A DNA stretch of 64,000 nt from Gluconacetobacter tumulicola (GTDB taxonomy: Bacteria; Pseudomonadota; Alphaproteobacteria; Acetobacterales; Acetobacteraceae). The stretch covers positions 1-64,000 of the forward strand of contig NZ_JABEQL010000003.1 in NCBI RefSeq assembly GCF_014174215.1, written 5' to 3'. Below the pieces are notes generated by a model that was given only the letters and a program-made list of their open reading frames with translations, searched no databases and was not told the origin of the DNA. Positions 1 to 64,000 of this stretch are shown piece by piece (the first letter of the stretch is position 1; each line of letters starts with the position of its first letter). A program made the translations under genes and the position numbers.

Positions 1-693
1 GTCGCGCAGGCCGAGGAACTGGCGCGAGGACATCAGCCGCGACAGGTAGTTGGACATGGCGCCGACCGGGGGGGCGATCGACATCTCGTTGTCGTTCAGC
101 ACCACGATCAGTCGCCCGGCGCCGGGGCCGGCGACCGAGGCGTTGTTCATCGCCTCGTAGGCCATGCCGGCCGAGATCGAGCCGTCGCCGATCACCGCCA
201 CCACGTTGCGCTCGCGGTAGGACGGGTCATGCTCGGCGCGCAGATGGTGCGCCACCGCCATGCCCAGCCCGGCCGAGATCGAGGTGGAGGAATGGGCGGC
301 GCCGAACGGGTCGTATTCGCTCTCGCTGCGGCGGGTGAAGCCCGACAGGCCGCCGGGCTGGCGCAGGGTGCGCACGCGCTCGCGCCGGCCGGTGAGGATC
401 TTGTGCGGATAGGCCTGGTGGCCGACATCCCAGATGATCCGGTCGTCGGGGGTGTCGAACACCGCGTGCAGTGCCACCGTCAGCTCCACCACGCCCAGCG
501 AGGCACCCAGATGGCCGCCGGTGGTCGACACCGCGTCCACCGTCTCGGCCCGCAATTCCTCGGCCAGTTGGCGGAGCTGGTCCACCGACAGGTTGCGCAG
601 GTCGCGCGGGGCGCTCACCCGGTCCAGAAGCGGAAAGCGGCCCATCGTCGGAATCGCGTCCGGGAGCTCGGTGCTGGTCTTGTCTTCGGCCAT
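1..693 (-). CDS. dxs: 1-deoxy-D-xylulose-5-phosphate synthase, N-terminal part (cut by window edge)
   Basis: Thiamine-diphosphate enzyme that condenses pyruvate with glyceraldehyde 3-phosphate, the first step of the MEP isoprenoid pathway in the cytoplasm. Only the first 231 of roughly 640 residues lie in the window. Visible family marks are the substrate-binding HLGASLG at about 61-67, [15 protein letters not shown] at about 90-104, and the ThDP-binding motif starting GDGSISAGM at 169 and ending NN at 183-184. The ATG at 693 lies 5 bases after the ispA stop, so xseB, ispA and dxs form one operon, a usual arrangement in Proteobacteria. The remainder of the gene is outside the window. Confidence 0.97.
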
Positions 694-698
694 GGTCT

Positions 699-1634
699 TC
701 AGCTCCTGCGATCGACGACGTAACGGATCAGGTCCCGCAAGCGGTCGGCTTCGGGTCCGAAGATATCAAGATGGGCTTCCGCCTGTTCGGCCACACGCCG
801 CGCCTCGCGCGCCGCGCCATCGACCCCCAGCAGGGCGACATAGGTGGATTTGCCCGCCGCCTGGTCCTTGCCGGCGGTCTTGCCCAGCTCCTCGGCGCTG
901 GCCGTCGCATCCAGCACGTCGTCGGCGATCTGGAAGGCGGCGCCCAGGTCACGCCCATAGGCGGCAATACGGGCGCGCACCGTCAGGTCCGCCTGCCCGA
1001 GAAGCGCCCCGGCCTCGGCCGCGTAGCGGATCAGGCAGCCGGTCTTGAGCGCGTGCAGGCGCTCGACCTCCGGCAGGGACAGCGAACGGCCTTCGCCTTC
1101 CATGTCGATCATCTGACCGCCCACCATGCCGGCAGCGCCGGATGCGGCGGCCAGGGCGGCCACCAGGCGGATGCGAATGGTCGCATCGGGGTGGGTCGCC
1201 TCGTCGGCCAGGATCTCGAACGCCATCGTTTGCAGCGCGTCGCCGGCCAGGATGGCGGTCGCTTCGTCGAACTTGCGGTGCGTCGAGGGCTGGCCACGGC
1301 GCAGATCGTCGTCATCCATCGCCGGCAGGTCGTCATGCACCAGCGAATAGGCATGCAACATCTCGACCGAGGCCGCGACGCGATAGGACCGGGCGTCGTC
1401 CACGTCGAACAGGCTGGCGACTTCGGCCGTCAGGTAGCCGCGCAGGCGCTTGCCGCCACCCAGTGTGGCGTAACGCATGGCGTCGATAACGCGGCCCTCG
1501 GCGCCCGGTACGGGGGGCAGCAGGCGGTCGATCGCGGCTTCGACGGCCGTGGCCCGTGTCGACAGGGAAGACCGCAGCAGGCTGGCGCGGTCCGCGGTCT
1601 GCCCTGTCCGGGCGGTCGCTGTTGTGTGGCTCAT
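699..1634 (-). CDS. ispA: Polyprenyl (farnesyl/geranylgeranyl) diphosphate synthase
   Basis: Trans-prenyltransferase that adds isopentenyl diphosphate to allylic primers to make C15 or C20 diphosphates, the precursors of quinones, hopanoids and undecaprenol. The 311-residue protein has GGGKRLRG near 59-66, the first Asp-rich motif [14 protein letters not shown] at 101-114 and a second one (QIADDVLD) near 240. The DDxxxxD spacing of the first motif is typical of bacterial FPP synthases. A start 24 codons further upstream is open, but the ATG at 1634, eight bases after the xseB stop, gives the normal family length. Product chain length cannot be fixed from sequence. Confidence 0.95.
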
Positions 1635-1641
1635 CGGTACG

Positions 1642-1872
1642 TCAATCCATCGATTTCGTCTCCAGCGCGCCATCGGCACGCTGGATGATCGCCTGAACGC
1701 GGGCATCGGCCTCGTTCAGCTTGCTCTCGCAGTGTCGTCTCAGGGCCGCCCCACGCTCGTAGGATGCGATGGCATCCTGGAGGCGAAGCTGTCCGCCTTC
1801 GAGCTTGCGCACGATGTCCTCGAGCTGCGCGAGGGCATCCTCGAAGGAAAGCTGGGACAGATCTTCCGTCAT
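1642..1872 (-). CDS. xseB: Exodeoxyribonuclease VII small subunit
   Basis: Small helical subunit of exonuclease VII, which degrades single-stranded DNA to oligonucleotides together with XseA. The 76 residues show the family signature SFEDALAQLEDIVRKLEGG near the N-terminus, followed by LQDAIASYERG. Length matches the family (about 70-80). It is the first gene of the xseB-ispA-dxs operon; the large subunit gene is not in this window. Confidence 0.95.
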   Translation of the reverse strand: MTEDLSQLSFEDALAQLEDIVRKLEGGQLRLQDAIASYERGAALRRHCESKLNEADARVQAIIQRADGALETKSMD

Positions 1873-2013
1873 GGGTGCGGTTCTTCCATCATGAGGCGCA
1901 GGAATTACTCCCAGGTGGCCGCTTCTGCCAAGGGCATAGGGCGGATAGGGGGATTTTGTGCCACCTGTGGCATTTAGGGCACGTCTTTGGAACGAACAGG
2001 CAAGTATCGCGTC

Positions 2014-2259
2014 CTAACTGGCTGCCGGCGCTTCGGGCCGGCGTCGAATCACGAAGGACAGCACGCCGCCATCCTCGCCAAAGGCGATCAGGGCATGACC
2101 CGTTTCCCGGCAGAATGCCTGGAAATCCGCGACGCTGGCCCGGTCGGTCGCGATCACGCGCAATCGGTCGCCCGGCTGCATGCCACGCAGCGCCCGGTTG
2201 GCCTTGAGAACGGGCAGGGGGCAGCTCAGCCCTTTGACGTCGAGCAGCGTCTCGCTCAT
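2014..2259 (-). CDS. tusA: TusA-family sulfurtransferase
   Basis: Small sulfur-carrier protein of the TusA/SirA fold that accepts persulfide sulfur on a conserved cysteine and passes it on, for example for tRNA 2-thiouridine synthesis or molybdenum cofactor biogenesis. The 81-residue protein has the diagnostic CPLP (Cys13-Pro16) after LDVKGLS, and the expected beta-alpha-beta pattern follows. A GGAG lies upstream of the ATG. It stands alone between xseB and the divergent sugar kinase, so the partner pathway cannot be inferred from context. Confidence 0.88.
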   Translation of the reverse strand: MSETLLDVKGLSCPLPVLKANRALRGMQPGDRLRVIATDRASVADFQAFCRETGHALIAFGEDGGVLSFVIRRRPEAPAAS

Positions 2260-2345
2260 GGCAGCGGGCTCCGGAAGCGGCAGCGGATCGCGAACCCTCT
2301 GCCTCGGGGTGACTTTACGGCACGGAAGCTCGCACCATAGAAGAA

Positions 2346-3299
2346 ATGGCGACCATGGAAAATATCACGGCTGACGGGATGGGTATGACCGGCTATCGGA
2401 TCGGAATCGATTTTGGCGGAACGAAGATCGAAATCGCGGCACTGGCCCGCGCGGACGGCAGGGAGCTGGTGCGGCGACGCATCGCCAATCCAGGACATTA
2501 TGCCGGCGCGGTGACGGCCATCCGCGACCTCGTCGCCGGGATGGATGCCGAACTGGGCAGCACGGGCACTGTCGGGATCGGCATTCCGGGCTCGATCAGT
2601 CCCGAAAGCGGCCTGATCAAGAACGCGAACGCGACCTGGCTGAACAACCAGCCCTTCGGGCGCGACCTGACCGAAGCCGTCGGCCGAGAGGTCCGGGTCG
2701 AAAACGATGCCAATTGCTTTGCCCTGTCCGAGGCCGTGGATGGCGCCGGCGCCGGCCGCCGCGTCGTGCTGGGCGTGATTCTCGGCACAGGAATGGGCGG
2801 CGGACTGGTCGTGGACGGCAAGCTGCTGACCGGCGCGCACCATATCGCCGGCGAATGGGGGCATATTCCGCTGCCCTGGCCGCGAATCACGGAAATGCCG
2901 TTCCCCAAATGTTTCTGCGGCAATGAGGGCTGCCTGGAACGATTCCTGAGTGGACCGTCCCTGGCACAGGACTGGAAGGGGCCGGGCCATCGCGACACCG
3001 CGGGAATCGAGGCAGCGGCCGAGGAAGGGGACATCGCCGCCATCGGCGCGCTGGACCGCTATGTGGACCGCTTGGCGCGGGCCTGCGCCATGGCGATCAA
3101 CTTCCTGGACCCGGATGTCATCGTGCTGGGCGGCGGCGTGTCCAACCTGCTGTCGATCTATGCCCGGGTGCCCCTGCTGATGCCGCGCTACGTCATCACG
3201 CCGCAATGCAATACGCCCGTCATCCGCAACCGGCACGGCGACAGTTCCGGCGTGCGCGGCGCCGCCTGGCTGTGGTCGGCGGACGAGGCCACATCGTAA
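2346..3299 (+). CDS. ROK-family sugar kinase (fructokinase/mannokinase-like)
   Basis: ATP-dependent hexose kinase of the ROK family. Visible features are the N-terminal phosphate loop GIDFGGTKIEI, the sugar-binding ENDANCFALSE, the second ATP loop LGTGMGGGLVVDG, GEWGHIPL, and the Cys-rich zinc site CFCGNEGCLERF. The zinc-site pattern and 300-317 residue length fit manno(fructo)kinase or N-acetylglucosamine kinase; specificity is not decidable here. Starts at 2346, 2355 and 2385 are all possible; the last gives MTGYRIGIDFGG, which looks like the natural family N-terminus, but none has a strong ribosome site. Convergent with rlmE across a structured intergenic region. Confidence 0.88.
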   Translation: MATMENITADGMGMTGYRIGIDFGGTKIEIAALARADGRELVRRRIANPGHYAGAVTAIRDLVAGMDAELGSTGTVGIGIPGSISPESGLIKNANATWLNNQPFGRDLTEAVGREVRVENDANCFALSEAVDGAGAGRRVVLGVILGTGMGGGLVVDGKLLTGAHHIAGEWGHIPLPWPRITEMPFPKCFCGNEGCLERFLSGPSLAQDWKGPGHRDTAGIEAAAEEGDIAAIGALDRYVDRLARACAMAINFLDPDVIVLGGGVSNLLSIYARVPLLMPRYVITPQCNTPVIRNRHGDSSGVRGAAWLWSADEATS

Positions 3300-3328
3300 T
3301 CGGCGCAACGTATCTCAGCGGTGGCGGA

Positions 3329-3447
3329 GCGGCCGTGAAGGCCGCCTGCCGAAACACAGCAAACGCGCACTGGTGAGCGAGAGCGGCCCGGAGGGCCGCG
3401 CCGTCGTGTGTTTCCGAACCATCGGAGCGGAGCGGCCTGATGGGCCG
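3329..3447. repeat. Cluster of three GC-rich hairpins in a convergent intergenic region
   Basis: Three similar stem-loops follow one another: GCGGCC-GTGAA-GGCCGC (3329-3345), GCGGCCC-GGA-GGGCCGC (3383-3399) and CGGCC-TGATG-GGCCG (3433-3447). The middle one is enclosed by an 8-base pairing of GAAACACA (3351-3358) with TGTGTTTC (3407-3414). The segment separates the 3' ends of the ROK kinase and rlmE. It could be a dispersed intergenic palindrome or a bidirectional terminator without a strong T tract. I see no open frame in it. Confidence 0.55.
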
Positions 3448-3504
3448 AGAGCCCCGAGGCCGAACGCGCGTCGGATCGCTACCAGCGCGTTTACCGACCC
3501 AAAC

Positions 3505-4296
3505 TCAATCGTCGGACTGGGTGGGGAGAACCCGTTCGGGGCGGAACCCGGTCGCGACCACATATAGCTCGCTCGATTCCTTGCGGCTGGCCGGCGGCTT
3601 GGCATGGCGCACGGTCGCAAAGGCGTGCTTCATCGGTTCCAGCATCTGCTTCTCCGACCCGCCCTGGAAGACCTTGGCGACGAACGTGCCGCCTGGCGCC
3701 AGCACCTTCAGCGCAAAATCCAGGGCCAGCTCCGCCAGGCCGAGGATACGCAGATGGTCGGTCGGTGCATGCCCGGTGGTATTGGGCGCCATGTCGGACA
3801 GGACCAGATCGGCCGGGCCGCCCAGCAGCTCCGTCAGCCGGTCCGGCAGGTCTGGGTCGTTGAAATCGCCCTCGAGAATCGTCGCGCCGGCCACGGGATC
3901 GACCGGCAGCAGGTCGACGCCGACGACATTGCTCGCGCCACGCTTGACGGCAACCTGCGTCCATCCGCCCGGGGCGGCACCCAGATCGACCACCCGCATG
4001 CCGGGGCGGATCAGGTGAAAGCGGTCATCCAGTTCGATCAGCTTGAAGGCCGCGCGCGACCGCCAGCCCTGCTTGCGGGCGGCCTGCACATAGGGATCGT
4101 TCAATTGCCGGTTGAGCCAGCGCTGCTGGGCCGTCGTCCGGCCACGGGCGGTGCGCAGGGAGACGGCCTGGCTCCGGGTAGCGCGCGCCGCGCCCGAATC
4201 CGCCGCCGCGTTGCCGCCGCCGGGGTTTGAACTGCTGCTGAGGGCCTTGCCGGGAACCCGTGACTTGCCGTTGCCGGACGGGGGACGCCGCTTCAT
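3505..4296 (-). CDS. rlmE: 23S rRNA (uridine-2'-O)-methyltransferase RlmE (FtsJ)
   Basis: SAM-dependent methyltransferase that modifies U2552 (E. coli numbering) in the peptidyl-transferase A loop of the large ribosomal subunit. The 263 residues comprise a basic, Gly/Ser-rich N-terminal extension of about 55 residues followed by the RrmJ fold. Seen are RAAFKLIELDD (catalytic Lys85), the SAM loop VVDLGAAPGGWTQVAV (103-118), LVLSDMAPNTTGH with the catalytic Asp, and FVAKVFQGG with the second Lys. The ATG at 4296 overlaps the stop of the upstream Ppx/GppA gene by ATGA, a pairing common in Alphaproteobacteria. Confidence 0.95.
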   Translation of the reverse strand: MKRRPPSGNGKSRVPGKALSSSSNPGGGNAAADSGAARATRSQAVSLRTARGRTTAQQRWLNRQLNDPYVQAARKQGWRSRAAFKLIELDDRFHLIRPGMRVVDLGAAPGGWTQVAVKRGASNVVGVDLLPVDPVAGATILEGDFNDPDLPDRLTELLGGPADLVLSDMAPNTTGHAPTDHLRILGLAELALDFALKVLAPGGTFVAKVFQGGSEKQMLEPMKHAFATVRHAKPPASRKESSELYVVATGFRPERVLPTQSDD

Positions 4297-5426
4297 GGAA
4301 GCGGTGCCCCCATTGCCGGCGGGCGGGACGAAGCAAAGGGCAGGGGGCCTGGTGACGGCGACAGGGCCATACTGGTCGAATCGTTGATCATGCGCAGCAG
4401 CATACCATCACGCAGGCCGCGATCGGCCACCATGATTTCCGGCACCGGCCATACGCGGTGGATCGCCTCGAAGATCGCGCAGCCCGGCATGACGTACTGG
4501 GCCCGGTCCGGACCGACGCACGGGTGCTGGCTCAATCCGGCCGGCCCCATGGCGGCCAGGGTGCGAATCGCCTCAAGGGCCGGTCCGGCCTCCAGAATCG
4601 TGCCGTCCACCGCTGTCCTGCTGTAGCGGGTGAGCGACAAGGCGATGCTGGCCAGGGTCGTGACGGTGCCGCTGGTGCCGATCAGGCTGACATTGTCGCG
4701 GCTGATCTCGCGGCGGATGCAATGCACCGCCTCGAACGCACGCAGCTGGTTGGCGATCTGCTCGACCATCCGCTGGTAGCCCTGTTCGCTGAACGCGCTC
4801 TCGCCGAACTGCTCCGCCTGGGTGATCACACCCGCCGGCAGGCTGAGATAGCCGCTGAGATCCTGGCGGCGCGTATGGCGGTCGGTGCGGACCCAGGCGA
4901 TTTCGGTCGAACCACCGCCGATATCGAACAGCAGCGCGCGGGTGCGGGTGGGGGATACCCGGTCGTCGTGCAGCAGCGCCGAACAGCTTTCCATCGCCAG
5001 TTCGGCTTCCTCGCGCGACGAGATGACGGTAATGTCCAGCCCGGTCTCGCGCCGCGCGCGCTCGATGAACGCGGCGCCGTTGCCCGCACGGCGGCAGGCC
5101 TCGGTCGCGACGGCGCGATAGCGGTACAGACGGCGGCGCTCCATGCGCATGGCGCAGACCCGCAATGCCTCGATGGTGCGGTCCATCGCATGCGGGCTGA
5201 GTTCCCCAGTCCGTTGCAGGCCTTCGCCCAGACGAACGATGCGGTTGAAGCTGTCGACGACACGAAAGCCATCGGCGTGGGGGGCGGCGATCATCAGCCG
5301 GCAATTGTTCGTGCCTAGGTCGATCGCCCCGAACATGCCCGGCATGCTGCGATTCGCCCTGAATCCCGAATCACGGGGGAGTCGCCTTGCCTCCTGGCCA
5401 TCGCGCCAGGACATCGTATTGTCCAT
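4293..5426 (-). CDS. Ppx/GppA family phosphatase (exopolyphosphatase / pppGpp phosphatase)
   Basis: Member of the ASKHA-fold Ppx/GppA family, which hydrolyses polyphosphate or pppGpp. The 377-residue protein has the N-terminal phosphate loop GAIDLGTNNCRL at 33-44, the acidic ATEACRRAGNG region, and the second loop LLFDIGGGSTEIAWV. It lacks the C-terminal HD extension of long Ppx proteins, as in many alphaproteobacterial members. An upstream in-frame extension exists, but the ATG at 5426 has AAGGGAC six bases ahead and is preferred. Translationally coupled to rlmE. Substrate preference cannot be told from sequence. Confidence 0.9.
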   Translation of the reverse strand: MDNTMSWRDGQEARRLPRDSGFRANRSMPGMFGAIDLGTNNCRLMIAAPHADGFRVVDSFNRIVRLGEGLQRTGELSPHAMDRTIEALRVCAMRMERRRLYRYRAVATEACRRAGNGAAFIERARRETGLDITVISSREEAELAMESCSALLHDDRVSPTRTRALLFDIGGGSTEIAWVRTDRHTRRQDLSGYLSLPAGVITQAEQFGESAFSEQGYQRMVEQIANQLRAFEAVHCIRREISRDNVSLIGTSGTVTTLASIALSLTRYSRTAVDGTILEAGPALEAIRTLAAMGPAGLSQHPCVGPDRAQYVMPGCAIFEAIHRVWPVPEIMVADRGLRDGMLLRMINDSTSMALSPSPGPLPFASSRPPAMGAPLP

Positions 5427-5459
5427 CGGACGGTCCCTTCGCCACACCGTATATAGCAT

Positions 5460-5489
5460 ATAGTGTGTGCTGACCCGCACGCAGGGCAA
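5460..5489 (-). promoter_or_regulatory. Candidate sigma70-like promoter of the Ppx/GppA-rlmE pair
   Basis: On the minus strand, TTGCCC (5489-5484) is followed 18 bases later by CACTAT within an AT-rich stretch (CACTATATGCTATATA) that stands out from the GC-rich surroundings. The start codon at 5426 follows about 35 bases further on. Judged by eye only. Confidence 0.35.
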
Positions 5490-5529
5490 GACAAATATGT
5501 CAGATTGCAAAAACAGCACGGAAAGGTGC

Positions 5530-5557
5530 TTGTCAGGCCGTACGGCCGATGCTATCA
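5530..5557 (+). promoter_or_regulatory. Candidate promoter of tRNA-Gln
   Basis: TTGTCA (5530-5535) and CTATCA (5552-5557) are spaced by 16 bases and lie 37 bases upstream of the mature tRNA 5' end, a plausible distance for a tRNA leader. The -10 match is only partial. Confidence 0.35.
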
Positions 5558-5594
5558 GCCCCTCACCGCACGGCACTAAGCCCGGTCACCCGGT

Positions 5595-5668
5595 TGGGGG
5601 ATAGTTTAGCGGTAGAACTACCGGCTCTGACCCGGTCAGCCCTGGTTCGAATCCAGGTCCCCCAGCCA
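5595..5668 (+). tRNA. tRNA-Gln (anticodon CTG)
   Basis: A full cloverleaf can be drawn. The acceptor TGGGGGA (5595-5601) pairs with TCCCCCA (5658-5664). The D arm is GTT/AAC, the anticodon stem ACCGG/CCGGT closes the loop CTCTGAC with anticodon CTG at 5627-5629, and the T stem CCTGG/CCAGG closes TTCGAAT. The discriminator G and an encoded CCA (5666-5668) complete it. CTG reads the CAG codon of glutamine. Confidence 0.96.
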
Positions 5669-6176
5669 ATATTTTCCTTTAAATCGCCAGATAAACTACG
5701 CCGCTCGATCAGGAATCCCATGCACGGATTTCATTGAGACCGAGCAGACGTTCCTGCTGCCATGCCTGGTCTTGTACCGGATCTCGTCGTTCGCCGTTCA
5801 GCGACGGAATTCGGGACCTTACGGCCTACCATCGCGGCGGCGCGCAACCCTGCTCCAGATCGGCCGGGAAGCAGTCGGATACCGCGTCCGCGCAGGAGCA
5901 TTCCAAGACTGGTTTCGGCGCTTCAGGTTTTGGAACTGAAAGATTGGCTATCGGATCATATGATTGGCCTGCACAATGCGCCGTCTGGATGGCCTGACCA
6001 CCCAACCGAGATTTTCACGCTCCGATAAATCGACCGCGCCAATACAAAGTAAAAATCAAAGTAATTACATAATAAGAAAGCCGTTTAATATATATTATGC
6101 CAATTAATACTTTAAAAACGAGATATTCCCAATGGATTTGAGCAGTAAAAAGAAAATATTTGCGCAAAATTACTGA
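5669..6176. other. Gene-free segment, AT-rich at its right end
   Basis: About 500 bases between tRNA-Gln and comM without a supportable gene. Short frames of 87-88 codons are open at 5734-6028, but they lack a convincing ribosome site or any recognisable protein pattern. From about 6030 to 6178 the composition becomes strongly AT-rich, unlike all neighbouring DNA, and it holds one arm of an inverted repeat whose other arm lies beyond comM. It could be the remnant of an element inserted next to the tRNA, but no integrase or duplicated tRNA end is visible. Confidence 0.6.
6086..6103 (+). repeat. Left copy of an 18-base inverted repeat flanking comM
   Basis: TAATATATATTATGCCAA here is the exact reverse complement of TTGGCATAATATATATTA at 7787-7804. 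The AT core is itself palindromic. It sits 74 bases beyond the comM stop codon. Confidence 0.7.
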
Positions 6177-7688
6177 CTATCCTTGAGATCGCCGGTCGGG
6201 ACGGCGCAGCCGGTAGGTCAGCGCTTCGGCAACATGTGGCTGGGTCGTTTCCGTTTCCGCCGCCAGGTCGGCGATAGTGCGCGCCACGCGCAGCAATCGC
6301 GTGAAACCGCGCGCCGACAGGCGCAACCGGTCGGCGGCACGCACCGCATAATCGCGGGCGGTCGTGCTGATAGGGAACAGGTCGGGCGAGGCCTCGGCAT
6401 TGGTCAGCCCGTCCTGGCGAGCGGCTTGGATCGTGCGCGCGGCCGCAACGCGCTGCGCCACCACGGCGCTGCTTTCGCCCGTCGGCAGACCCGCCAGTTC
6501 GGCGGGCGAAACCGGTTCGACATGCACGGTCATATCCATCCGGTCCAGCATGGGTCCGGAGATGCGGGCCGTATAATCCTCGCCGCAACGCGGCGCCTTG
6601 CGGCATTCCTGCGTGGCATCTCCCAGATAGCCGCAACGGCACGGATTCATGGCCGCGACCAGTTGAAACCGGGCAGGGTAGGTGACGTGTCCCGACGCCC
6701 GGGCCACCGTGATGGTCCCGGTTTCGATCGGTTGGCGTAGGGCCTCCAGTGCCGGGCGGGAAAATTCCGGCAGCTCGTCCAGAAACAGCACGCCGCGATG
6801 GGCCAGGCTGACTTCGCCAGGCTTTATCCGGCTGCCGCCACCCACCAGCGCAACCTGGCTGGTCGAATGATGCGGATCGCGAAAGGGCGGCCGAAAAATG
6901 GGCAACCCCATGGGGAGCTGGCCGGAAATGCTGTGAATCCGGCTGATCTCCAGAATCTCAGCACTCGTCAGGTCGGGCAACAGCGAGGGGAGGCGCGCCG
7001 CCAGCATCGATTTGCCGGCACCTGGCGGGCCAGTCATCAACAGCGAATGCGCGCCCGCCGCCGCGATTTCCAACGCCCGTCGCGCCGTTTCCATGCCGCG
7101 CACATCTGCCAGGTCCGGCCCGCTTGCCAGGTCGAACGGCAGGCGGGCCGGCATTTCGACCGACGGCAGGACCTGTTCGCCGGTCAGATGGTTCACCAGC
7201 GCCAGCAGGCAGTCCGCCGCAACGATGTCCAGACCTTCGCCAGCCCAGCGCGCCTCAGCCCCTTGCTGCGCACCGCAGATCAGGCCGCGCGACTGGTCCA
7301 CCGCGCTCAGGGCCGCGGGCAATACGCCCGGGACCGGATTGATCCGGCCATCGAGCGACAATTCGCCGATCGCCCCATAGCGTCCGCTTTCCTCGGGTGG
7401 AACGACCGCCATTGCCGTCAGCAGGGCCAGCGCGATCGGCAGGTCGAAATGCGATCCTTCCTTGACGATATTCGCGGGTGCGAGATTGACCACGATCCGC
7501 TTGGCCGGCAGCGCCAGGCCCATGGCCGCCAGCGCCGCACGCACACGCTCGCGCGCCTCGGCCACAGCCTTGTCGGCCAGGCCGACGATCAGGAAGGATG
7601 GCAGGCCCGACGCAAGCTGCACTTCGACCCGCACGGGAATGGCGTCGATGCCCGACAGGGCGAAGCCCAGCACGGAAGAAATGGTCAT
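6177..7688 (-). CDS. comM: YifB/ComM family Mg-chelatase-like AAA+ ATPase
   Basis: AAA+ helicase-like protein; ComM of naturally competent bacteria is a branch-migration helicase that helps integrate transformed DNA, and most bacteria carry this ortholog. The 503 residues contain an N-terminal Lon/ChlI-type domain (1-170), Walker A GPPGAGKS at 220-227, Walker B GVLFLDELPEF at 299-309, a Cys-rich insert (CRCGYLGDATQECRKAPRC) and the C-terminal Mg_chelatase_C domain. A longer frame begins upstream, but the ATG at 7688 has GGAG five bases ahead and begins MTISSVLGFALSGID, the usual family start. Monocistronic and bracketed by matching inverted repeats. Confidence 0.93.
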   Translation of the reverse strand: MTISSVLGFALSGIDAIPVRVEVQLASGLPSFLIVGLADKAVAEARERVRAALAAMGLALPAKRIVVNLAPANIVKEGSHFDLPIALALLTAMAVVPPEESGRYGAIGELSLDGRINPVPGVLPAALSAVDQSRGLICGAQQGAEARWAGEGLDIVAADCLLALVNHLTGEQVLPSVEMPARLPFDLASGPDLADVRGMETARRALEIAAAGAHSLLMTGPPGAGKSMLAARLPSLLPDLTSAEILEISRIHSISGQLPMGLPIFRPPFRDPHHSTSQVALVGGGSRIKPGEVSLAHRGVLFLDELPEFSRPALEALRQPIETGTITVARASGHVTYPARFQLVAAMNPCRCGYLGDATQECRKAPRCGEDYTARISGPMLDRMDMTVHVEPVSPAELAGLPTGESSAVVAQRVAAARTIQAARQDGLTNAEASPDLFPISTTARDYAVRAADRLRLSARGFTRLLRVARTIADLAAETETTQPHVAEALTYRLRRPDRRSQG

Positions 7689-7786
7689 GCGGCTCCAATC
7701 GCCGGAAAATCCTCTATGATGATGTTGTAGCGCAGAAAGCCGCCCGCGAAACCCCATGGCCGCGCCGACCGTGGCACGGATATAAG

Positions 7787-7804
7787 TTGGCATAATATAT
7801 ATTA
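7787..7804 (-). repeat. Right copy of the 18-base inverted repeat flanking comM
   Basis: TTGGCATAATATATATTA, the exact reverse complement of 6086-6103. It lies about 100 bases upstream of the comM start codon and about 55 bases beyond the transhydrogenase stop, so it could also act as a promoter element (AT-rich core) or operator of comM. Confidence 0.7.
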
Positions 7805-7858
7805 TACGACTTTCGGCAGTCAGCGCCGGATGGGAACGCTGCGCCGCGAGCTCGCGCT

Positions 7859-9361
7859 TCAGGAAGCCTTCTTCCGCGTTCCATGCCCGTTCGGTCGGCG
7901 TGTTGCGCGTCGAGGTGCTGATTCTGGTGGTGAGACCGCTGGTGATATCCCTTCAACGGGATCGCGTGGCGTGATCCGGTTCCACACATCCAGCGCGGCG
8001 ATCTTGTAAGCCTCAGCAAAGGTCGGATAGTTGAACGTCGCTTCGATGAAATATTCGACGCTGCCGGCAAAATTCAGGACCGCCTGACCGATATGGATCA
8101 GTTCGGTCGCCCCTTCCCCCACAATATGCACGCCCAGAAGCCGGTGCCCCTCCAGCGCGACGACGAGCTTCAGGAATCCCTCCGTCTTGCCCATGATGAC
8201 GCCGCGCGAGGTCTCGCGGAACCGGGCGATACCGGTCTCGTAAGGGATCTTCCGCGCCCGGGTTTCCTCCTCCGACAGGCCGACGGTGGAGATTTCGGGC
8301 ACCGCATAGATGCCGTAGGGAAAGAATTTCGGCGCGGGCGGCACAGGCTGACCGCAGGCATGGCAGGCGGCGATGCGTCCCTGTTCCATCGAGGTGGAGG
8401 CCAGTGCGGGAAAGCCGATAACGTCTCCGGCGGCGTAAATATTCGGAATTTCGGTCTGGAACGTGATCGGATCAACCGTCAGGCGCCCGCGCGCGTCGGA
8501 CGTCAGTCCGGCGGCCTCCAGGTTCAGGGCATCCGTGGCGCCCTGTCGGCCGCCTGTATAAAGCAGCAGATCCGCACGCACGCGCCGCCCGCCCTCCAGG
8601 ATGGCCACGGGCTGCTCCGCTTCGATCACGATCGATTCCACCGTGCTGCCAAGGCGGAAATTGACACCGCGATCGCGCAGTTGATGCACGAATTCCTCTA
8701 CGGTCTCATGGTCGATGAATTCCAGCACATGCTCGCGCTGGTCCACGATCGTCACGCGCACACCCAGCGCGCTGAAGATCGTTGCGTATTCAATGCCGAT
8801 GACGCCCCCGCCGATCACGGTCAGCGAACGTGGCAGGCATGTCAGGCGGGTCATGCCGTCGCTATCGATGATATGGGCATCATCGAAAGGTACATAGGCA
8901 GGCCGGTGCGGCACCGAGCCCACGGCAATGACGATGGCACGCCCCCGCACCCGTTGCTCCGTGCCCTCTTCCCCGCTGATCGACAGCGTGTGGCGATCGA
9001 GAAAGCGTGCCACCCCGTGGACCACGACGATGTCGTTGCGGGCGAACTGGTGCTCCAGCACCTCGACCTCTCCCTGGATCGTCTTGATCAGCCGCGTACT
9101 CAAATCCTGTGCGTCGATGGATTTCTTTACGCAGTAATTGTGCCCGTAGATGCCGCGTTCCCGCCAGCCGGTCAGGTTCAGGATCGTCTCGCGCAACGTC
9201 TTGGACGGGATGGTCCCAGTATGAACCGACACCCCGCCCACCTGGTCTTGCCGTTCGATCACCAGCACGGAGCGCCCGAACTTCGATGCCTGGACCGCCG
9301 CCCGCCGCCCCGACGGGCCGGAACCGATGACCATCAGATCGTAATCATACGCGATTGTCAT
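7859..9361 (-). CDS. sthA: Soluble (Si-specific) NAD(P)+ transhydrogenase
   Basis: FAD enzyme of the pyridine nucleotide-disulfide reductase family that transfers hydride between NADPH and NAD+ in the cytoplasm. The 500 residues show the FAD loop IGSGPSGRRAAVQASKFG, an NAD(P) loop VIGGGVIGIEYATIFSALG, AAGDVIGFPALAST and the C-terminal dimerisation domain. Where dihydrolipoamide dehydrogenases carry a redox cysteine pair, this protein has GGVSVHTGTIPSKTLRE. Loss of both cysteines is the mark of SthA. The ATG at 9361 is chosen because it begins with YDYDLMVIGSGP as in known SthA proteins; 16 more codons are open upstream without a ribosome site. Relevant to NADPH balance in a strongly oxidative metabolism. 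Confidence 0.92.
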   Translation of the reverse strand: MTIAYDYDLMVIGSGPSGRRAAVQASKFGRSVLVIERQDQVGGVSVHTGTIPSKTLRETILNLTGWRERGIYGHNYCVKKSIDAQDLSTRLIKTIQGEVEVLEHQFARNDIVVVHGVARFLDRHTLSISGEEGTEQRVRGRAIVIAVGSVPHRPAYVPFDDAHIIDSDGMTRLTCLPRSLTVIGGGVIGIEYATIFSALGVRVTIVDQREHVLEFIDHETVEEFVHQLRDRGVNFRLGSTVESIVIEAEQPVAILEGGRRVRADLLLYTGGRQGATDALNLEAAGLTSDARGRLTVDPITFQTEIPNIYAAGDVIGFPALASTSMEQGRIAACHACGQPVPPAPKFFPYGIYAVPEISTVGLSEEETRARKIPYETGIARFRETSRGVIMGKTEGFLKLVVALEGHRLLGVHIVGEGATELIHIGQAVLNFAGSVEYFIEATFNYPTFAEAYKIAALDVWNRITPRDPVEGISPAVSPPESAPRRATRRPNGHGTRKKAS

Positions 9362-9503
9362 GACGCTCGGCCCCAAACGTACCCGCCACGGGGCACCTGA
9401 CATGGGCATGACGCCGGCATCGCCTGCCAGGTTGCCTTGTCATTCATCATGTGACGGCAAGATCCACCCGCCGGCCGCCCTGCCCCGCATCGGTATCGGA
9501 TAC

Positions 9504-10349
9504 TCAGAACTCCTCGTAACGGGTGGGGTCCTGATCGAAGGTCCGGCCGTCGGGCCGTGCGAGCGTCGCGATGTCCGCCATGTCTTCGGCGCTCAATTCG
9601 AAATTGAACACCGAGAGATTTTCAATCTGCCGTGCCGGGCTGGCCGCCTTTGGCAACGATACGGCACCGAGCTGGACATGCCAGCGCAGGATCACCTGCG
9701 CCGCCGTCCGCCCGACCCTGCCGGCAATTTTCTGGATAACCGGGTCCTGCATCAGGTGGTTGGCACGGCCAAGCGGGCTCCAGGCTTCGGTCACGATACC
9801 CAGCGACCGGTCGAATGCCAATTGCTCATGCTGCGGGAAATAGGGGTGCAGTTCGATCTGGTTGATGACTGGGATCACGCCGCTGTCCCCGATGATCCGC
9901 TTCAGATGCTCCGGCAGGAAGTTGCAGACGCCGATCGCGCGCACCAGCCCGCGTTTCCGCGCCTCGACCAGCGCGCTCCAGGCTTCGGAATACAGGTCCT
10001 TGCTGGGGTTCGGCCAGTGGATCAGGTAAAGGTCATAATAATCGAGCTGTGCCCGGTAGAGCGATTCTTCGACCGTCGCGATGGCCTCGTCGAAACGGTG
10101 GTGGCGGCCCGGCAGTTTCGAGGTGACGACCAGTTCATGGCGCGGCACGCCGGCCTTGCGGATTGCAGCGCCGACCGCGCCCTCATTTTCGTAATTGAAG
10201 GCGGAATCCAGCAGCCTGTACCCATTGCGGATGGCCGAGACCATCCCTTCGACGCCGGATGAGCCGTTCAGCATGTAGGTCCCGAAGCCGATGGCCGGAA
10301 TGGCGCCACCATCGTTCAATTTCAGCTCGGGAACAGCGATCTTGCTCAT
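9504..10349 (-). CDS. Aldo/keto reductase (AKR family, 2,5-diketogluconate reductase-like)
   Basis: NADPH-dependent carbonyl reductase with the (beta/alpha)8 AKR fold, 281 residues. All four catalytic positions are visible: Asp and Tyr in LLDSAFNYENEGAVG, Lys in VVTSKLPG and His in YLIHWPNP. The closest recognisable subfamily is the DkgA/DkgB type, which fits an acetic acid bacterium that handles ketogluconates, but substrate is not decidable. A strong AAGGAG lies seven bases before the ATG at 10349. The frame continues far upstream antisense to the antiporter gene; that extension is not coding. Divergent from nhaP. Confidence 0.92.
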   Translation of the reverse strand: MSKIAVPELKLNDGGAIPAIGFGTYMLNGSSGVEGMVSAIRNGYRLLDSAFNYENEGAVGAAIRKAGVPRHELVVTSKLPGRHHRFDEAIATVEESLYRAQLDYYDLYLIHWPNPSKDLYSEAWSALVEARKRGLVRAIGVCNFLPEHLKRIIGDSGVIPVINQIELHPYFPQHEQLAFDRSLGIVTEAWSPLGRANHLMQDPVIQKIAGRVGRTAAQVILRWHVQLGAVSLPKAASPARQIENLSVFNFELSAEDMADIATLARPDGRTFDQDPTRYEEF

Positions 10350-10494
10350 TCGGAAACTCCTTGCGCGTATCAGTTCACCAGGTGGGCGGCATTCAGCCTT
10401 TCCATTCCCAACGAGGGAGCGGAAGGGCTGTTCCCCCCCCCGCAGGGCCGCTGAACAGCTTGACAGGCGCACGATCACCCGGAAGGCATGATTC

Positions 10495-11781
10495 ATGAAC
10501 GCCCTCGGCCTTTTTGCCCTCCTCGCGACGCTGTCCACGCTGTTCAGCGTTGTCAACCATCGGACGCTGCGCCTGCCGATGACGATCGGGGTGCTGGTGA
10601 TCTCGCTGGCCGTATCGCTGGCGATCATGGTGCTGGACCCGTTGATCCCCTCCCATGACCTCCACCTGATTCCCCGTTCGCTGCTGGGGGCGATCGACCT
10701 GCCCAGGACATTGCTGGACGGCGCACTGTCGTTGCTGCTGTTCGCCGGAGCGATGCAGGTCGATCTGCACCATATGTTTTCGCGCACCGCGTCCGTCACT
10801 GCCTTGGCGGTGCTGGGCACGGTCTTTGCGGTCGGTCTGCTGGCCGTGTCCGCCTGGTGTGTCTTCCCGCTGTTCGGGCCGCCGGTGCCGTTCGTGTGGT
10901 GCGTGGTGCTGGGTGCGATCCTGGCGCCGACCGACCCGGTATCGGTCGTGAGCATGCTGCGGCGGCTGGGGCTGCCTGCGCCGCTACAGGCAATCTTCGC
11001 CGGAGAAAGCCTGTTCAACGACGGCGTCGGGGTGGTGATCTTCGGTGTCATGATCGGGCTGGCGACTGGCGACACCACTTCCCTGTCGGCAGCCGATATC
11101 GCGACCCGCTTCCTGTTTCAGGCCGTCGGTGGCGGCCTGCTGGGTGCGCTGACGGGCTGGATCGCGCTACGCCTGGTCCGGGGCGTCGATGATGCGCATA
11201 TCGACCTTCTGGCCACGCTTGCCCTGGCCTCGGGCACATTCGCGCTGGCCAATCACCTGCACCTGTCCGGGCCGATCGCCGTGGTCGTGGCCGGCATGAG
11301 CCTGGGCACGCGTTACGGCCACGCTGCGATACAGGACCATTCGCGCACCGAGCTTCTGGCATTCTGGTCCATGGTCGACGAGATGCTGAACGTCCTGCTC
11401 TTCCTGCTGATCGGTTTCGAAATCCTCGAGATCACGCCGCACCTTTCCTCCCTGCTGGCGACACTGGCCATCATTCCGCTGTCGATTGCCGCGCGCGGAC
11501 TCAGCGTGCTGGGCGCGACGCTGCCGGTCTATCTCCGCAACCGCGATCGCTGGCGGGCACTGGTCGTTCTGACATGGGGCGGCTTGCGGGGCGGGATTTC
11601 GGTCTCGCTGGCGCTCGGCCTGCCGGCCGGGGCGTTGCGCGACACGCTGCTGCCGGTCTGTTATGGGGTGGTGATGTTCACCATCCTCGTCCAGGGATTG
11701 ACGATGGAACGTGTGGTCGGACGCCTGTATCCCGCCGCGGCGGAACAGGATGATCACGGATCAGTGACGACCAGACGATAG
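10495..11781 (+). CDS. NhaP-type sodium(potassium)/proton antiporter (CPA1 family)
   Basis: Inner-membrane cation/proton antiporter of 428 residues with about 12 hydrophobic segments. Family motifs are GAILAPTDPVSVVSMLRRLGLP in the fourth to fifth helix region, the ion-binding FAGESLFNDGVGVVIFGV near residue 170, and the late TWGGLRGGISVSLALGLP with its conserved Arg. There is no long cytoplasmic tail, as in short NhaP proteins. Its 3' end overlaps the convergent kdpE gene by 28 bases. The neighbouring kdp operon suggests a role in monovalent cation homeostasis. Confidence 0.9.
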   Translation: MNALGLFALLATLSTLFSVVNHRTLRLPMTIGVLVISLAVSLAIMVLDPLIPSHDLHLIPRSLLGAIDLPRTLLDGALSLLLFAGAMQVDLHHMFSRTASVTALAVLGTVFAVGLLAVSAWCVFPLFGPPVPFVWCVVLGAILAPTDPVSVVSMLRRLGLPAPLQAIFAGESLFNDGVGVVIFGVMIGLATGDTTSLSAADIATRFLFQAVGGGLLGALTGWIALRLVRGVDDAHIDLLATLALASGTFALANHLHLSGPIAVVVAGMSLGTRYGHAAIQDHSRTELLAFWSMVDEMLNVLLFLLIGFEILEITPHLSSLLATLAIIPLSIAARGLSVLGATLPVYLRNRDRWRALVVLTWGGLRGGISVSLALGLPAGALRDTLLPVCYGVVMFTILVQGLTMERVVGRLYPAAAEQDDHGSVTTRR

Positions 11782-12443
11782 CCGATCCCGGTTTCCGTCA
11801 CGATATGGGCCGGCCGTTCGGGATCGGCTTCCAGCTTCTGTCTGATCTGGCGGATATAGACCCGCAATTGCTGCACGTCGCCGCCCGCCCCCCAGAGCTG
11901 GCCCAGGATATGCCGGTGGGTCAGCACGCGGCCGGCATGCTGCACCAGCAGTCGCATGATGTCCCATTCGCGCGGCGACAGCCTGATTTCCTGCCCATCG
12001 CGGAATATATGCCGCCGCACAAGATCGACGCTCAGATCTCCTGAGATGAAGACCGGCGTTGTCCCCTCCTTTTGTAACCCGTGACGCAGCGCCGTGCGCA
12101 GCCGGGCGACCAGTTCGGCCATGCTGAATGGCTTGGTGACATAATCGTCCGCCCCGAGTTCCAGCGCGGCCACTTTGCCGCGTTCGTCCCCGCGCACCGA
12201 CAGCACGACGATCGGCAGGCTAGAACCGCCGCCGCGCAGGCGGCGGATGACCTCCATCCCGTCCATGTCCGGCAGACCCAGATCCAGCAGCATGATGTCC
12301 GCCCTGCCCTCCCGCGCCTGTTCCAATCCCGACGCACCGGTTTCGGCCTCCATGGTCCGCCAGGATTGCGCGCCCAGACTGGTCCGCAGCAGGCGCCGGA
12401 TCGCGGGCTCGTCATCCACGATCAGCACGCATGGGTCGCTCAT
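11754..12443 (-). CDS. kdpE: KDP operon response regulator KdpE
   Basis: OmpR/PhoB-type response regulator, 229 residues, partner of KdpD in turning on the kdp operon when potassium or turgor is low. The receiver domain has the acidic pair Asp10-Asp11, the phosphoacceptor Asp54 in [11 protein letters not shown] and Lys in DDYVTKPF. The winged-helix DNA-binding domain follows ([19 protein letters not shown]). Its ATG at 12443 overlaps the kdpD stop (ATGA). The gene ends 28 bases inside the convergent antiporter gene. Confidence 0.95.
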
Positions 12444-15127
12444 GGGGCTTTTTCCTCCGTCAGGGAGAAAGATATCATGAATTCGGCGCCGCTCCGATCG
12501 TGACGGTTGCCGGCGCCGATCGTGCCCCCCATCGCCTCGATGAAACCGCGCGCGATCGCCAGCCCCAGCCCGGTTCCCGGCCGCGACCGGTCGGCGGCGT
12601 GCAGGCGGGCGAATTTGCTGAAGACCCGGTCGGGGTCCTGTACGGGCAGTCCGGGCCCCTCGTCGCGCAAGCATATATGCAGGCGACCATCCACACGGGC
12701 GACGTCGATCTCGATCCGTGTGCCCGGCGGTGTGTATTTCGCGGCATTGTCCAGCAGGTTGAACAGGGCCTGTTCCAGAAGCACATCGTCCAGCAGCAGC
12801 AGTGGCAGGTCCCGATCGATCTGAAGCGTGACCGTATGCCGGACGAGCATCCGTGCCGCGCGCGCCAGCGCGCTGCCCACGACCTCGCCGAGATCGACCT
12901 GCTCTTTTCGTGGCGCCAGCCCCCCGGCTTCCAGCCGCGTCATGTCCAGCAGGTTAGCTACAAAACGGTTCAGGCGTTCCGCCTCGTCGCGGATGGTGGC
13001 GATCAGATCGTGGCGGTCTCCGGCCGACAGCAATGCGTCATAGCTGTCAAGGCTGGATGCCGCCCCCAGGATCGAGGCCAACGGCGTACGCAGATCATGC
13101 GAGATCGAGGTCAGCAGGGCGCCGCGCAGCTTTTCGGTTTCCGCATGCAGGCGTGCGCGGTCCAGATCCTCGGCCAGTGTGATGCGCTCGATCGCCACCG
13201 CTGCCTGATCGCCCAGCGCATCGAGCAGTCTCTGCTGTTCGGGGTCCAGCAGCGGGCCAGACCGGTCGGCATCCAGACCGATCACCGCGACGGGCCCGTG
13301 CCCGGTACGCAGCGGTACGAACAGCCGGCGCGCGCCGGGAAGATTATCGGAATCCCGCCCCGCCGTGCGATCGTGGCGCCAGGCCCAGGTCGCCGCCGCC
13401 AGATCAGACGGGCCCAACGCCTCGCCCGGTGTGTAGGACGCTGTGACATGCAGCGCGTCGCCACCTGGCAGCAGGATGACCGCGTTCATATCCAGCATCG
13501 TCGCAATCTGGTGGCAGGTGGTCCACAGCAGCTCGTCCATCGTGACGATACCGGCCAGCTTGCGGCTGAACTGGTACAGCGCCTCGGTGATCTCGGCCCG
13601 ATGGCGGGCGACGACGGCCTGGCTGCGCACGCGCGCGCCCAGATGGCTGGCGATGACCGACGTGGCGAAGAAGAAGACCAGGGCAACGACATTATCCGGT
13701 GCCACGATGGTGAACGTATAGAGCGGCGGCAGGAAGAAGAAATTGAAGCAGAGCATCGCCAGGACGGAAGCCCAGAGCGAGGGCCATAACCCGTGCGCCA
13801 CCGCCACCCAGAGGATGCCCGTCAGGAACACCAGCGAGACATTGTTCACCGCCAGCCCCTGCCGCAGCGCCATCGCCACCCCCAGGGCCATGGCGATGAT
13901 GCCGGAACCGGACAGGAATGGCCCGATACTGCGCTTTGCCCGCGGGCGGGCCGCGCCCAGCTCGGCCTCATCGTCCGATGCGGCGCGCACCACATGGATC
14001 GGGATCTGTCCGTCCGACTGGATCAACTGACCGGTCGTCGAACGCCATGCCCAGGGAAAGACCCAGTCGAGCCACGGAAGAGGCGTGGGGCGTCCGGCAA
14101 TGATCTGCGTGACGTTATGCGTCCGCGCATAGGCCAGGGCATCAGTCGCCACATCCTGTCCTGGGATCGTGACGGTTTCAGCCCCCATCGACTGTGCCAG
14201 ATGCATGCGCGCGGCCATGCCGGCGCGGGCGTCGTTACCGATATCGCGGTTGGTTTCGACATGCAGCACGATCCATGGAGCATGGAAGCGATCGGCCAGC
14301 CGCTTGGCATAGCGCAGCAGGCTGGCGTCACGGTCCTGCAGCGTCAGGCAAACCATGATGCGTTCGCCGGCCGCCCAAGGCCCGGCGATCGCATTGGCCT
14401 TCATATGGTCGACCAGTTGAGCATCGACCTGCTGGGCAGTCTGGCGCAAGGCCAGTTCGCGCAGCGCCGTCAGGTTTCCCGGCGAGAAATAATGCAGTAC
14501 CGCCCGCCCGGCGGTCTGCGGGGCATAGATCTTGCCGTCCCGCATACGTTGCAACAGGTCGGTGGGAGTCAGGTCGATCAGTTCGATCTCGTCCGCGCGG
14601 TTCAGCACTATGTCGGGCACGGTCTCGCGCACCCGGACATGGGTGATGCTGGCGACGACGTCATTCAGGCTTTCCAGATGCTGGATATTGACCGTGCTGA
14701 GAACGTCGATCCCCGCCTCCAGCAATTCCTCGACATCCATCCAGCGTTTGGGGTGGCGCGATCCCGGCACGTTTGTATGCGCCAGTTCGTCAACCAGGAC
14801 GATCCGTGGATGGCGCGCCAGGATCGCGTCCAGGTCCATTTCCCATAATGTTTGGCCACGATAAGGCACCGCGCGGCGGGGAACGCTTTCCAGCCCTTCA
14901 AGCAGAGCGGCGGTTTCCGGGCGGTCGTGTGTTTCCACCAGCCCCACCACGACATCGCTTCCGTCGCGCGCCATCTGGTGCGCAACGGTCAGCATCTCGA
15001 ACGTCTTGCCCACCCCCGGTGCCGCGCCGAGGAATATCTTCAGATGACCGCGCTGCCGCGTCCCGGTCAGTTTTTCCGTCTGCCGCAACAGGGCGTCCGG
15101 ATCGGGGCGGTCAGTCCGGTCATCCAT
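12440..15127 (-). CDS. kdpD: Sensor histidine kinase KdpD
   Basis: Membrane-bound potassium/turgor sensor kinase, 895 residues. In order: the cytoplasmic KdpD domain with Walker [10 protein letters not shown] (34-42) and [10 protein letters not shown], a universal-stress-type domain, a cluster of four transmembrane helices (about 400-500), a GAF-like region, the dimerisation domain with the phosphoacceptor His in [15 protein letters not shown], and the ATPase domain with [18 protein letters not shown]. Length matches E. coli KdpD (894). It lies 2 bases after kdpC and overlaps kdpE by four bases. Confidence 0.96.
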
Positions 15128-15129
15128 AT

Positions 15130-15750
15130 CTACTGTACCGCATCAAGGGCGAGGTTGAGCGCCAGCACGTTGACATGGGGCTCGCCCAACCAGCCCATCA
15201 TCGGTTGCCGGATCATCTGCACCACCAGGTCATGCACGCGCATCTCGGGCAGATGGCGGGCCAGGGCCACACGACGCACCTGGAAGAACGCGGCCTCGGG
15301 CGAGATGTCGGGGTCCAGCCCGCTGGCCGATGTCGTCACGAGGTCGGCCGGGATCTTCCACCCCTCGCGGATCGCATCGGGATTGTCGGCCCCGATCGCC
15401 ACCGCGCCGGCGCTGACCCGCGCGACAAGGGATCGGGAGGTCGGCCCGAGATTGGAGCCCACGGACACCGCCGCGTTATAGGGCGTCGGCACCGATTTCG
15501 ATGGATCGGCCGGGTCAACGCCGCTGGTCGCCGAGGGGCGTGGATGGAAATAGCGGTCGGACGTGAAGTTCTGGCCGATCAGGGCCGAGCCGACCGGATG
15601 GCCGTCGCGGATGATGATGCTGCCCTGAGCCTGATGCGAAAACACCAGATTGGCGACCGCCGTCAGGCCAAGCGGATAGGCCAGCCCGGTCAGGATCGAC
15701 AGAAGAGCGAACAGGACCAGTGCGGGACGGATATGACGTATCATGGTCAT
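15130..15750 (-). CDS. kdpC: Potassium-transporting ATPase subunit KdpC
   Basis: Single-span inner-membrane subunit that stabilises the KdpFABC complex. The 206 residues have an N-terminal hydrophobic segment (about 10-35, ending [10 protein letters not shown]) and the periplasmic signature [21 protein letters not shown], plus the C-terminal [15 protein letters not shown]. The ATG at 15750 follows GAGGATAAC and lies 7 bases after the kdpB stop. Seven further in-frame codons upstream run into kdpB and are not used. Confidence 0.96.
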
Positions 15751-15757
15751 GTTATCC

Positions 15758-17833
15758 TCATACAAGACCAAAGCTGGTGACCAGCATGTCGATCAGCTTG
15801 ATGCCGACGAAGGGGGCAACCAGCCCACCCAGGCCGTAGACGAGAAGATTGCGCCGCAGCAGCGCCTCGGCGCCCACAGGCCGGTAATGCACGCCCCGCA
15901 GCGCCAGGGGAATCAGCGCGACGATGATCAGCGCGTTGAAGATGATCGCGGACAGGATCGCGCTTTGCGGCGTGACCAGATGCATGATGTTGAGCGCCCC
16001 CAACTGCGGATAGAAGCCGATGAACATCGCCGGGATGATCGCGAAATATTTCGCGACATCATTGGCGATGGAGAAAGTCGTCAGCGCGCCCCGGGTCATC
16101 AGCAGCTGCTTGCCGATCCCCACGATCTCGATCAGCTTGGTCGGGTCGCTGTCCAGATCGACCATATTTCCTGCCTCGCGCGCCGCCATGGTGCCGGTAT
16201 TCATCGCCACGCCCACATCGGCCTGGGCCAGGGCGGGCGCGTCGTTCGTGCCGTCGCCGCACATCGCCACCAGCTTGCCGTCTGCCTGTTCCCTGCGGAT
16301 CAGCGTCAGCTTCGCCTCGGGTGTCGCCTGGGCCAGGAAATCGTCTACCCCGCTTTCCGCCGCGATCGCCGCCGCCGTCAGCGGGTTGTCGCCGGTGATC
16401 ATCACGGTGCGGATCCCCATCCGGCGCAGTTCGGCGAAGCGCTCTCGGATGCCGCCCTTCACCACGTCCTTCAGATGCACCACGCCCAGCAGGCGCCCGC
16501 CATCGACCACGGCCAGCGGGGTACCGCCGCCACGGGCGACCGTTTCGGCGATGTCGCGCAGCGCGCGTTCGGCTGGTCCAGGCGGCACGGTGGCCAGCAC
16601 GCTGTCCACCGCGCCCTTGCGGATCTGGCGGGTCCCGATGTCGACGCCGCTCATACGCGTCTGCGCGGTGAAGGGCACGAAATGCGCGTCCAGCGCATGC
16701 ATCTCCCGACCGCGAATGTCGAAGCGTTCCTTGGCCAGCACGACGATCGACCGGCCCTCCGGCGTCTCGTCCGCCAGCGAGGCAAGTTGCGCGGTATCGG
16801 CCAGCTCCCGCGCCATGATCCCTGGCACCGGTATGAAATCGGCCGCCTGGCGATCGCCGATGGTGATCGTCCCGGTCTTGTCCAGCAGCAGCGTATCGAC
16901 ATCACCCGCCGCCTCTACCGCGCGTCCTGACATGGCCAGCACGTTGAAACGGATCAACCGGTCCATGCCCGCAATGCCGATCGCGGACAGAAGGCCGCCG
17001 ATGGTCGTGGGAATAAGCGTCACAAACAGCGCAACCAGGATCAGCACGCTGATATGCCCACCCGCGTAGGCGGCGAAGCTGGGGATGGTCGCGACCGCGA
17101 AGATGAAGATCAGCGTCATGCCCGCCAGCAGGATCGTCAGCGCGATCTCGTTCGGTGTCTTCTGCCGCTGCGCCCCTTCGACCAGCGCAATCATCCGGTC
17201 CAGGAACGTCGATCCCTGGGCGGCGGTGATCCGCACGATGATCCAGTCGGACAGCACGCGGGTACCTCCGGTCACCGCCGAACGATCGCCGCCACTCTCG
17301 CGAATCACAGGCGCGGATTCGCCCGTGATCGCGGATTCGTCGACCGAGGCGATGCCGTCGATCACCTCTCCGTCGCTCGGGACGAAATCGCCGGCTTCCA
17401 CCAGTACGACATCACCGGGTTGCAGTTCCGGCGCCGGAATCTGCTGGTACAGGCCCAGCCGCGTATAGGCGCCCATGTCATTGGCCAGGAGCCGCCTGGC
17501 CCGTGTTTCGGTGCGGGTACGGCGCAGGCTGTCGGCCTGCGCCTTGCCGCGCCCTTCGGCGATGGCTTCGGCGAAATTGGCGAACAGCAGCGTGAACCAC
17601 AGCCACAGATTGATCTGGATCGCGAAGCCGGGCTGCGGGGCATGGGTCAGCAGGTCGCGTATCAGCAGGATCGTAGTCAGGATCGTCACGATCTCGACCA
17701 CGAACATCACGGGATTGCGCCACATGATTCGGGGGTCGAGTTTGTGAAAGCTCTCGACGATCGCAGGCAGGATCAGGTCAGTCCGCCTCAGGCTGCCCTG
17801 CCGCGCCGACGAATGGGAGGAATGGGTGTTCAT
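15758..17833 (-). CDS. kdpB: Potassium-transporting P-type ATPase subunit KdpB
   Basis: Catalytic subunit of the Kdp pump; ATP hydrolysis here drives potassium uptake through KdpA. The 691 residues include the actuator motif TGES at 170-173, the phosphorylation motif DKTGT with Asp318, the nucleotide-binding domain, and [16 protein letters not shown] in the hinge. Ser173 matches the position at which E. coli KdpB is reported to be phosphorylated and inhibited at high potassium. The start ATG at 17833 overlaps no gene and lies 17 bases after the kdpA stop; a longer open frame reaches back into kdpA in another frame and is ignored. Confidence 0.97.
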
Positions 17834-17850
17834 CGCAGGAAATCCACCAG

Positions 17851-19557
17851 TCACGAGAAGATGCCGCGCAGCATCGAGAGATGTTCGACGATCGGGCCCA
17901 GCGCCAGCGCCGGCAGGAAGGTCAGGCCGCCGACAATCAGGATCACTCCGGTGACCAGCCCGATGAACAGGCCGCCATCGGTGGGAAACGTGCCCGATGT
18001 CGTGGGAACGTTCTTCTTGACCGCCATGGCGCCGGCAATCGCAAGGACGGGCACGATCACGAAGAACCGGCCGATCATCATCCCGATGCCCAGCGTGACA
18101 TTCCAGAACGGGTTGGCCGTCAGGCCCGAAAAGGCGCTGCCATTGTTGGCGGCGGCGGAAGTATAGGCGTAGAGCGCCTCCGAAAATCCATGCGGTCCGG
18201 CAGCCGACAGAGCCGAAGTGCCGGGACTCACCACCACCGCCAGGGCGGTAAAGCCGAGCATGACCAACGGCAGGCACAGCACGGCCAGCATCGTCATCTT
18301 CAACTCGCGCGCCTCGATCTTCTTGCCGAGATATTCCGGCGTCCGCCCCACCATCAGGCCGGCCATGAACACGGCAATGATCGCGAACAGGATAAAGCCG
18401 TAGAGCCCGGACCCCACGCCGCCGAAGATGATTTCGCCCAGCATCATGTTGACCAGAGGCACCATCCCGCCCAGCGGCAGGAAGCTTTCATGCATCGCGT
18501 TCACCGCGCCGCATGACGCATCCGTGGTCACGGCGGCGAACAGCGCGGAACCCACGATACCGAAACGGACCTCCTTGCCTTCCATATTGCCCTGGATCGG
18601 ATCGACCCCCAGCGCGGCAAAGGCCGGATTGGCATGGGACTCAGACCAGTAGAGAATGCCGGCCCCCACCATGAACAGGACTGACATCGCCGCGAAGATT
18701 GCCCAGCCCTGCCGTTCGTTGCCCACCATGCGGCCGAACATATTGGTCAGCCCGGCACCGAGCGCGAAGATGCAGACCATCTGCACGAAATTGGTCAGGG
18801 CATCGGGGTTCTCGAACGGATGGGCGGAATTGGTGTTGAAGAACCCGCCCCCATTGGTGCCAAGCATCTTGATCGCTTCCTGCGATGCCACAGGCCCCAG
18901 GGCGATGGTCTGGTGTGCGCCTTCCAATGTTGTCGCGTCGACCACGCCCGACAGGCTCTGCGGCACGCCCTGCCAGACGAAGAACAGAGCCAGCACGAGG
19001 CAGGCAGGCAACAGGACATAGAGCGTAAGCCGCGTCAGATCGGCCCAGAAATTGCCGATCGTCCCCACCTCGCGACGGGTGAAGCCGCGGATGACAGCCG
19101 CCGCGACGGCGATGCCGGCGGCGGCCGAGACGAAATTCTGTACTGTCAGCGCCAGCATCTGGCTGAGATGACTCATCGTCGTCTCGCCCGCATAGCTCTG
19201 CCAGTTGGTGTTGGTCAGAAAGCTGATGGCGGTGTTGTAGGCCAGGTCCGGCGCCACCGCCGCCTGTCCAGCCGGATTCAGGGGCAGGTGCGCCTGTAGC
19301 CGCAGGATCAGATAGACCGCGACGAAGCACACAAGCTTGAAGGCCAGAACCGCAAGGGCATACTGGCTCCAGGATTGTTCCTCGTCCGGGTTGACGCCGG
19401 ACAGGCGATAGAACGCGCGCTCCAGCGGCCCGAGGATACGGCTGGGCAGCGTGCGCTCGCCCGCCAGCACCCGTGTCAGCACGCCGCCGACCGGTCGTGC
19501 CAGCACGACGATCGTCAGGAAAAAGACCAAGATGGTGGTCCAGCCGGTCACGGACAT
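17851..19557 (-). CDS. kdpA: Potassium-transporting ATPase potassium-binding subunit KdpA
   Basis: Channel-like subunit of KdpFABC with a four-fold repeat of membrane-pore-membrane units related to KtrB/TrkH. The 568 residues carry the selectivity-filter segments [40 protein letters not shown] and AAANNGSAF. The start ATG at 19557 lies 4 bases after the kdpF stop. Length is normal. Confidence 0.97.
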
Positions 19558-19561
19558 GGCA

Positions 19562-19651
19562 TCAGAACCTTTCCGGACGGACGAGAACCGCGGTGACGTA
19601 GGCCAGAAGTCCAACCGTCACCATGGCTCCCAGAATGAGATCGAGGTTCAT
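19562..19651 (-). CDS. kdpF: Potassium-transporting ATPase subunit KdpF
   Basis: A 29-residue single-span peptide that stabilises the KdpABC complex. It begins [14 protein letters not shown], has one hydrophobic helix and ends LVRPERF, the conserved KdpF tail. GAAGGCA precedes the ATG at 19651, and the gene sits between a 27-residue ORF and kdpA, exactly where kdpF is expected. Confidence 0.92.
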
Positions 19652-19656
19652 TGCCT

Positions 19657-19740
19657 TCAGATCCTCGCACACGCTGCCACGAAGCCGATGCATACGGCGA
19701 ACCCGGCCAGACCCAGGGTGAAATAGAAAAAATCGAGCAT
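19657..19740 (-). CDS. Micro-ORF: 27-residue single-span membrane peptide at the head of the kdp operon
   Basis: Begins MLDFFYFTLGLAGFAV and ends VAACARI, one hydrophobic helix with a short polar tail. GGGAGA lies 6 bases before the ATG at 19740, and its stop is 5 bases ahead of the kdpF ATG, so it is very likely translated and co-transcribed. I recall similar peptides (hydrophobic helix, then a Cys-x-Arg-Leu/Ile-type end) before kdpF in other genomes, but know no assigned function. It may be an accessory of the Kdp complex comparable to KdpF. Confidence 0.7.
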   Translation of the reverse strand: MLDFFYFTLGLAGFAVCIGFVAACARI

Positions 19741-19800
19741 GGGACATCTCCCTTGGAAACAGCGGGATTATCCATCCGATCGTCATAGGGATGAGAGAGG

Positions 19801-19817
19801 GGGATCGGCGCGATCCC
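19801..19817. promoter_or_regulatory. Perfect 7+7 inverted repeat upstream of the kdp operon
   Basis: GGGATCG-GCG-CGATCCC, centred about 70 bases ahead of the first kdp ORF. Likely an operator or mRNA hairpin; binder unknown. Confidence 0.45.
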
Positions 19818-19835
19818 ATAGGAAACTCATAGGAA
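19817..19835 (-). promoter_or_regulatory. Tandem direct repeats, candidate KdpE-binding site
   Basis: On the minus strand TTCCTATG occurs twice with 11-base periodicity (19835-19828 and 19824-19817), and a related CCCTATG lies at 19790-19784. OmpR-family regulators such as KdpE usually bind head-to-tail repeats one helical turn apart, so this is a reasonable KdpE site. The assignment is inference. Confidence 0.4.
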
Positions 19836-19975
19836 TTCGGCCAAATCGCCCCTGCGTCGCGCCTCATGGCCTTGCAACGGCCTGATCGGCTGGCCTAGCT
19901 CTGCACGGCACCGGCCGGCTGCCGCCCGTTCAATCGGGCGAAGAGACGTACCCCCGTTCATTCGAGAACAGGACA

Positions 19976-21235
19976 ATGATGAAATCCATTCATGCCACTC
20001 TCCGTCGCCCTGCGACGCGGGACAGGCTGCTGCCGGCCCTGACAGGCATCGTATTTATGATCGGCCATCTGACCGACGCTCACGCCGGGACAATCCAGGA
20101 CTGGTGGAGCGACGTGACGCTGCACGGACAAATCGAGGGTGGCATCAACGCCAACCCCGCCCGGCCGGCGAACGGCAATAATTTTGGTGAATTCATCGGC
20201 GATCATGCCAATCAGGCGCAACTCGATCAAATCACCATGGCCGTGGCGCGCGCCGTGGACCAGAACGCGCCCACCTATCAGATCGGCTTCAAGGTCAAGG
20301 CCCTGTATGGTGCCGATGCCCGATATTACGAAATCGCCGGCATCACTGACCGGATGATGAGCGGGCGATACCAGTTCATACCCGCCGAGGCCCATCTGGA
20401 CATGCATCTGCCCTGGCTGACGCGGCACGGGCTGGACATGCAGGCCGGCATCCTGGGCTCGCCGATGGGGGTGGAAACGCTGGACCCCGCCACCCGCCCT
20501 TTCTACACACTGGCCTACACCACCCAGTATTCGACGCCCTTCGAGCATGTCGGGGCAATGTTCCAGTGGCATGCCACCGACCGGTTCGATGTGCTGTTCG
20601 GGGTCGATACCGGCAACCAGGTCTCGTTCGGCCGAGCCGACAACAACGCCGCCGCCGCCGGCTATTTCGGTCTTTCGGGCACCGGCTTCGCGGACGGGCG
20701 CCTGTCCTTCATCTATCTGGGCCGCGTGGGGCCGGAAAATGCCGTGCGCGCGCTGGGGAACCGTGCCAGCAGCGCGCAGCGGTTCTGGAACGACCTGAAC
20801 GCAACCTACAAGATCAGCGACCGCCTGTCGGTGACCGGCGAATTCAACGCCCTGCATGACGAGGGCATACGTGCCGATACCTACAGTTTCGTCAGCTTCC
20901 TGAGCTATCAGGTCACGCCGTCGCTCACGTTCAATTATCGTGGCGAGATCTACCGCGACAATACCGGGCTGGTCGTGACCAGTTTCCTGGGCAACGACGC
21001 CTATATGCGCGCGACGCTCGGCAAGCCGGCGGACACGCAATCCGCCCCGCCGACGACCTATGGCGCGCTGACGCTGGGCCTGACCTGGCACCCTTCACCC
21101 GGTCATGGCGTCAGCCTGTTCGAGATCCGTCCGGAAATCCGCTTCGACCGCTCGCTGAGCGGTACGACCCCGTTCAACGATCTGCGCAACGCCGGCATGT
21201 TCACGTTCGGCGGGGATGCGGTGTTGGGCTTCTGA
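19976..21235 (+). CDS. Outer-membrane beta-barrel porin (BBP2/OmpL-like)
   Basis: Predicted secreted outer-membrane protein, 419 residues. A signal peptide is visible (Arg-rich start, hydrophobic LPALTGIVFMIGHL, cleavage after AHA near residue 37). The mature part alternates polar and aromatic residues as in beta strands (for example TLHGQIEGGINANPA at the start of the barrel) and ends with a terminal Phe (DAVLGF), the usual signal for barrel insertion. It matches the general pattern of the putative beta-barrel porin-2 group in Acetobacteraceae. Monocistronic, divergent from the kdp operon. Substrate unknown. Confidence 0.8.
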   Translation: MMKSIHATLRRPATRDRLLPALTGIVFMIGHLTDAHAGTIQDWWSDVTLHGQIEGGINANPARPANGNNFGEFIGDHANQAQLDQITMAVARAVDQNAPTYQIGFKVKALYGADARYYEIAGITDRMMSGRYQFIPAEAHLDMHLPWLTRHGLDMQAGILGSPMGVETLDPATRPFYTLAYTTQYSTPFEHVGAMFQWHATDRFDVLFGVDTGNQVSFGRADNNAAAAGYFGLSGTGFADGRLSFIYLGRVGPENAVRALGNRASSAQRFWNDLNATYKISDRLSVTGEFNALHDEGIRADTYSFVSFLSYQVTPSLTFNYRGEIYRDNTGLVVTSFLGNDAYMRATLGKPADTQSAPPTTYGALTLGLTWHPSPGHGVSLFEIRPEIRFDRSLSGTTPFNDLRNAGMFTFGGDAVLGF

Positions 21236-21321
21236 CACATCACGGAAATTTGCTATATAGGCGCAATTAAAGTCAGGTCGGTCGCGGTTCCGTCTTCGTG
21301 GCGACGGTAAAGGGAGTATTC

Positions 21322-21798
21322 ATGATCGAGCGCATACCGGGTTTCATCAGGGTCGGCACGCTTTTCGACCTGTTCGAGGAAATCGCGATGCTGGTCCTGA
21401 CCCTCTGCATCGCGGCGGTCGCCTGCGTCGGCCTGCTGCATGTGGTGGTGGCCGTCATCCATCTGCTGCTCACCACCGGGTTGCAGCCGACCGACCCGTC
21501 TGTCCTCCAGGGCATTTTCGGCCTGTTCTTTACCGTCCTGATCGCGCTGGAATTCAAGCACTCCATTCTGGTCCTGCCGGAGGCACAGTCGCACAGCCTG
21601 GTCCGTATGCGGTCGGTACTGTTGATCGGCATGATGGCGACCGTCCGCAAATTCATCGTTCTCGACCTCAGTGGCGTGAACGTCATGGAAATGCTGGCGC
21701 TGTCGGCGGCTGTGCTGGCCCTGGGGGGCGTCTACTGGCTGGTGCGTTCGAAATCCGTCACGCCAGGCGAAGCGGAACCCCAGTCACACGAGCCCTGA
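21322..21798 (+). CDS. PsiE-family phosphate-starvation-inducible membrane protein
   Basis: Small inner-membrane protein, 158 residues, with four hydrophobic segments (about 22-45, 55-75, 92-112, 128-145). FDLFEEIAMLVLTLCI, LEFKHSIL and VRKFIVLDL match the PsiE family, whose E. coli member is induced by phosphate starvation through PhoB; biochemical function is unknown. AAGGGAG lies five bases before the ATG at 21322, so the earlier in-frame start at 21298 is rejected. Confidence 0.8.
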   Translation: MIERIPGFIRVGTLFDLFEEIAMLVLTLCIAAVACVGLLHVVVAVIHLLLTTGLQPTDPSVLQGIFGLFFTVLIALEFKHSILVLPEAQSHSLVRMRSVLLIGMMATVRKFIVLDLSGVNVMEMLALSAAVLALGGVYWLVRSKSVTPGEAEPQSHEP

Positions 21799-21812
21799 GC
21801 CACAACGCACTG

Positions 21813-21843
21813 GGGGGAAGAAGGAGCACCACTCACTTCCCCC
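21813..21843. terminator. Candidate bidirectional terminator hairpin
   Basis: GGGGGAAG (21813-21820) pairs perfectly with CTTCCCCC (21836-21843) between the convergent PsiE and DUF2807 genes. The 15-base loop and lack of a T tract make it weak. Confidence 0.35.
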
Positions 21844-21855
21844 GCATTGCCCAGG

Positions 21856-22641
21856 TCAGAGCTGAACGTCGCCCTCTTTTTCCCTCACGGCCGGTTTGTC
21901 ATGATCGCTGTCGTGATCGTCTTGATCACCGTCATCGACCGTTATGGAGCCGATGCCGCTGATCTCCTTCGTCAGCGACGCCGGCTTGCGGGTCAGCTCC
22001 ACCGCCCCGACGCCGCTGAGGCGGACGGAGGCATGCCCGCTGGGCCCGATGCTGACATGCCCGGCACCGGAGATCCCGACATCCGCGTCGCGCACCACCA
22101 TGTCCGACAGGTCGGCCTGCGCCGCTCCCGCGACCCTCAGCATCACCATGTCCGCCTTGCCGTGCCCGGTCACGCTGCCGGCCCCTTCCACGGTCAGGGA
22201 CAGATGATCCACCGCCACGTCGTTCAGCGTCAGCGATCCGGCGGAGCGCAGGGTCAGTGTCTTGAGGGCCGGCGCGGTGACGACGATCCGCAGATGGCCA
22301 TTGTGCCAGTGATGGTGCGAGACATGGTCCAGGGCGAGCACGTCGCCGTTCAGCGTCACCCGGTCGACGATATCGCTTGCCCCGCTGACGGTGATGCCGG
22401 GGGCCGGCCCCTGCGTATAGACGATGCTGGCCGGGAGCTCGAAGGTCAGCGCCTCGCCGCCCTTCCAGTCGAGCTTGTGCGAGACCGTCGGCCCTGCCGG
22501 CGCGTCGTCATCGTCATCGTAATGGAGCAGGTCGAAGGTGGAAAAATGCCAGTTGGTCGGGCCGCGTACCGCCGCCACCCCGAAACAGGCCATGGACAGG
22601 GCCGCGCCCCCCACCGCCACCAAAATGAGTCCACGTATCAT
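21856..22641 (-). CDS. DUF2807 (head-GIN / Toastrack-like) exported protein with Asp/His-rich stretches
   Basis: Predicted membrane-anchored or periplasmic protein of 261 residues. After an N-terminal hydrophobic segment (2-25) comes a beta-helix-like DUF2807 domain with short repeating strands (LTLRSAGSLTLNDV, LSLTVEGAGSVTG, ADVGISGAGHVSIG, ASVRLSGVGAVEL). Acidic and His-rich runs flank it: YDDDDDAP near 42-47, DHVSHHHWHNGH near 105-116, and an Asp/His tail DQDDHDSDHDKP. These could bind divalent metal. It is the last gene of a padR-DUF1700-DUF2807 unit. Function is inferred only as envelope-associated. Confidence 0.8.
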   Translation of the reverse strand: MIRGLILVAVGGAALSMACFGVAAVRGPTNWHFSTFDLLHYDDDDDAPAGPTVSHKLDWKGGEALTFELPASIVYTQGPAPGITVSGASDIVDRVTLNGDVLALDHVSHHHWHNGHLRIVVTAPALKTLTLRSAGSLTLNDVAVDHLSLTVEGAGSVTGHGKADMVMLRVAGAAQADLSDMVVRDADVGISGAGHVSIGPSGHASVRLSGVGAVELTRKPASLTKEISGIGSITVDDGDQDDHDSDHDKPAVREKEGDVQL

Positions 22642-22716
22642 TGGAATCTCCTCGCCCGATCGGGCGCAATCGTGACTAACTTTCTGATATCAAATCGTTT
22701 GAGTCGGAATCCGCGA

Positions 22717-23301
22717 TCAGTCGCGCAACCGGCTGTTCGATCCCGCGGTGATCAGCCGGTAATGGGCCCGTCCGTAACGGACCAGCAGATTGACCAGCCC
22801 GATCGTGAACAGGACGCAGAACGCCGTCAGCGAGGCCCCGCCACCCAGCACGCCCAGGCTCAGCAACGCGGCCTGCAACCGGTCGCCCATGAAACCCGGG
22901 AAGTTCGTGACCAGCGCGAACGGCAGCGCGAAGCCCCCGCCCAGGCATGCCACCAGCCCGACGAGCAGGAAGGCGAACAAAGTGGTCACGATGCCGATCA
23001 GGACCGGCATGATCACGAACAGGTCCAGTGCCGCCAGGCCGATCACCCCCACGATCACGCCCAGGGCCGAGGCAAGGCTCCGCTCGTCCTCCCACCGGCG
23101 CAGGCCGGCTTCGGCGCGGAGTTCGCGGGCCAGACGCGACGGGTCGCCCAGGGCCGTAGCGACATCGGCATCGCTGCGCCCGGCCGCACGCCCGGCATCG
23201 AAATGCCCCTCGTAATCGGCGATGATGTCGTCGATGGCCGGCCGCGGCAGGCCCCACAGGCCACTCCTCAGCCTCCGGAGAAACGAATCCCGCTCATTCA
23301 T
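22717..23301 (-). CDS. DUF1700 / HAAS-domain membrane protein
   Basis: 194 residues. The N-terminal about 70 residues form the helical HAAS/DUF1700 domain, with IDDIIADYEGHFDAGRAAGRSDADVATALGDPSRLARELRAE-type sequence; the conserved DYEEHF and LG.P..LA.E patterns are clear. Three or four hydrophobic helices follow. Proteins of this type are typically encoded next to PadR regulators and Toastrack-type proteins and are thought to relay envelope signals. It overlaps padR by ATGA at 23298-23301. Confidence 0.85.
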   Translation of the reverse strand: MNERDSFLRRLRSGLWGLPRPAIDDIIADYEGHFDAGRAAGRSDADVATALGDPSRLARELRAEAGLRRWEDERSLASALGVIVGVIGLAALDLFVIMPVLIGIVTTLFAFLLVGLVACLGGGFALPFALVTNFPGFMGDRLQAALLSLGVLGGGASLTAFCVLFTIGLVNLLVRYGRAHYRLITAGSNSRLRD

Positions 23302-23663
23302 GATGTCTTCTCCAGATCGAGTTCCAGAATGGCGGCAACGGCACGCGTGAAGTCGGTCCAGGCCGCTTTCTGGGCATTGAGGTTGTTTCGGCCGCCTTCG
23401 GTCAGGCGATAATATTTTCGCGGGGGGCCGGACGATGATTCGACCAGATAGGTGGAGACCAATCCGTCCTTCTGCATCCGGCGCATCAGGGGGTAGATCG
23501 TTCCCTCACCCATATCGATGGCGGCGGACAGACGGCTGGCGATGTCGTAGCCGTATGAGTCCGACCGCGCGAGGAGTGCGAGAACACAGAGTTCCAGCAC
23601 CCCTTTCTTGAATTGGACGAGATTGCTGTCCACGACGTCTCGATCCTTGAATGGGCTCTGCAC
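23298..23663 (-). CDS. PadR-family transcriptional regulator
   Basis: Winged-helix regulator of 121 residues. Family marks are KGVLELCVLALLARSDSYGYDIASRLS, the recognition region GEGTIYPLMRRMQKDGLV and the wing SSGPPRKYYRLTEGG. It starts with GTG at 23663, preceded by AGAAGG nine bases ahead; a second GTG at 23633 is a possible alternative. It heads the three-gene unit with DUF1700 and DUF2807 proteins and probably represses its own operon. The effector is unknown. Confidence 0.9.
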   Translation of the reverse strand: MQSPFKDRDVVDSNLVQFKKGVLELCVLALLARSDSYGYDIASRLSAAIDMGEGTIYPLMRRMQKDGLVSTYLVESSSGPPRKYYRLTEGGRNNLNAQKAAWTDFTRAVAAILELDLEKTS

Positions 23664-23680
23664 TGCACGGAACCTTCTTA

Positions 23681-23713
23681 TGCAAGGTAGCCATCATTGG
23701 ACGGTTCCTTGCA
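23681..23713. promoter_or_regulatory. Candidate PadR operator
   Basis: TGCAAGG (23681-23687) and CCTTGCA (23707-23713) form a perfect 7-base inverted repeat with a 19-base spacer, 18-50 bases upstream of the padR start. The location fits autoregulation; the arms do not match the ATGT/ACAT pattern of well-known PadR sites. Confidence 0.35.
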
Positions 23714-23746
23714 ATAGTTTTTTGCGGTCGCCCAGAAATTGGACGC

Positions 23747-23769
23747 AAAAAAAGCCGGACAAGCCGGCT
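23747..23769 (-). terminator. Rho-independent terminator downstream of surE
   Basis: Read on the minus strand, AGCCGG-CTTGT-CCGGCT is followed by seven T residues (the A run at 23747-23753 on the plus strand). It lies about 73 bases after the surE stop, so it ends the sseA-metC-surE transcripts and insulates padR. Confidence 0.75.
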
Positions 23770-23841
23770 GATCCTGATGCGCCTCAGCGCAGGAAAATAT
23801 TATAACTCTTTATTTTTAAATCATATAATAGAGAATTCCGA

Positions 23842-24627
23842 TCAGACACGGGCCTGCGCGGCGCGCATCCGCTCCAGCACGCCCTGATCGGTGCGCTCGA
23901 AGCGCAGCGGTGTGACTGACACCTTTCCGGACAAGACGGCTTCCGTTTCGGTCCCCTCGTCGTCGGTGGTGGATGACCGGGTCAGGCTCAGCCAGTGATA
24001 GGCGCCGTTGCGCGGATCGGTGCGCGCCGTGATGGCGGCGCCGCCCAGCAATCCTGCCCCCTGGCTGGTCAGCACCGGGCCGCCTGCCAGTTCGGGCGGA
24101 CGGTCGGGGAAGTTGATGTTCAGGCAGGCGTCGCGCGCCCATTCCAGCCGGGACATGGCGCGAATGACGGCAGGCGCCAGCGCCCGCGCCGTCTCCCACC
24201 GCACCGGCTGGTCGCGGGTGAAGAGCTGGCTCAGCGCGATCGAGGGAATGCCCAGCAGCAATCCGGTCATCGCCGCCCCGACGGTTCCCGAAAACACCGT
24301 CTCCATGCCCAGATTGGCACCGCGATTGACGCCTGACAGGATCAGGTCGGGCGGCTGATCGGCCATCAGATGGCTCACACCCATCACCACGCAGTCGCCC
24401 GGCGTGCCGGTAACGCCATAACGCCGCTCTCCCCGCTGCACGACCCGCAGCGGGTCGTGCAGGCTGAGCGCGTGCGAGGTGCCGCTCTGGTCCCGCTCGG
24501 GCGCCACCACCCAGATTTCGGGCGCCAGCGTGGCGGCGATCTCCACCAAAATGGCCAACCCCGGCGCATCGATGCCGTCATCATTGGTCAGAAGAATGCG
24601 CCGCGCGATAAAATCGCCATCCACCAT
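23842..24627 (-). CDS. surE: 5'/3'-nucleotidase SurE (survival protein)
   Basis: Metal-dependent nucleoside monophosphatase that also acts on short polyphosphate. The 261 residues begin with the signature ILLTNDDGIDAPG (metal ligands Asp16 and Asp17), followed by APERDQSGTSHALS and LILSGVNRGANLG with the other metal and substrate residues. Length is normal. In many Proteobacteria surE neighbours pcm and seryl-tRNA synthetase; here it follows metC by about 130 bases instead. Confidence 0.95.
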   Translation of the reverse strand: MVDGDFIARRILLTNDDGIDAPGLAILVEIAATLAPEIWVVAPERDQSGTSHALSLHDPLRVVQRGERRYGVTGTPGDCVVMGVSHLMADQPPDLILSGVNRGANLGMETVFSGTVGAAMTGLLLGIPSIALSQLFTRDQPVRWETARALAPAVIRAMSRLEWARDACLNINFPDRPPELAGGPVLTSQGAGLLGGAAITARTDPRNGAYHWLSLTRSSTTDDEGTETEAVLSGKVSVTPLRFERTDQGVLERMRAAQARV

Positions 24628-24709
24628 GTCACGTTTCCGATCGGCGACCGCCGCGCGAGGCGGCGATGGCGCGTCTGTTGCCTGCCGGGTTGAAGCACCC
24701 GCCCGTCAT

Positions 24710-24729
24710 GCCTGCGTATCACCGCAGGC
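24710..24729 (-). terminator. Hairpin 3' of metC
   Basis: GCCTGCG-TATCAC-CGCAGGC, a perfect 7-base stem 27 bases beyond the metC stop. No T tract follows, so termination is uncertain; it may be an mRNA 3' stabiliser or pause site. Confidence 0.3.
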
Positions 24730-24755
24730 GCAGGACGGAAACGGGGCCGGCGTGG

Positions 24756-25988
24756 TCAGTCGCTGTAGGACGCAGCGCCTGTCAGTACTTCGAGCCCTGC
24801 CGACAGGTCGGCAATCAGATCCTCGGGATTTTCCAGGCCGATATGCAGGCGGCAGGCGGGGCCGCAATCCGCCGCGCAGGTGCGGACGATGCCGCCGGTC
24901 GTGGGCAGGACCAGGCTTTCATATCCGCCCCACGAGGCCCCGATCCCGAACAGGGTCAGGGAGTCGATCATGGCAACCATCGCCTCCTGGCTGTAGTCCG
25001 GCCGGAACACCACCCCGAACAGGGCGGAAGCGCCACTGAAATCGCGCCGCCATATCTCGTGTCCGGGGCAGGACGGCAGGGCCGGATGCAGCACGCGTGC
25101 GACTTCCGGCCGAGCCTGCAGCCACAGCGCCACGTCGATCGCGCTGCGCGACTGCCGCTCCAGCCGCGCCCCCATGGTGCGCAGGCCGCGCAGGGTCAGC
25201 CAGCAATCGTCCGGGCCAGCCACCTGGCCAAGCTGGATGCAGGTATCGCGCAGCACATGCCAGTCCTGCTCGTCCACGACCGACACCGCCCCGATGATGC
25301 TGTCCGAATGACCTGCGGGATATTTGGTCAGGGCCTGCACCGAAATATCGACCCCATGGTCGAACGGACGGAAGATGCCGACACCCCAGGTATTGTCCAG
25401 CATCAGCCGTGCGCCATGCTCATGCGCGAGGTCGGCGATCATGCGGATGTCCTGGACCTCGAACGTATGGCTGCCGGGGCTTTCGGCGACCACCACCTGG
25501 GTGTTGGGCCGCATCATCGCCCGCAGCCCTTCGGCATCGATCAGCGGCGGATAATAGGTGGTCTCCACCCCGAAACGGCGCAGCACCGTGTTGGCGAAGC
25601 GCCGTGTGGGGCCGTAGACCGAGTCCGGAATCAGGCAATGGCCATTCTTGCCCAGGAATGCCAGCAGCGGCGTGGTGCAGGCAGCCAGGCCCGAGGACAC
25701 GATCTGGGCATGGCGCGCGCCCTCGATGGCGGCGATCGCGGCTTCGAGTTCGTGCTGGATCGGCGTCCCCATGGCGCCATAGATCAGCTCGTGATCATAG
25801 CGCCTGGTGCCGTTGCGGTTCATGTCCGCAACGGTCGGAAACAGCACGGTCGAACCGCGCGTCGGCGGCTGGTTGACCAGGGTGCCGCGCGCATCGGGCG
25901 GCAGGTCGCGGGCCAGATGGACCAGCAGGGTGCCCATCTCGCGCCAGCCGCGCGATACGGCCTGATGCAGGGTTTCGCGATCGGTCAC
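24756..25988 (-). CDS. metC: Cystathionine beta-lyase
   Basis: PLP enzyme of the Cys/Met metabolism family that splits cystathionine into homocysteine, pyruvate and ammonia. The 410 residues show YDHELIYGAMGTPIQHELEAAIA, the cofactor-stacking SVYGPTRRF, LMLDNTWGVGIF with the PLP Asp, and ALTKYPAGHSD with the Schiff-base Lys. The chosen start is GTG at 25988, which overlaps the stop of the upstream sulfurtransferase (GTGA), so the two sulfur genes are coupled. The frame extends further upstream inside that gene without a reason to use it. Confidence 0.93.
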   Translation of the reverse strand: MTDRETLHQAVSRGWREMGTLLVHLARDLPPDARGTLVNQPPTRGSTVLFPTVADMNRNGTRRYDHELIYGAMGTPIQHELEAAIAAIEGARHAQIVSSGLAACTTPLLAFLGKNGHCLIPDSVYGPTRRFANTVLRRFGVETTYYPPLIDAEGLRAMMRPNTQVVVAESPGSHTFEVQDIRMIADLAHEHGARLMLDNTWGVGIFRPFDHGVDISVQALTKYPAGHSDSIIGAVSVVDEQDWHVLRDTCIQLGQVAGPDDCWLTLRGLRTMGARLERQSRSAIDVALWLQARPEVARVLHPALPSCPGHEIWRRDFSGASALFGVVFRPDYSQEAMVAMIDSLTLFGIGASWGGYESLVLPTTGGIVRTCAADCGPACRLHIGLENPEDLIADLSAGLEVLTGAASYSD

Positions 25989-26857
25989 GAAACGGCGCCT
26001 CGCCCCGCCCCGGTTTCCACCGGCGCCCCGGGTGTCGATCCCCATTCGGCCCAGGAACCGTCATACAGCGCATCGCCCGCGCGGCCGCAGATGCTCAGTC
26101 CCAGCGACAGCACCGCCGCCGTCACGCCGGACCCGCAACTGGTGATGACGCGCCGGTCTTCGGTCACACCGGCCTCGGCAAAACGCGCATGCAGGATCTC
26201 GGGCGGCAGGAACGCGCGGTTGTCGTCCAGCAGCCTGCCGAACGGCAGGTTGTGTGCACCCGGCATGTGGCCGGACGCCAGACCCGGCCGGGGCTCGGCC
26301 ACCTCGCCCGTGAAGCGCCCGTGGGCGCGGGCATCGAGAATCAGCCGGTCCCCGCGCCTCACATGGTCACGCATGTCACCCAGCCCCGCGACCCGCACAA
26401 AGCGGGGCGCCGGGCGGAAAGTGGCCGCGGCCACGGCCGGTGGCGGGCCGTTCTCGACCGGGCCGCCGGCCCGCTGCCATGCCGGCAGGCCGCCATCCAG
26501 CACCTGGACACGCTCCAGCCCGAACAGCCCGGCCAGCCACCAGCCCCGCGCCGCCGATGCCGCATTGCCCTGGTCGTAGAAGACCACATGCGCCGCGTCG
26601 GACAGACCCAGCGCGCCCGCCAGCGCCGCGAAGCGCGCCTGGGTCGGGATCATGTGCGGCAAGACGGTTTCAGGGTCGGAAAACTGCTCGATGTCGAAGC
26701 GGCGGGCCCCCGGCAGCCGGGCTTCGACGAAACGCTGCGCCGGATCGAACGTCTCACCCGGCAGGGCCATCGTGGCGTCGAGCAGGACGAGGTCCGGCGC
26801 GGAGAGGATCTCCAGCAGCCGGGCGGGCGAGATCAGGGGATGAATGGACGCATGCAT
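25985..26857 (-). CDS. sseA: 3-mercaptopyruvate sulfurtransferase (two-domain rhodanese)
   Basis: Transfers sulfur from 3-mercaptopyruvate (or thiosulfate) to a thiophilic acceptor. Two rhodanese domains are seen; the first has LVLLDATMALPGE and is inactive, the second carries the catalytic loop SCGSGVTAAV. CGSGVTA is the signature of mercaptopyruvate rather than thiosulfate specificity. The frame is open far upstream; starts at 26857 (GGGG nine bases ahead) and 26872 both give the family length of about 290 residues. Operon with metC. Confidence 0.9.
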   Translation of the reverse strand: MHASIHPLISPARLLEILSAPDLVLLDATMALPGETFDPAQRFVEARLPGARRFDIEQFSDPETVLPHMIPTQARFAALAGALGLSDAAHVVFYDQGNAASAARGWWLAGLFGLERVQVLDGGLPAWQRAGGPVENGPPPAVAAATFRPAPRFVRVAGLGDMRDHVRRGDRLILDARAHGRFTGEVAEPRPGLASGHMPGAHNLPFGRLLDDNRAFLPPEILHARFAEAGVTEDRRVITSCGSGVTAAVLSLGLSICGRAGDALYDGSWAEWGSTPGAPVETGAGRGAVS

Positions 26858-27058
26858 CGATAGGGACCCCATCACGGTTCGGTGCTGTTCCGGGCCCAGA
26901 CAAAGCGGCGGGGTATCCGAAGCACTGATCGTCCTTAGCGGAGTGCTTCGCTCCCGATCAACCATCGCTGCCTCGCGGCCCTTTACCATCCCGGTGCGCT
27001 GCCACATCATCAGGCGGTGCCGGATGCGCTCCGGCGTCGCAAGCCATGGCGGGAATCA

Positions 27059-28129
27059 ATGACCGAGCGCATCATGATGGGGTTGTTGCTGGGCGGTGTC
27101 GCCTTCGGGTGCGGCGCCATCCTCTATCCCTTCATGTCGGCCTTGCTCTGGGCGGCGATCCTGACCTTCGCCACCTGGCCGATCTATGTCCGCATCCGAC
27201 GGAACATGGGGCCGGTAGTGGGTGCGGTGATCATGACGGTGCTGACGACGCTGGTCGTCGCCGTGCCGCTGGTGATCGTGGTCAGTTCCAGCATCGCGGA
27301 CCTCCCCGGCACGTTCGAGCGGCTGACGACCTCGCTGACGTCGTTCCACCTGCCCGCGCCCACATGGCTGTCGCGCATTCCCCTTGTCGGCCCCGATCTG
27401 GCGAATAAATGGACCCAATGGGCCACCGATCTGGGTCATGTCGAACACATGCTGCTGCCCTATGCCGGCAATATCGCGCAATCGATGCTGAGCGGCCTGA
27501 TGCTGGTTGCCAGCGGGCTGGTCCATCTGGGCATGGCGCTGTTCATCGCCTTCTTCTTCTGGCTGGGCGGCGATGCGCTGGGCGCGACCTTCGCGGCCGT
27601 CATCCGGCGCATCGCCGGCGCCTATGCCGACCGGATCATCGGCATCATCGGCCGGACCATCCGCGGGACGGTCTATGGTATCCTGGGCACCGCGATCATC
27701 CAGGGCGTGCTGACGGGGCTGGGTTTCGCCATGACCGGCCTGCCGCAACCGGTGCTGTTCGGCATGATTACCGCCGGGGTCGCGGTGCTGCCGATCGGGG
27801 CACCGCTGATCTGGATACCGGGGGCGCTGGCCCTGATGCTGACGCATCATCTCTGGCGCGGAATCTGCCTGGTGGCGTTCGGGACCTTCATCATTTCGGG
27901 GGTCGATCATGTCATCCGGCCAATGTTCATTTCGCGCGGCGCGCAACTCCCTTATCTGCTGACGGTCCTGGGCGTATTGGGCGGAGTGTGGACCTTCGGC
28001 GCGCTGGGGATCTTCCTCGGCCCGGTGCTGCTGGGCGTGGGCTACACGCTCACGGCCGAATTTGCTGCCAACGTGCCTGGCCGGGCGGGAAAAACTGCCC
28101 GAATAGAGGAGACCTTCATCGAATCATGA
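27059..28129 (+). CDS. AI-2E / PerM family permease
   Basis: Polytopic inner-membrane protein of 356 residues with about eight hydrophobic segments. The pattern GLLLGGVAFGCGAILYPF, the long central amphipathic region, and the late GAPLIWIPGALALML and FIISGVDHVIRPMFISR match the AI-2E transporter (PerM/YdgG) family, in which the DH..RP motif is characteristic. Substrates are mostly unknown; some members move autoinducer-2 or sodium. Start at 27059 follows GGCGGG. Its stop overlaps the next start by ATGA. Confidence 0.88.
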   Translation: MTERIMMGLLLGGVAFGCGAILYPFMSALLWAAILTFATWPIYVRIRRNMGPVVGAVIMTVLTTLVVAVPLVIVVSSSIADLPGTFERLTTSLTSFHLPAPTWLSRIPLVGPDLANKWTQWATDLGHVEHMLLPYAGNIAQSMLSGLMLVASGLVHLGMALFIAFFFWLGGDALGATFAAVIRRIAGAYADRIIGIIGRTIRGTVYGILGTAIIQGVLTGLGFAMTGLPQPVLFGMITAGVAVLPIGAPLIWIPGALALMLTHHLWRGICLVAFGTFIISGVDHVIRPMFISRGAQLPYLLTVLGVLGGVWTFGALGIFLGPVLLGVGYTLTAEFAANVPGRAGKTARIEETFIES

Positions 28130-28827
28130 GCATTACCCACCCCTCCCCGCTGCTGCCTCCGCGCCCGGGGCAGCGCCCGCGCCCGGCCCATCTGCCGGCG
28201 CCCGTCATCGGGTCGGAGCGCAAGATCGTCAGCTGGAACCTGCTGCATCGCGTCGGCGCCACGCCGCGCGACGTGATTCACCTGATCGAGGAGGAACGGC
28301 CGGACCTGCTGCTGATGCAGGAAACGACCGAGGATTTCGATGCCCTGCCCCATCTGATCGGCGGTCATTACGCCCGCTCGCCCCTGCCGGGCCGCATTCA
28401 TGGTGTCGCCTGCTGGAGCCCCGGCCCGTTCCGGCGCCCCCCCCTGGCCTGCACCCTGCCCTCCGGCCCGCTGGTGCGCCGGGTCGCGCAGGTGATCGAA
28501 TGCGCGGCCTTCGGTTTTTCGGTGGCGAATGTCCATCTGTCGCACGGCCAGATCATGAATCGCCGCCAGTTGCGCCGGCTGGTCCAGATCCTGCCGTCCC
28601 ATGCCGCCGTGCTGGGGGATTTCAACCTGGTCGGTCCAACCCTGATGCCGAGTTTCCGCGATGTGGGACCACGCGCGCCAACCCACCGGATGGTCGACAT
28701 GCTCCCGATCCGGATCGACCGATGCCTGGTGCGGGGCCTGATCTGCACCCAGGCACGGGTGCTGAACCGTTACGCGTCGGACCACCGGCCGATCGCGGTG
28801 CGACTAGAGCGATCGGACTACAGGTAA
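28126..28827 (+). CDS. Endonuclease/exonuclease/phosphatase (EEP) superfamily protein
   Basis: 233 residues, metal-dependent hydrolase fold. Motifs are KIVSWNLL (metal Asn), LLMQETTED (metal Glu), VANVHLSHG, AVLGDFNLVGP (Asp/Asn) and ASDHRPIAVRL (catalytic His near the C-terminus). Similar small EEP proteins are often encoded beside cardiolipin synthase, as here, and may be phosphodiesterases acting on lipids or nucleic acids. Start ATG at 28126 overlaps the permease stop; the 3' end overlaps the convergent cls by 10 bases. Confidence 0.85.
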   Translation: MSITHPSPLLPPRPGQRPRPAHLPAPVIGSERKIVSWNLLHRVGATPRDVIHLIEEERPDLLLMQETTEDFDALPHLIGGHYARSPLPGRIHGVACWSPGPFRRPPLACTLPSGPLVRRVAQVIECAAFGFSVANVHLSHGQIMNRRQLRRLVQILPSHAAVLGDFNLVGPTLMPSFRDVGPRAPTHRMVDMLPIRIDRCLVRGLICTQARVLNRYASDHRPIAVRLERSDYR

Positions 28828-30236
28828 GGCAGGAACAGCCGCGCCGCCGAATCCCGCAGGCGGATCGGCAGCGACCTGCGGTCCAGATCGTAATGGGTCA
28901 GGCGATCCTGCCGGTGCATGACGATGAAATCGTCGATCCGCGCTGCCAGCGCATCGTCATAGGCTTCCAGATTGATTTCGAAATTCAGGCGCAGGCTGCG
29001 CACGTCCAGGTTGGAACTGCCGACGCAGGTCCAGTGCCGGTCCACCACCATCAGCTTGGAATGGTTGAAGGGCGGCCGTGCCTGCCAGACGCGACAGCCG
29101 GAATCGAGAAAGCGCGGCAGGTTGGCCGAACGGGCCCAGTCGATCAGCGTGTGATTACTGTGTCGCGGCACCACGATATCGACCTCGATCCCGCGCAGGG
29201 CCGCCAAGGCCAGTTCGCTCAGGAAGCGATCGCCGGGCAGGAAATAGGGCGTCATCAGCCGTACCGACTGTCGGGCCAGGGTAATGGCCTGGAGCATGGT
29301 ATATTCGATCTTTTCCAGATCGGAATCCGGTCCCGCCGTCACGATTCGCGCCAGCGTCTCGCCCTTCGACGTCATCTCGGGAAAGATCGAGGCCGGCGGC
29401 AGGTCTTCGCCCCAGGCAAAGGACCAGTCCTGGGCGAAGGCTTCGGTCAATTGATGGACGATCGGGCCTTCCAGCCGGAAATGCGTATCCGCCACCGGAT
29501 GGCGGGGGTGGGTCGCCATCAGGTTTTCCACCCCGATATTCAGCCCGCCCATGAAGCCCAGATGGCCATCCACCACCAGGATCTTCCTGTGGTTGCGCAT
29601 GTTGATGAAGGGCATGCGCCAGGGCAGCATCGAGTGCATGAAACGGGCCACCGGCACCCCGGCCCGACGCAGGGCGGATGCGATCTGGCAGCGGAAATAA
29701 CCGCTGCCGATCCCATCGACCAGCACCCGCACCGCAATGCCGCGCCGATGGGCCTGGATCAGCGCGGCCAGGAACCGCTGGCCCGCCGCGTCGCCGCGAA
29801 AGATGTAGGAGCAGAGCAGCACGCTGCTGGTGGCGCCCTCGATCGCCGCCAGCATCTGCGGATAGACCTCGTCGCCGTTATGCAGCATCTCGACACGGTT
29901 GCCGCCCATCAGCGGCCGGCCGGTCAGCTTGCCGACCATATGCGCCAGCGGGGCAAAGCTGCCCTCTTCGGCGCGCTTCCAGCGGGAGGAAAGCGTGCGG
30001 CTGTGCCAGGAGGCCCGCCCGATCAGCTTGCGCGCCCGGCGATGCACCCGGTTGATGCCGAACATCGCGTACAATGTCCCGCCGGTGAACGGCATCAGGA
30101 TGGTGATGCCGATCCAGCCGATCGCGGCGCCGACATCCTTCTTGTTCAGCAGGACATGCCCCGTCACCAAGGCTGCAACCGCAATGCGGAACAGAAACAC
30201 CAGCAGAAGCACGGTTTGCCAGTACACGATCAGCAT
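28818..30236 (-). CDS. cls: Cardiolipin synthase (phospholipase D family)
   Basis: Inner-membrane enzyme that joins two phosphatidylglycerols (or PG and another lipid) to make cardiolipin. The 472 residues have two N-terminal hydrophobic helices (about 3-25 and 35-58) and two HKD motifs: [16 protein letters not shown] and [18 protein letters not shown], each with the essential His, Lys and Asp. Length fits ClsA. The convergent EEP gene overlaps its 3' end. Confidence 0.94.
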
Positions 30237-30334
30237 GCGTCAGCTCGATCCAGGATGATGGGCGGCGGCATTGTCGAAGCGGGCGCGGCGGGGCACTGTT
30301 CGAACCGACGCGAAGAGAAGGGTCAGGACGGTCG

Positions 30335-30754
30335 ATGGTGCAGCCGGAATGGGGCAAGGATCAACTCTCGGCCGGATTGCGCGCCCGTCGGCAGGTGCGC
30401 GGGGCGGCCTCTCACGCCCGGGGGCTGCATGCCGAACAGACGGCCATGGCATGGCTGCGGCAGGGTGGATGGACGATCCTGGGCCATCGGGCCCGCACAC
30501 GTTGGGGCGAGATCGACCTTGTCGCGCGGCGCGACGATCTGCTGGCGTTCTGCGAGGTCAAATGCCGCCCGTCCTATGTCGAGGCAGCGGAATCCCTGAC
30601 CCGTCACCAGATGCGCCGTCTGGCGAATGCGGCGACGGCGCTGTGCGCCGCACATCCCGACTGGGTGTGCGGACAAATGCGCTTCGATGTTCTGCTGGTC
30701 ACCGCTGACGGGTCCGTACACCACATCGCCGACGCCTTCAGGCCGGAAGCATAG
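30335..30754 (+). CDS. yraN: YraN family (UPF0102) endonuclease-like protein
   Basis: 139 residues with a Holliday-junction-resolvase-like fold. After a variable N-terminus comes [23 protein letters not shown], then [23 protein letters not shown], the E-x-D and E-x-K metal-site pattern of restriction-like nucleases, and RFDVLLV. Activity of YraN proteins is not well established. In other bacteria yraN is near rsmI; here it stands alone, divergent from cls. Confidence 0.9.
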
Positions 30755-30792
30755 GTTCCGGGGGCGTCGGTGCCGGGCGGGCGCGGTACGGA

Positions 30793-31125
30793 TCAGGTGC
30801 GGTGGCGCCCCTTGCGGGCGGTATGCCGGGCCGATGCCACGGCATGGGGATGATAGACGACATTATGGACCAAACCGCGTGAGCGGACGGTCGCACGGGC
30901 CGAATGGAGGTCGCTGATCGAAGCCACATGCATGGCGCGCGTGTCACGATGATAGGCAACGTGCCGGACCGGCATGGGGATTGCGGTCAAGGCATCCAGG
31001 GTCAGTCGCCTGGCTTCGTCATTCGTCACCACATGCGCCTGTGCGCTGTGGGGAGTGGCGGCCAGCAGGAACAGCCCGGCTCCAAGTGCGCAGAACGCGG
31101 TCTTCCTGAATACTGCCTGGAACAT
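30793..31125 (-). CDS. Small exported protein of unknown function
   Basis: 110 residues. The N-terminus has a clear signal peptide (FRKTAFCALGAGLFLLAATPHSAQA, cleavage near residue 30). The mature part is basic and His-rich (HVAYHRDTRAMHV, HNVVYHPHAVASARH, ending RKGRHRT) with no domain I recognise. GATGG precedes the ATG only loosely. Probably periplasmic. It may be limited to acetic acid bacteria; this is a guess. Confidence 0.6.
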   Translation of the reverse strand: MFQAVFRKTAFCALGAGLFLLAATPHSAQAHVVTNDEARRLTLDALTAIPMPVRHVAYHRDTRAMHVASISDLHSARATVRSRGLVHNVVYHPHAVASARHTARKGRHRT

Positions 31126-31206
31126 CCATCACCTCACACCAACCCGATAAGGGAAAGCTAAACGAAAGGCGGGGCGCGCGACAAGAGAAAGGGCGCGGGC
31201 CCAATA

Positions 31207-31240
31207 TAAAAAACGGGCCAGTCATGGCGACCGGCCCGTT
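31207..31240 (-). terminator. Rho-independent terminator of the pur-bolA-grxD transcript
   Basis: On the minus strand AACGGGCC (31240-31233) pairs with GGCCCGTT (31219-31212), with GTC/GAC extending the stem inward, and a T-rich tail follows (A run 31208-31213 on the plus strand). It lies about 25 bases beyond the grxD stop. Confidence 0.78.
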
Positions 31241-31264
31241 CTTCAGATCGTAAGGTGCGAGGGA

Positions 31265-31600
31265 TCAGGCCGAGGCCGACACGATCCCCTTTTCCGCGAA
31301 CAGCTTTTCCAGTTCGCCGGTCTGGAACATTTCGGTCACGATATCGCAGCCACCGATGAACTCGCCCTTCACATAGAGCTGCGGCACGGTCGGCCAGTTC
31401 GTGAAGTCCTTGACCCCCTGACGCAGTTCCGGATCTTCCAGCACGTTCGCGGTCTGGAACGGCACGCCGGTGTGATTCAGGATCTGCACCACGCGGGCCG
31501 AGAACCCGCATTGCGGGAACAGGGCGTTCCCCTTCATGTACAGCATGACCGGGTTGGTATCGATATCGTTCTGGATACGCTGCGCGATGGTTTCAGCCAT
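31265..31600 (-). CDS. grxD: Monothiol glutaredoxin (CGFS type)
   Basis: Carrier of [2Fe-2S] clusters rather than a general disulfide reductase. The 111 residues show Lys23, the active site CGFS (31-34), WPTVPQLYVKGEFIGGCDI with the cis-proline, and a normal C-terminus. Start ATG at 31600. It follows bolA by 56 bases; Grx4 and BolA proteins form cluster-sharing heterodimers, so the pairing is functional. Confidence 0.95.
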   Translation of the reverse strand: MAETIAQRIQNDIDTNPVMLYMKGNALFPQCGFSARVVQILNHTGVPFQTANVLEDPELRQGVKDFTNWPTVPQLYVKGEFIGGCDIVTEMFQTGELEKLFAEKGIVSASA

Positions 31601-31656
31601 TTGTTCAGTCCTGTGCAGTAGGCGGCCGGGGGCGGCCGCATAATGGGGGCGTTTAT

Positions 31657-31890
31657 TCAGTCCGGGGCGGTGGTTTGCAGGGCCAGGGCATGCAGCTTGC
31701 CACCCATATGCCCCTGAAGCGCCGCATAGACGATCTGATGCTGGCGGACGCGCGACAACCCCCGAAAGGCCTCGCTGACGACGGTGCAAGCATAATGATC
31801 GCCGTCGCCCGCCAGATCCTCGATACTGATCGCGGCATCCGGCAGGGCGGTGCGGATATAGGTTTCGATCTCCTGTGCCGTCATCGCCAT
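31657..31890 (-). CDS. bolA: BolA-family protein
   Basis: 77-residue BolA-like protein, partner of monothiol glutaredoxin in iron-sulfur cluster trafficking or iron sensing. The family pattern is visible: ALPDAAISIEDLAGDGDHYACTVVSEAF, then RVRQHQIVYAALQGHMGGKLHALAL with the conserved His near 50. It lies 28 bases after purL and ahead of grxD, the standard alphaproteobacterial order. Confidence 0.93.
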   Translation of the reverse strand: MAMTAQEIETYIRTALPDAAISIEDLAGDGDHYACTVVSEAFRGLSRVRQHQIVYAALQGHMGGKLHALALQTTAPD

Positions 31891-31918
31891 CGGCGTTCCT
31901 CCTTCGCGACGTTGTCGC

Positions 31919-34132
31919 TCAATCGTCCATCAGGGCGGGGAAAAACGCCGAATTGACCGCTTTCAGCCGCGCCTTCGATATTGTGGCGCCGCTGGGCAAA
32001 GTCAAACCGTCGCCCCCCACCTGGCCGAGGACCCGCGTTTCCACCCCGGCCGCCGTTGCAGCAACGGTAAAGGCCCCGGCGTCACGCACCGCCACAACAT
32101 ATCGTGACTGGTCTTCGCCGAACCAGAACGCCTCGGGCCGCATGCCCGATTGCGGGGCGGACAGGATGCACCCGGCCTCGCCCGCCATCGCCATCTCGGC
32201 CAGCGCAACCAGAATCCCGCCATCGGACACGTCGTGGCAGGCCAGGACATGGCCGCCTTCGATCTGCTGACGGACGAAATCGCCGTTGCGGCGCTCCGCC
32301 GCCAGGTCGATCGCGGGCGGGGCGCCGTCTTCACGCCCATGGATCTCGCGCAGCCACAGCGACTGGCCCAGTTCGCCACGGGTGGCACCGACCAGGACCA
32401 GCGTGCCCTCGTCCGGCATGGCCAGGCCGATGGCGCGATTCACATCGTCCAGCACGCCCAGGCCGCCGATAGCCGGCGTCGGCAGGATCGAAACCGACGA
32501 TCCGTCCGGCGCGCGGGTCTCGTTGTAGAGCGAGACATTGCCGCTGACGACCGGGAAGTCCAGCGCGCGGCAGGCCTCGCCCATGCCCTCGATGGCGGCG
32601 ACGAACTGCCCCATCACCTCGGGCTTTTCCGGCGAGCCGAAATTCAGGTTGTCGGTCACCGCCAGCGGACGGGCACCGGTCGCCACGATGTTGCGCCACG
32701 CTTCGGCGACGGCCTGCGCGCCGCCCTGGCGGGCATCGGCCCGGCAATAGCGGGGCGTGCAGTCCGTGGTCAGCGCCAGGCCCAGCGACGTGCCCTCGAC
32801 CTTGACGATCGCGGCATCGGCCGCACCCGGCCGCTTGACGGTCTGGCCGCCCACGGTGCTGTCATACTGGTTCCACACCCAGGCGCGCGATGCCAGGTCC
32901 GGGCAGCCGATCAGACGGATCAGCGCCTGTTCGATCCCGACCGGGTCGGTGATCGGGCCCAGCGGTGCCGGCTCGGGCGAAGGCGCGGTCGGGCGGCGAT
33001 AGAGCGGCGCCTGGTCGGCCAGCGGGTCCAGCGGAATATCGGCCTCGACGCGCCCCTGATGGCGCACGACGATATGGCCGGTATCGGTCAGGTGGCCGAT
33101 GATCGCAAAATCCAGTTCCCATTTCTCGAAGATCGCGCGCGCGAGTTCGGTCCGGTCCGGGTGAATGACGATCAGCATGCGCTCCTGGCTTTCGGAGAGC
33201 ATCATCTCATAGGCGGTCATGCCGCGCTCGCGCTGCGGCACGGCATCGAGGTCGAGGTCGATACCCACCCCGCCCTTGCCCGCCATCTCGACCGACGAGG
33301 AGGTCAGGCCGGCGGCGCCCATGTCCTGGATCGCCACGATCGCGTCGGTGGCCATCAGTTCCAGGCACGCCTCGATCAGCAGCTTTTCCACGAACGGGTC
33401 GCCGACCTGCACCGTCGGGCGCTTGGCCAGCGCGTCCTCGTCGAACTCGGAGGACGACATGGTCGCGCCATGGATACCGTCGCGCCCGGTCTTGGAGCCG
33501 ACATAGACCACCGGATTGCCGATCCCCGCCGCGGCGGACAGGAAGATGCGATCCTGGCGGGCAATGCCCACCGTCATGGCATTGACCAGCGGGTTGCCGT
33601 CATAGGCCGGATGGAAATTGATTTCCCCGCCCACGGTCGGCACGCCGACGCAATTGCCGTAGCCGCCGATGCCGCGCACCACGCCGTCGACGATGCGGCG
33701 GGTCTGCGGGTTCTCCGGGCTGCCGAACCGCAGCGCGTTGAGGTTGGCGACCGGCCGCGCGCCCATGGTGAACACGTCACGCAGGATGCCGCCCACACCG
33801 GTCGCGGCACCCTGATAGGGCTCGATGAAGGACGGGTGGTTATGGCTTTCCATCTTGAAGATGGCGGCCAGCCCCTGTCCGATATCGACCACGCCCGCGT
33901 TTTCGCCAGGGCCGTGGATGACCCACGGCGCCGTGGTCGGCAGCGTGCGCAGCCACACGCGCGAGGATTTATAGGAACAATGTTCCGACCACATGACGGA
34001 AAAGATGCCCAGCTCGGTCAGGCTGGGCGTGCGCCCCATGATCGAGAGCACATTGCCGTATTCTTCGGCCGTCAGCCCGAATTCCCGTGCCAGATCTTCG
34101 GTCACGGGCTTCTGCCCCGTTGCGCTGCTCAT
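31919..34132 (-). CDS. purL: Phosphoribosylformylglycinamidine synthase subunit PurL
   Basis: Synthetase subunit of the three-part FGAM synthase (PurS-PurQ-PurL), fourth step of purine synthesis. The 737 residues match the small PurL type. Seen are [15 protein letters not shown] (catalytic His51), [36 protein letters not shown] and [10 protein letters not shown]. The ATG at 34132 overlaps the purQ stop (ATGA). Confidence 0.97.
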
Positions 34133-34830
34133 CGGACCAGAGCCTCCACCAGCCCTTCGAACAGGGGCTTTCCATCTTCGCCGCCCATCAGCGGGTCCAC
34201 CAGGTCTTCGGGGTGCGGCATCATGCCGCAGATCCGCAGATTGGCGCTGAGCACGCCGGCAATCGCCTTGACGCTGCCATTGGGATTGGTCTGCCGGTCG
34301 CCTTCATCGACACGCCCGTCGGGCCGCGAATAGCGGAACGCGATGCGCCCGCTGTCTTCCAGCTCGCGGATCGTGGCGTCATCGGCGATATAGTTGCCGT
34401 CACCATGCGCCATGGGGGCGCGGAACACGTCGCCCGCGTTCCAGCGGCGGGTAAAGGGCGTATCGTTGCGCTCGACCCGCAGATGGCAATCCTGCGACAG
34501 GAAGCGCAGCGCGCCGTTGCGCAGCAGCGCCCCCGGCAGCAGACCGGCTTCCGTCAGGATCTGGAAGCCGTTGCACACACCCAGGATATGGCCGCCGGCT
34601 TCGGCGAAGCGGCGGATCGCGGGCATGATCGGGGCATGGGCCGCCATGGCGCCACAGCGCAGGTAATCGCCGTAGCTGAACCCGCCGGGCAGCACGACCA
34701 GGTCCAGATCCGGCAGGTCGGTCTCGCCATGCCAGATCATCACCGGCTCGCGCCCGGTCACGACCCGCAGCGCGATCGCCATGTCACGTTCCCGGTTCGT
34801 GCCCGGAAAGACGACGATTCCGGCCTTCAT
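34129..34830 (-). CDS. purQ: Phosphoribosylformylglycinamidine synthase subunit PurQ (glutaminase)
   Basis: Class I glutamine amidotransferase that supplies ammonia to PurL. The 233 residues begin [17 protein letters not shown], carry the nucleophile Cys86 in [14 protein letters not shown] and the His/Glu pair in [13 protein letters not shown]. It overlaps the preceding Rap1a-like gene and the following purL by four bases each. Confidence 0.97.
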
Positions 34831-35204
34831 TTGCCGCCACCGCAGGGATAGGACTCATGCAGGGCGGTAAAGGCCAGTTCGCCGACCGGCTTGGACAACT
34901 GGTCGGTATGGGCGCGCAGCCACGACACGACATGCCCGCGCATCTCGGCGCTGGTCACGCCGGACTTGACGCAGAAGCCCGTCGGCGCGGCCTTGTCGCC
35001 CTCGTTGCGGTCATAGACATGCGTCAGGGCGACGGAATCGGCCAGGCCGGACAGGTAGGCGTCGCAGATCGCAACGCTGGGGGCCCGGCTGCACAGTTCC
35101 AGGAACCGCCCGCCCTGCAGGGTCGAGACCCGCTGGGCCATGGCCGAGGCCGGCAGGCCGGCCGCCAGGGCGGCAACCAGCAGGATGGAACGACGCGCGC
35201 TCAT
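34827..35204 (-). CDS. Rap1a/Tai-like periplasmic protein embedded in the purine operon
   Basis: 125 residues. A signal peptide ([21 protein letters not shown], cleavage near 24) is followed by a small helical domain with four cysteines ([25 protein letters not shown]). The spacing of [15 protein letters not shown] and FCVKSGVT resembles the Rap1a/Tai domain known from type VI secretion immunity proteins, but also widespread as orphan exported proteins. It overlaps purS upstream and purQ downstream by four bases each, so it is co-translated with purine enzymes. No effector or secretion gene is near; an immunity role is not supported. Confidence 0.75.
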
Positions 35205-35443
35205 GCCACCACCTCGGTCACGAAATCCTCGATCACCAGGTTGGCCAGCAGGCCGCGCGCCATGGCATCGGCCTTCTCGCGCGCGGCGGCGGGATCGGTC
35301 TCGTCCAGCTCCAGCTCGATCACGCGGCCGATCCGCACCTCGCCCACGCCGCCGAAGCCCAGCACATGCAGCGCATGGCCCACGGCCTTGCCCTGCGGGT
35401 CCAGCACGCCGTCCTTCAGCATGACCGTCACGCGTACTTTCAT
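35201..35443 (-). CDS. purS: Phosphoribosylformylglycinamidine synthase subunit PurS
   Basis: 80-residue structural subunit that bridges PurQ and PurL. It begins [20 protein letters not shown] and contains [14 protein letters not shown], both typical. GGAGG lies 7 bases before the ATG at 35443, inside the purC 3' end, and the start overlaps the purC stop (ATGA). Confidence 0.95.
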
Positions 35444-36204
35444 TGCATCACCTCCGGCCCCTTCATGTCGGAATTCGTGGCCTCGGGCAGGATGCCGAGC
35501 CGCCAGGCCACTTCCTGATATGCTTCCTCGACACGGCCCAGGTCGCGCCGGAAGCGGTCCTTGTCCAGCTTCTCGCTGGTCTTCGCGTCCCACAGGCGGC
35601 AATTGTCGGGCGAGATCTCGTCCGCCAGGACGATGCGCATCTCGTCGCCTTCCCACAGCCGGCCGAACTCCAGCTTGAAATCGACCAGCGTGATGCCGAT
35701 GCCGACGAACAGTCCGGTCAGGAAATCGTTCGTGCGCATGGTCAGCGCAACCATGTCGTCCAGATCATGGGTGCAGGCCCAGTCGAAGGCCGTGATATGC
35801 TCTTCGCTGACCATCGGGTCGTTCAGGCTGTCGTTCTTGTAGTAATATTCGATGATCGTGCGCGGCAGGCGCGTGCCCTCGGGAATGCCCAGCCGCTTCG
35901 CCAGGCTGCCGGCGGCGACATTGCGCACCACGACTTCCAGCGGGATGATCTCGACCTCGCGGATCAGCTGCTCGCGCATGTTCAGGCGGCGGATAAAATG
36001 GGTCGGGATGCCGATATCGTGCAGACGCAGCATCAGATGTTCGCTGATGCGGTTGTTCAGCACGCCTTTGCCGGTGATGATCCCCTTCTTCGCCCCGTTT
36101 CCGGCCGTGGCGTCGTCCTTGAAATACTGGACCAGCGTCCCGGGTTCCGGACCCTCGAAGAGGATCTTGGCTTTTCCTTCGTAGAGCTGACGACGGCGGG
36201 CCAT
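35440..36204 (-). CDS. purC: SAICAR synthetase (phosphoribosylaminoimidazole-succinocarboxamide synthase)
   Basis: Joins CAIR with aspartate in purine synthesis. The 254 residues start [18 protein letters not shown], with the ATP-binding [14 protein letters not shown] region, [31 protein letters not shown] and [14 protein letters not shown]. First gene of the purC-purS-(Rap1a-like)-purQ-purL-bolA-grxD run. The 154-base gap upstream should hold the operon promoter. Confidence 0.97.
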
Positions 36205-36358
36205 ACTCGTCCTTCATGCGGCTGATGGAGGCATGTCCTGCATGCCGTCCGATATGGGGCCCGGTCAGGGCCCCTGGAATGCGACTGCCTCATAGCAATG
36301 ATTGATCGCGGAAGATACCATTCCCTTGATGGCGCGCCATGACGGCGTCGCCGGTCGC

Positions 36359-37093
36359 TCAGGCGGCTGGCAGATCCACCGCCGCATAGCCCACACGATC
36401 CGGCGCGCCGGCGGCGAAATACCAGGACGGCGCACCGGCCGGATCGGCCGGCAGGCCGATGAGCGATGAGCTGCATGTGCCGAATCCCGCGCGCGGCGGA
36501 ATGTTCAGTTCGCTGCCGGCGGGCAGCGAACGGTCGGACATCAGGCGCGTCCAACTGGTCCAGTCCGGTGGCACCGGGCGCCCGGCCTCGCGGAAGCGCG
36601 GCAGGTGCCGTCCGATCCGGGGAATGGACATGTCGTCGGGCTCGGTCGTGGCGGCCATGTGGGTGCCCGGTTCCAGCGCCCTGACCTCCGGCGTGGCATA
36701 GCCGAGGCCGGAGATGAAATAGGCATCGTTGCGATCGGCAACCACCATGTTGAACGACCGCCACGCGCCGGCATCCAGATTGCCGATCGCCCGCGCGGCC
36801 TCGGCGGCCGTGGCGTGTTCCAGCGCAAGCAGGGGCAGTTCGCCGCGCGAACGCTTGCCCGGCGCCGGCCCCAGGCTGCCCACGCGATTCATCACGCCGG
36901 CAACGACGCCCGAATCATTCAGGGCCAGCCACGACCCGCCGGCCAGCCTGTCCCGCCCCCCGACCACCGCGGGGCGATCCGGCCAATGGCGGCCGGGTGC
37001 GTCCCACAAGCGGTCCAGCCGTTCGTCACGGTTGGCGCCGAACAGCAGAGGCCAGGCGGAACCGGGGGAAAAGGACAGGACGATCGTACACAT
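36359..37093 (-). CDS. NRDE (TANGO2-like) family protein
   Basis: 244 residues of the NRDE/TANGO2 family, an Ntn-hydrolase-like fold implicated in haem or lipid handling in eukaryotes; bacterial function is unclear. The start MCTIVLSF gives the conserved Cys2 that would be the nucleophile after Met removal. The name-giving NRDE motif is at GANRDERLDR, followed by GGRDRLAGGSWLALNDSGVVAGVMNR. It sits between purB and purC on the same strand, 25 bases after purB. Confidence 0.88.
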   Translation of the reverse strand: MCTIVLSFSPGSAWPLLFGANRDERLDRLWDAPGRHWPDRPAVVGGRDRLAGGSWLALNDSGVVAGVMNRVGSLGPAPGKRSRGELPLLALEHATAAEAARAIGNLDAGAWRSFNMVVADRNDAYFISGLGYATPEVRALEPGTHMAATTEPDDMSIPRIGRHLPRFREAGRPVPPDWTSWTRLMSDRSLPAGSELNIPPRAGFGTCSSSLIGLPADPAGAPSWYFAAGAPDRVGYAAVDLPAA

Positions 37094-37118
37094 TCGGGTC
37101 TCTGCCTCCTCCCGAACC

Positions 37119-38471
37119 TCAGCCGCGCGCCGGGCCGGCTTCGCCGAAGACGCGGGTAAAGCTGTGATCCAGCGCGCCCAGATGGGCATCGCTGTTCATC
37201 GCCGCATCCAGCACCTCGGCCGGCACGCGGCCCGCCACCTCGGGGTCGGCGTCCAGATTCTCGCGGAAGGTGCGGCCATCCGGCTCGCCCAGCCGGGTCC
37301 AGGTCGCCATGGCGTTGCGCTGGACGATCCGGTACGCGTCCTCGCGCAGGATGCCCGCGCGTGCCAGAGCCAGCAGAACCTCGCCGGAATGCACGACCCC
37401 GCCCAGGCTCTCCAGGTTGGCCAGCATGCGGTCCGGATAGACCACCAGCTTGTCCATCATGCCGGCCAGACGGGCCAGCGCGAAATCCAGCCCGATCGTG
37501 CCGTCGGGGCAGATATTCCGCTCGACCGACGAATGGCTGATGTCGCGCTCGTGCCACAGCGCCACATTCTCCAGCGCCGGGATGACATGGGCGCGCACCA
37601 GCCGCGCCAGGCCGGTCAGGTTTTCCGACAGCACCGGGTTGCGCTTGTGCGGCATCGCCGACGAGCCCTTCTGGCCCGGGTGGAAGAATTCCTCGGCCTC
37701 CCGCACTTCGGAGCGCTGCAGATGACGCACTTCGACCGCCAGGCGTTCGATGCCGCTGGCGATGACTGCGAGCGTGCAGAAATAGGCGGCATGGCGGTCG
37801 CGGGGGATCACCTGGGTCGAAACGCCCTCGGGCTCCAGCCCCAGCTTCTCGGCCACGAAGGTCTCGACGCGCGGATCGACATGCGCATAGGTGCCCACGG
37901 CGCCCGAAATGGCGCAGGTGGCGATTTCGGCGCGGGCGCGCACCAGCCGCTCGCGATTGCGGGCGAATTCGGCGTAATGGCCCGCCAGCTTCAGGCCGAA
38001 CGAGGTCGGCTCGGCATGGATCGCGTGGCTGCGCCCGATGGTCAGCGTATATTTATGCTCGAACGCCCGGCGCTTCAGCGCCTCCAGCACGGCGTCCAGA
38101 TCCGCCAGCAGCATGTCGGTCGCCTGGACCAGTTGCACCGACAGGCAGGTATCCAGCACGTCCGACGACGTCATGCCCAGATGCACGAAGCGGCTTTCCG
38201 GGCCGATCTTTTCGGCCAGCCAGGTCAGGAAGGCGATGACGTCGTGGCGCGTTTCGGCCTCGATCTCGTCGATACGGTCCAGATCGGCCTGCGAGAACGC
38301 GGCCATCGCGGCGTCGCCCTTCTCGCGCACCACGCGCGCGGCCTCGGCCGGCACGCCGCCGTACTGCGCCATGGCCTCGCATGCCAAAGCCTCGATTTCG
38401 AACCAGATCCGATACCGGTTCTCGGGGGCCCAAATGGCGGCCATGGCGGGACGGGTATAACGCGGGACCAT
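37119..38471 (-). CDS. purB: Adenylosuccinate lyase
   Basis: Fumarase-superfamily lyase acting twice in purine synthesis (SAICAR to AICAR, adenylosuccinate to AMP). The 450 residues begin MVPRYTRPAM, with HLGMTSSDVLDT, the general-acid His149 in GRSHAIHAEP and the signature loop GSSAMPHKRNP at 269-279. Length and order of motifs are normal. Confidence 0.97.
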   Translation of the reverse strand: MVPRYTRPAMAAIWAPENRYRIWFEIEALACEAMAQYGGVPAEAARVVREKGDAAMAAFSQADLDRIDEIEAETRHDVIAFLTWLAEKIGPESRFVHLGMTSSDVLDTCLSVQLVQATDMLLADLDAVLEALKRRAFEHKYTLTIGRSHAIHAEPTSFGLKLAGHYAEFARNRERLVRARAEIATCAISGAVGTYAHVDPRVETFVAEKLGLEPEGVSTQVIPRDRHAAYFCTLAVIASGIERLAVEVRHLQRSEVREAEEFFHPGQKGSSAMPHKRNPVLSENLTGLARLVRAHVIPALENVALWHERDISHSSVERNICPDGTIGLDFALARLAGMMDKLVVYPDRMLANLESLGGVVHSGEVLLALARAGILREDAYRIVQRNAMATWTRLGEPDGRTFRENLDADPEVAGRVPAEVLDAAMNSDAHLGALDHSFTRVFGEAGPARG

Positions 38472-38707
38472 CGTGCTCGGCTTTCTCTCTTCGACCAGAT
38501 GCTGTTCGGCAGCATCGTCACGTCATGCGGCAATCCCGGGCAAGGACGATCTGCCCGGGGGACGGGGCTGCCCCTTTAGCCGATTTCCCGCGCCGCGTCT
38601 TCCTTCGAAAGCGGGTGCCTCTTGCCCGGTTGCGGCGGGAATGATCAACATCGCGCGGCGTCGGCCGACGAGACGGGCCGACGGACATTTCCAGCGGGAG
38701 CGCGACC

Positions 38708-39298
38708 ATCCTCACCCTATCCGCCCTGGCCTCGCTTCTGCAGGTCATTCTGATCGATCTGACTCTGGCCGGCGACAATGCCGTGGTGATCGGCCTGGCC
38801 GTGCGCGGCCTGCCCCACCCCCTGCGGGGGCGGGCCATCCTGGCCGGCGTCGCGGCGGCGGCGCTGATTCGCGTCGGCCTGGCGATCGTCGCCGTCCAGT
38901 TGCTGGCCATCATTGGCCTGACCCTGGCCGGCGGCATTCTCCTGCTATGGGTCTGCTGGCGCATGTTCCGCGAACTGCGCCACCAGGAGGAACCCGCGCC
39001 ATCCGACACCGTCCCGCCCGGCGCATTGCGCACCGCCATCATCCGCATCATCGTCGCCGACCTGTCGATGAGCCTGGATAACGTGCTGGCCGTGGCCGGG
39101 GCGGCGGGCAAGCATCTCTGGGTGCTGATCACCGGGCTGGCGGTTTCGGTGCTGATGATGGCCGTCGCGGCCTCGCTGATCGCGCGGCTGCTGGAACGGT
39201 TCCGGTGGATCGCCTGGGTCGGGTTGCTGATCGTGCTGGCCGTGGCGATCGAACTGATCGTCAAGGGCGGCGGCGAAATCTGGCATGTCGTGTCATGA
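38708..39298 (+). CDS. TerC/YjbE family integral membrane protein with non-canonical start
   Basis: About 196 residues, probably a metal (manganese-type) exporter or tellurite-resistance-like TerC protein. The first helix holds LLQVILIDLTLAGDNAVVIGLA with the paired Asp/Asn of the family, mirrored by RIIVADLSMSLDNVLAVAGAA in the second half; seven hydrophobic segments in all. The reading frame must begin before the GTG at 38783, which lies inside the first conserved motif, yet no ATG, GTG or TTG occurs in frame back to the stop at 38642. The best site is ATC at 38708, with GGGAG seven bases ahead; CTG at 38726 is an alternative. Confidence 0.8.
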   Translation: MLTLSALASLLQVILIDLTLAGDNAVVIGLAVRGLPHPLRGRAILAGVAAAALIRVGLAIVAVQLLAIIGLTLAGGILLLWVCWRMFRELRHQEEPAPSDTVPPGALRTAIIRIIVADLSMSLDNVLAVAGAAGKHLWVLITGLAVSVLMMAVAASLIARLLERFRWIAWVGLLIVLAVAIELIVKGGGEIWHVVS

Positions 39299-39328
39299 TG
39301 GCGCGCCCCGCCCGTCGCGCCTGCTGAC

Positions 39329-41350
39329 ATGAGGCCCGCCATGCCGCCATTCGCCATTTCGACTGCCCCGCGTCGCCTCCCGTCGCGCCCCAGGGGACAT
39401 AGGGTGGGAATGGCGGCGCTGGCGGCCCTTTTGGGCCTGGCATTTCCCGCTGCCGCCCGCGATATCGCCAGTGATATCAACGCGGCGCCGACATTGTCTC
39501 CGGCCTCGGGCGACGTGGCGGCGCGGGTCGAGACCTATCTGCGGCTGCTTTCCCCCGAAGGCGGCAGTATCGACGAATATCTGACCTTCCTCGACCGGCA
39601 ACCGTCCTGGCCGCGCCGTCCGGTCATGCTGGCGCGCGTCCAGACGCTGATGGTCCAGGCGCCGGCGCATGACAGCGGGCTGGCCCGGGCCTGCACCACG
39701 CTTTCGCTGACGTCCGCCCCCGCCCTGCTGGCCTGTGCCCACCTGCCCGCCCCACCGCCCGGCCTGGTGGACCGTGCCCGGCAGGCCTGGATCGCGGGGA
39801 TAGACCGGGCAGCAGATGAGGAGCCCTTCCTCGCGGTCTTCGGTGCCGCCCTGACGGCAGACGACCAGTGGCGGCGGTTCAACCGCCAGGAACTGGACGG
39901 CCATCCGGACGCCGCCCGCAGGCAGGCCGGGCGATTGCCGTCCCCGCGCCGGGCCCTGGCACTCGCCCGGCTGGCCCTGCGGACGGCGCGGCCGGATTCC
40001 GGACCGGGTGCCGGAGCGTCCGCGCTGGCGACGGTTCCGCCCGCCCTGGCCGATGATCCGGTGCTGGTGCTGGACCGGCTGCGCTGGCTGCGGCGGACCG
40101 GCCAGGTTGACGAAGCCGCGTCACTCTGGCCGCAATCGGGCCTCGCGGCCGAACGGCGCCTGCCCCTGCCCGCCTTCTGGAGCGAGCGGGACACGCTGGC
40201 CCACGACATGCTCCTGGCCGGCCGGGACCAGGAAGCGCTGGCCCTGGCGGTCCCGACCGGCGACATGAGCCCGGCCGCCCGCAATGATGCCGATTTCCTG
40301 GCCGGCTGGGTCCTGCTGCGCCGCCTGCATGATCCCAGGCAGGCGGCCGACCGCTTCCGGTCGCTCTGCGCCTCCCGCTCGCTGATCACGCGCAGCCGTG
40401 GCCTGTACTGGACCGGCCGCGCGCTGGAGGAAGCAGGCGACAACCCGGGGGCCCGCAGGGAATGGGAACAGGCCGCCGCCATGCCCGGAACCTTCTACGG
40501 CCAGATGGCGCTGTCGCGGCTGGACGGAGACGCGGCCAGCCCCCTGCTGTTTCCCGAACGGTCCGGCGCGCTGGTCCGCGCCCGGCTGGGCAGCGTGCCC
40601 ATGCCGGCCTGGAGCAACGAGGACATGAGCCGCTTCGAGGCCAGCGACCTGGTCCAGGCGGCCCGGCTGCTGGCGGCCCGGGGCGATCTGCCCCATGCGC
40701 GTGATTTCGTGCTGTTGCAGGATACGCGTTGGGACAATGCGGCCGGCCATGCCCTCGCCGCGATGCTCGCCGTGCGGCTGGGCATGCCCGACGTGGCGGT
40801 GGCGATCACCCGCCGCGCGGGCCGCGATGGTATCGCCCTGCTGCCGCTGGGCTGGCCCAGGCCGTTCCCGGCCATCGAACAGGGATTGCCCACGGGCTTC
40901 GTCATGGCCGTGATCCGGCAGGAAAGCAGCTTCGATCCCGGCATTGTCAGCCCGGCCGGCGCCTATGGCCTGATGCAGCTTCTGCCGGCGGCGGCGCGCG
41001 ACGTCTCGCGCTGGGCCGGGCTTGCGACCGGCACGCTGACCGGCGCCAGCCTGACCGATCCGACGCTGAACATGCGAATCGGCACGGCCTATCTGTCACG
41101 GCTGATGCGCAAGTTCGACGGGGCGATTCCCTATGTGTTGGCGGCCTATAATGCCGGGCCGCACCGGGCCGACGAATGGCTGGCCTCGGTCGGCGATCCG
41201 GCGCATGCCGATCCCACGCCCACGGCGATGCTCGACTGGATCGAGAGCATTCCGTTTGCCGAAACCCGAAGCTATATCCAGCGCGTGGAGGAAAACCTGG
41301 CCATTTACCAGGCTCTGGCCTCCGAATCCCGATCGGAGGCGCCCCCATGA
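39329..41350 (+). CDS. slt: Soluble lytic murein transglycosylase (Slt70-like)
   Basis: Periplasmic enzyme that cleaves peptidoglycan to 1,6-anhydro-muropeptides. The 673 residues have a basic N-terminus then a signal segment (MAALAALLGLAFPAAARD, cleavage near 45), a long helical superhelix with many Ala/Leu/Arg repeats, and a C-terminal GH23 domain. There the catalytic Glu532 lies in VIRQESSFDPGIVSPAGA, followed by YGLMQLLPA and LAAYNAGPHRADEW. ATG at 39341 is a possible alternative start (GAGG ahead). The stop overlaps pgpA (ATGA). Confidence 0.93.
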   Translation: MRPAMPPFAISTAPRRLPSRPRGHRVGMAALAALLGLAFPAAARDIASDINAAPTLSPASGDVAARVETYLRLLSPEGGSIDEYLTFLDRQPSWPRRPVMLARVQTLMVQAPAHDSGLARACTTLSLTSAPALLACAHLPAPPPGLVDRARQAWIAGIDRAADEEPFLAVFGAALTADDQWRRFNRQELDGHPDAARRQAGRLPSPRRALALARLALRTARPDSGPGAGASALATVPPALADDPVLVLDRLRWLRRTGQVDEAASLWPQSGLAAERRLPLPAFWSERDTLAHDMLLAGRDQEALALAVPTGDMSPAARNDADFLAGWVLLRRLHDPRQAADRFRSLCASRSLITRSRGLYWTGRALEEAGDNPGARREWEQAAAMPGTFYGQMALSRLDGDAASPLLFPERSGALVRARLGSVPMPAWSNEDMSRFEASDLVQAARLLAARGDLPHARDFVLLQDTRWDNAAGHALAAMLAVRLGMPDVAVAITRRAGRDGIALLPLGWPRPFPAIEQGLPTGFVMAVIRQESSFDPGIVSPAGAYGLMQLLPAAARDVSRWAGLATGTLTGASLTDPTLNMRIGTAYLSRLMRKFDGAIPYVLAAYNAGPHRADEWLASVGDPAHADPTPTAMLDWIESIPFAETRSYIQRVEENLAIYQALASESRSEAPP

Positions 41351-41826
41351 ATCCTGCCCGCCTTGTCGCCAGCTTCGGCGGATGCGGTTTTTCTCCCGTC
41401 GCTCCCGGAACGGTCGGGTCGCTGGCGGCTCTCGTCTGCGGCCTGCTGTTCCTGCCCCACCCTCTTGTCCTGGCTGTTGCGATCCTGCTGTGCTGTGTCG
41501 TCGGATATGCGGCCACGGCACGGGTCAGCGACGGCGATGACCATCAGTGGATCGTGATCGACGAGGTCGCGGGCATGTGGATCGCCATGTTTCCCCTGAC
41601 GTTCGGCCCCATGCAGGTGGACCCGCTCTGGCCCGATCGGCTCGGCATCCTGTGGCTGCTGCTGGCGTTCGCACTGTTCAGGCTGCTCGATATCACCAAG
41701 CCCGGCCCCGTCGGCTGGTTCGACCGGCGGCATGACGCGGTGGGCATCATGGGCGACGACATCGTTGCAGGGCTGATCGCGGCGATCATCCTGGCCGGCG
41801 CGCGGATGCTGATCCTCCTGGCCTGA
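41347..41826 (+). CDS. pgpA: Phosphatidylglycerophosphatase A
   Basis: Membrane phosphatase that converts phosphatidylglycerol phosphate to phosphatidylglycerol. The 159 residues carry SFGGCGFSPVAPGTVGSLAA, IVIDEVAGMWIAM and DITKPGPVGWFDRRHDAVGIMGDDIVAG, all PgpA signatures with clustered acidic metal ligands, plus four hydrophobic segments. Start at 41347 is coupled to slt. Confidence 0.95.
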   Translation: MNPARLVASFGGCGFSPVAPGTVGSLAALVCGLLFLPHPLVLAVAILLCCVVGYAATARVSDGDDHQWIVIDEVAGMWIAMFPLTFGPMQVDPLWPDRLGILWLLLAFALFRLLDITKPGPVGWFDRRHDAVGIMGDDIVAGLIAAIILAGARMLILLA

Positions 41827-41844
41827 ACGCATAGCGGGGTACCC

Positions 41845-42360
41845 ATGACGTCCATGCTGAACGAACCGATACTGGCCCGCGCGGCCGAGATACTGGGGCG
41901 GATGCGCGATGCGGGATTGCGCGCCGTCACCGCCGAAAGCTGCACCGGCGGCCTGGTCGCCGCCGCGCTGACACACCACGCCGGATCATCCGACATGGTC
42001 GAGGGCGGGTTCGTCACCTATTCGAACGCGATGAAGACCGCGCTGCTGGGCGTTCCGCCCGCATTGCTGGCCCATCACGGCGCGGTCAGCGCCGAAGTCG
42101 CGGCCTCCATGGCACGGGGCGCGCTGGCCCATGCGCCGGACGCCGACCTCGCAGTCGCCATTACCGGCATAGCCGGTCCCGGCGGCGGCTCGGCGGAAAA
42201 ACCGGTCGGGCTGGTCTGGTTCGGTGCCATACGGCGCGACGGCGAAGGCAGCACGATATCGCGCCAGTTCGCAGGCGACCGGGAAGCCGTCCGCAGTCAG
42301 GCGGTCGCGCAGGCACTCGATCTGCTGGCCGATCTGACGGATGCCCACATGCACATCTGA
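41845..42360 (+). CDS. pncC: CinA-family nicotinamide-nucleotide amidohydrolase (PncC)
   Basis: Hydrolyses nicotinamide mononucleotide to nicotinate mononucleotide for NAD recycling. The 171 residues correspond to the stand-alone C-terminal CinA domain: VTAESCTGGLVAAALT, VEGGFVTYSNAMKTALLGV, and AITGIAGPGGGSAEKPVGLVW. No N-terminal CinA domain is present. It follows pgpA by 18 bases on the same strand. Confidence 0.93.
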   Translation: MTSMLNEPILARAAEILGRMRDAGLRAVTAESCTGGLVAAALTHHAGSSDMVEGGFVTYSNAMKTALLGVPPALLAHHGAVSAEVAASMARGALAHAPDADLAVAITGIAGPGGGSAEKPVGLVWFGAIRRDGEGSTISRQFAGDREAVRSQAVAQALDLLADLTDAHMHI

Positions 42361-42368
42361 CTGAAACC

Positions 42369-42393
42369 GTGCGCCGGCGCAGATCCGGCGCAC
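42369..42393. terminator. Strong hairpin between convergent pncC and the His-rich gene
   Basis: GTGCGCCGG (42369-42377) and CCGGCGCAC (42385-42393) form a perfect 9-base stem with a 7-base loop, 8 bases after the pncC stop. AAAC on the left and GTTT on the right give short T-rich tails in both directions, so it may serve as a bidirectional terminator. Confidence 0.5.
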
Positions 42394-42484
42394 GTTTCCA
42401 GCCAGTCCCCTCTCCCACCCGGCTATAACGGCTGGGCCGGACCTGTGGCTGTCCGGGATGAACGGGTTACCGGGATTATCGAGC

Positions 42485-42841
42485 TTACTGGGGCGAGCTT
42501 TCCGGCATTGAGGGGGCCGGAGGCATCGGCGGCGCGACGGCGCCGGTTCCGGACGGGACTGTCGCGGTGGGCTCGGTGGGCGTCGACATCATGGGGGTCG
42601 ACATCATGGGGGCGGCCGGCATGCTGCCCGGCGGAACCGACGCCTCAGGGGCCGGCGGGGTGCCGGCGCGGGCATTGGCGAGGCTCTTGGCATTCAGGTC
42701 TTCGGTCGTGGGCGAGCCCATGACCGCTTCCTGGTGGTGATGGTCTTTATGGTGATGATGATGGTGATGGGGTTCCGCGAGGGCCGGTGTGCCGGCGACC
42801 AGGGCCGTGGCGACAATCATCGGACCGAAAGACAATTTCAT
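42485..42841 (-). CDS. His-rich, Pro-rich exported protein of unknown function
   Basis: 118 residues. A signal peptide (MKLSFGPMIVATALVAGTPALA, cleavage near 22) exposes EPHHHHHHHKDHHHQE at the mature N-terminus. The rest is low-complexity, rich in Pro, Ala, Met and Thr, including a direct MMSTPMMSTPT repeat. The His cluster suggests binding of nickel, zinc or cobalt, as in periplasmic metal scavengers, but no domain is recognised. Start at 42841 is preferred over the longer frame because it begins the signal peptide. Confidence 0.65.
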   Translation of the reverse strand: MKLSFGPMIVATALVAGTPALAEPHHHHHHHKDHHHQEAVMGSPTTEDLNAKSLANARAGTPPAPEASVPPGSMPAAPMMSTPMMSTPTEPTATVPSGTGAVAPPMPPAPSMPESSPQ

Positions 42842-42940
42842 CACGATCGTTCCTCCAAAGGCTGGAACGCGCCCATATTCGGGCACGCGGCATCATGACG
42901 GCCCAGGGCCATCATTCGCCTGACGGAACGCCAACGCTCC

Positions 42941-43435
42941 TCAGGCGCCTCCGGTTCCGGCCGGCTGCGCATTGGTGGGCTGCGCCAATGTCTTGTCGGT
43001 CACGGGGGCCCCATAGATATCGCGCGCGCGCCGGATGAAGGCGGAGACCATCAGCCGGACCGCCTCGTTGAACACCACCCCGATCGCGGCCTGGAGCAGA
43101 CGCGAACGGAACTCGAAATCGACGAAGAAATCGACCTGGCAGCCCCGCGCATCCGGCATGAAGGTCCAGACATTGTTCAGGTACCGAAACGGCCCTTTTT
43201 CGTAGCGGACGCGAATGCGTGTCGGGTGCTCCAGGTCCACCCGGCTGGTAAAGGTCTCGCGAAACGGGCCGAAGCCGATCGTCAGGTCCGCCACCAGTTC
43301 GGTCGCGGTGCGGGTGCGCACGCGGGCTGCGGCGCACCAGGGCAGGAACTGCGGATATTTGTCGACATCGGCCACAAGGTCGAACAATTGCTCCGGCGCG
43401 TAGGCAATCAGGCGACGTTCCGCATGCGTCGGCAT
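42941..43435 (-). CDS. RatA/Coq10-like START-domain protein
   Basis: 164 residues of the polyketide-cyclase/START fold. The pattern PEQLFDLVADVDKYPQFLPWCAAARV and the C-terminal GCQVDFFVDFEFRSRLLQAAIGVVFNEAVRLM match the RatA/Coq10 group. In mitochondria Coq10 binds ubiquinone and supports respiration; the E. coli RatA ribosome-toxin label does not imply toxin-antitoxin function here. Start overlaps the lipA stop by one base (TGATG), giving a coupled lipA-ratA pair typical of Alphaproteobacteria. Confidence 0.9.
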   Translation of the reverse strand: MPTHAERRLIAYAPEQLFDLVADVDKYPQFLPWCAAARVRTRTATELVADLTIGFGPFRETFTSRVDLEHPTRIRVRYEKGPFRYLNNVWTFMPDARGCQVDFFVDFEFRSRLLQAAIGVVFNEAVRLMVSAFIRRARDIYGAPVTDKTLAQPTNAQPAGTGGA

Positions 43436-44424
43436 CAGGCGCGCTCCGCCCCGCTCCGCCCCGCCACCAGCTTCGCCTCGCGCGCGGCGCGCAGTTCGGC
43501 GAAGTCGGAATCGGCATGGTAGGACGAACGGGTCAGCGGCGAGGCGCTGACCTGCAGGAAGCCCTTGGCCCGCGCCATCGCCGCATAATCGGCGAATTCG
43601 TCCGGGGTGACGAAATGCTTCACCGGCGCATGCTTCACCGTCGGCTGCAGATACTGGCCCAGCGTGATGAAATCGACATCCGCCACCCGCAGGTCATCCA
43701 TCACCTGCAGGATCTCGGGCCTCTCCTCGCCCAGCCCGACCATCAGGCCGGATTTGGTGAAGATCGACGGATCATGGCGCTTCACGTCATCCAGCAGCCG
43801 CAGGGACTGATAATAGCGCGCACCGGGGCGGATGGAGGTGTACAGCCGCGGCACGGTTTCCAGATTGTGGTTGAACACGTCGGGGCGCGCCGCCACCACC
43901 ACTTCCAGCGAAGCGGGCTTGCGCAGGAAATCGGGGGTCAGGATCTCGATCGTGGTGGTGGGCGACGCCGCGCGCACCGCGCCGATGACGCGGGCGAAAT
44001 GCGTGGCCCCGCCATCGGGCAGGTCATCGCGATCGACCGAGGTGATGACGACATGGCGCAGACCAAGCTTGGCCACGGCCTCGCCCACGCGCTCGGGCTC
44101 GCCGTCATCCAGCGGGTTGGGCATGCCGGTGGTGACATTGCAGAAGGAACAGGCGCGGGTGCAGATCTCGCCCATGATCATCATGGTGGCATGACGCTGC
44201 GACCAGCACTCGCCGATATTCGGGCAGGCCGCTTCCTCGCACACCGTCACCAGCTTCTGCTCGCGCATCAGGGCACGGGTCTCGTGATAGACGGGGTGAT
44301 TCGGCGCCTTGACGCGGATCCACTCCGGCTTGCGGGCGATGGGATTGTCCGGGCGATGCGCCTTCTCGGGATGGCGGAGCAGCGCACCGCCTTTTCTGTG
44401 GTCGATCACCAGACGCGTGGACAT
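43435..44424 (-). CDS. lipA: Lipoyl synthase
   Basis: Radical-SAM enzyme that inserts two sulfurs into octanoyl groups on lipoyl domains. The 329 residues show both cluster motifs: the auxiliary CxxxxCxxxxxC at Cys62, Cys67, Cys73, and the radical-SAM CxxxCxxC at Cys88, Cys92, Cys95. A C-terminal [10 protein letters not shown] carries the Ser that ligates the auxiliary cluster. It lies 127 bases downstream of lpd, so lipoate supply is linked to the complex that uses it. The start at 44424 follows an earlier in-frame codon that is not needed. Confidence 0.96.
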
Positions 44425-44551
44425 ACGGCAGAACCCATAAAGCAAACGGACAGCCAGAAGTGGAACGTCGCGGGGGGCGCGTCAAGCAAACATCCCCCCT
44501 GCCCGCGCACCCGCGATCAAAAGCTCAGGAGCTGCCTCCCGGCCTCTCCAT

Positions 44552-45961
44552 TCAGATATGCAATGCCCCGTCATAGGCGGCCAGCACCGCCTCGTGCATC
44601 GCTTCCGAAATGGTGGGATGCGGAAAGACCGTTTCCTTCAATTCAGCGTCGGTCAGTTCCGATGTCCGGGCAATGACATAGCCCTGGATCATTTCCGTCA
44701 CCTCGGCGCCGATCATGTGCGCGCCCAGCAGCTCGCCGGTTTCGGCATCGAACACCGTTTTGACCAGCCCTTCGGGCTCGCCCATCGCGATGGCCTTGCC
44801 ATTGCCGATGAAGGGGAAGCGGCCGACACGCACCTTGTGCCCGGCTTCCTTCGCGCGGGCCTCGGTCAGCCCGACCGAGGCGATCTGCGGGCGGCAATAG
44901 GTGCAGCCGGGAATGTTCAGCGGGTCGATCGGGTGGACATGCTTCCCGGCGATCGCCTCGACGCACATCACGCCCTCATGGCTGGCCTTGTGCGCCAGCC
45001 AGGGCGGCCCGGCCAGATCGCCGATGGCGTAGACGCCCGGCTCGCCGGTGAAGCATTTCGCATCGACCTTCACATGCGTCCGGTCGACGGTAACGGCGGT
45101 GCCTTCCAGGCCCAGCTTCTCGACATTGCCGACAATACCCACGGCCGAGATCACGCGATCGACGGTGATGGCGTGCGTCTTGCCCCCGGCTTCGACCGCC
45201 AGGCTGACATTGTTGGCGCCCTTGGTGATGGGCCCGAGCTTCGCACCCGTCAGGATGGTCATGCCCTGCTTGACGAACGCCTTGTGCGCCAGGGCGCTGA
45301 TTTCCTCGTCCTCGACCGGCAGGATACGGTCCAGCACTTCGACGACCGTCACCTCGGCGCCCATGTTGCGGTAGAACGAGGCGAATTCGATGCCGATCGC
45401 GCCCGAGCCGATCACCAGCAGCGATTTGGGCATTTCGGTCGGCACCATCGCCTCGCGATAGGACCAGATCAGCTTGCCGTCGGGCTCCAGCCCCGGCAGC
45501 ACGCGGGCACGCGCACCGGTCGCCAGAATGACGTTCTTCGCACTCAGCGTCGCAACCGGCTTGCCGTCCTTGGTGACGGACAGCAGGCGGCGACTGCCAT
45601 CCTTGCCCGCCAGCGCCCCGAACCCGTCGAAGACCGCAACCTTGTTCTTCTTCAGCAGGTGCCCGACGCCGGAGGAAAGCTGCCCGGCAACCTGGCGCGA
45701 GCGCTTGACCACCTTTTGCAGGTCAAAACGCACATTGTCGGCCGCGAAGCCGAAATCGCCCAGATGGTGCAGCAGGTGATTGATCTCGGACGCGCGCAGC
45801 AACGCCTTGGTCGGGATGCAGCCCCAGTTGAGGCAGATGCCGCCCAGATGATTGGCCTCGACCAACGCAGTCTGGAGCCCAAGCTGCGCGGCCCGGATCG
45901 CGGCAACATACCCGCCGGGACCGCCGCCGACGACGACGAGATCGAATTCTGTCTTGTTCAT
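44552..45961 (-). CDS. lpd: Dihydrolipoamide dehydrogenase (E3)
   Basis: FAD-dependent E3 of the pyruvate dehydrogenase complex that reoxidises lipoyl groups with NAD+. The 469 residues have VVVGGGPGGYVAAIRAAQ, the redox-active CLNWGC (Cys43, Cys48), a second nucleotide loop VIGSGAIGIEFASFYRNMG, YAIGDLAGPPWLAHKAS and the terminal HPTISE with the catalytic His-Glu. Start at 45961 gives the standard family N-terminus. Fourth gene of the pdh cluster. Confidence 0.96.
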   Translation of the reverse strand: MNKTEFDLVVVGGGPGGYVAAIRAAQLGLQTALVEANHLGGICLNWGCIPTKALLRASEINHLLHHLGDFGFAADNVRFDLQKVVKRSRQVAGQLSSGVGHLLKKNKVAVFDGFGALAGKDGSRRLLSVTKDGKPVATLSAKNVILATGARARVLPGLEPDGKLIWSYREAMVPTEMPKSLLVIGSGAIGIEFASFYRNMGAEVTVVEVLDRILPVEDEEISALAHKAFVKQGMTILTGAKLGPITKGANNVSLAVEAGGKTHAITVDRVISAVGIVGNVEKLGLEGTAVTVDRTHVKVDAKCFTGEPGVYAIGDLAGPPWLAHKASHEGVMCVEAIAGKHVHPIDPLNIPGCTYCRPQIASVGLTEARAKEAGHKVRVGRFPFIGNGKAIAMGEPEGLVKTVFDAETGELLGAHMIGAEVTEMIQGYVIARTSELTDAELKETVFPHPTISEAMHEAVLAAYDGALHI

Positions 45962-46062
45962 TGATGTACGTTCCCGGAGCAGGTGGCGGCCGGACAAGCG
46001 CCGGCCGCAAGGATGCCGGTTCAGAAAAGATCCGTGGCCCGGACGAACCGGGCCACTTCGGT

Positions 46063-47331
46063 TCAGACCACGAGGCTGAGCGGCGATTCGACCACCGAGC
46101 GGAAGGCGGCCACCCATTCGGCCGCCAGCGCGCCGTCGACCACGCGATGATCGACCGACAGCGTCACGGTCATGACGGTGGCGATCGCAATGGAATCCCC
46201 CTTCACCACCGCCCGCTTCTCGCCCGCCGCGATGGCCAGGATGGCGGCCTGCGGCGGGTTGATGATGGCCGAGAACTCCTTGACCCCGTACATGCCCATG
46301 TTCGAGATCGAGAACGAGCCGCCTTGGAATTCGTGCGGCTTCAGCTTGCCGGCGCGGGCACGGGCGATCAGTTCCTTGGCCTCGTTGCTGATCTGGCTCA
46401 GCGACTTGCGGTCGGCATTGCGGATGATCGGCGTGATCAGCCCGTCGGGCACCGACACCGCGACCGAGATATCGACATCGTCATACAGGATGGTCGCATC
46501 CTCGGTGTAGGACGCGTTGACCTTCGGCACCCGCCGCAGCGTGACGGCGACGGCCTTGATCAGCAGATCGTTGACCGACAGCTTGAACGCCCCCGCCCCT
46601 TCGGCCGGCGAGGACGCATTGAGCTGCGCACGCAGGGCCAGCAGCGCATCCAGTTCCACGTCCATGGCGACGTAGAAATGCGGAATGGTCGATTTCGCCT
46701 CGGTCAGCCGGCGCGCGATGACCTTGCGCACCGAAGAATTCGGCACGAGGGTATGCGGTACGTCGATCGCCACCGCCGGCGTCGGTCGCGGCGCGGCCTT
46801 CGGAGCGGCGGGCACGGCAGCCGGCGCGGCCACGGCCGCTTCGACGTCACGGCGCACGATGCGCCCATTTGGCCCGCTACCCTTCACCTGGGCCAGGTCG
46901 ACGCCCTTCTGGGCCGCGATACGCCGGGCGAGCGGCGAGGCGAAGACCCGCCCTGCTTTCAGTGCAACCTCGGCGACCGGGGCCGGAACGGCGACCGACG
47001 CGGCAGGCGTCGCAACCGGCGTCGCCACAGGGGCGGCCGGGGCCGCCTCAGGCGCGGCAGCAGCCGGCGCCGCATCCGGCACCGCCTCGCCTTCCGCCAC
47101 CAGAATGGCGATCGGTGCATTCACCTTCACGCCTTCGGTGCCGGCCTCGACCAGGATGCGCCCCAGCGTGCCTTCATCGACGGCCTCGACCTCCATCGTC
47201 GCCTTGTCGGTCTCGATCTCGGCGATCACGTCGCCGGAGGCGATGGCTTCGCCTTCCTTCTTCAGCCAGCGGGCCAGCTTGCCCTCGGTCATGGTCGGCG
47301 ACAAAGCCGGCATCAGGATGTTCACGGACAT
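46063..47331 (-). CDS. aceF: Dihydrolipoamide acetyltransferase (PDH E2)
   Basis: Core subunit of pyruvate dehydrogenase. The 422 residues comprise one N-terminal lipoyl domain (lipoyl Lys43 in [10 protein letters not shown]), an Ala/Pro-rich linker (about 82-125), the E1/E3-binding domain (FASPLARRIAAQKGVDLAQV, near 130-165), a second Ala/Pro linker, and the catalytic domain with DHRVVDG (His395). Starts at 47331 and lies 12 bases after pdhB. Order and length match the alphaproteobacterial type. Confidence 0.96.
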   Translation of the reverse strand: MSVNILMPALSPTMTEGKLARWLKKEGEAIASGDVIAEIETDKATMEVEAVDEGTLGRILVEAGTEGVKVNAPIAILVAEGEAVPDAAPAAAAPEAAPAAPVATPVATPAASVAVPAPVAEVALKAGRVFASPLARRIAAQKGVDLAQVKGSGPNGRIVRRDVEAAVAAPAAVPAAPKAAPRPTPAVAIDVPHTLVPNSSVRKVIARRLTEAKSTIPHFYVAMDVELDALLALRAQLNASSPAEGAGAFKLSVNDLLIKAVAVTLRRVPKVNASYTEDATILYDDVDISVAVSVPDGLITPIIRNADRKSLSQISNEAKELIARARAGKLKPHEFQGGSFSISNMGMYGVKEFSAIINPPQAAILAIAAGEKRAVVKGDSIAIATVMTVTLSVDHRVVDGALAAEWVAAFRSVVESPLSLVV

Positions 47332-47343
47332 GGCGCGTGCTCC

Positions 47344-48687
47344 TCAGACCAGCTTGCGGACCGCATCCACCACCCAGGTCGGGTTCGGGAGGGCCAGCTT
47401 TTCCAGATTGGCGGCAAAGGGCATCGGCACGTCGGCGCCGGCAACCCGCGCCGGCGGCGCGTCGAGATAATCGAACGCATGTTCGATAACCTGCATCGCC
47501 ACTTCCGCGCCGATACCGGCGAAGGGCCAGCCTTCCTCGACACAGACCAGACGGCTGGTCTTCTTCACGCTGGCCACGATCGTCTCGGTGTCGAGCGGAC
47601 GGATGGTCCGCAGATTGATCACCTCGGCCGAAATCCCCTGCTCGGCCAGGATCGCGGCGGCTTCCAGCGCCGTGCCGACCATGATCGAGAAGGCGACGAT
47701 GGTCACGTCCGTCCCCTCGCGCTCGATCTTCGCGCGGCCGATCGGCAGGATGAAATCGTCATCGATCGGGCACGGAAACTTCTGGCCGTAGAGGATCTCG
47801 TTTTCCAGCACGATCACCGGGTTCGGATCGCGGATCGCCGCCCGCAGCAGCCCCTTGGCATCGGCCGAGGACCAGGGCGCCACCACCTTCAGGCCGGGCA
47901 CATGGCCATACCAGCTCGCATAGCACTGCGAATGCTGGGCGCCCACGCGGGCGGCGGCGCCGTTCGGGCCACGGAAGACGATCGGGCAGGAAATCTGGCC
48001 GCCCGACATGTAGCGCGTCTTGGCCGCCGAATTGATGATGTGGTCGATCGCCTGCATCGCGAAATTCATGGTCATGAATTCCACGATCGGCTTCAGCCCC
48101 GTCAGCGCGGCACCGACCGCCATGCCGGTGAAGCCATGTTCGGTGATCGGCGTGTCGATCACGCGCTTCTCGCCGAATTCGTCCAGCAGGCCCTGCGAGA
48201 CCTTGTAGGCCCCCTGGTACTGCGCGACTTCCTCGCCGATCAGGAACACATCCTCGTCCCGCCGCAACTCGGCGGCCATCGCGTCGCGCAACGCTTCGCG
48301 CACCGTGATCTCGACCGTCTCGCCCCACTCCTTGTCGGGCGCGACCGTCGGTGCTGCCGGTGCCGCCTGGGCCGGAGCTGCCGGTGCGGTCTGCGCCGCG
48401 GCCGGGACAGCCGCTTTTGGCGCCGCCGCCGGCGCGGCATCCGCGCCTTCCGATTGCAGGTTCGCGATCGGCGTGTTCACCGCCACATGCTCGGTGCCTT
48501 CCGGCACCAGGATGTCGGCCAGCGTGCCCTCATCGACGGCCTCGACTTCCATGGTCGCCTTGTCGGTCTCGATCTCGGCAATCACGTCGCCGGCGGCGAT
48601 ATGGTCGCCAGGCGTCTTCAGCCAGCGGGCCAGCTTGCCTTCTGTCATGGTCGGCGACAAAGCGGGCATCAGGATCTGGGTGGTCAT
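47344..48687 (-). CDS. pdhB: Pyruvate dehydrogenase E1 component, beta subunit with N-terminal lipoyl domain
   Basis: Partner of PdhA in the decarboxylation of pyruvate. The 447 residues are about 120 longer than a plain E1-beta because of a full lipoyl domain at 1-80 (lipoyl Lys43) nearly identical to that of E2, joined by an Ala/Pro linker. The E1-beta part follows from about 125 ([38 protein letters not shown] and so on). Such a lipoylated E1-beta is known in Zymomonas, Sinorhizobium and relatives. It lies 3 bases after pdhA. Confidence 0.95.
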
Positions 48688-48690
48688 CGT

Positions 48691-49716
48691 TCAGCCCTCC
48701 ACCAGCACGTCGGTCCACAGTTCCGACGGATCGGGTTCCGGGCTGCTCTGCGCAAAATCGGCTGCATCCGCCACAATCGCCTTCACCTTGTCCTCAAGAG
48801 CTTTCAGTTCCGCCTCCTCGACACCGAGCGTCAGCAGTTCACGACGCACCCGGTCGATCGGGTCATGGTTCTTGCGCATCTCGTCCACTTCGCTGCGCGG
48901 ACGATATTTCGCGGGGTCGGACATGGAATGGCCGCGATAGCGATAGGTCGCCATTTCCAGCAGGAACGGCCCCTTGCCCTCACGGCAATATTCCACGGCC
49001 TCGCGCGCGGCCTGACGCACGGCCTCGACATCCATGCCGTCGACCTTGCGCCCCGGAATCCCCCAGGGCTCGCCATTGCGCCACAGTTCCTTGGACGCCG
49101 AGGCGCGCTCGACGCTGGTGCCCATGCCGTAATGATTGTTCTCGATCACGAACACGCAGGGCAGCTTGTGCAGGGCCGCCAGGTTGAAGCTCTCATAGAC
49201 CTGGCCCTGGTTGGACGCCCCCTCGCCGAAATAGGCGATCGAGACCTCGTCCGTGCCGCGATATTTGTTCGCGAAGGCCAGACCGATCCCCAGCGCAACC
49301 TGGGCACCGACGATCCCGTGGCCGCCATAGAAATTCTTCTCGCGCGAGAACATGTGCATCGACCCGCCCTTGCCGCGGGAATAGCCGCCCTCGCGCCCCG
49401 TCAGCTCGGCCATGACGCCGCGCGGGTCCATGCCGGCGGCCAGCATCTGCCCATGGTCGCGATAGGAGGTGATCAGCTTGTCGCCCTGCTTCAGTTCCAT
49501 CTGAACGCCGACGACCACGGCTTCCTGGCCGATATACAGGTGGCAGAAGCCGCCGATCAGACCCATGCCATACAACTGGCCCGCGCGCTCTTCGAACCGG
49601 CGGATCAGCACCATGTCGTAAAAGGCGTGCTTCAGCTCGTCCGTGGTGAAGATCGCATTGTTCCGGTCGGGATTGGAGACGCCCGCGCCAGTGCCGGACG
49701 GTTTTTTATCGCCCAT
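48691..49716 (-). CDS. pdhA: Pyruvate dehydrogenase E1 component, alpha subunit
   Basis: Thiamine-diphosphate subunit of PDH. The 341 residues carry GFCHLYIGQEAVVVG, SYRDHGQMLAAG, RGKGGSMHMFS, the cofactor motif ending ENNHYGMGTS and the regulatory-loop-like YRYRGHSMSDPAKYR. The ThDP motif reads GEG (164-166) instead of the usual GDG, so the magnesium ligand is Glu. GGGAGAG precedes the ATG at 49716; 28 in-frame codons upstream are not used. First gene of the pdhA-pdhB-aceF-lpd-lipA-ratA series. Confidence 0.95.
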   Translation of the reverse strand: MGDKKPSGTGAGVSNPDRNNAIFTTDELKHAFYDMVLIRRFEERAGQLYGMGLIGGFCHLYIGQEAVVVGVQMELKQGDKLITSYRDHGQMLAAGMDPRGVMAELTGREGGYSRGKGGSMHMFSREKNFYGGHGIVGAQVALGIGLAFANKYRGTDEVSIAYFGEGASNQGQVYESFNLAALHKLPCVFVIENNHYGMGTSVERASASKELWRNGEPWGIPGRKVDGMDVEAVRQAAREAVEYCREGKGPFLLEMATYRYRGHSMSDPAKYRPRSEVDEMRKNHDPIDRVRRELLTLGVEEAELKALEDKVKAIVADAADFAQSSPEPDPSELWTDVLVEG

Positions 49717-49820
49717 GGTTTCTCTCCCTTTTTCGCGCACCGCGGCGCCAGAGAAGGATGATTGTCCCACCCTCTGGCGCTCCGGTCTGGTGATGTTCAC
49801 TCAATTTGCCGTGTTTACGG

Positions 49821-49844
49821 ATCGGGAATGCAGATTTTCCCGAT
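49821..49844. promoter_or_regulatory. 24-base dyad in the pdhA-ScfR intergenic region
   Basis: ATCGGGAA-N8-TTCCCGAT, a perfect 8+8 inverted repeat whose arm centres are 16 bases apart. It lies about 105 bases ahead of pdhA and 147 bases ahead of the divergent regulator gene, a good position for an operator serving either. The binder is unknown; the adjacent ScfR-type regulator is the natural candidate. Confidence 0.55.
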
Positions 49845-49990
49845 AGGCCGACATGCGACGGCGATGGCGGAATCCGACGGCAGATTTACGATATTCGCTA
49901 CCTTATTTACCGTGCGGAGACCCGTCCTCAAAGGCGGAAAGAGGTGTAAGGTCGGAAACAAACCGGACGAGTATGGTAAACGGAGTGAAC

Positions 49991-51409
49991 GTGAGCGACA
50001 CCAGCGGTCGAAAGATGTTTTGCGGCAACCGCGTGCGTGCATTGCGGATCGCGAATGCGATCTCGCAGAGGATGATGGCCCAGCGCCTGGCCATTTCCGC
50101 GAGTTACCTCAATCAGATCGAAAACAACGCCAAGCCGGTCCCGACGCGATTGCTGGTGACACTGTGCGACATGTTCTCCGTCGCCCCGAGCTATTTCGGT
50201 GATGACGGCGAGATCCGGATGCTCCGCCTTCTGCGGGAGGCATCCAGCGACCCGATGTTCCGCTCCTCGCTACCGGAACGCGAGATCCATGGCGCCATTA
50301 GGGACAATCCCGCCTTCGTGAAGATGTTTCTGGAACTCTATCGCTCGGCCAGGACCATGCACGAGCAGGGGAGCGAGGCCCAGCCGGACAAACGGACGGA
50401 AGCCGAGCGCGCCTCCGCATGGTCCAAACTCTCGTCGGCCTACGAGATCGTCGGCGACTGGGTGCAGGCGGAACGGAACTATTTCGACACGCTCGACCGC
50501 GCGGCCGAACAATTGTACGAAACCGCGCGGCTGGACACGGATACGATCGGAACCGGACTGGAGCGCCACCTGCGTGACCGCTTCGGCGTCACGGTCTCCA
50601 CCACGCCGGCCGAACCCACCGTCGCCAACAGCAGCCCATGCCATTTCGACACCACTGAAAAAACCGCCCATTTCGTGCCCGGCCTGCCCGGCCCCACCCG
50701 GACATTCTGCATGGCGCGGCTGGTCGCCCATCTGGGATATTGCACGCTGATCGACGAGGCCGCACGCCACCCGCTCCTGTCCGACGAGAACACGCGCTCG
50801 ATCGCCCGCGCGGCCATGGCCAATTACTTCGCGGGCGGACTTATCATGCCGTACGAATTGTTCGCGGCAAAAGCCAAGGCCTTCAAACACGATCTCGATC
50901 GCCTGCAAACGACCTTCTCGGCCAGTTTCGAGCAGGTATGCCAGCGGCTCTCATCCCTCCAGCGTCCGGGCGCGGAGGGCGTTCCATTCTATTTCATCAA
51001 GGCGGATGTGGCGGGCAACGTCCTGAAAAGCTACAGCGCCAACCGCTTCAGCCGCGCCCGCTTCGGGGCACTGTGCCCACGCTGGAACGTCTTCGAAAGC
51101 TTCTCGGCCGCAGGAAAGCTGATCATCCAGATTTCGCAGGACACTGAAGGCGGCCTCTTCATCAGCGTGGCGCGGGCTGTCGTCTCCCACCCTCAGTCAT
51201 TCTTCGACCGCCAGCCGAAACGCGCGATCGTGCTGGGCTGCTCCGTCGCCCATGCGGACGAGGTCGTCTATTCGTCGATGCTGAACCTGCATGATCCGCG
51301 CACATTCATCTCGATCGGCCCCGGCTGCCGGTCATGCGTCCGCGCCGATTGCGAGCATCGCGCGATGCCGCAGAGCGGTTTCTTCTTTCAGCCGGCGGCA
51401 GGCGCCTGA
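49991..51409 (+). CDS. ScfR/RamB-type XRE-family regulator (short-chain fatty acyl-CoA regulator)
   Basis: Transcription factor of about 472 residues. An N-terminal XRE helix-turn-helix ([32 protein letters not shown]) is followed by a long ligand domain with an IrrE-like portion ([20 protein letters not shown]) and a C-terminal DUF2083-like region ending with clustered cysteines ([14 protein letters not shown]). Relatives sense acyl-CoA levels and control propionyl-CoA, acetate or pyruvate dehydrogenase genes. GTG at 49991 has GGAG six bases ahead; ATG at 49973 is the alternative. Divergent from the pdh operon, so PDH is the likely target. The 3' end overlaps moaC by 22 bases. Confidence 0.85.
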
Positions 51410-51909
51410 CCCGGCGCCTCCGCTTCCGCGCGCTGATAGAGCCCCGAGCGTCCACCGGATTTCGTGATCAGGCGGATATGCTCGATCGTCAGATCGCGGT
51501 CGACAGCCTTGCACATATCGTAAAGGGTCAGGGCGCAGACGCTGACCGCCGTCAGGGCCTCCATTTCCACCCCTGTCTGCGCGGCCGTCCCGACACTTGC
51601 CTCGATCTCGATCCCCCTTCCATCCTCGGTCGGGGTCAGTTCCACGCGCACGGAACTCAGAGCCAGCGGATGGCAAAGCGGAATCAGATCCGACGTCTTC
51701 TTGGCCGCCATGATGCCCGCGATACGCGCGACAGCCAGAACATCGCCCTTCTTCATGCCACCCGACAGGATCAGATCCAGCGTTTCCCGCCGCATGATGA
51801 CCAGCCCGCGCGCGACCGCCTGCCGCACTGTCACCGCCTTGTCGGCCACATCCACCATCACGGCGTGACCATTTGCATCCAGATGGGTCAGGCCGCCCTG
51901 AACCGGCAT
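51388..51909 (-). CDS. moaC: Cyclic pyranopterin monophosphate synthase
   Basis: Second enzyme of molybdenum cofactor synthesis, converting 3',8-cyclo-7,8-dihydro-GTP to cPMP. The 173 residues contain [45 protein letters not shown] and [23 protein letters not shown], all hallmark MoaC sequences with the catalytic Lys and Asp. It follows trpC by 3 bases, a linkage usual in Alphaproteobacteria. Convergent overlap with the ScfR gene. Confidence 0.96.
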
Positions 51910-51912
51910 GGT

Positions 51913-52779
51913 TCAGGCGCCGCCCAGCAGAATGCGGGCCGCCTCACCCGGCGACGGGTGGCGCAGCAGGCTTTCGCCGACCAGAAAACCACTGGCCCCG
52001 ATATCGTTGAGCCGGACGACATCCTCGTGCGTGCCGATCCCGCTTTCCGAAACCACGATCCGGTCCGGCGGAACCAGCGGTGCAAGCCGAAGCGTCGTCT
52101 CAAGATCCGTCTTCAACGTCTTGAGATTGCGGTTATTGATTCCGATCAACGACGTATCCAGCGCCAGGGCCCGGTTCAGTTCGGCCTCATCATGCACCTC
52201 GACCAGAACGTCCATGTCCAGCCCGCGCGCGATATCCAGCAGTTCCGCCGCCTCGCTGTCGGTCAGGGCCGTCAGGATCAGCAGGATACAATCCGCGCCG
52301 ATCAGGCGGCTTTCATGCACCTGCCAGGGATCGAGGATGAAATCCTTGCGCAGGATCGGCAGCGAACAGGCATCGCGCGCCCGCTGCAGATCTTCCGCGC
52401 AGCCATGAAAGCATGCCCCCTCGGTCAGGACCGAGATACAGGCGGCGCCGGCCTTTTCATACTCGGCGGCGATGCCGGCAGGGTCGTAGTCAGGACGCAG
52501 AATACCGGCCGAGGGCGAGGCCTTCTTGATTTCCGCGATCAGCCCGATCTGACGGTCCGCCGTCCGCTGCTTCAGCGCCTGGCCGAAACCACGGGTCGGC
52601 GTGGTGACCTCGCGGGCCCGGGCCGTAATCTCTTTCAGAGGGGTAACAGTCGCTCGCTGCGCGACATCGACCCTGGTCCGGGCGCAGATGCGCGCCAGGA
52701 CATCCGGAAGCCCATCCGGGTCCGAGGCGGTGCCGCACTCGTTCTGAGCGGGATTCGTCGCGGTATCGTTCATGATCAA
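51913..52779 (-). CDS. trpC: Indole-3-glycerol phosphate synthase
   Basis: Fourth chemical step of tryptophan synthesis, ring closure of CdRP to indole glycerol phosphate. The 288 residues include IAEIKKASPSAGILR (catalytic Lys and Glu), ISVLTEGACFHGCAEDLQ, LPILRKDFILDPWQV, IGINNRNLKTL and ESGIGTHEDV. Start overlaps the trpD stop (ATGA). A stand-alone TrpC without TrpF fusion. Confidence 0.96.
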   Translation of the reverse strand: MIMNDTATNPAQNECGTASDPDGLPDVLARICARTRVDVAQRATVTPLKEITARAREVTTPTRGFGQALKQRTADRQIGLIAEIKKASPSAGILRPDYDPAGIAAEYEKAGAACISVLTEGACFHGCAEDLQRARDACSLPILRKDFILDPWQVHESRLIGADCILLILTALTDSEAAELLDIARGLDMDVLVEVHDEAELNRALALDTSLIGINNRNLKTLKTDLETTLRLAPLVPPDRIVVSESGIGTHEDVVRLNDIGASGFLVGESLLRHPSPGEAARILLGGA

Positions 52780-53891
52780 CCCTGTATGACTTCGTCCCGC
52801 GCGGACGGCCGGCCGCCGCGCGCGGATTTCAAAACAGCCAGTGCAGATCCGTCATCCAGAACACGGGCCGCGTCAGCGACCAATGCCCGCAGCGATGCGG
52901 GCTGCACTTTTCCCTCTTTCAGAATGTCTGCACGGCCGGCGACATGCAGCGCCGCCGCCGCGTTCAGCAGAACGGTGTCCCGATAGGCCCCGTGGGCCCC
53001 GGCCAGCAAAGCCTCCAGGGCTGCCGCGTTTTCCACCGGCCCTCCTCCGGTAATCGCCGAAATCGGTGCCGGCTTCAGGCCGGCATCGGCGGGTTCCAGC
53101 GTGAAATCATACAGAACCCCGTCCTGCAACGCCACGATCGCGGTGGGGCCGGCCAGCGTCAGCTCGTCCACACCCTGGTCCACGCCGCATGTTCCATGGA
53201 CGGCCCATGCGCGCTCCGCCCCCAGAAGCTGCAAGGTCTCGACGACCGGGCGCAGCCACGACCGATCGAACACCCCCACCAGCTGACGCGTAACACCCGC
53301 CGGATTGCTCAGGGGACCGATCAGGTTGAACAGCGTCCGCACCCCCAGCGCCGTACGCGCGGGTGCGGCATAGCGCATGGCCGGATGGTGCGACGGCGCC
53401 GCCATGAAGGCCAGTCCGTTATCGTTCAGCCGTGCGGCGATCACGGCCGGATCGTCCGACAACAGAACGCCCAGCGCCCCCAGCACATCGGTCGCGCCCG
53501 ACCGTGACGACAGGGCCTTGTTGCCGTGCTTGGCCACCGGCACGCCCAGCGCTGCCAGCACGAAGGCAACGGCAGTGGAGATATTCAGCGTGCCCAGCCC
53601 GTCGCCGCCGGTTCCGCAGACATCGATCGTGCCCGCCGGCACCGGGGCCACCCGCCGCATGCGCGCACGCACGGCACGCACCGCCCCCAGCAGTTCGGCG
53701 CGCTGCTCTCCCCGCACCCGCAGCGCCATCAGGAATGCCGCGATCAGCATGTCGGGCACGCCGCCATCCATGATCAGGCCGAAAGCCTGTTCGGCGTCGG
53801 CCTCGTTCAGGGTCTCGCCGCGCGCCAGTCGGCTCAGAAGGGCCCGAAAGGCGTCGGCCGGGGCGACAGGCAGGGACGGCGTGCCATCCAT
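52776..53891 (-). CDS. trpD: Anthranilate phosphoribosyltransferase
   Basis: Transfers phosphoribose from PRPP to anthranilate. The 371 residues carry the PRPP-binding DVCGTGGDGLGTLNISTA, VAKHGNKALSSRSGATDVLGALG, and FNLIGPLSNPAGVTRQLVGVFD. About 30 residues longer than E. coli-type TrpD domains at its C-terminus. Seven bases separate its stop from the moaC-ward trpC overlap and it follows trpG by 6 bases. Confidence 0.96.
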   Translation of the reverse strand: MDGTPSLPVAPADAFRALLSRLARGETLNEADAEQAFGLIMDGGVPDMLIAAFLMALRVRGEQRAELLGAVRAVRARMRRVAPVPAGTIDVCGTGGDGLGTLNISTAVAFVLAALGVPVAKHGNKALSSRSGATDVLGALGVLLSDDPAVIAARLNDNGLAFMAAPSHHPAMRYAAPARTALGVRTLFNLIGPLSNPAGVTRQLVGVFDRSWLRPVVETLQLLGAERAWAVHGTCGVDQGVDELTLAGPTAIVALQDGVLYDFTLEPADAGLKPAPISAITGGGPVENAAALEALLAGAHGAYRDTVLLNAAAALHVAGRADILKEGKVQPASLRALVADAARVLDDGSALAVLKSARGGRPSARDEVIQG

Positions 53892-53897
53892 CTTGGG

Positions 53898-54494
53898 TCA
53901 GGCCGCCTTTCGCGGCGTATTGAGCCCGCGCGCGATCGCCAGGAAATTGGCCAGGATGGCGTGCCCGTGCTCCGACGCGATGCTCTCCGGATGAAACTGG
54001 ACCCCGAACACTGGCAGGCTGCGATGGCGAAGCCCCATGATGACGCCGTCCTCGGTGTGCGCAACGGGCACGAGATCGGACGGAAGCGTGGCAGGATCGA
54101 CCGTCAAGCTGTGATAGCGGGTCGCCTGGAAGGGGCTGGGCAGCCCCTCGAACACGCCGCTGCCATCATGAAAGACCGGGCTGACCTTGCCATGCATGGG
54201 AACAGGCGCCCGGACCACCGTGCCGCCGAACACCTGCCCGATGGCCTGGTGGCCCAGGCAGACGCCGAAAATGGGCACATGCCCCGCCGCGCGGCGGATC
54301 AGGTCGCAGCAGATCCCGGCCTCGTTGGGCGAACAGGGGCCCGGCGACAGCACGATCGCCTCGGGTTTCAGCGCCATCGCCTCATCGACCGTCAGCGCAT
54401 CGTTGCGGCGTACGTCGCTTTCCTCCCCCAGATCACCCAGATAATGGACGAGATTGAAGGTGAAACTGTCGTAATTATCGATCAGCAGGATCAT
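53898..54494 (-). CDS. trpG: Anthranilate synthase component II (glutamine amidotransferase)
   Basis: Supplies ammonia to TrpE. The 198 residues begin [20 protein letters not shown], with [12 protein letters not shown], the nucleophile Cys79 in [12 protein letters not shown] and the His-Glu of [12 protein letters not shown]. The protein may also serve p-aminobenzoate synthase, as single amphibolic subunits do in some bacteria. The start at 54494 gives the standard N-terminus; upstream in-frame codons are unsupported. Confidence 0.95.
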
Positions 54495-54638
54495 GGCGAC
54501 ATGATGGCCTTCTGTTCCAGCCCGGTCAAACAACAGTTCAAAATTTCATCGAAATAATACATGCTGTCTTAAAATGGGTCGTTTGTTACGAAAACAAGTG
54601 CGGAGCGTGTAATTTTATGACCTGACTGGACGAAGCGG

Positions 54639-56207
54639 TCAGTCCGCATTGCCGCCGCGCGCGAACCGCACCGCCGCCTCGGCCGCGCGGAACAGGGCGC
54701 GGGCCTTGTGCTGCGTTTCCTCGTACTCCGCATCGGGCACACTGTCGGCCACCACGCCGCAGCCGGCCTGCACATGCATCTGCCCGTCCTTGACCACGGC
54801 CATCCGCAGGCCGATGCAGGTATCCATCTCGCCATTCGCGCCGAAATAACCGATACACCCGGCATAGGTCGCGCGCCGGGTCGGCTCGACCTCGTCGATG
54901 ATCTCCATCGCCCGGATCTTCGGCGCCCCGGTCAGCGTGCCGGCCGGGAACCCCGCGACCAGCGCATCCAGCGCCTCCAGCCCCGGCCGCAATTCCCCCT
55001 CGACATTCGACGAGATATGCATGACGTGGCTGAACCGCTCGATCACGAATTTCTCCGTGACCTTGACGCTGCCGATCGCGCAGACCCGCCCGACATCGTT
55101 GCGGCCCAGGTCGATCAGCATCAGATGCTCGGCCAGTTCCTTCGGGTCGGCCAGCAGGTCCCGCTCCAGTGCCAGATCCTCTTCCGCCGTTCGGCCACGC
55201 GGCCGGGTACCGGCCAGGGGGCGCACCGTCATCCGCCCGTCACGCAGGCGCACCAGGATCTCGGGCGAGGAGCCGACGAGGGTGAACCCGTCGAAGGCCA
55301 GATGAAACAGGAACGGCGCCGGATTGATGCGGCGCAGGGACCGATACAGCGCCAGCGGCGGCAGGGTGAATGGGGTCGAGAAGCGCTGGCTGGGCACGAC
55401 CTGGAAGGCATCGCCGGCGGCGATATATTCCTGGATGCGCCGGACCATGTCGCAGAACGCCTCGCGCGTGAAGTTCGAACGCGGAGGCTCCAGCGGGCCG
55501 GTATAGTCCGGCCGGATCTCGTGCAGCGCCAATGGTTCCGACAGGGTGCGCCGCGCCAGCGCGATCAGGTCCTCCGCCGCCTGCCACACCTGCTCGGCCG
55601 TACGATCCGGGCTCGGCCGCACCGGCGCCGCCAGGATCAGCTCGTCCCGCACGGTGTCGAAGATGGCGAACAGGCCGGGGCGGATCATTACCCCCTCGGG
55701 CAGGCCGAGATCGTCGGGCGGCGTATTCGGCAGATGCTCCATCTGCCGCACCATGTCGTATCCCAGATAGCCGAACAGGCCGGCCGTCATCGGCGGCAGC
55801 CCCGCCGGCAGGGTCATCCGGCTGTCCCGGATGATCGCGCGCAGCGAATCCAGCGGCGCCTCCGCCACCGGGGCAAAGCGTTCCGGGTCGGCATCCGGCG
55901 CGGTGTTGATCGCCGCCTTCCCGTCATGGCAGCGCCAGACCAGGTCCGGCAGCAGGCCGATGACCGAATAGCGGCCGCGCGCCACCCCGCCCTCGACGCT
56001 TTCCAGCAGAAAGGCATTGCGGGCTTGGCTGGCATCCGTGGCGCCGGCCAGGCGCGACAGGCGCATATAGGCGGCGACCGGCGTCAGCAGGTCGGCGGCC
56101 TCCACGCTCCAGACCACGCTGCCCTCTCCCTGTCGCAGGGCGGACAGTGCCGCATCGCGTTCCGCAAGGGTCGGCGCGGCGGGAATGGTCTGAATAATGG
56201 TCGTCAC
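54639..56207 (-). CDS. trpE: Anthranilate synthase component I
   Basis: Converts chorismate to anthranilate; feedback target of tryptophan. The 522 residues include the N-terminal allosteric domain (LLESVEGGVARGRYSVIG with the tryptophan-site LLES), the chorismate-binding catalytic domain VRPLAGTRPRGRTAEED, LIDLGRNDVGRVC, FSHVMHISSNVEG, and GTLTGAPKIRAMEIID. Start overlaps the ppiD-like stop (ATGA). A 144-base, comparatively AT-rich gap separates it from trpG. Confidence 0.96.
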   Translation of the reverse strand: MTTIIQTIPAAPTLAERDAALSALRQGEGSVVWSVEAADLLTPVAAYMRLSRLAGATDASQARNAFLLESVEGGVARGRYSVIGLLPDLVWRCHDGKAAINTAPDADPERFAPVAEAPLDSLRAIIRDSRMTLPAGLPPMTAGLFGYLGYDMVRQMEHLPNTPPDDLGLPEGVMIRPGLFAIFDTVRDELILAAPVRPSPDRTAEQVWQAAEDLIALARRTLSEPLALHEIRPDYTGPLEPPRSNFTREAFCDMVRRIQEYIAAGDAFQVVPSQRFSTPFTLPPLALYRSLRRINPAPFLFHLAFDGFTLVGSSPEILVRLRDGRMTVRPLAGTRPRGRTAEEDLALERDLLADPKELAEHLMLIDLGRNDVGRVCAIGSVKVTEKFVIERFSHVMHISSNVEGELRPGLEALDALVAGFPAGTLTGAPKIRAMEIIDEVEPTRRATYAGCIGYFGANGEMDTCIGLRMAVVKDGQMHVQAGCGVVADSVPDAEYEETQHKARALFRAAEAAVRFARGGNAD

Positions 56208-58132
56208 GGGCTGGTGTCTCCGGCGCCGCCCGTCCCGGTGACCGAGGACAGGGCTGATTTCAGGGCGCTCATATTGGTCTTGGGCTTGACCACCTGCTGA
56301 AGGGCTGCGGCGTAGGACATCCCGATATCGTCCGCCAGAGCCTGCGACAGGCCGCTGCGGATGCGGCCAACCTGCATCGCCTGCGTGCCGGGATCGGGAT
56401 GCGTGATCGCGGTCAGCGTCGCGACATAGAAACCGTCCGGGCCATCCAGCATGGCCGTCTGCCCGGCCTTGTCGAAGCGGAAGACCAGGCGCGCCAGCTC
56501 GTCGGGCACGCCATCCACCGCCCGCCCGCGCGCCAGTGGTGCCGGATGCTCCACCTGCTGGCCGCCGGCGGCAGCCGAGACGGCGCCATGCGCCTTGGCG
56601 GCCAGATACAGCGCGGTGGCCGCGACGTTGGCCGCATGGCGGCGTGCCTCGTCATCCCACGCGGCGCGGACCTGGGCGGATGCCGCATCGAAGGGCTGAA
56701 GCTGGGCGGGCGTGATGCTGTCGACCGCAACCGCGAACCAGCCATTCTCCGGCCCCTGGACCAGCGTCGGGTTCGCCCCCTTCGCCGCGCTGAAGATCTT
56801 CTCGATGATCGCCTGGCGCAGGGCGGGAGATGCCGGAATCGGCGCCGCCTCACCCCCCTGGGTCATGCCCCGCGCGTCCAGCGTGCCGGCGATGGCCGCC
56901 GCCCCCAGATTATCGGGAATATGGTCCAGCCCGCCGCCGGCGATCGCGTCCTGGAGCTTCTGCACGCGCTGGCCGATCAGTTCCACGGCCTGGCCGCGCG
57001 CCATCTGCTCGCGCAACTCCTGCCGTGCCGTCGCGAAATCGGTATCGTGCGGCGGCGTGATCAGCGTGACCTTGAAAACGACCCAGCCGGTATCGACCTG
57101 CGTCGGCCCCTGAAGGTCGGACGGCGGCGCACCGAAGACCAGCTTCGCCAGACCCGCCGAGGGAATCCCCGCCTGGCGGACATTGTCCATCTGCACCGTG
57201 GCGGAATCCTTGGCATCGGCCTGGATGCGGCCCCAATCGGCACCCGCCTTCCATTGGTCGGCGATCGCCTGCGCACGGGCCTGGCTCGGCGCGGTCACGA
57301 TCTGCACGCTGCGGGTCTCGGGCACGTGGTATTTCGACGCCTCGGCCTCATACAGCCGCTTCAGGTCGGCATCGGGGATCTCGACCGACTGGGCCACGCT
57401 GTCGGGCGACAGCACGACCACCCGCGCATGGCGGTATTCGGGCGTCTGAAACAGCCAGGGATGATTGTCGTAGAAACGGTGCAGCTGCGTCGCGTCGGGC
57501 TCGGGCGCCGCCTGGGCGGTCAGCGGAAAGCGGACCAGGTCGATGGTCCGGGTCTGCGCATCGAAATCGAACGCCTGGCGGACCATGACTTCCGGCGCGC
57601 GGGCACCGTTCTGGATCGGTTCGATCAGCGCGCGCACCGCCAGGTCGGCCCGGATCAGCTCCAGCAGGCGCGCCTCGGTCATGCCGATCTGCTGCAGGCG
57701 CGAATCGAACAGCTTGCGATCGAATCGCCCGTCCGGCCCCTTGAAGGCCGGCAGTCCGAACACTTCCTCACGCAGCGCATCGTCCGGAACGGTCACGCCC
57801 AGCCGGTCGGCCGACAGCGTGATTTCCGATTGCATCAGCAGCCGCTGCAGCACCTGTTCCGCCGCCTGGCGCCGCGTCGCGACCGGCAGCTGTGACGGAT
57901 CGCTCACGCCCGCCTGGCGGGCGACCTGCTGCAATTCATTCTGCACCGCCGAGAGGAAATCGTTGGTGGTGACGGTCTGGCCGCCCACCCGCACGATGAC
58001 GTCGGCGCGCTCGCTGCCGATATTCGACAGGACATCGCCCACACCCCAGCCGACGAAGGCAAGGAACAGCAGGCCGGCAATGACGCGACCCAGCCAGGAA
58101 TCGACGAAGACGTGACGCAGGAAGGAAATCAT
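56204..58132 (-). CDS. ppiD: Peptidyl-prolyl isomerase / SurA-N-domain periplasmic foldase (PpiD-like)
   Basis: Membrane-anchored periplasmic chaperone of 642 residues. One N-terminal transmembrane helix (VIAGLLFLAFVGWGVGDVL, about 15-33) is followed by a SurA-N type domain (VGGQTVTTNDFLSAVQNELQQVARQ) and a parvulin-like region in the middle (TRSVQIVTAPSQARAQAIADQW), then a long helical tail. It assists outer-membrane and exported protein folding near SecYEG. The ATG at 58132 is used; a TTG three codons upstream is also open. In Alphaproteobacteria this gene commonly precedes trpE, as here. Confidence 0.9.
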   Translation of the reverse strand: MISFLRHVFVDSWLGRVIAGLLFLAFVGWGVGDVLSNIGSERADVIVRVGGQTVTTNDFLSAVQNELQQVARQAGVSDPSQLPVATRRQAAEQVLQRLLMQSEITLSADRLGVTVPDDALREEVFGLPAFKGPDGRFDRKLFDSRLQQIGMTEARLLELIRADLAVRALIEPIQNGARAPEVMVRQAFDFDAQTRTIDLVRFPLTAQAAPEPDATQLHRFYDNHPWLFQTPEYRHARVVVLSPDSVAQSVEIPDADLKRLYEAEASKYHVPETRSVQIVTAPSQARAQAIADQWKAGADWGRIQADAKDSATVQMDNVRQAGIPSAGLAKLVFGAPPSDLQGPTQVDTGWVVFKVTLITPPHDTDFATARQELREQMARGQAVELIGQRVQKLQDAIAGGGLDHIPDNLGAAAIAGTLDARGMTQGGEAAPIPASPALRQAIIEKIFSAAKGANPTLVQGPENGWFAVAVDSITPAQLQPFDAASAQVRAAWDDEARRHAANVAATALYLAAKAHGAVSAAAGGQQVEHPAPLARGRAVDGVPDELARLVFRFDKAGQTAMLDGPDGFYVATLTAITHPDPGTQAMQVGRIRSGLSQALADDIGMSYAAALQQVVKPKTNMSALKSALSSVTGTGGAGDTSP

Positions 58133-58356
58133 GAACGACAATATCCGGACGAAGGCGGCACAAGCGACTATGGCGGCCGGACGGCCGCCTTATTCGGCGG
58201 GGCACCATAGGGATACACCCCGCGATTGACCAGAACCCTATGCGCGGGCACCGCGTTGGCGCGTGGGCATTGTGCTGGTGCGGCACGCATGGTGTACGGT
58301 ATCGGCAACCGGGCGGCTCGACCGCCCCATAATATAAAATCAAGGGGGCAAGCCAC

Positions 58357-59100
58357 ATGAAGCAGATGATCGTCGGCAACTGGAAGATGAACGGGCTGAG
58401 CGCCCCCTCGCGGGACCTCGTGAGCGCCATCGCACAGGGTCTGAAGGCCATTGCCAACCCGCCGCCGGTCGTGGTCTGCCCGCCCTTCACACAGCTCGAA
58501 GCCCTTTCCCCCCTGCTGAAAGGCACCGGCATCGCGCTGGGTGCTCAGGATTGCCATCACGCGCCCTCGGGCGCGCATACCGGCGACATCTCGGCCGCCA
58601 TGCTGGCCGAGATGGGGGTGGAATATGTCATTCTCGGCCATTCCGAACGGCGGCGCGAGCATGGCGAACTGGATGAGACGGTGCGCGAAAAGACCGTGGC
58701 CGCGATGGACGCCGGCCTGACGCCGATCGTCTGCATCGGCGAAAGCGCCGACCAGCGGGCCGCCGGCGAATATCAGGATGTCGTCGGCTGGCAGATCAAG
58801 GGCTCGCTGCCCGACAATTTCAACGGCATCGTGGCCTACGAGCCGGTCTGGGCCATCGGCTCGGGCGTGCCGGCATCGCCCCAGGACATCGCGGACATGA
58901 TGGGCTTCATCCGCGCCGAACTGACACGCCAGTTCGGCGAGACGGGAAAGACCACGCGGATTCTCTATGGCGGCTCCGTCAGCGGGCGCGAGGCCCCCAG
59001 CATCCTGCCGATTGCCGAGGTCGGCGGCGCGCTGGTGGGTGGCGCCAGCCTGAAGGCCGACGCGTTTCTGCCGATTGTCCGCGCCGCCATAGATCTGTAA
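58357..59100 (+). CDS. tpiA: Triosephosphate isomerase
   Basis: Glycolytic and gluconeogenic isomerase for dihydroxyacetone phosphate and glyceraldehyde 3-phosphate. The 247 residues show NWKMNG (Lys10), the electrophile His95 in VILGHSERR, the catalytic Glu162 in AYEPVWAIGSG, and the phosphate loop YGGSVSGR. A purine-rich CAAGGGGGCAAG precedes the ATG. Confidence 0.97.
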   Translation: MKQMIVGNWKMNGLSAPSRDLVSAIAQGLKAIANPPPVVVCPPFTQLEALSPLLKGTGIALGAQDCHHAPSGAHTGDISAAMLAEMGVEYVILGHSERRREHGELDETVREKTVAAMDAGLTPIVCIGESADQRAAGEYQDVVGWQIKGSLPDNFNGIVAYEPVWAIGSGVPASPQDIADMMGFIRAELTRQFGETGKTTRILYGGSVSGREAPSILPIAEVGGALVGGASLKADAFLPIVRAAIDL

Positions 59101-59135
59101 ACGGTCGGTCTGCGCCGCCCTATCGGAAGTCGAGA

Positions 59136-59474
59136 ATGATCACCGTCCTGCTTTTTCTGCATCTGTTCGTCACCCTGGCCCTGATCGGAACGGTCCTGAT
59201 CCAGCGCAGCGAGGGCGGTGGCCTGGGAATCGGCAGCAGCCAGGGCATGGGCAGCTTCATGTCCGGCCGCGGCACGGCCAACCTGCTGACGCGCACCACG
59301 TCGGTCCTGGCAGGCATCTTCATGCTGCTGTCGCTGACTCTGGCGGTGCTGAACCGTGGCGCCTCGACCGGTAGCGGCCACGATATCCTGGCCCAGCCGC
59401 CGGCCCCTGCTGCCGCGACATCCGCCCCGGCATTGCCCGCGGCTCCGCCGGCGGCGCCAGCGGCTACGCACTGA
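59136..59474 (+). CDS. secG: Preprotein translocase subunit SecG
   Basis: Accessory inner-membrane subunit of SecYEG. The 112 residues have two helices (about 2-22 and 50-70) and the conserved loop IQRSEGGGLGIGSSQGMGSFMSGRGTANLLTRTT, followed by an Ala/Pro-rich tail. It sits 35 bases after tpiA, the common alphaproteobacterial order tpiA-secG-pyrG. Confidence 0.95.
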   Translation: MITVLLFLHLFVTLALIGTVLIQRSEGGGLGIGSSQGMGSFMSGRGTANLLTRTTSVLAGIFMLLSLTLAVLNRGASTGSGHDILAQPPAPAAATSAPALPAAPPAAPAATH

Positions 59475-62038
<2,564 letters not shown>

Positions 62039-62061
62039 CCCGTGGCCATGGCCTGTCGGGA

Positions 62062-62535
62062 TCAGGCGATGCGTACCAGCATCGCCAGCCCCAGACAGGC
62101 CATGAACACCGACGTGACCCACAGTCGCAAGGCCAGATAGCCCGACGGCAGCTCACCCCTGCGCCACGCCGCCCGCTCCGCCAGGAACAGCCCGAAGAAC
62201 CCCGCCAGCAGCACGGCCAGCCCGATCGCGACATGACCGAGGAAGGTCGCGTGGCAGGCCAGCCAGCCGACCGGCAGCGGCAGGGCGCCCCGCACCAGCC
62301 GCAGCCGGTCGCCCCGCGCATCGTGGCGCGCCCCCATGATCAAGGTCGGCCGGTCGAGCGCCAGCCCCCAATGGACCGCGCCGCTGAAAGCCAGCAGCAG
62401 GGCGGCATATTCCACCAGGCCCATGGTCATGCCCGGCACGGCAGAGGTGGAGAACAGGCTTCCCACCGCGAAGATGATGGCCGGAACGGGGCTGACAATT
62501 CCCATCAGAACCGTTGGAAGCGGCAGGCGTTTCAT
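62062..62535 (-). CDS. DUF3429 family membrane protein
   Basis: 157 residues with about five hydrophobic segments. The motif SGAVHWGLAL (His-Trp in a membrane helix) and the short ALPLPVGWLACH match DUF3429, a family of unknown function. Convergent with kdsA, 23 bases from its stop, and divergent from eno. Confidence 0.85.
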   Translation of the reverse strand: MKRLPLPTVLMGIVSPVPAIIFAVGSLFSTSAVPGMTMGLVEYAALLLAFSGAVHWGLALDRPTLIMGARHDARGDRLRLVRGALPLPVGWLACHATFLGHVAIGLAVLLAGFFGLFLAERAAWRRGELPSGYLALRLWVTSVFMACLGLAMLVRIA

Positions 62536-62588
62536 GTTTATCTTCCTCCTGCCCTGCTATTATCGCGCGGCTGGCCGCCTGCCCATGA

Positions 62589-63998
<1,410 letters not shown>

Positions 63999-64000
63999 TC

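Follow-up and report, generated by a model that had tools for sequence, protein, structure and literature searches.

The pyruvate dehydrogenase (pdh) genes of Enterobacteria are controlled by PdhR, a GntR-family repressor that responds to pyruvate, and Gluconacetobacter is a genus of acetic acid bacteria. Three regulators of the ScfR family serve as comparisons, the closest being those of Mycobacterium tuberculosis and Corynebacterium glutamicum. Mycobacterium tuberculosis PrpR (MtPrpR) activates prpDC (PMC6765138), and its footprint is given as TTTGCAAA-N1-TTTGCgAA, that is, boxes with a period of 9 (PMC3420887, PMC6765138). The Paracoccus RamB is an activator with two boxes and an 18-bp spacer (PMC10370305), so that not all family members use period 9. 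According to PMC4448153, the Corynebacterium glutamicum RamB mostly represses its targets but activates aceE of pyruvate dehydrogenase, which sets a precedent for control of a pyruvate dehydrogenase gene by an ScfR member. Among open-access literature titles we found none describing a pdh-tied ScfR regulator in acetic acid bacteria.

We analyzed a 64,000-nucleotide stretch of Gluconacetobacter tumulicola DNA (the window) in which a gene for such a regulator stands divergent from the pdh genes, as the initial annotation had proposed. On the minus strand lie pdhA for the E1 alpha subunit (48691..49716; TIGR03182, 490.5 bits, cut-off 393.85), pdhB for the E1 beta subunit with a lipoyl domain (47344..48687; NF008854, 789.1 bits, cut-off 454), pdhC for the E2 acetyltransferase (46063..47331; TIGR01349, 531.4 bits, cut-off 445), and a putative dihydrolipoamide dehydrogenase gene, lpd (44552..45961), assigned from the ORF sequence, its operon position, and a 74% match adjoining pdhC in genome G037. 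The regulator gene (49991..51409, plus strand, 472 aa) begins at GTG 49991, which leaves the previously noted gap of 274 bases (49717-49990) to pdhA; we favor this start over ATG 49973 because GGAG stands 5 nt ahead of it and because the G037 homologue has an ATG at the equivalent position. At its 3′ end the regulator gene meets moaC (51388..51909, minus strand, named from sequence and gene order) tail to tail, with an overlap of 22 bases (51388-51409). Outside the window, contig 3 of the same genome has another E1-alpha-like gene (188287-189225), with 39% identity to pdhA.

We assigned the regulator by its Pfam domains, its PDB sequence match to PrpR, and the mapping of its cysteines. Above the Pfam cut-offs it has an HTH domain (PF12844/PF13560/PF01381), an IrrE-like Peptidase_M78 domain (PF06114), and the ScfRs C-terminal domain (PF09856, 160.9 bits), and its only PDB sequence matches at E <= 0.001 are chains of MtPrpR (E 2.4e-58). 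By these features it is a member of the ScfR family (PrpR/RamB/PccR-type). Within the family it is not RamB by the NCBIfam equivalog model NF038139, on which it scores 333.4 bits against a cut-off of 700, nor does it have the methylcitrate-cycle linkage of a PrpR/MccR ortholog: it adjoins pdh and moaC, and prpD has a separate paralog. Its Pfam matches include no GntR domain, which sets it apart from PdhR, a pdh regulator likewise. All four [4Fe4S] ligands of MtPrpR (Cys363, Cys447, Cys450, and Cys455, with the spacing C447-X2-C-X4-C455) align with cysteines in the seven species that we compared, namely that of the window and those with the best named matches to its regulator, G. asukensis, takamatsuzukensis, liquefaciens, dulcium, sacchari, and aggeris, whose regulators are 91-98% identical. 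These cysteines make up a candidate [4Fe4S] site. Phe240 of the MtPrpR CoA pocket is also matched in all seven. The window regulator thus resembles MtPrpR in domain make-up, the four cysteines, Phe240, divergent arrangement, and a period-9 two-box site; it differs in adjoining pdh and not prpD, in its boxes (GYRAAC, against TTTGCAAA/TTTGCgAA of MtPrpR), and in the replacement of His319 and Lys410.

The period-9 sites lie in the gap, and they are built of TTYRC/GYRAA boxes. On the pdhA side, the putative pdh operator O1 (49795..49818) has three boxes every 9 bases, GTTCAC-TCA-ATTTGC-CGT-GTTTAC, or GTAAAC-ACG-GCAAAT-TGA-GTGAAC when read on the minus strand. The putative operator of the regulator gene itself, O2 (49976..49990), is the period-9 pair GTAAAC-GGA-GTGAAC; it stands directly ahead of the GTG start and surrounds the GGAG ribosome-binding site. 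Between the two we found a weaker candidate, the central period-9 pair ATTTAC-GAT-ATTCGC (49884..49898). The three TTTAC-type hexamers previously reported in the gap are present (TTTAC at 49814, 49885, and 49906; ATTTAC at 49884 and 49905). Two belong to period-9 arrays, and the third (49906..49910) is a single box outside any such pair. Altogether the gap has four period-9 pairs, and one pair each at distances of 12, 18, and 21. Shuffled gaps never had more than one period-9 pair in 5000 shuffles, a test that is not blind, since we defined the boxes with the window and related sequences already in view.

Across the seven species, 22 of 24 columns are invariant at O1, 17 of 18 at O2, and 35 of 38 over 49927-49964 of a regulator-side block (49923..49964) that is perhaps the regulator core promoter; the power of this comparison is limited because the species are close relatives and a core promoter would be kept too. 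The third O1 box is kept in six of seven species, being missing in G. takamatsuzukensis (G042), and the central pair is present in four. All seven, and G037 as well, have the O2 pair. G037 has only one array, at the regulator start; its pdhA side has a lone TTCAC box. We found no sigma-70-like promoter in 49650-50050 and no known RNA element in 49000-51000 (Rfam, E <= 1). A candidate hairpin in the pdhA leader (49739-49786, minus strand) was rejected, as it showed no covariation beyond shuffles in the seven species; the four species that were folded gave z scores of -2.47 (window), -1.69 (liquefaciens), -1.66 (sacchari), and +0.61 (takamatsuzukensis).

Period-9 GYRAA pairs are widespread among regulators of this kind. 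We examined 46 related regulators with distinct upstream sequences, these being the 56 members of our tree minus eight pdh-linked and two malate-synthase-type proteins. Such a pair occurs near or into the start codon in 40 of them (all except L022, L029, L033, L037, L038, and L039), whereas 100 shuffles gave 0.7 on average and never more than 4. The count of 40 is to be read with the kinship of the 46 and their many near-copies in mind. Spacing 9 is the commonest; spacings of 21 and 30 recur in 20 loci apiece, that of 16 in 12 loci, and those of 7 and 14 in 10 apiece. What distinguishes the pdh-linked sites is the last base. All eight pdh-linked O2 sites have C at the end of both boxes (GYRAAC); of the other 40 sites none does, and two have a single box ending in C. 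The PrpR-type paralog of the same genome (L010/L073, contig 25), which is 48% identical to the window regulator and also has a period-9 pair, TTTGCGAAGGATGCGAAG, immediately before its start, differs in its GYRAAG boxes and in its divergent neighbors, prpD and a citrate-synthase-family gene. The ScfR regulators of Acetobacteraceae may thus share a testable box code with period 9, a GYRAA core, and the last base as the candidate specificity position. A matching specificity residue after the recognition helix of the protein was considered and dropped, as it did not cleanly follow box type.

We searched for further copies of the arrays. The three-box O1 pattern has a single match in its own genome. 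Across 14 Gluconacetobacter genomes it has 12 matches, against 5 for a reversed control pattern; six of these lie at pdhA, one in each of the seven regulator-bearing genomes except G042, where the third box is missing; of the others, one further match is in G174 and one each in five of the seven genomes without a pdh-adjacent regulator. The three-box array TTTGCTGCATTTGCCTATTTTGC was observed in two Gluconacetobacter genomes, at G256:C1:1262679-1262701 (L110) and G255:C147:2837-2859 (L109); neither genome gave a match to the G037 regulator query.

The regulator is divergent from pdhA in all six named relatives. Among the 14 Gluconacetobacter genomes, seven have the regulator adjoining pdhA, six have pdhA directly after moaC and no regulator adjoining it, and in one (G255) no pdhA ortholog was found. 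The pdhA upstream sequence of the regulator-bearing genomes differs from that of the regulator-free ones, and none of 23 pdhA loci without an adjacent regulator (6 from Gluconacetobacter and 17 from other genera, the latter being the best-scoring ones within a total of 30 loci) has a period-9 pair within 300 bases upstream of pdhA. In all six regulator-free Gluconacetobacter and in two of the 17 best-scoring other-genus loci, trpC, moaC, and pdhA follow one another on a single strand. This order is therefore probably ancestral, which would make the regulator and gap an insertion and moaC the probable former upstream neighbor of pdhA, now split off by the regulator. A palindrome, TGTTATAACA, stands shortly before pdhA in five Gluconacetobacter loci without an adjacent regulator (L048-L052) and is possibly part of the pdhA promoter there.

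In a tree of the 56 regulators, the seven pdh-linked proteins cluster with their pdh-linked counterpart from G037 (support 99/96). They fall within a wider group (100/98), which takes in four further rows besides the Gluconacetobacter orthologs of the PrpR-type paralog. That paralog was seen to adjoin prpD in the genome of the window, and its upstream sequence looks alike in the other species. The malate-synthase-type paralogs are distant from the pdh-linked group. The placing is somewhat unsure, given the long Gluconacetobacter pdh branch (1.55) and a root set by midpoint only. In pairwise comparison the G037 regulator scores 63% against the prpD-linked paralog and less, 51%, against the window regulator, as expected from the long branch, and the pdh-linked grouping is supported by the shared derived GYRAAC ending at all eight O2 sites.

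The reading that we favor, to which we give a probability of about 0.72, is that a duplicate from the methylcitrate-type PrpR/MccR branch was inserted before pdhA and would bind the period-9 arrays to switch pdh while sensing acyl-CoA. The insertion, between moaC and pdhA, would have brought along a new control region and would be confined to one Gluconacetobacter clade. The regulator would bind O1, on the side of pdhA, and O2, which covers its own ribosome-binding site. Through O1 it would switch pdhABC-lpd, with activation slightly likelier than repression, a small preference because the published ScfR cases are mixed; through O2 it would probably lower its own synthesis. A short-chain acyl-CoA, bound in a pocket beside the candidate [4Fe4S] site, would set its state. 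The direct control of pdh by this regulator that had been suggested before is likely on sequence grounds alone, since an ScfR regulator gene and pdhABC-lpd diverge from a gap that contains putative operator arrays. The C. glutamicum RamB is alike in being an ScfR member that controls a pyruvate dehydrogenase gene (PMC4448153), whereas its motifs lie upstream of many central-carbon genes and the window regulator appears as a local, PrpR-related copy. Against the open-access titles searched, what is new here is this dedicated copy, its box arrays, and an insertion by which the control region of pdhA seems to have been exchanged. The locus is thus a candidate for an acyl-CoA-type switch by which acetic acid bacteria would control pyruvate dehydrogenase through a dedicated regulator. 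Because the control region of a central enzyme has seemingly been replaced by a regulator-operator cassette within one genus, the seven species with and six without it offer a natural comparison.

Relative to MtPrpR, the CoA pocket of the window regulator keeps F240 and K347, has Lys for R338, Gln for H319, and Pro for K410 (in one alignment a Lys stands beside this Pro), and has Pro, or in another alignment Asn, for K217. The changes at 319 and 217 say little, as Gln319 is also found in 5 of the 46 related regulators and position 217 is basic in only one. At 410, all 46 and the G037 protein have Arg and the pdh-linked Gluconacetobacter clade has Pro; the loss of this basic residue is the sole pocket change peculiar to the clade inside its branch, and the CoA pocket may have shifted after recruitment to pdh, so that the usual ligand might be bound in another way. 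Position 155 is Tyr in the pdh-linked regulator. PrpR has Phe here, and the propionate response is also possible with Tyr or Trp; the residue of M. tuberculosis RamB is His (PMC6765138).

That the signal is acetyl-CoA or acetate status, making the regulator a feedback switch on pyruvate dehydrogenase as the initial annotation suggested, is possible but less likely than not. Acetyl-CoA is the product of the enzyme, MtPrpR was co-purified with CoA and some acetyl-CoA (PMC6765138), and RamB, an ScfR member of acetate metabolism, activates aceE (PMC4448153). However, the tree places the window regulator near the PrpR-type paralog that adjoins prpD, its Tyr155 is that of a propionyl-CoA-type member and not the His of M. 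tuberculosis RamB, and an ScfR paralog of acetate/glyoxylate type is located elsewhere in the genome, between the genes for malate synthase G and acetyl-CoA synthetase. We regard propionyl-CoA as a candidate of slightly lower probability: either the pyruvate formed by the methylcitrate cycle or the inhibition of pyruvate dehydrogenase by propionyl-CoA would then demand a matching change in pdh expression. The PrpR-type ancestry together with Tyr155 argues for this, as does the prp locus that the genome keeps, which has a PrpR-type paralog of its own, and propionyl-CoA is described as a well-established inhibitor of pyruvate dehydrogenase (PMC12671195). Against it, the alteration of His319 and of the basic residue at 410 and the long branch (1.55) suggest that the ligand may have changed.

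A more elaborate version of the insertion, which we consider unlikely, is that the methylcitrate regulator was copied before pdhA as a gene-plus-operator cassette, with new GYRAAC boxes in place of GYRAAG and an altered CoA pocket, and works without cross-talk from the resident PrpR. If so, pyruvate dehydrogenase would answer to propionyl-CoA or another acyl-CoA.

It is quite improbable that the regulator controls only itself and distant genes, its adjacency to pdhA being incidental and O1 a part of the regulator promoter. O2 does sit where most related regulators have their pair, the pairing with pdhA is narrow (7 of 14 Gluconacetobacter genomes and G037), and in no other regulator locus that we retrieved was pdhA present in the flanking sequence, which spanned about 1.5 kb at most. 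Yet O1 is nearer to the pdhA start (79-102 bases) than to the regulator start (173-196 bases), and no period-9 pair precedes pdhA at the 23 loci that lack the adjacent regulator. Two-box sites number 21 in the genome, against 3 for a reversed control; four are inside the gap, and none of the 17 beyond it is clearly intergenic, all overlapping ORFs of at least 100 aa. This is a rough test, and the regulon search gives no firm answer, because two of the four gap sites also overlap ORFs of 100 aa or more.

The initial annotation had instead seen the operator in a perfect 24-base dyad, ATCGGGAA-TGCAGATT-TTCCCGAT, which is indeed present at 49821-49844, and we consider this role very improbable. 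The species that keep the divergent regulator do not conserve the dyad: only 9 of its 24 columns are invariant in the seven-species alignment, against 178 of 274 for the full gap and, close to the share in the dyad, 82 of 190 for the fourfold codon sites of the regulator gene. The lowest of the 24-base segments sampled every 6 bases overlaps it (7 of 24, from 49825), and a stretch at 49747-49776 equals it in low conservation. Exact 8-base arms occur in three of the seven species, namely that of the window, G. asukensis (both N8), and G. dulcium (7-base spacer). G. liquefaciens and G. aggeris are left with 6-base arms, which 18 and 8 of 200 shuffles equal, and in G. takamatsuzukensis and G. sacchari the original arms are broken, the best nearby repeats being imperfect and equaled by 13 and 6 of 200 shuffles. 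Dinucleotide-shuffled gaps contain inverted repeats with 8-base arms (spacer 0-20) in 256 of 3000 cases, and the gap itself has a second inverted repeat, with 9-base arms, from 49745. In each of the three exact-arm species, however, just 1 of 200 shuffles of the 45-base dyad segment was as good, so the repeat may not be pure chance. The further copies for which a search had been proposed are absent, ATCGGGAA-N8-TTCCCGAT matching once in the 4.29-Mb genome. The ScfR-family operators described in PMC6765138, PMC10370305, PMC4448153, and PMC3420887 are boxes of a sequence other than the dyad, and the TTYRC/GYRAA arrays appear to be the better operator candidates. A role of the dyad as a terminator was rejected as well, since 49650-50050 has no terminator-like site.

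The acetate/glyoxylate-type gene mentioned above is the third ScfR paralog of the genome (36%; L011/L074, contig 12). The inverted repeat TGTAAA-N4-TTTACA stands upstream of this gene and likewise of L072, its relative in G037, and could be the operator of a RamB-like class of ScfR regulators.
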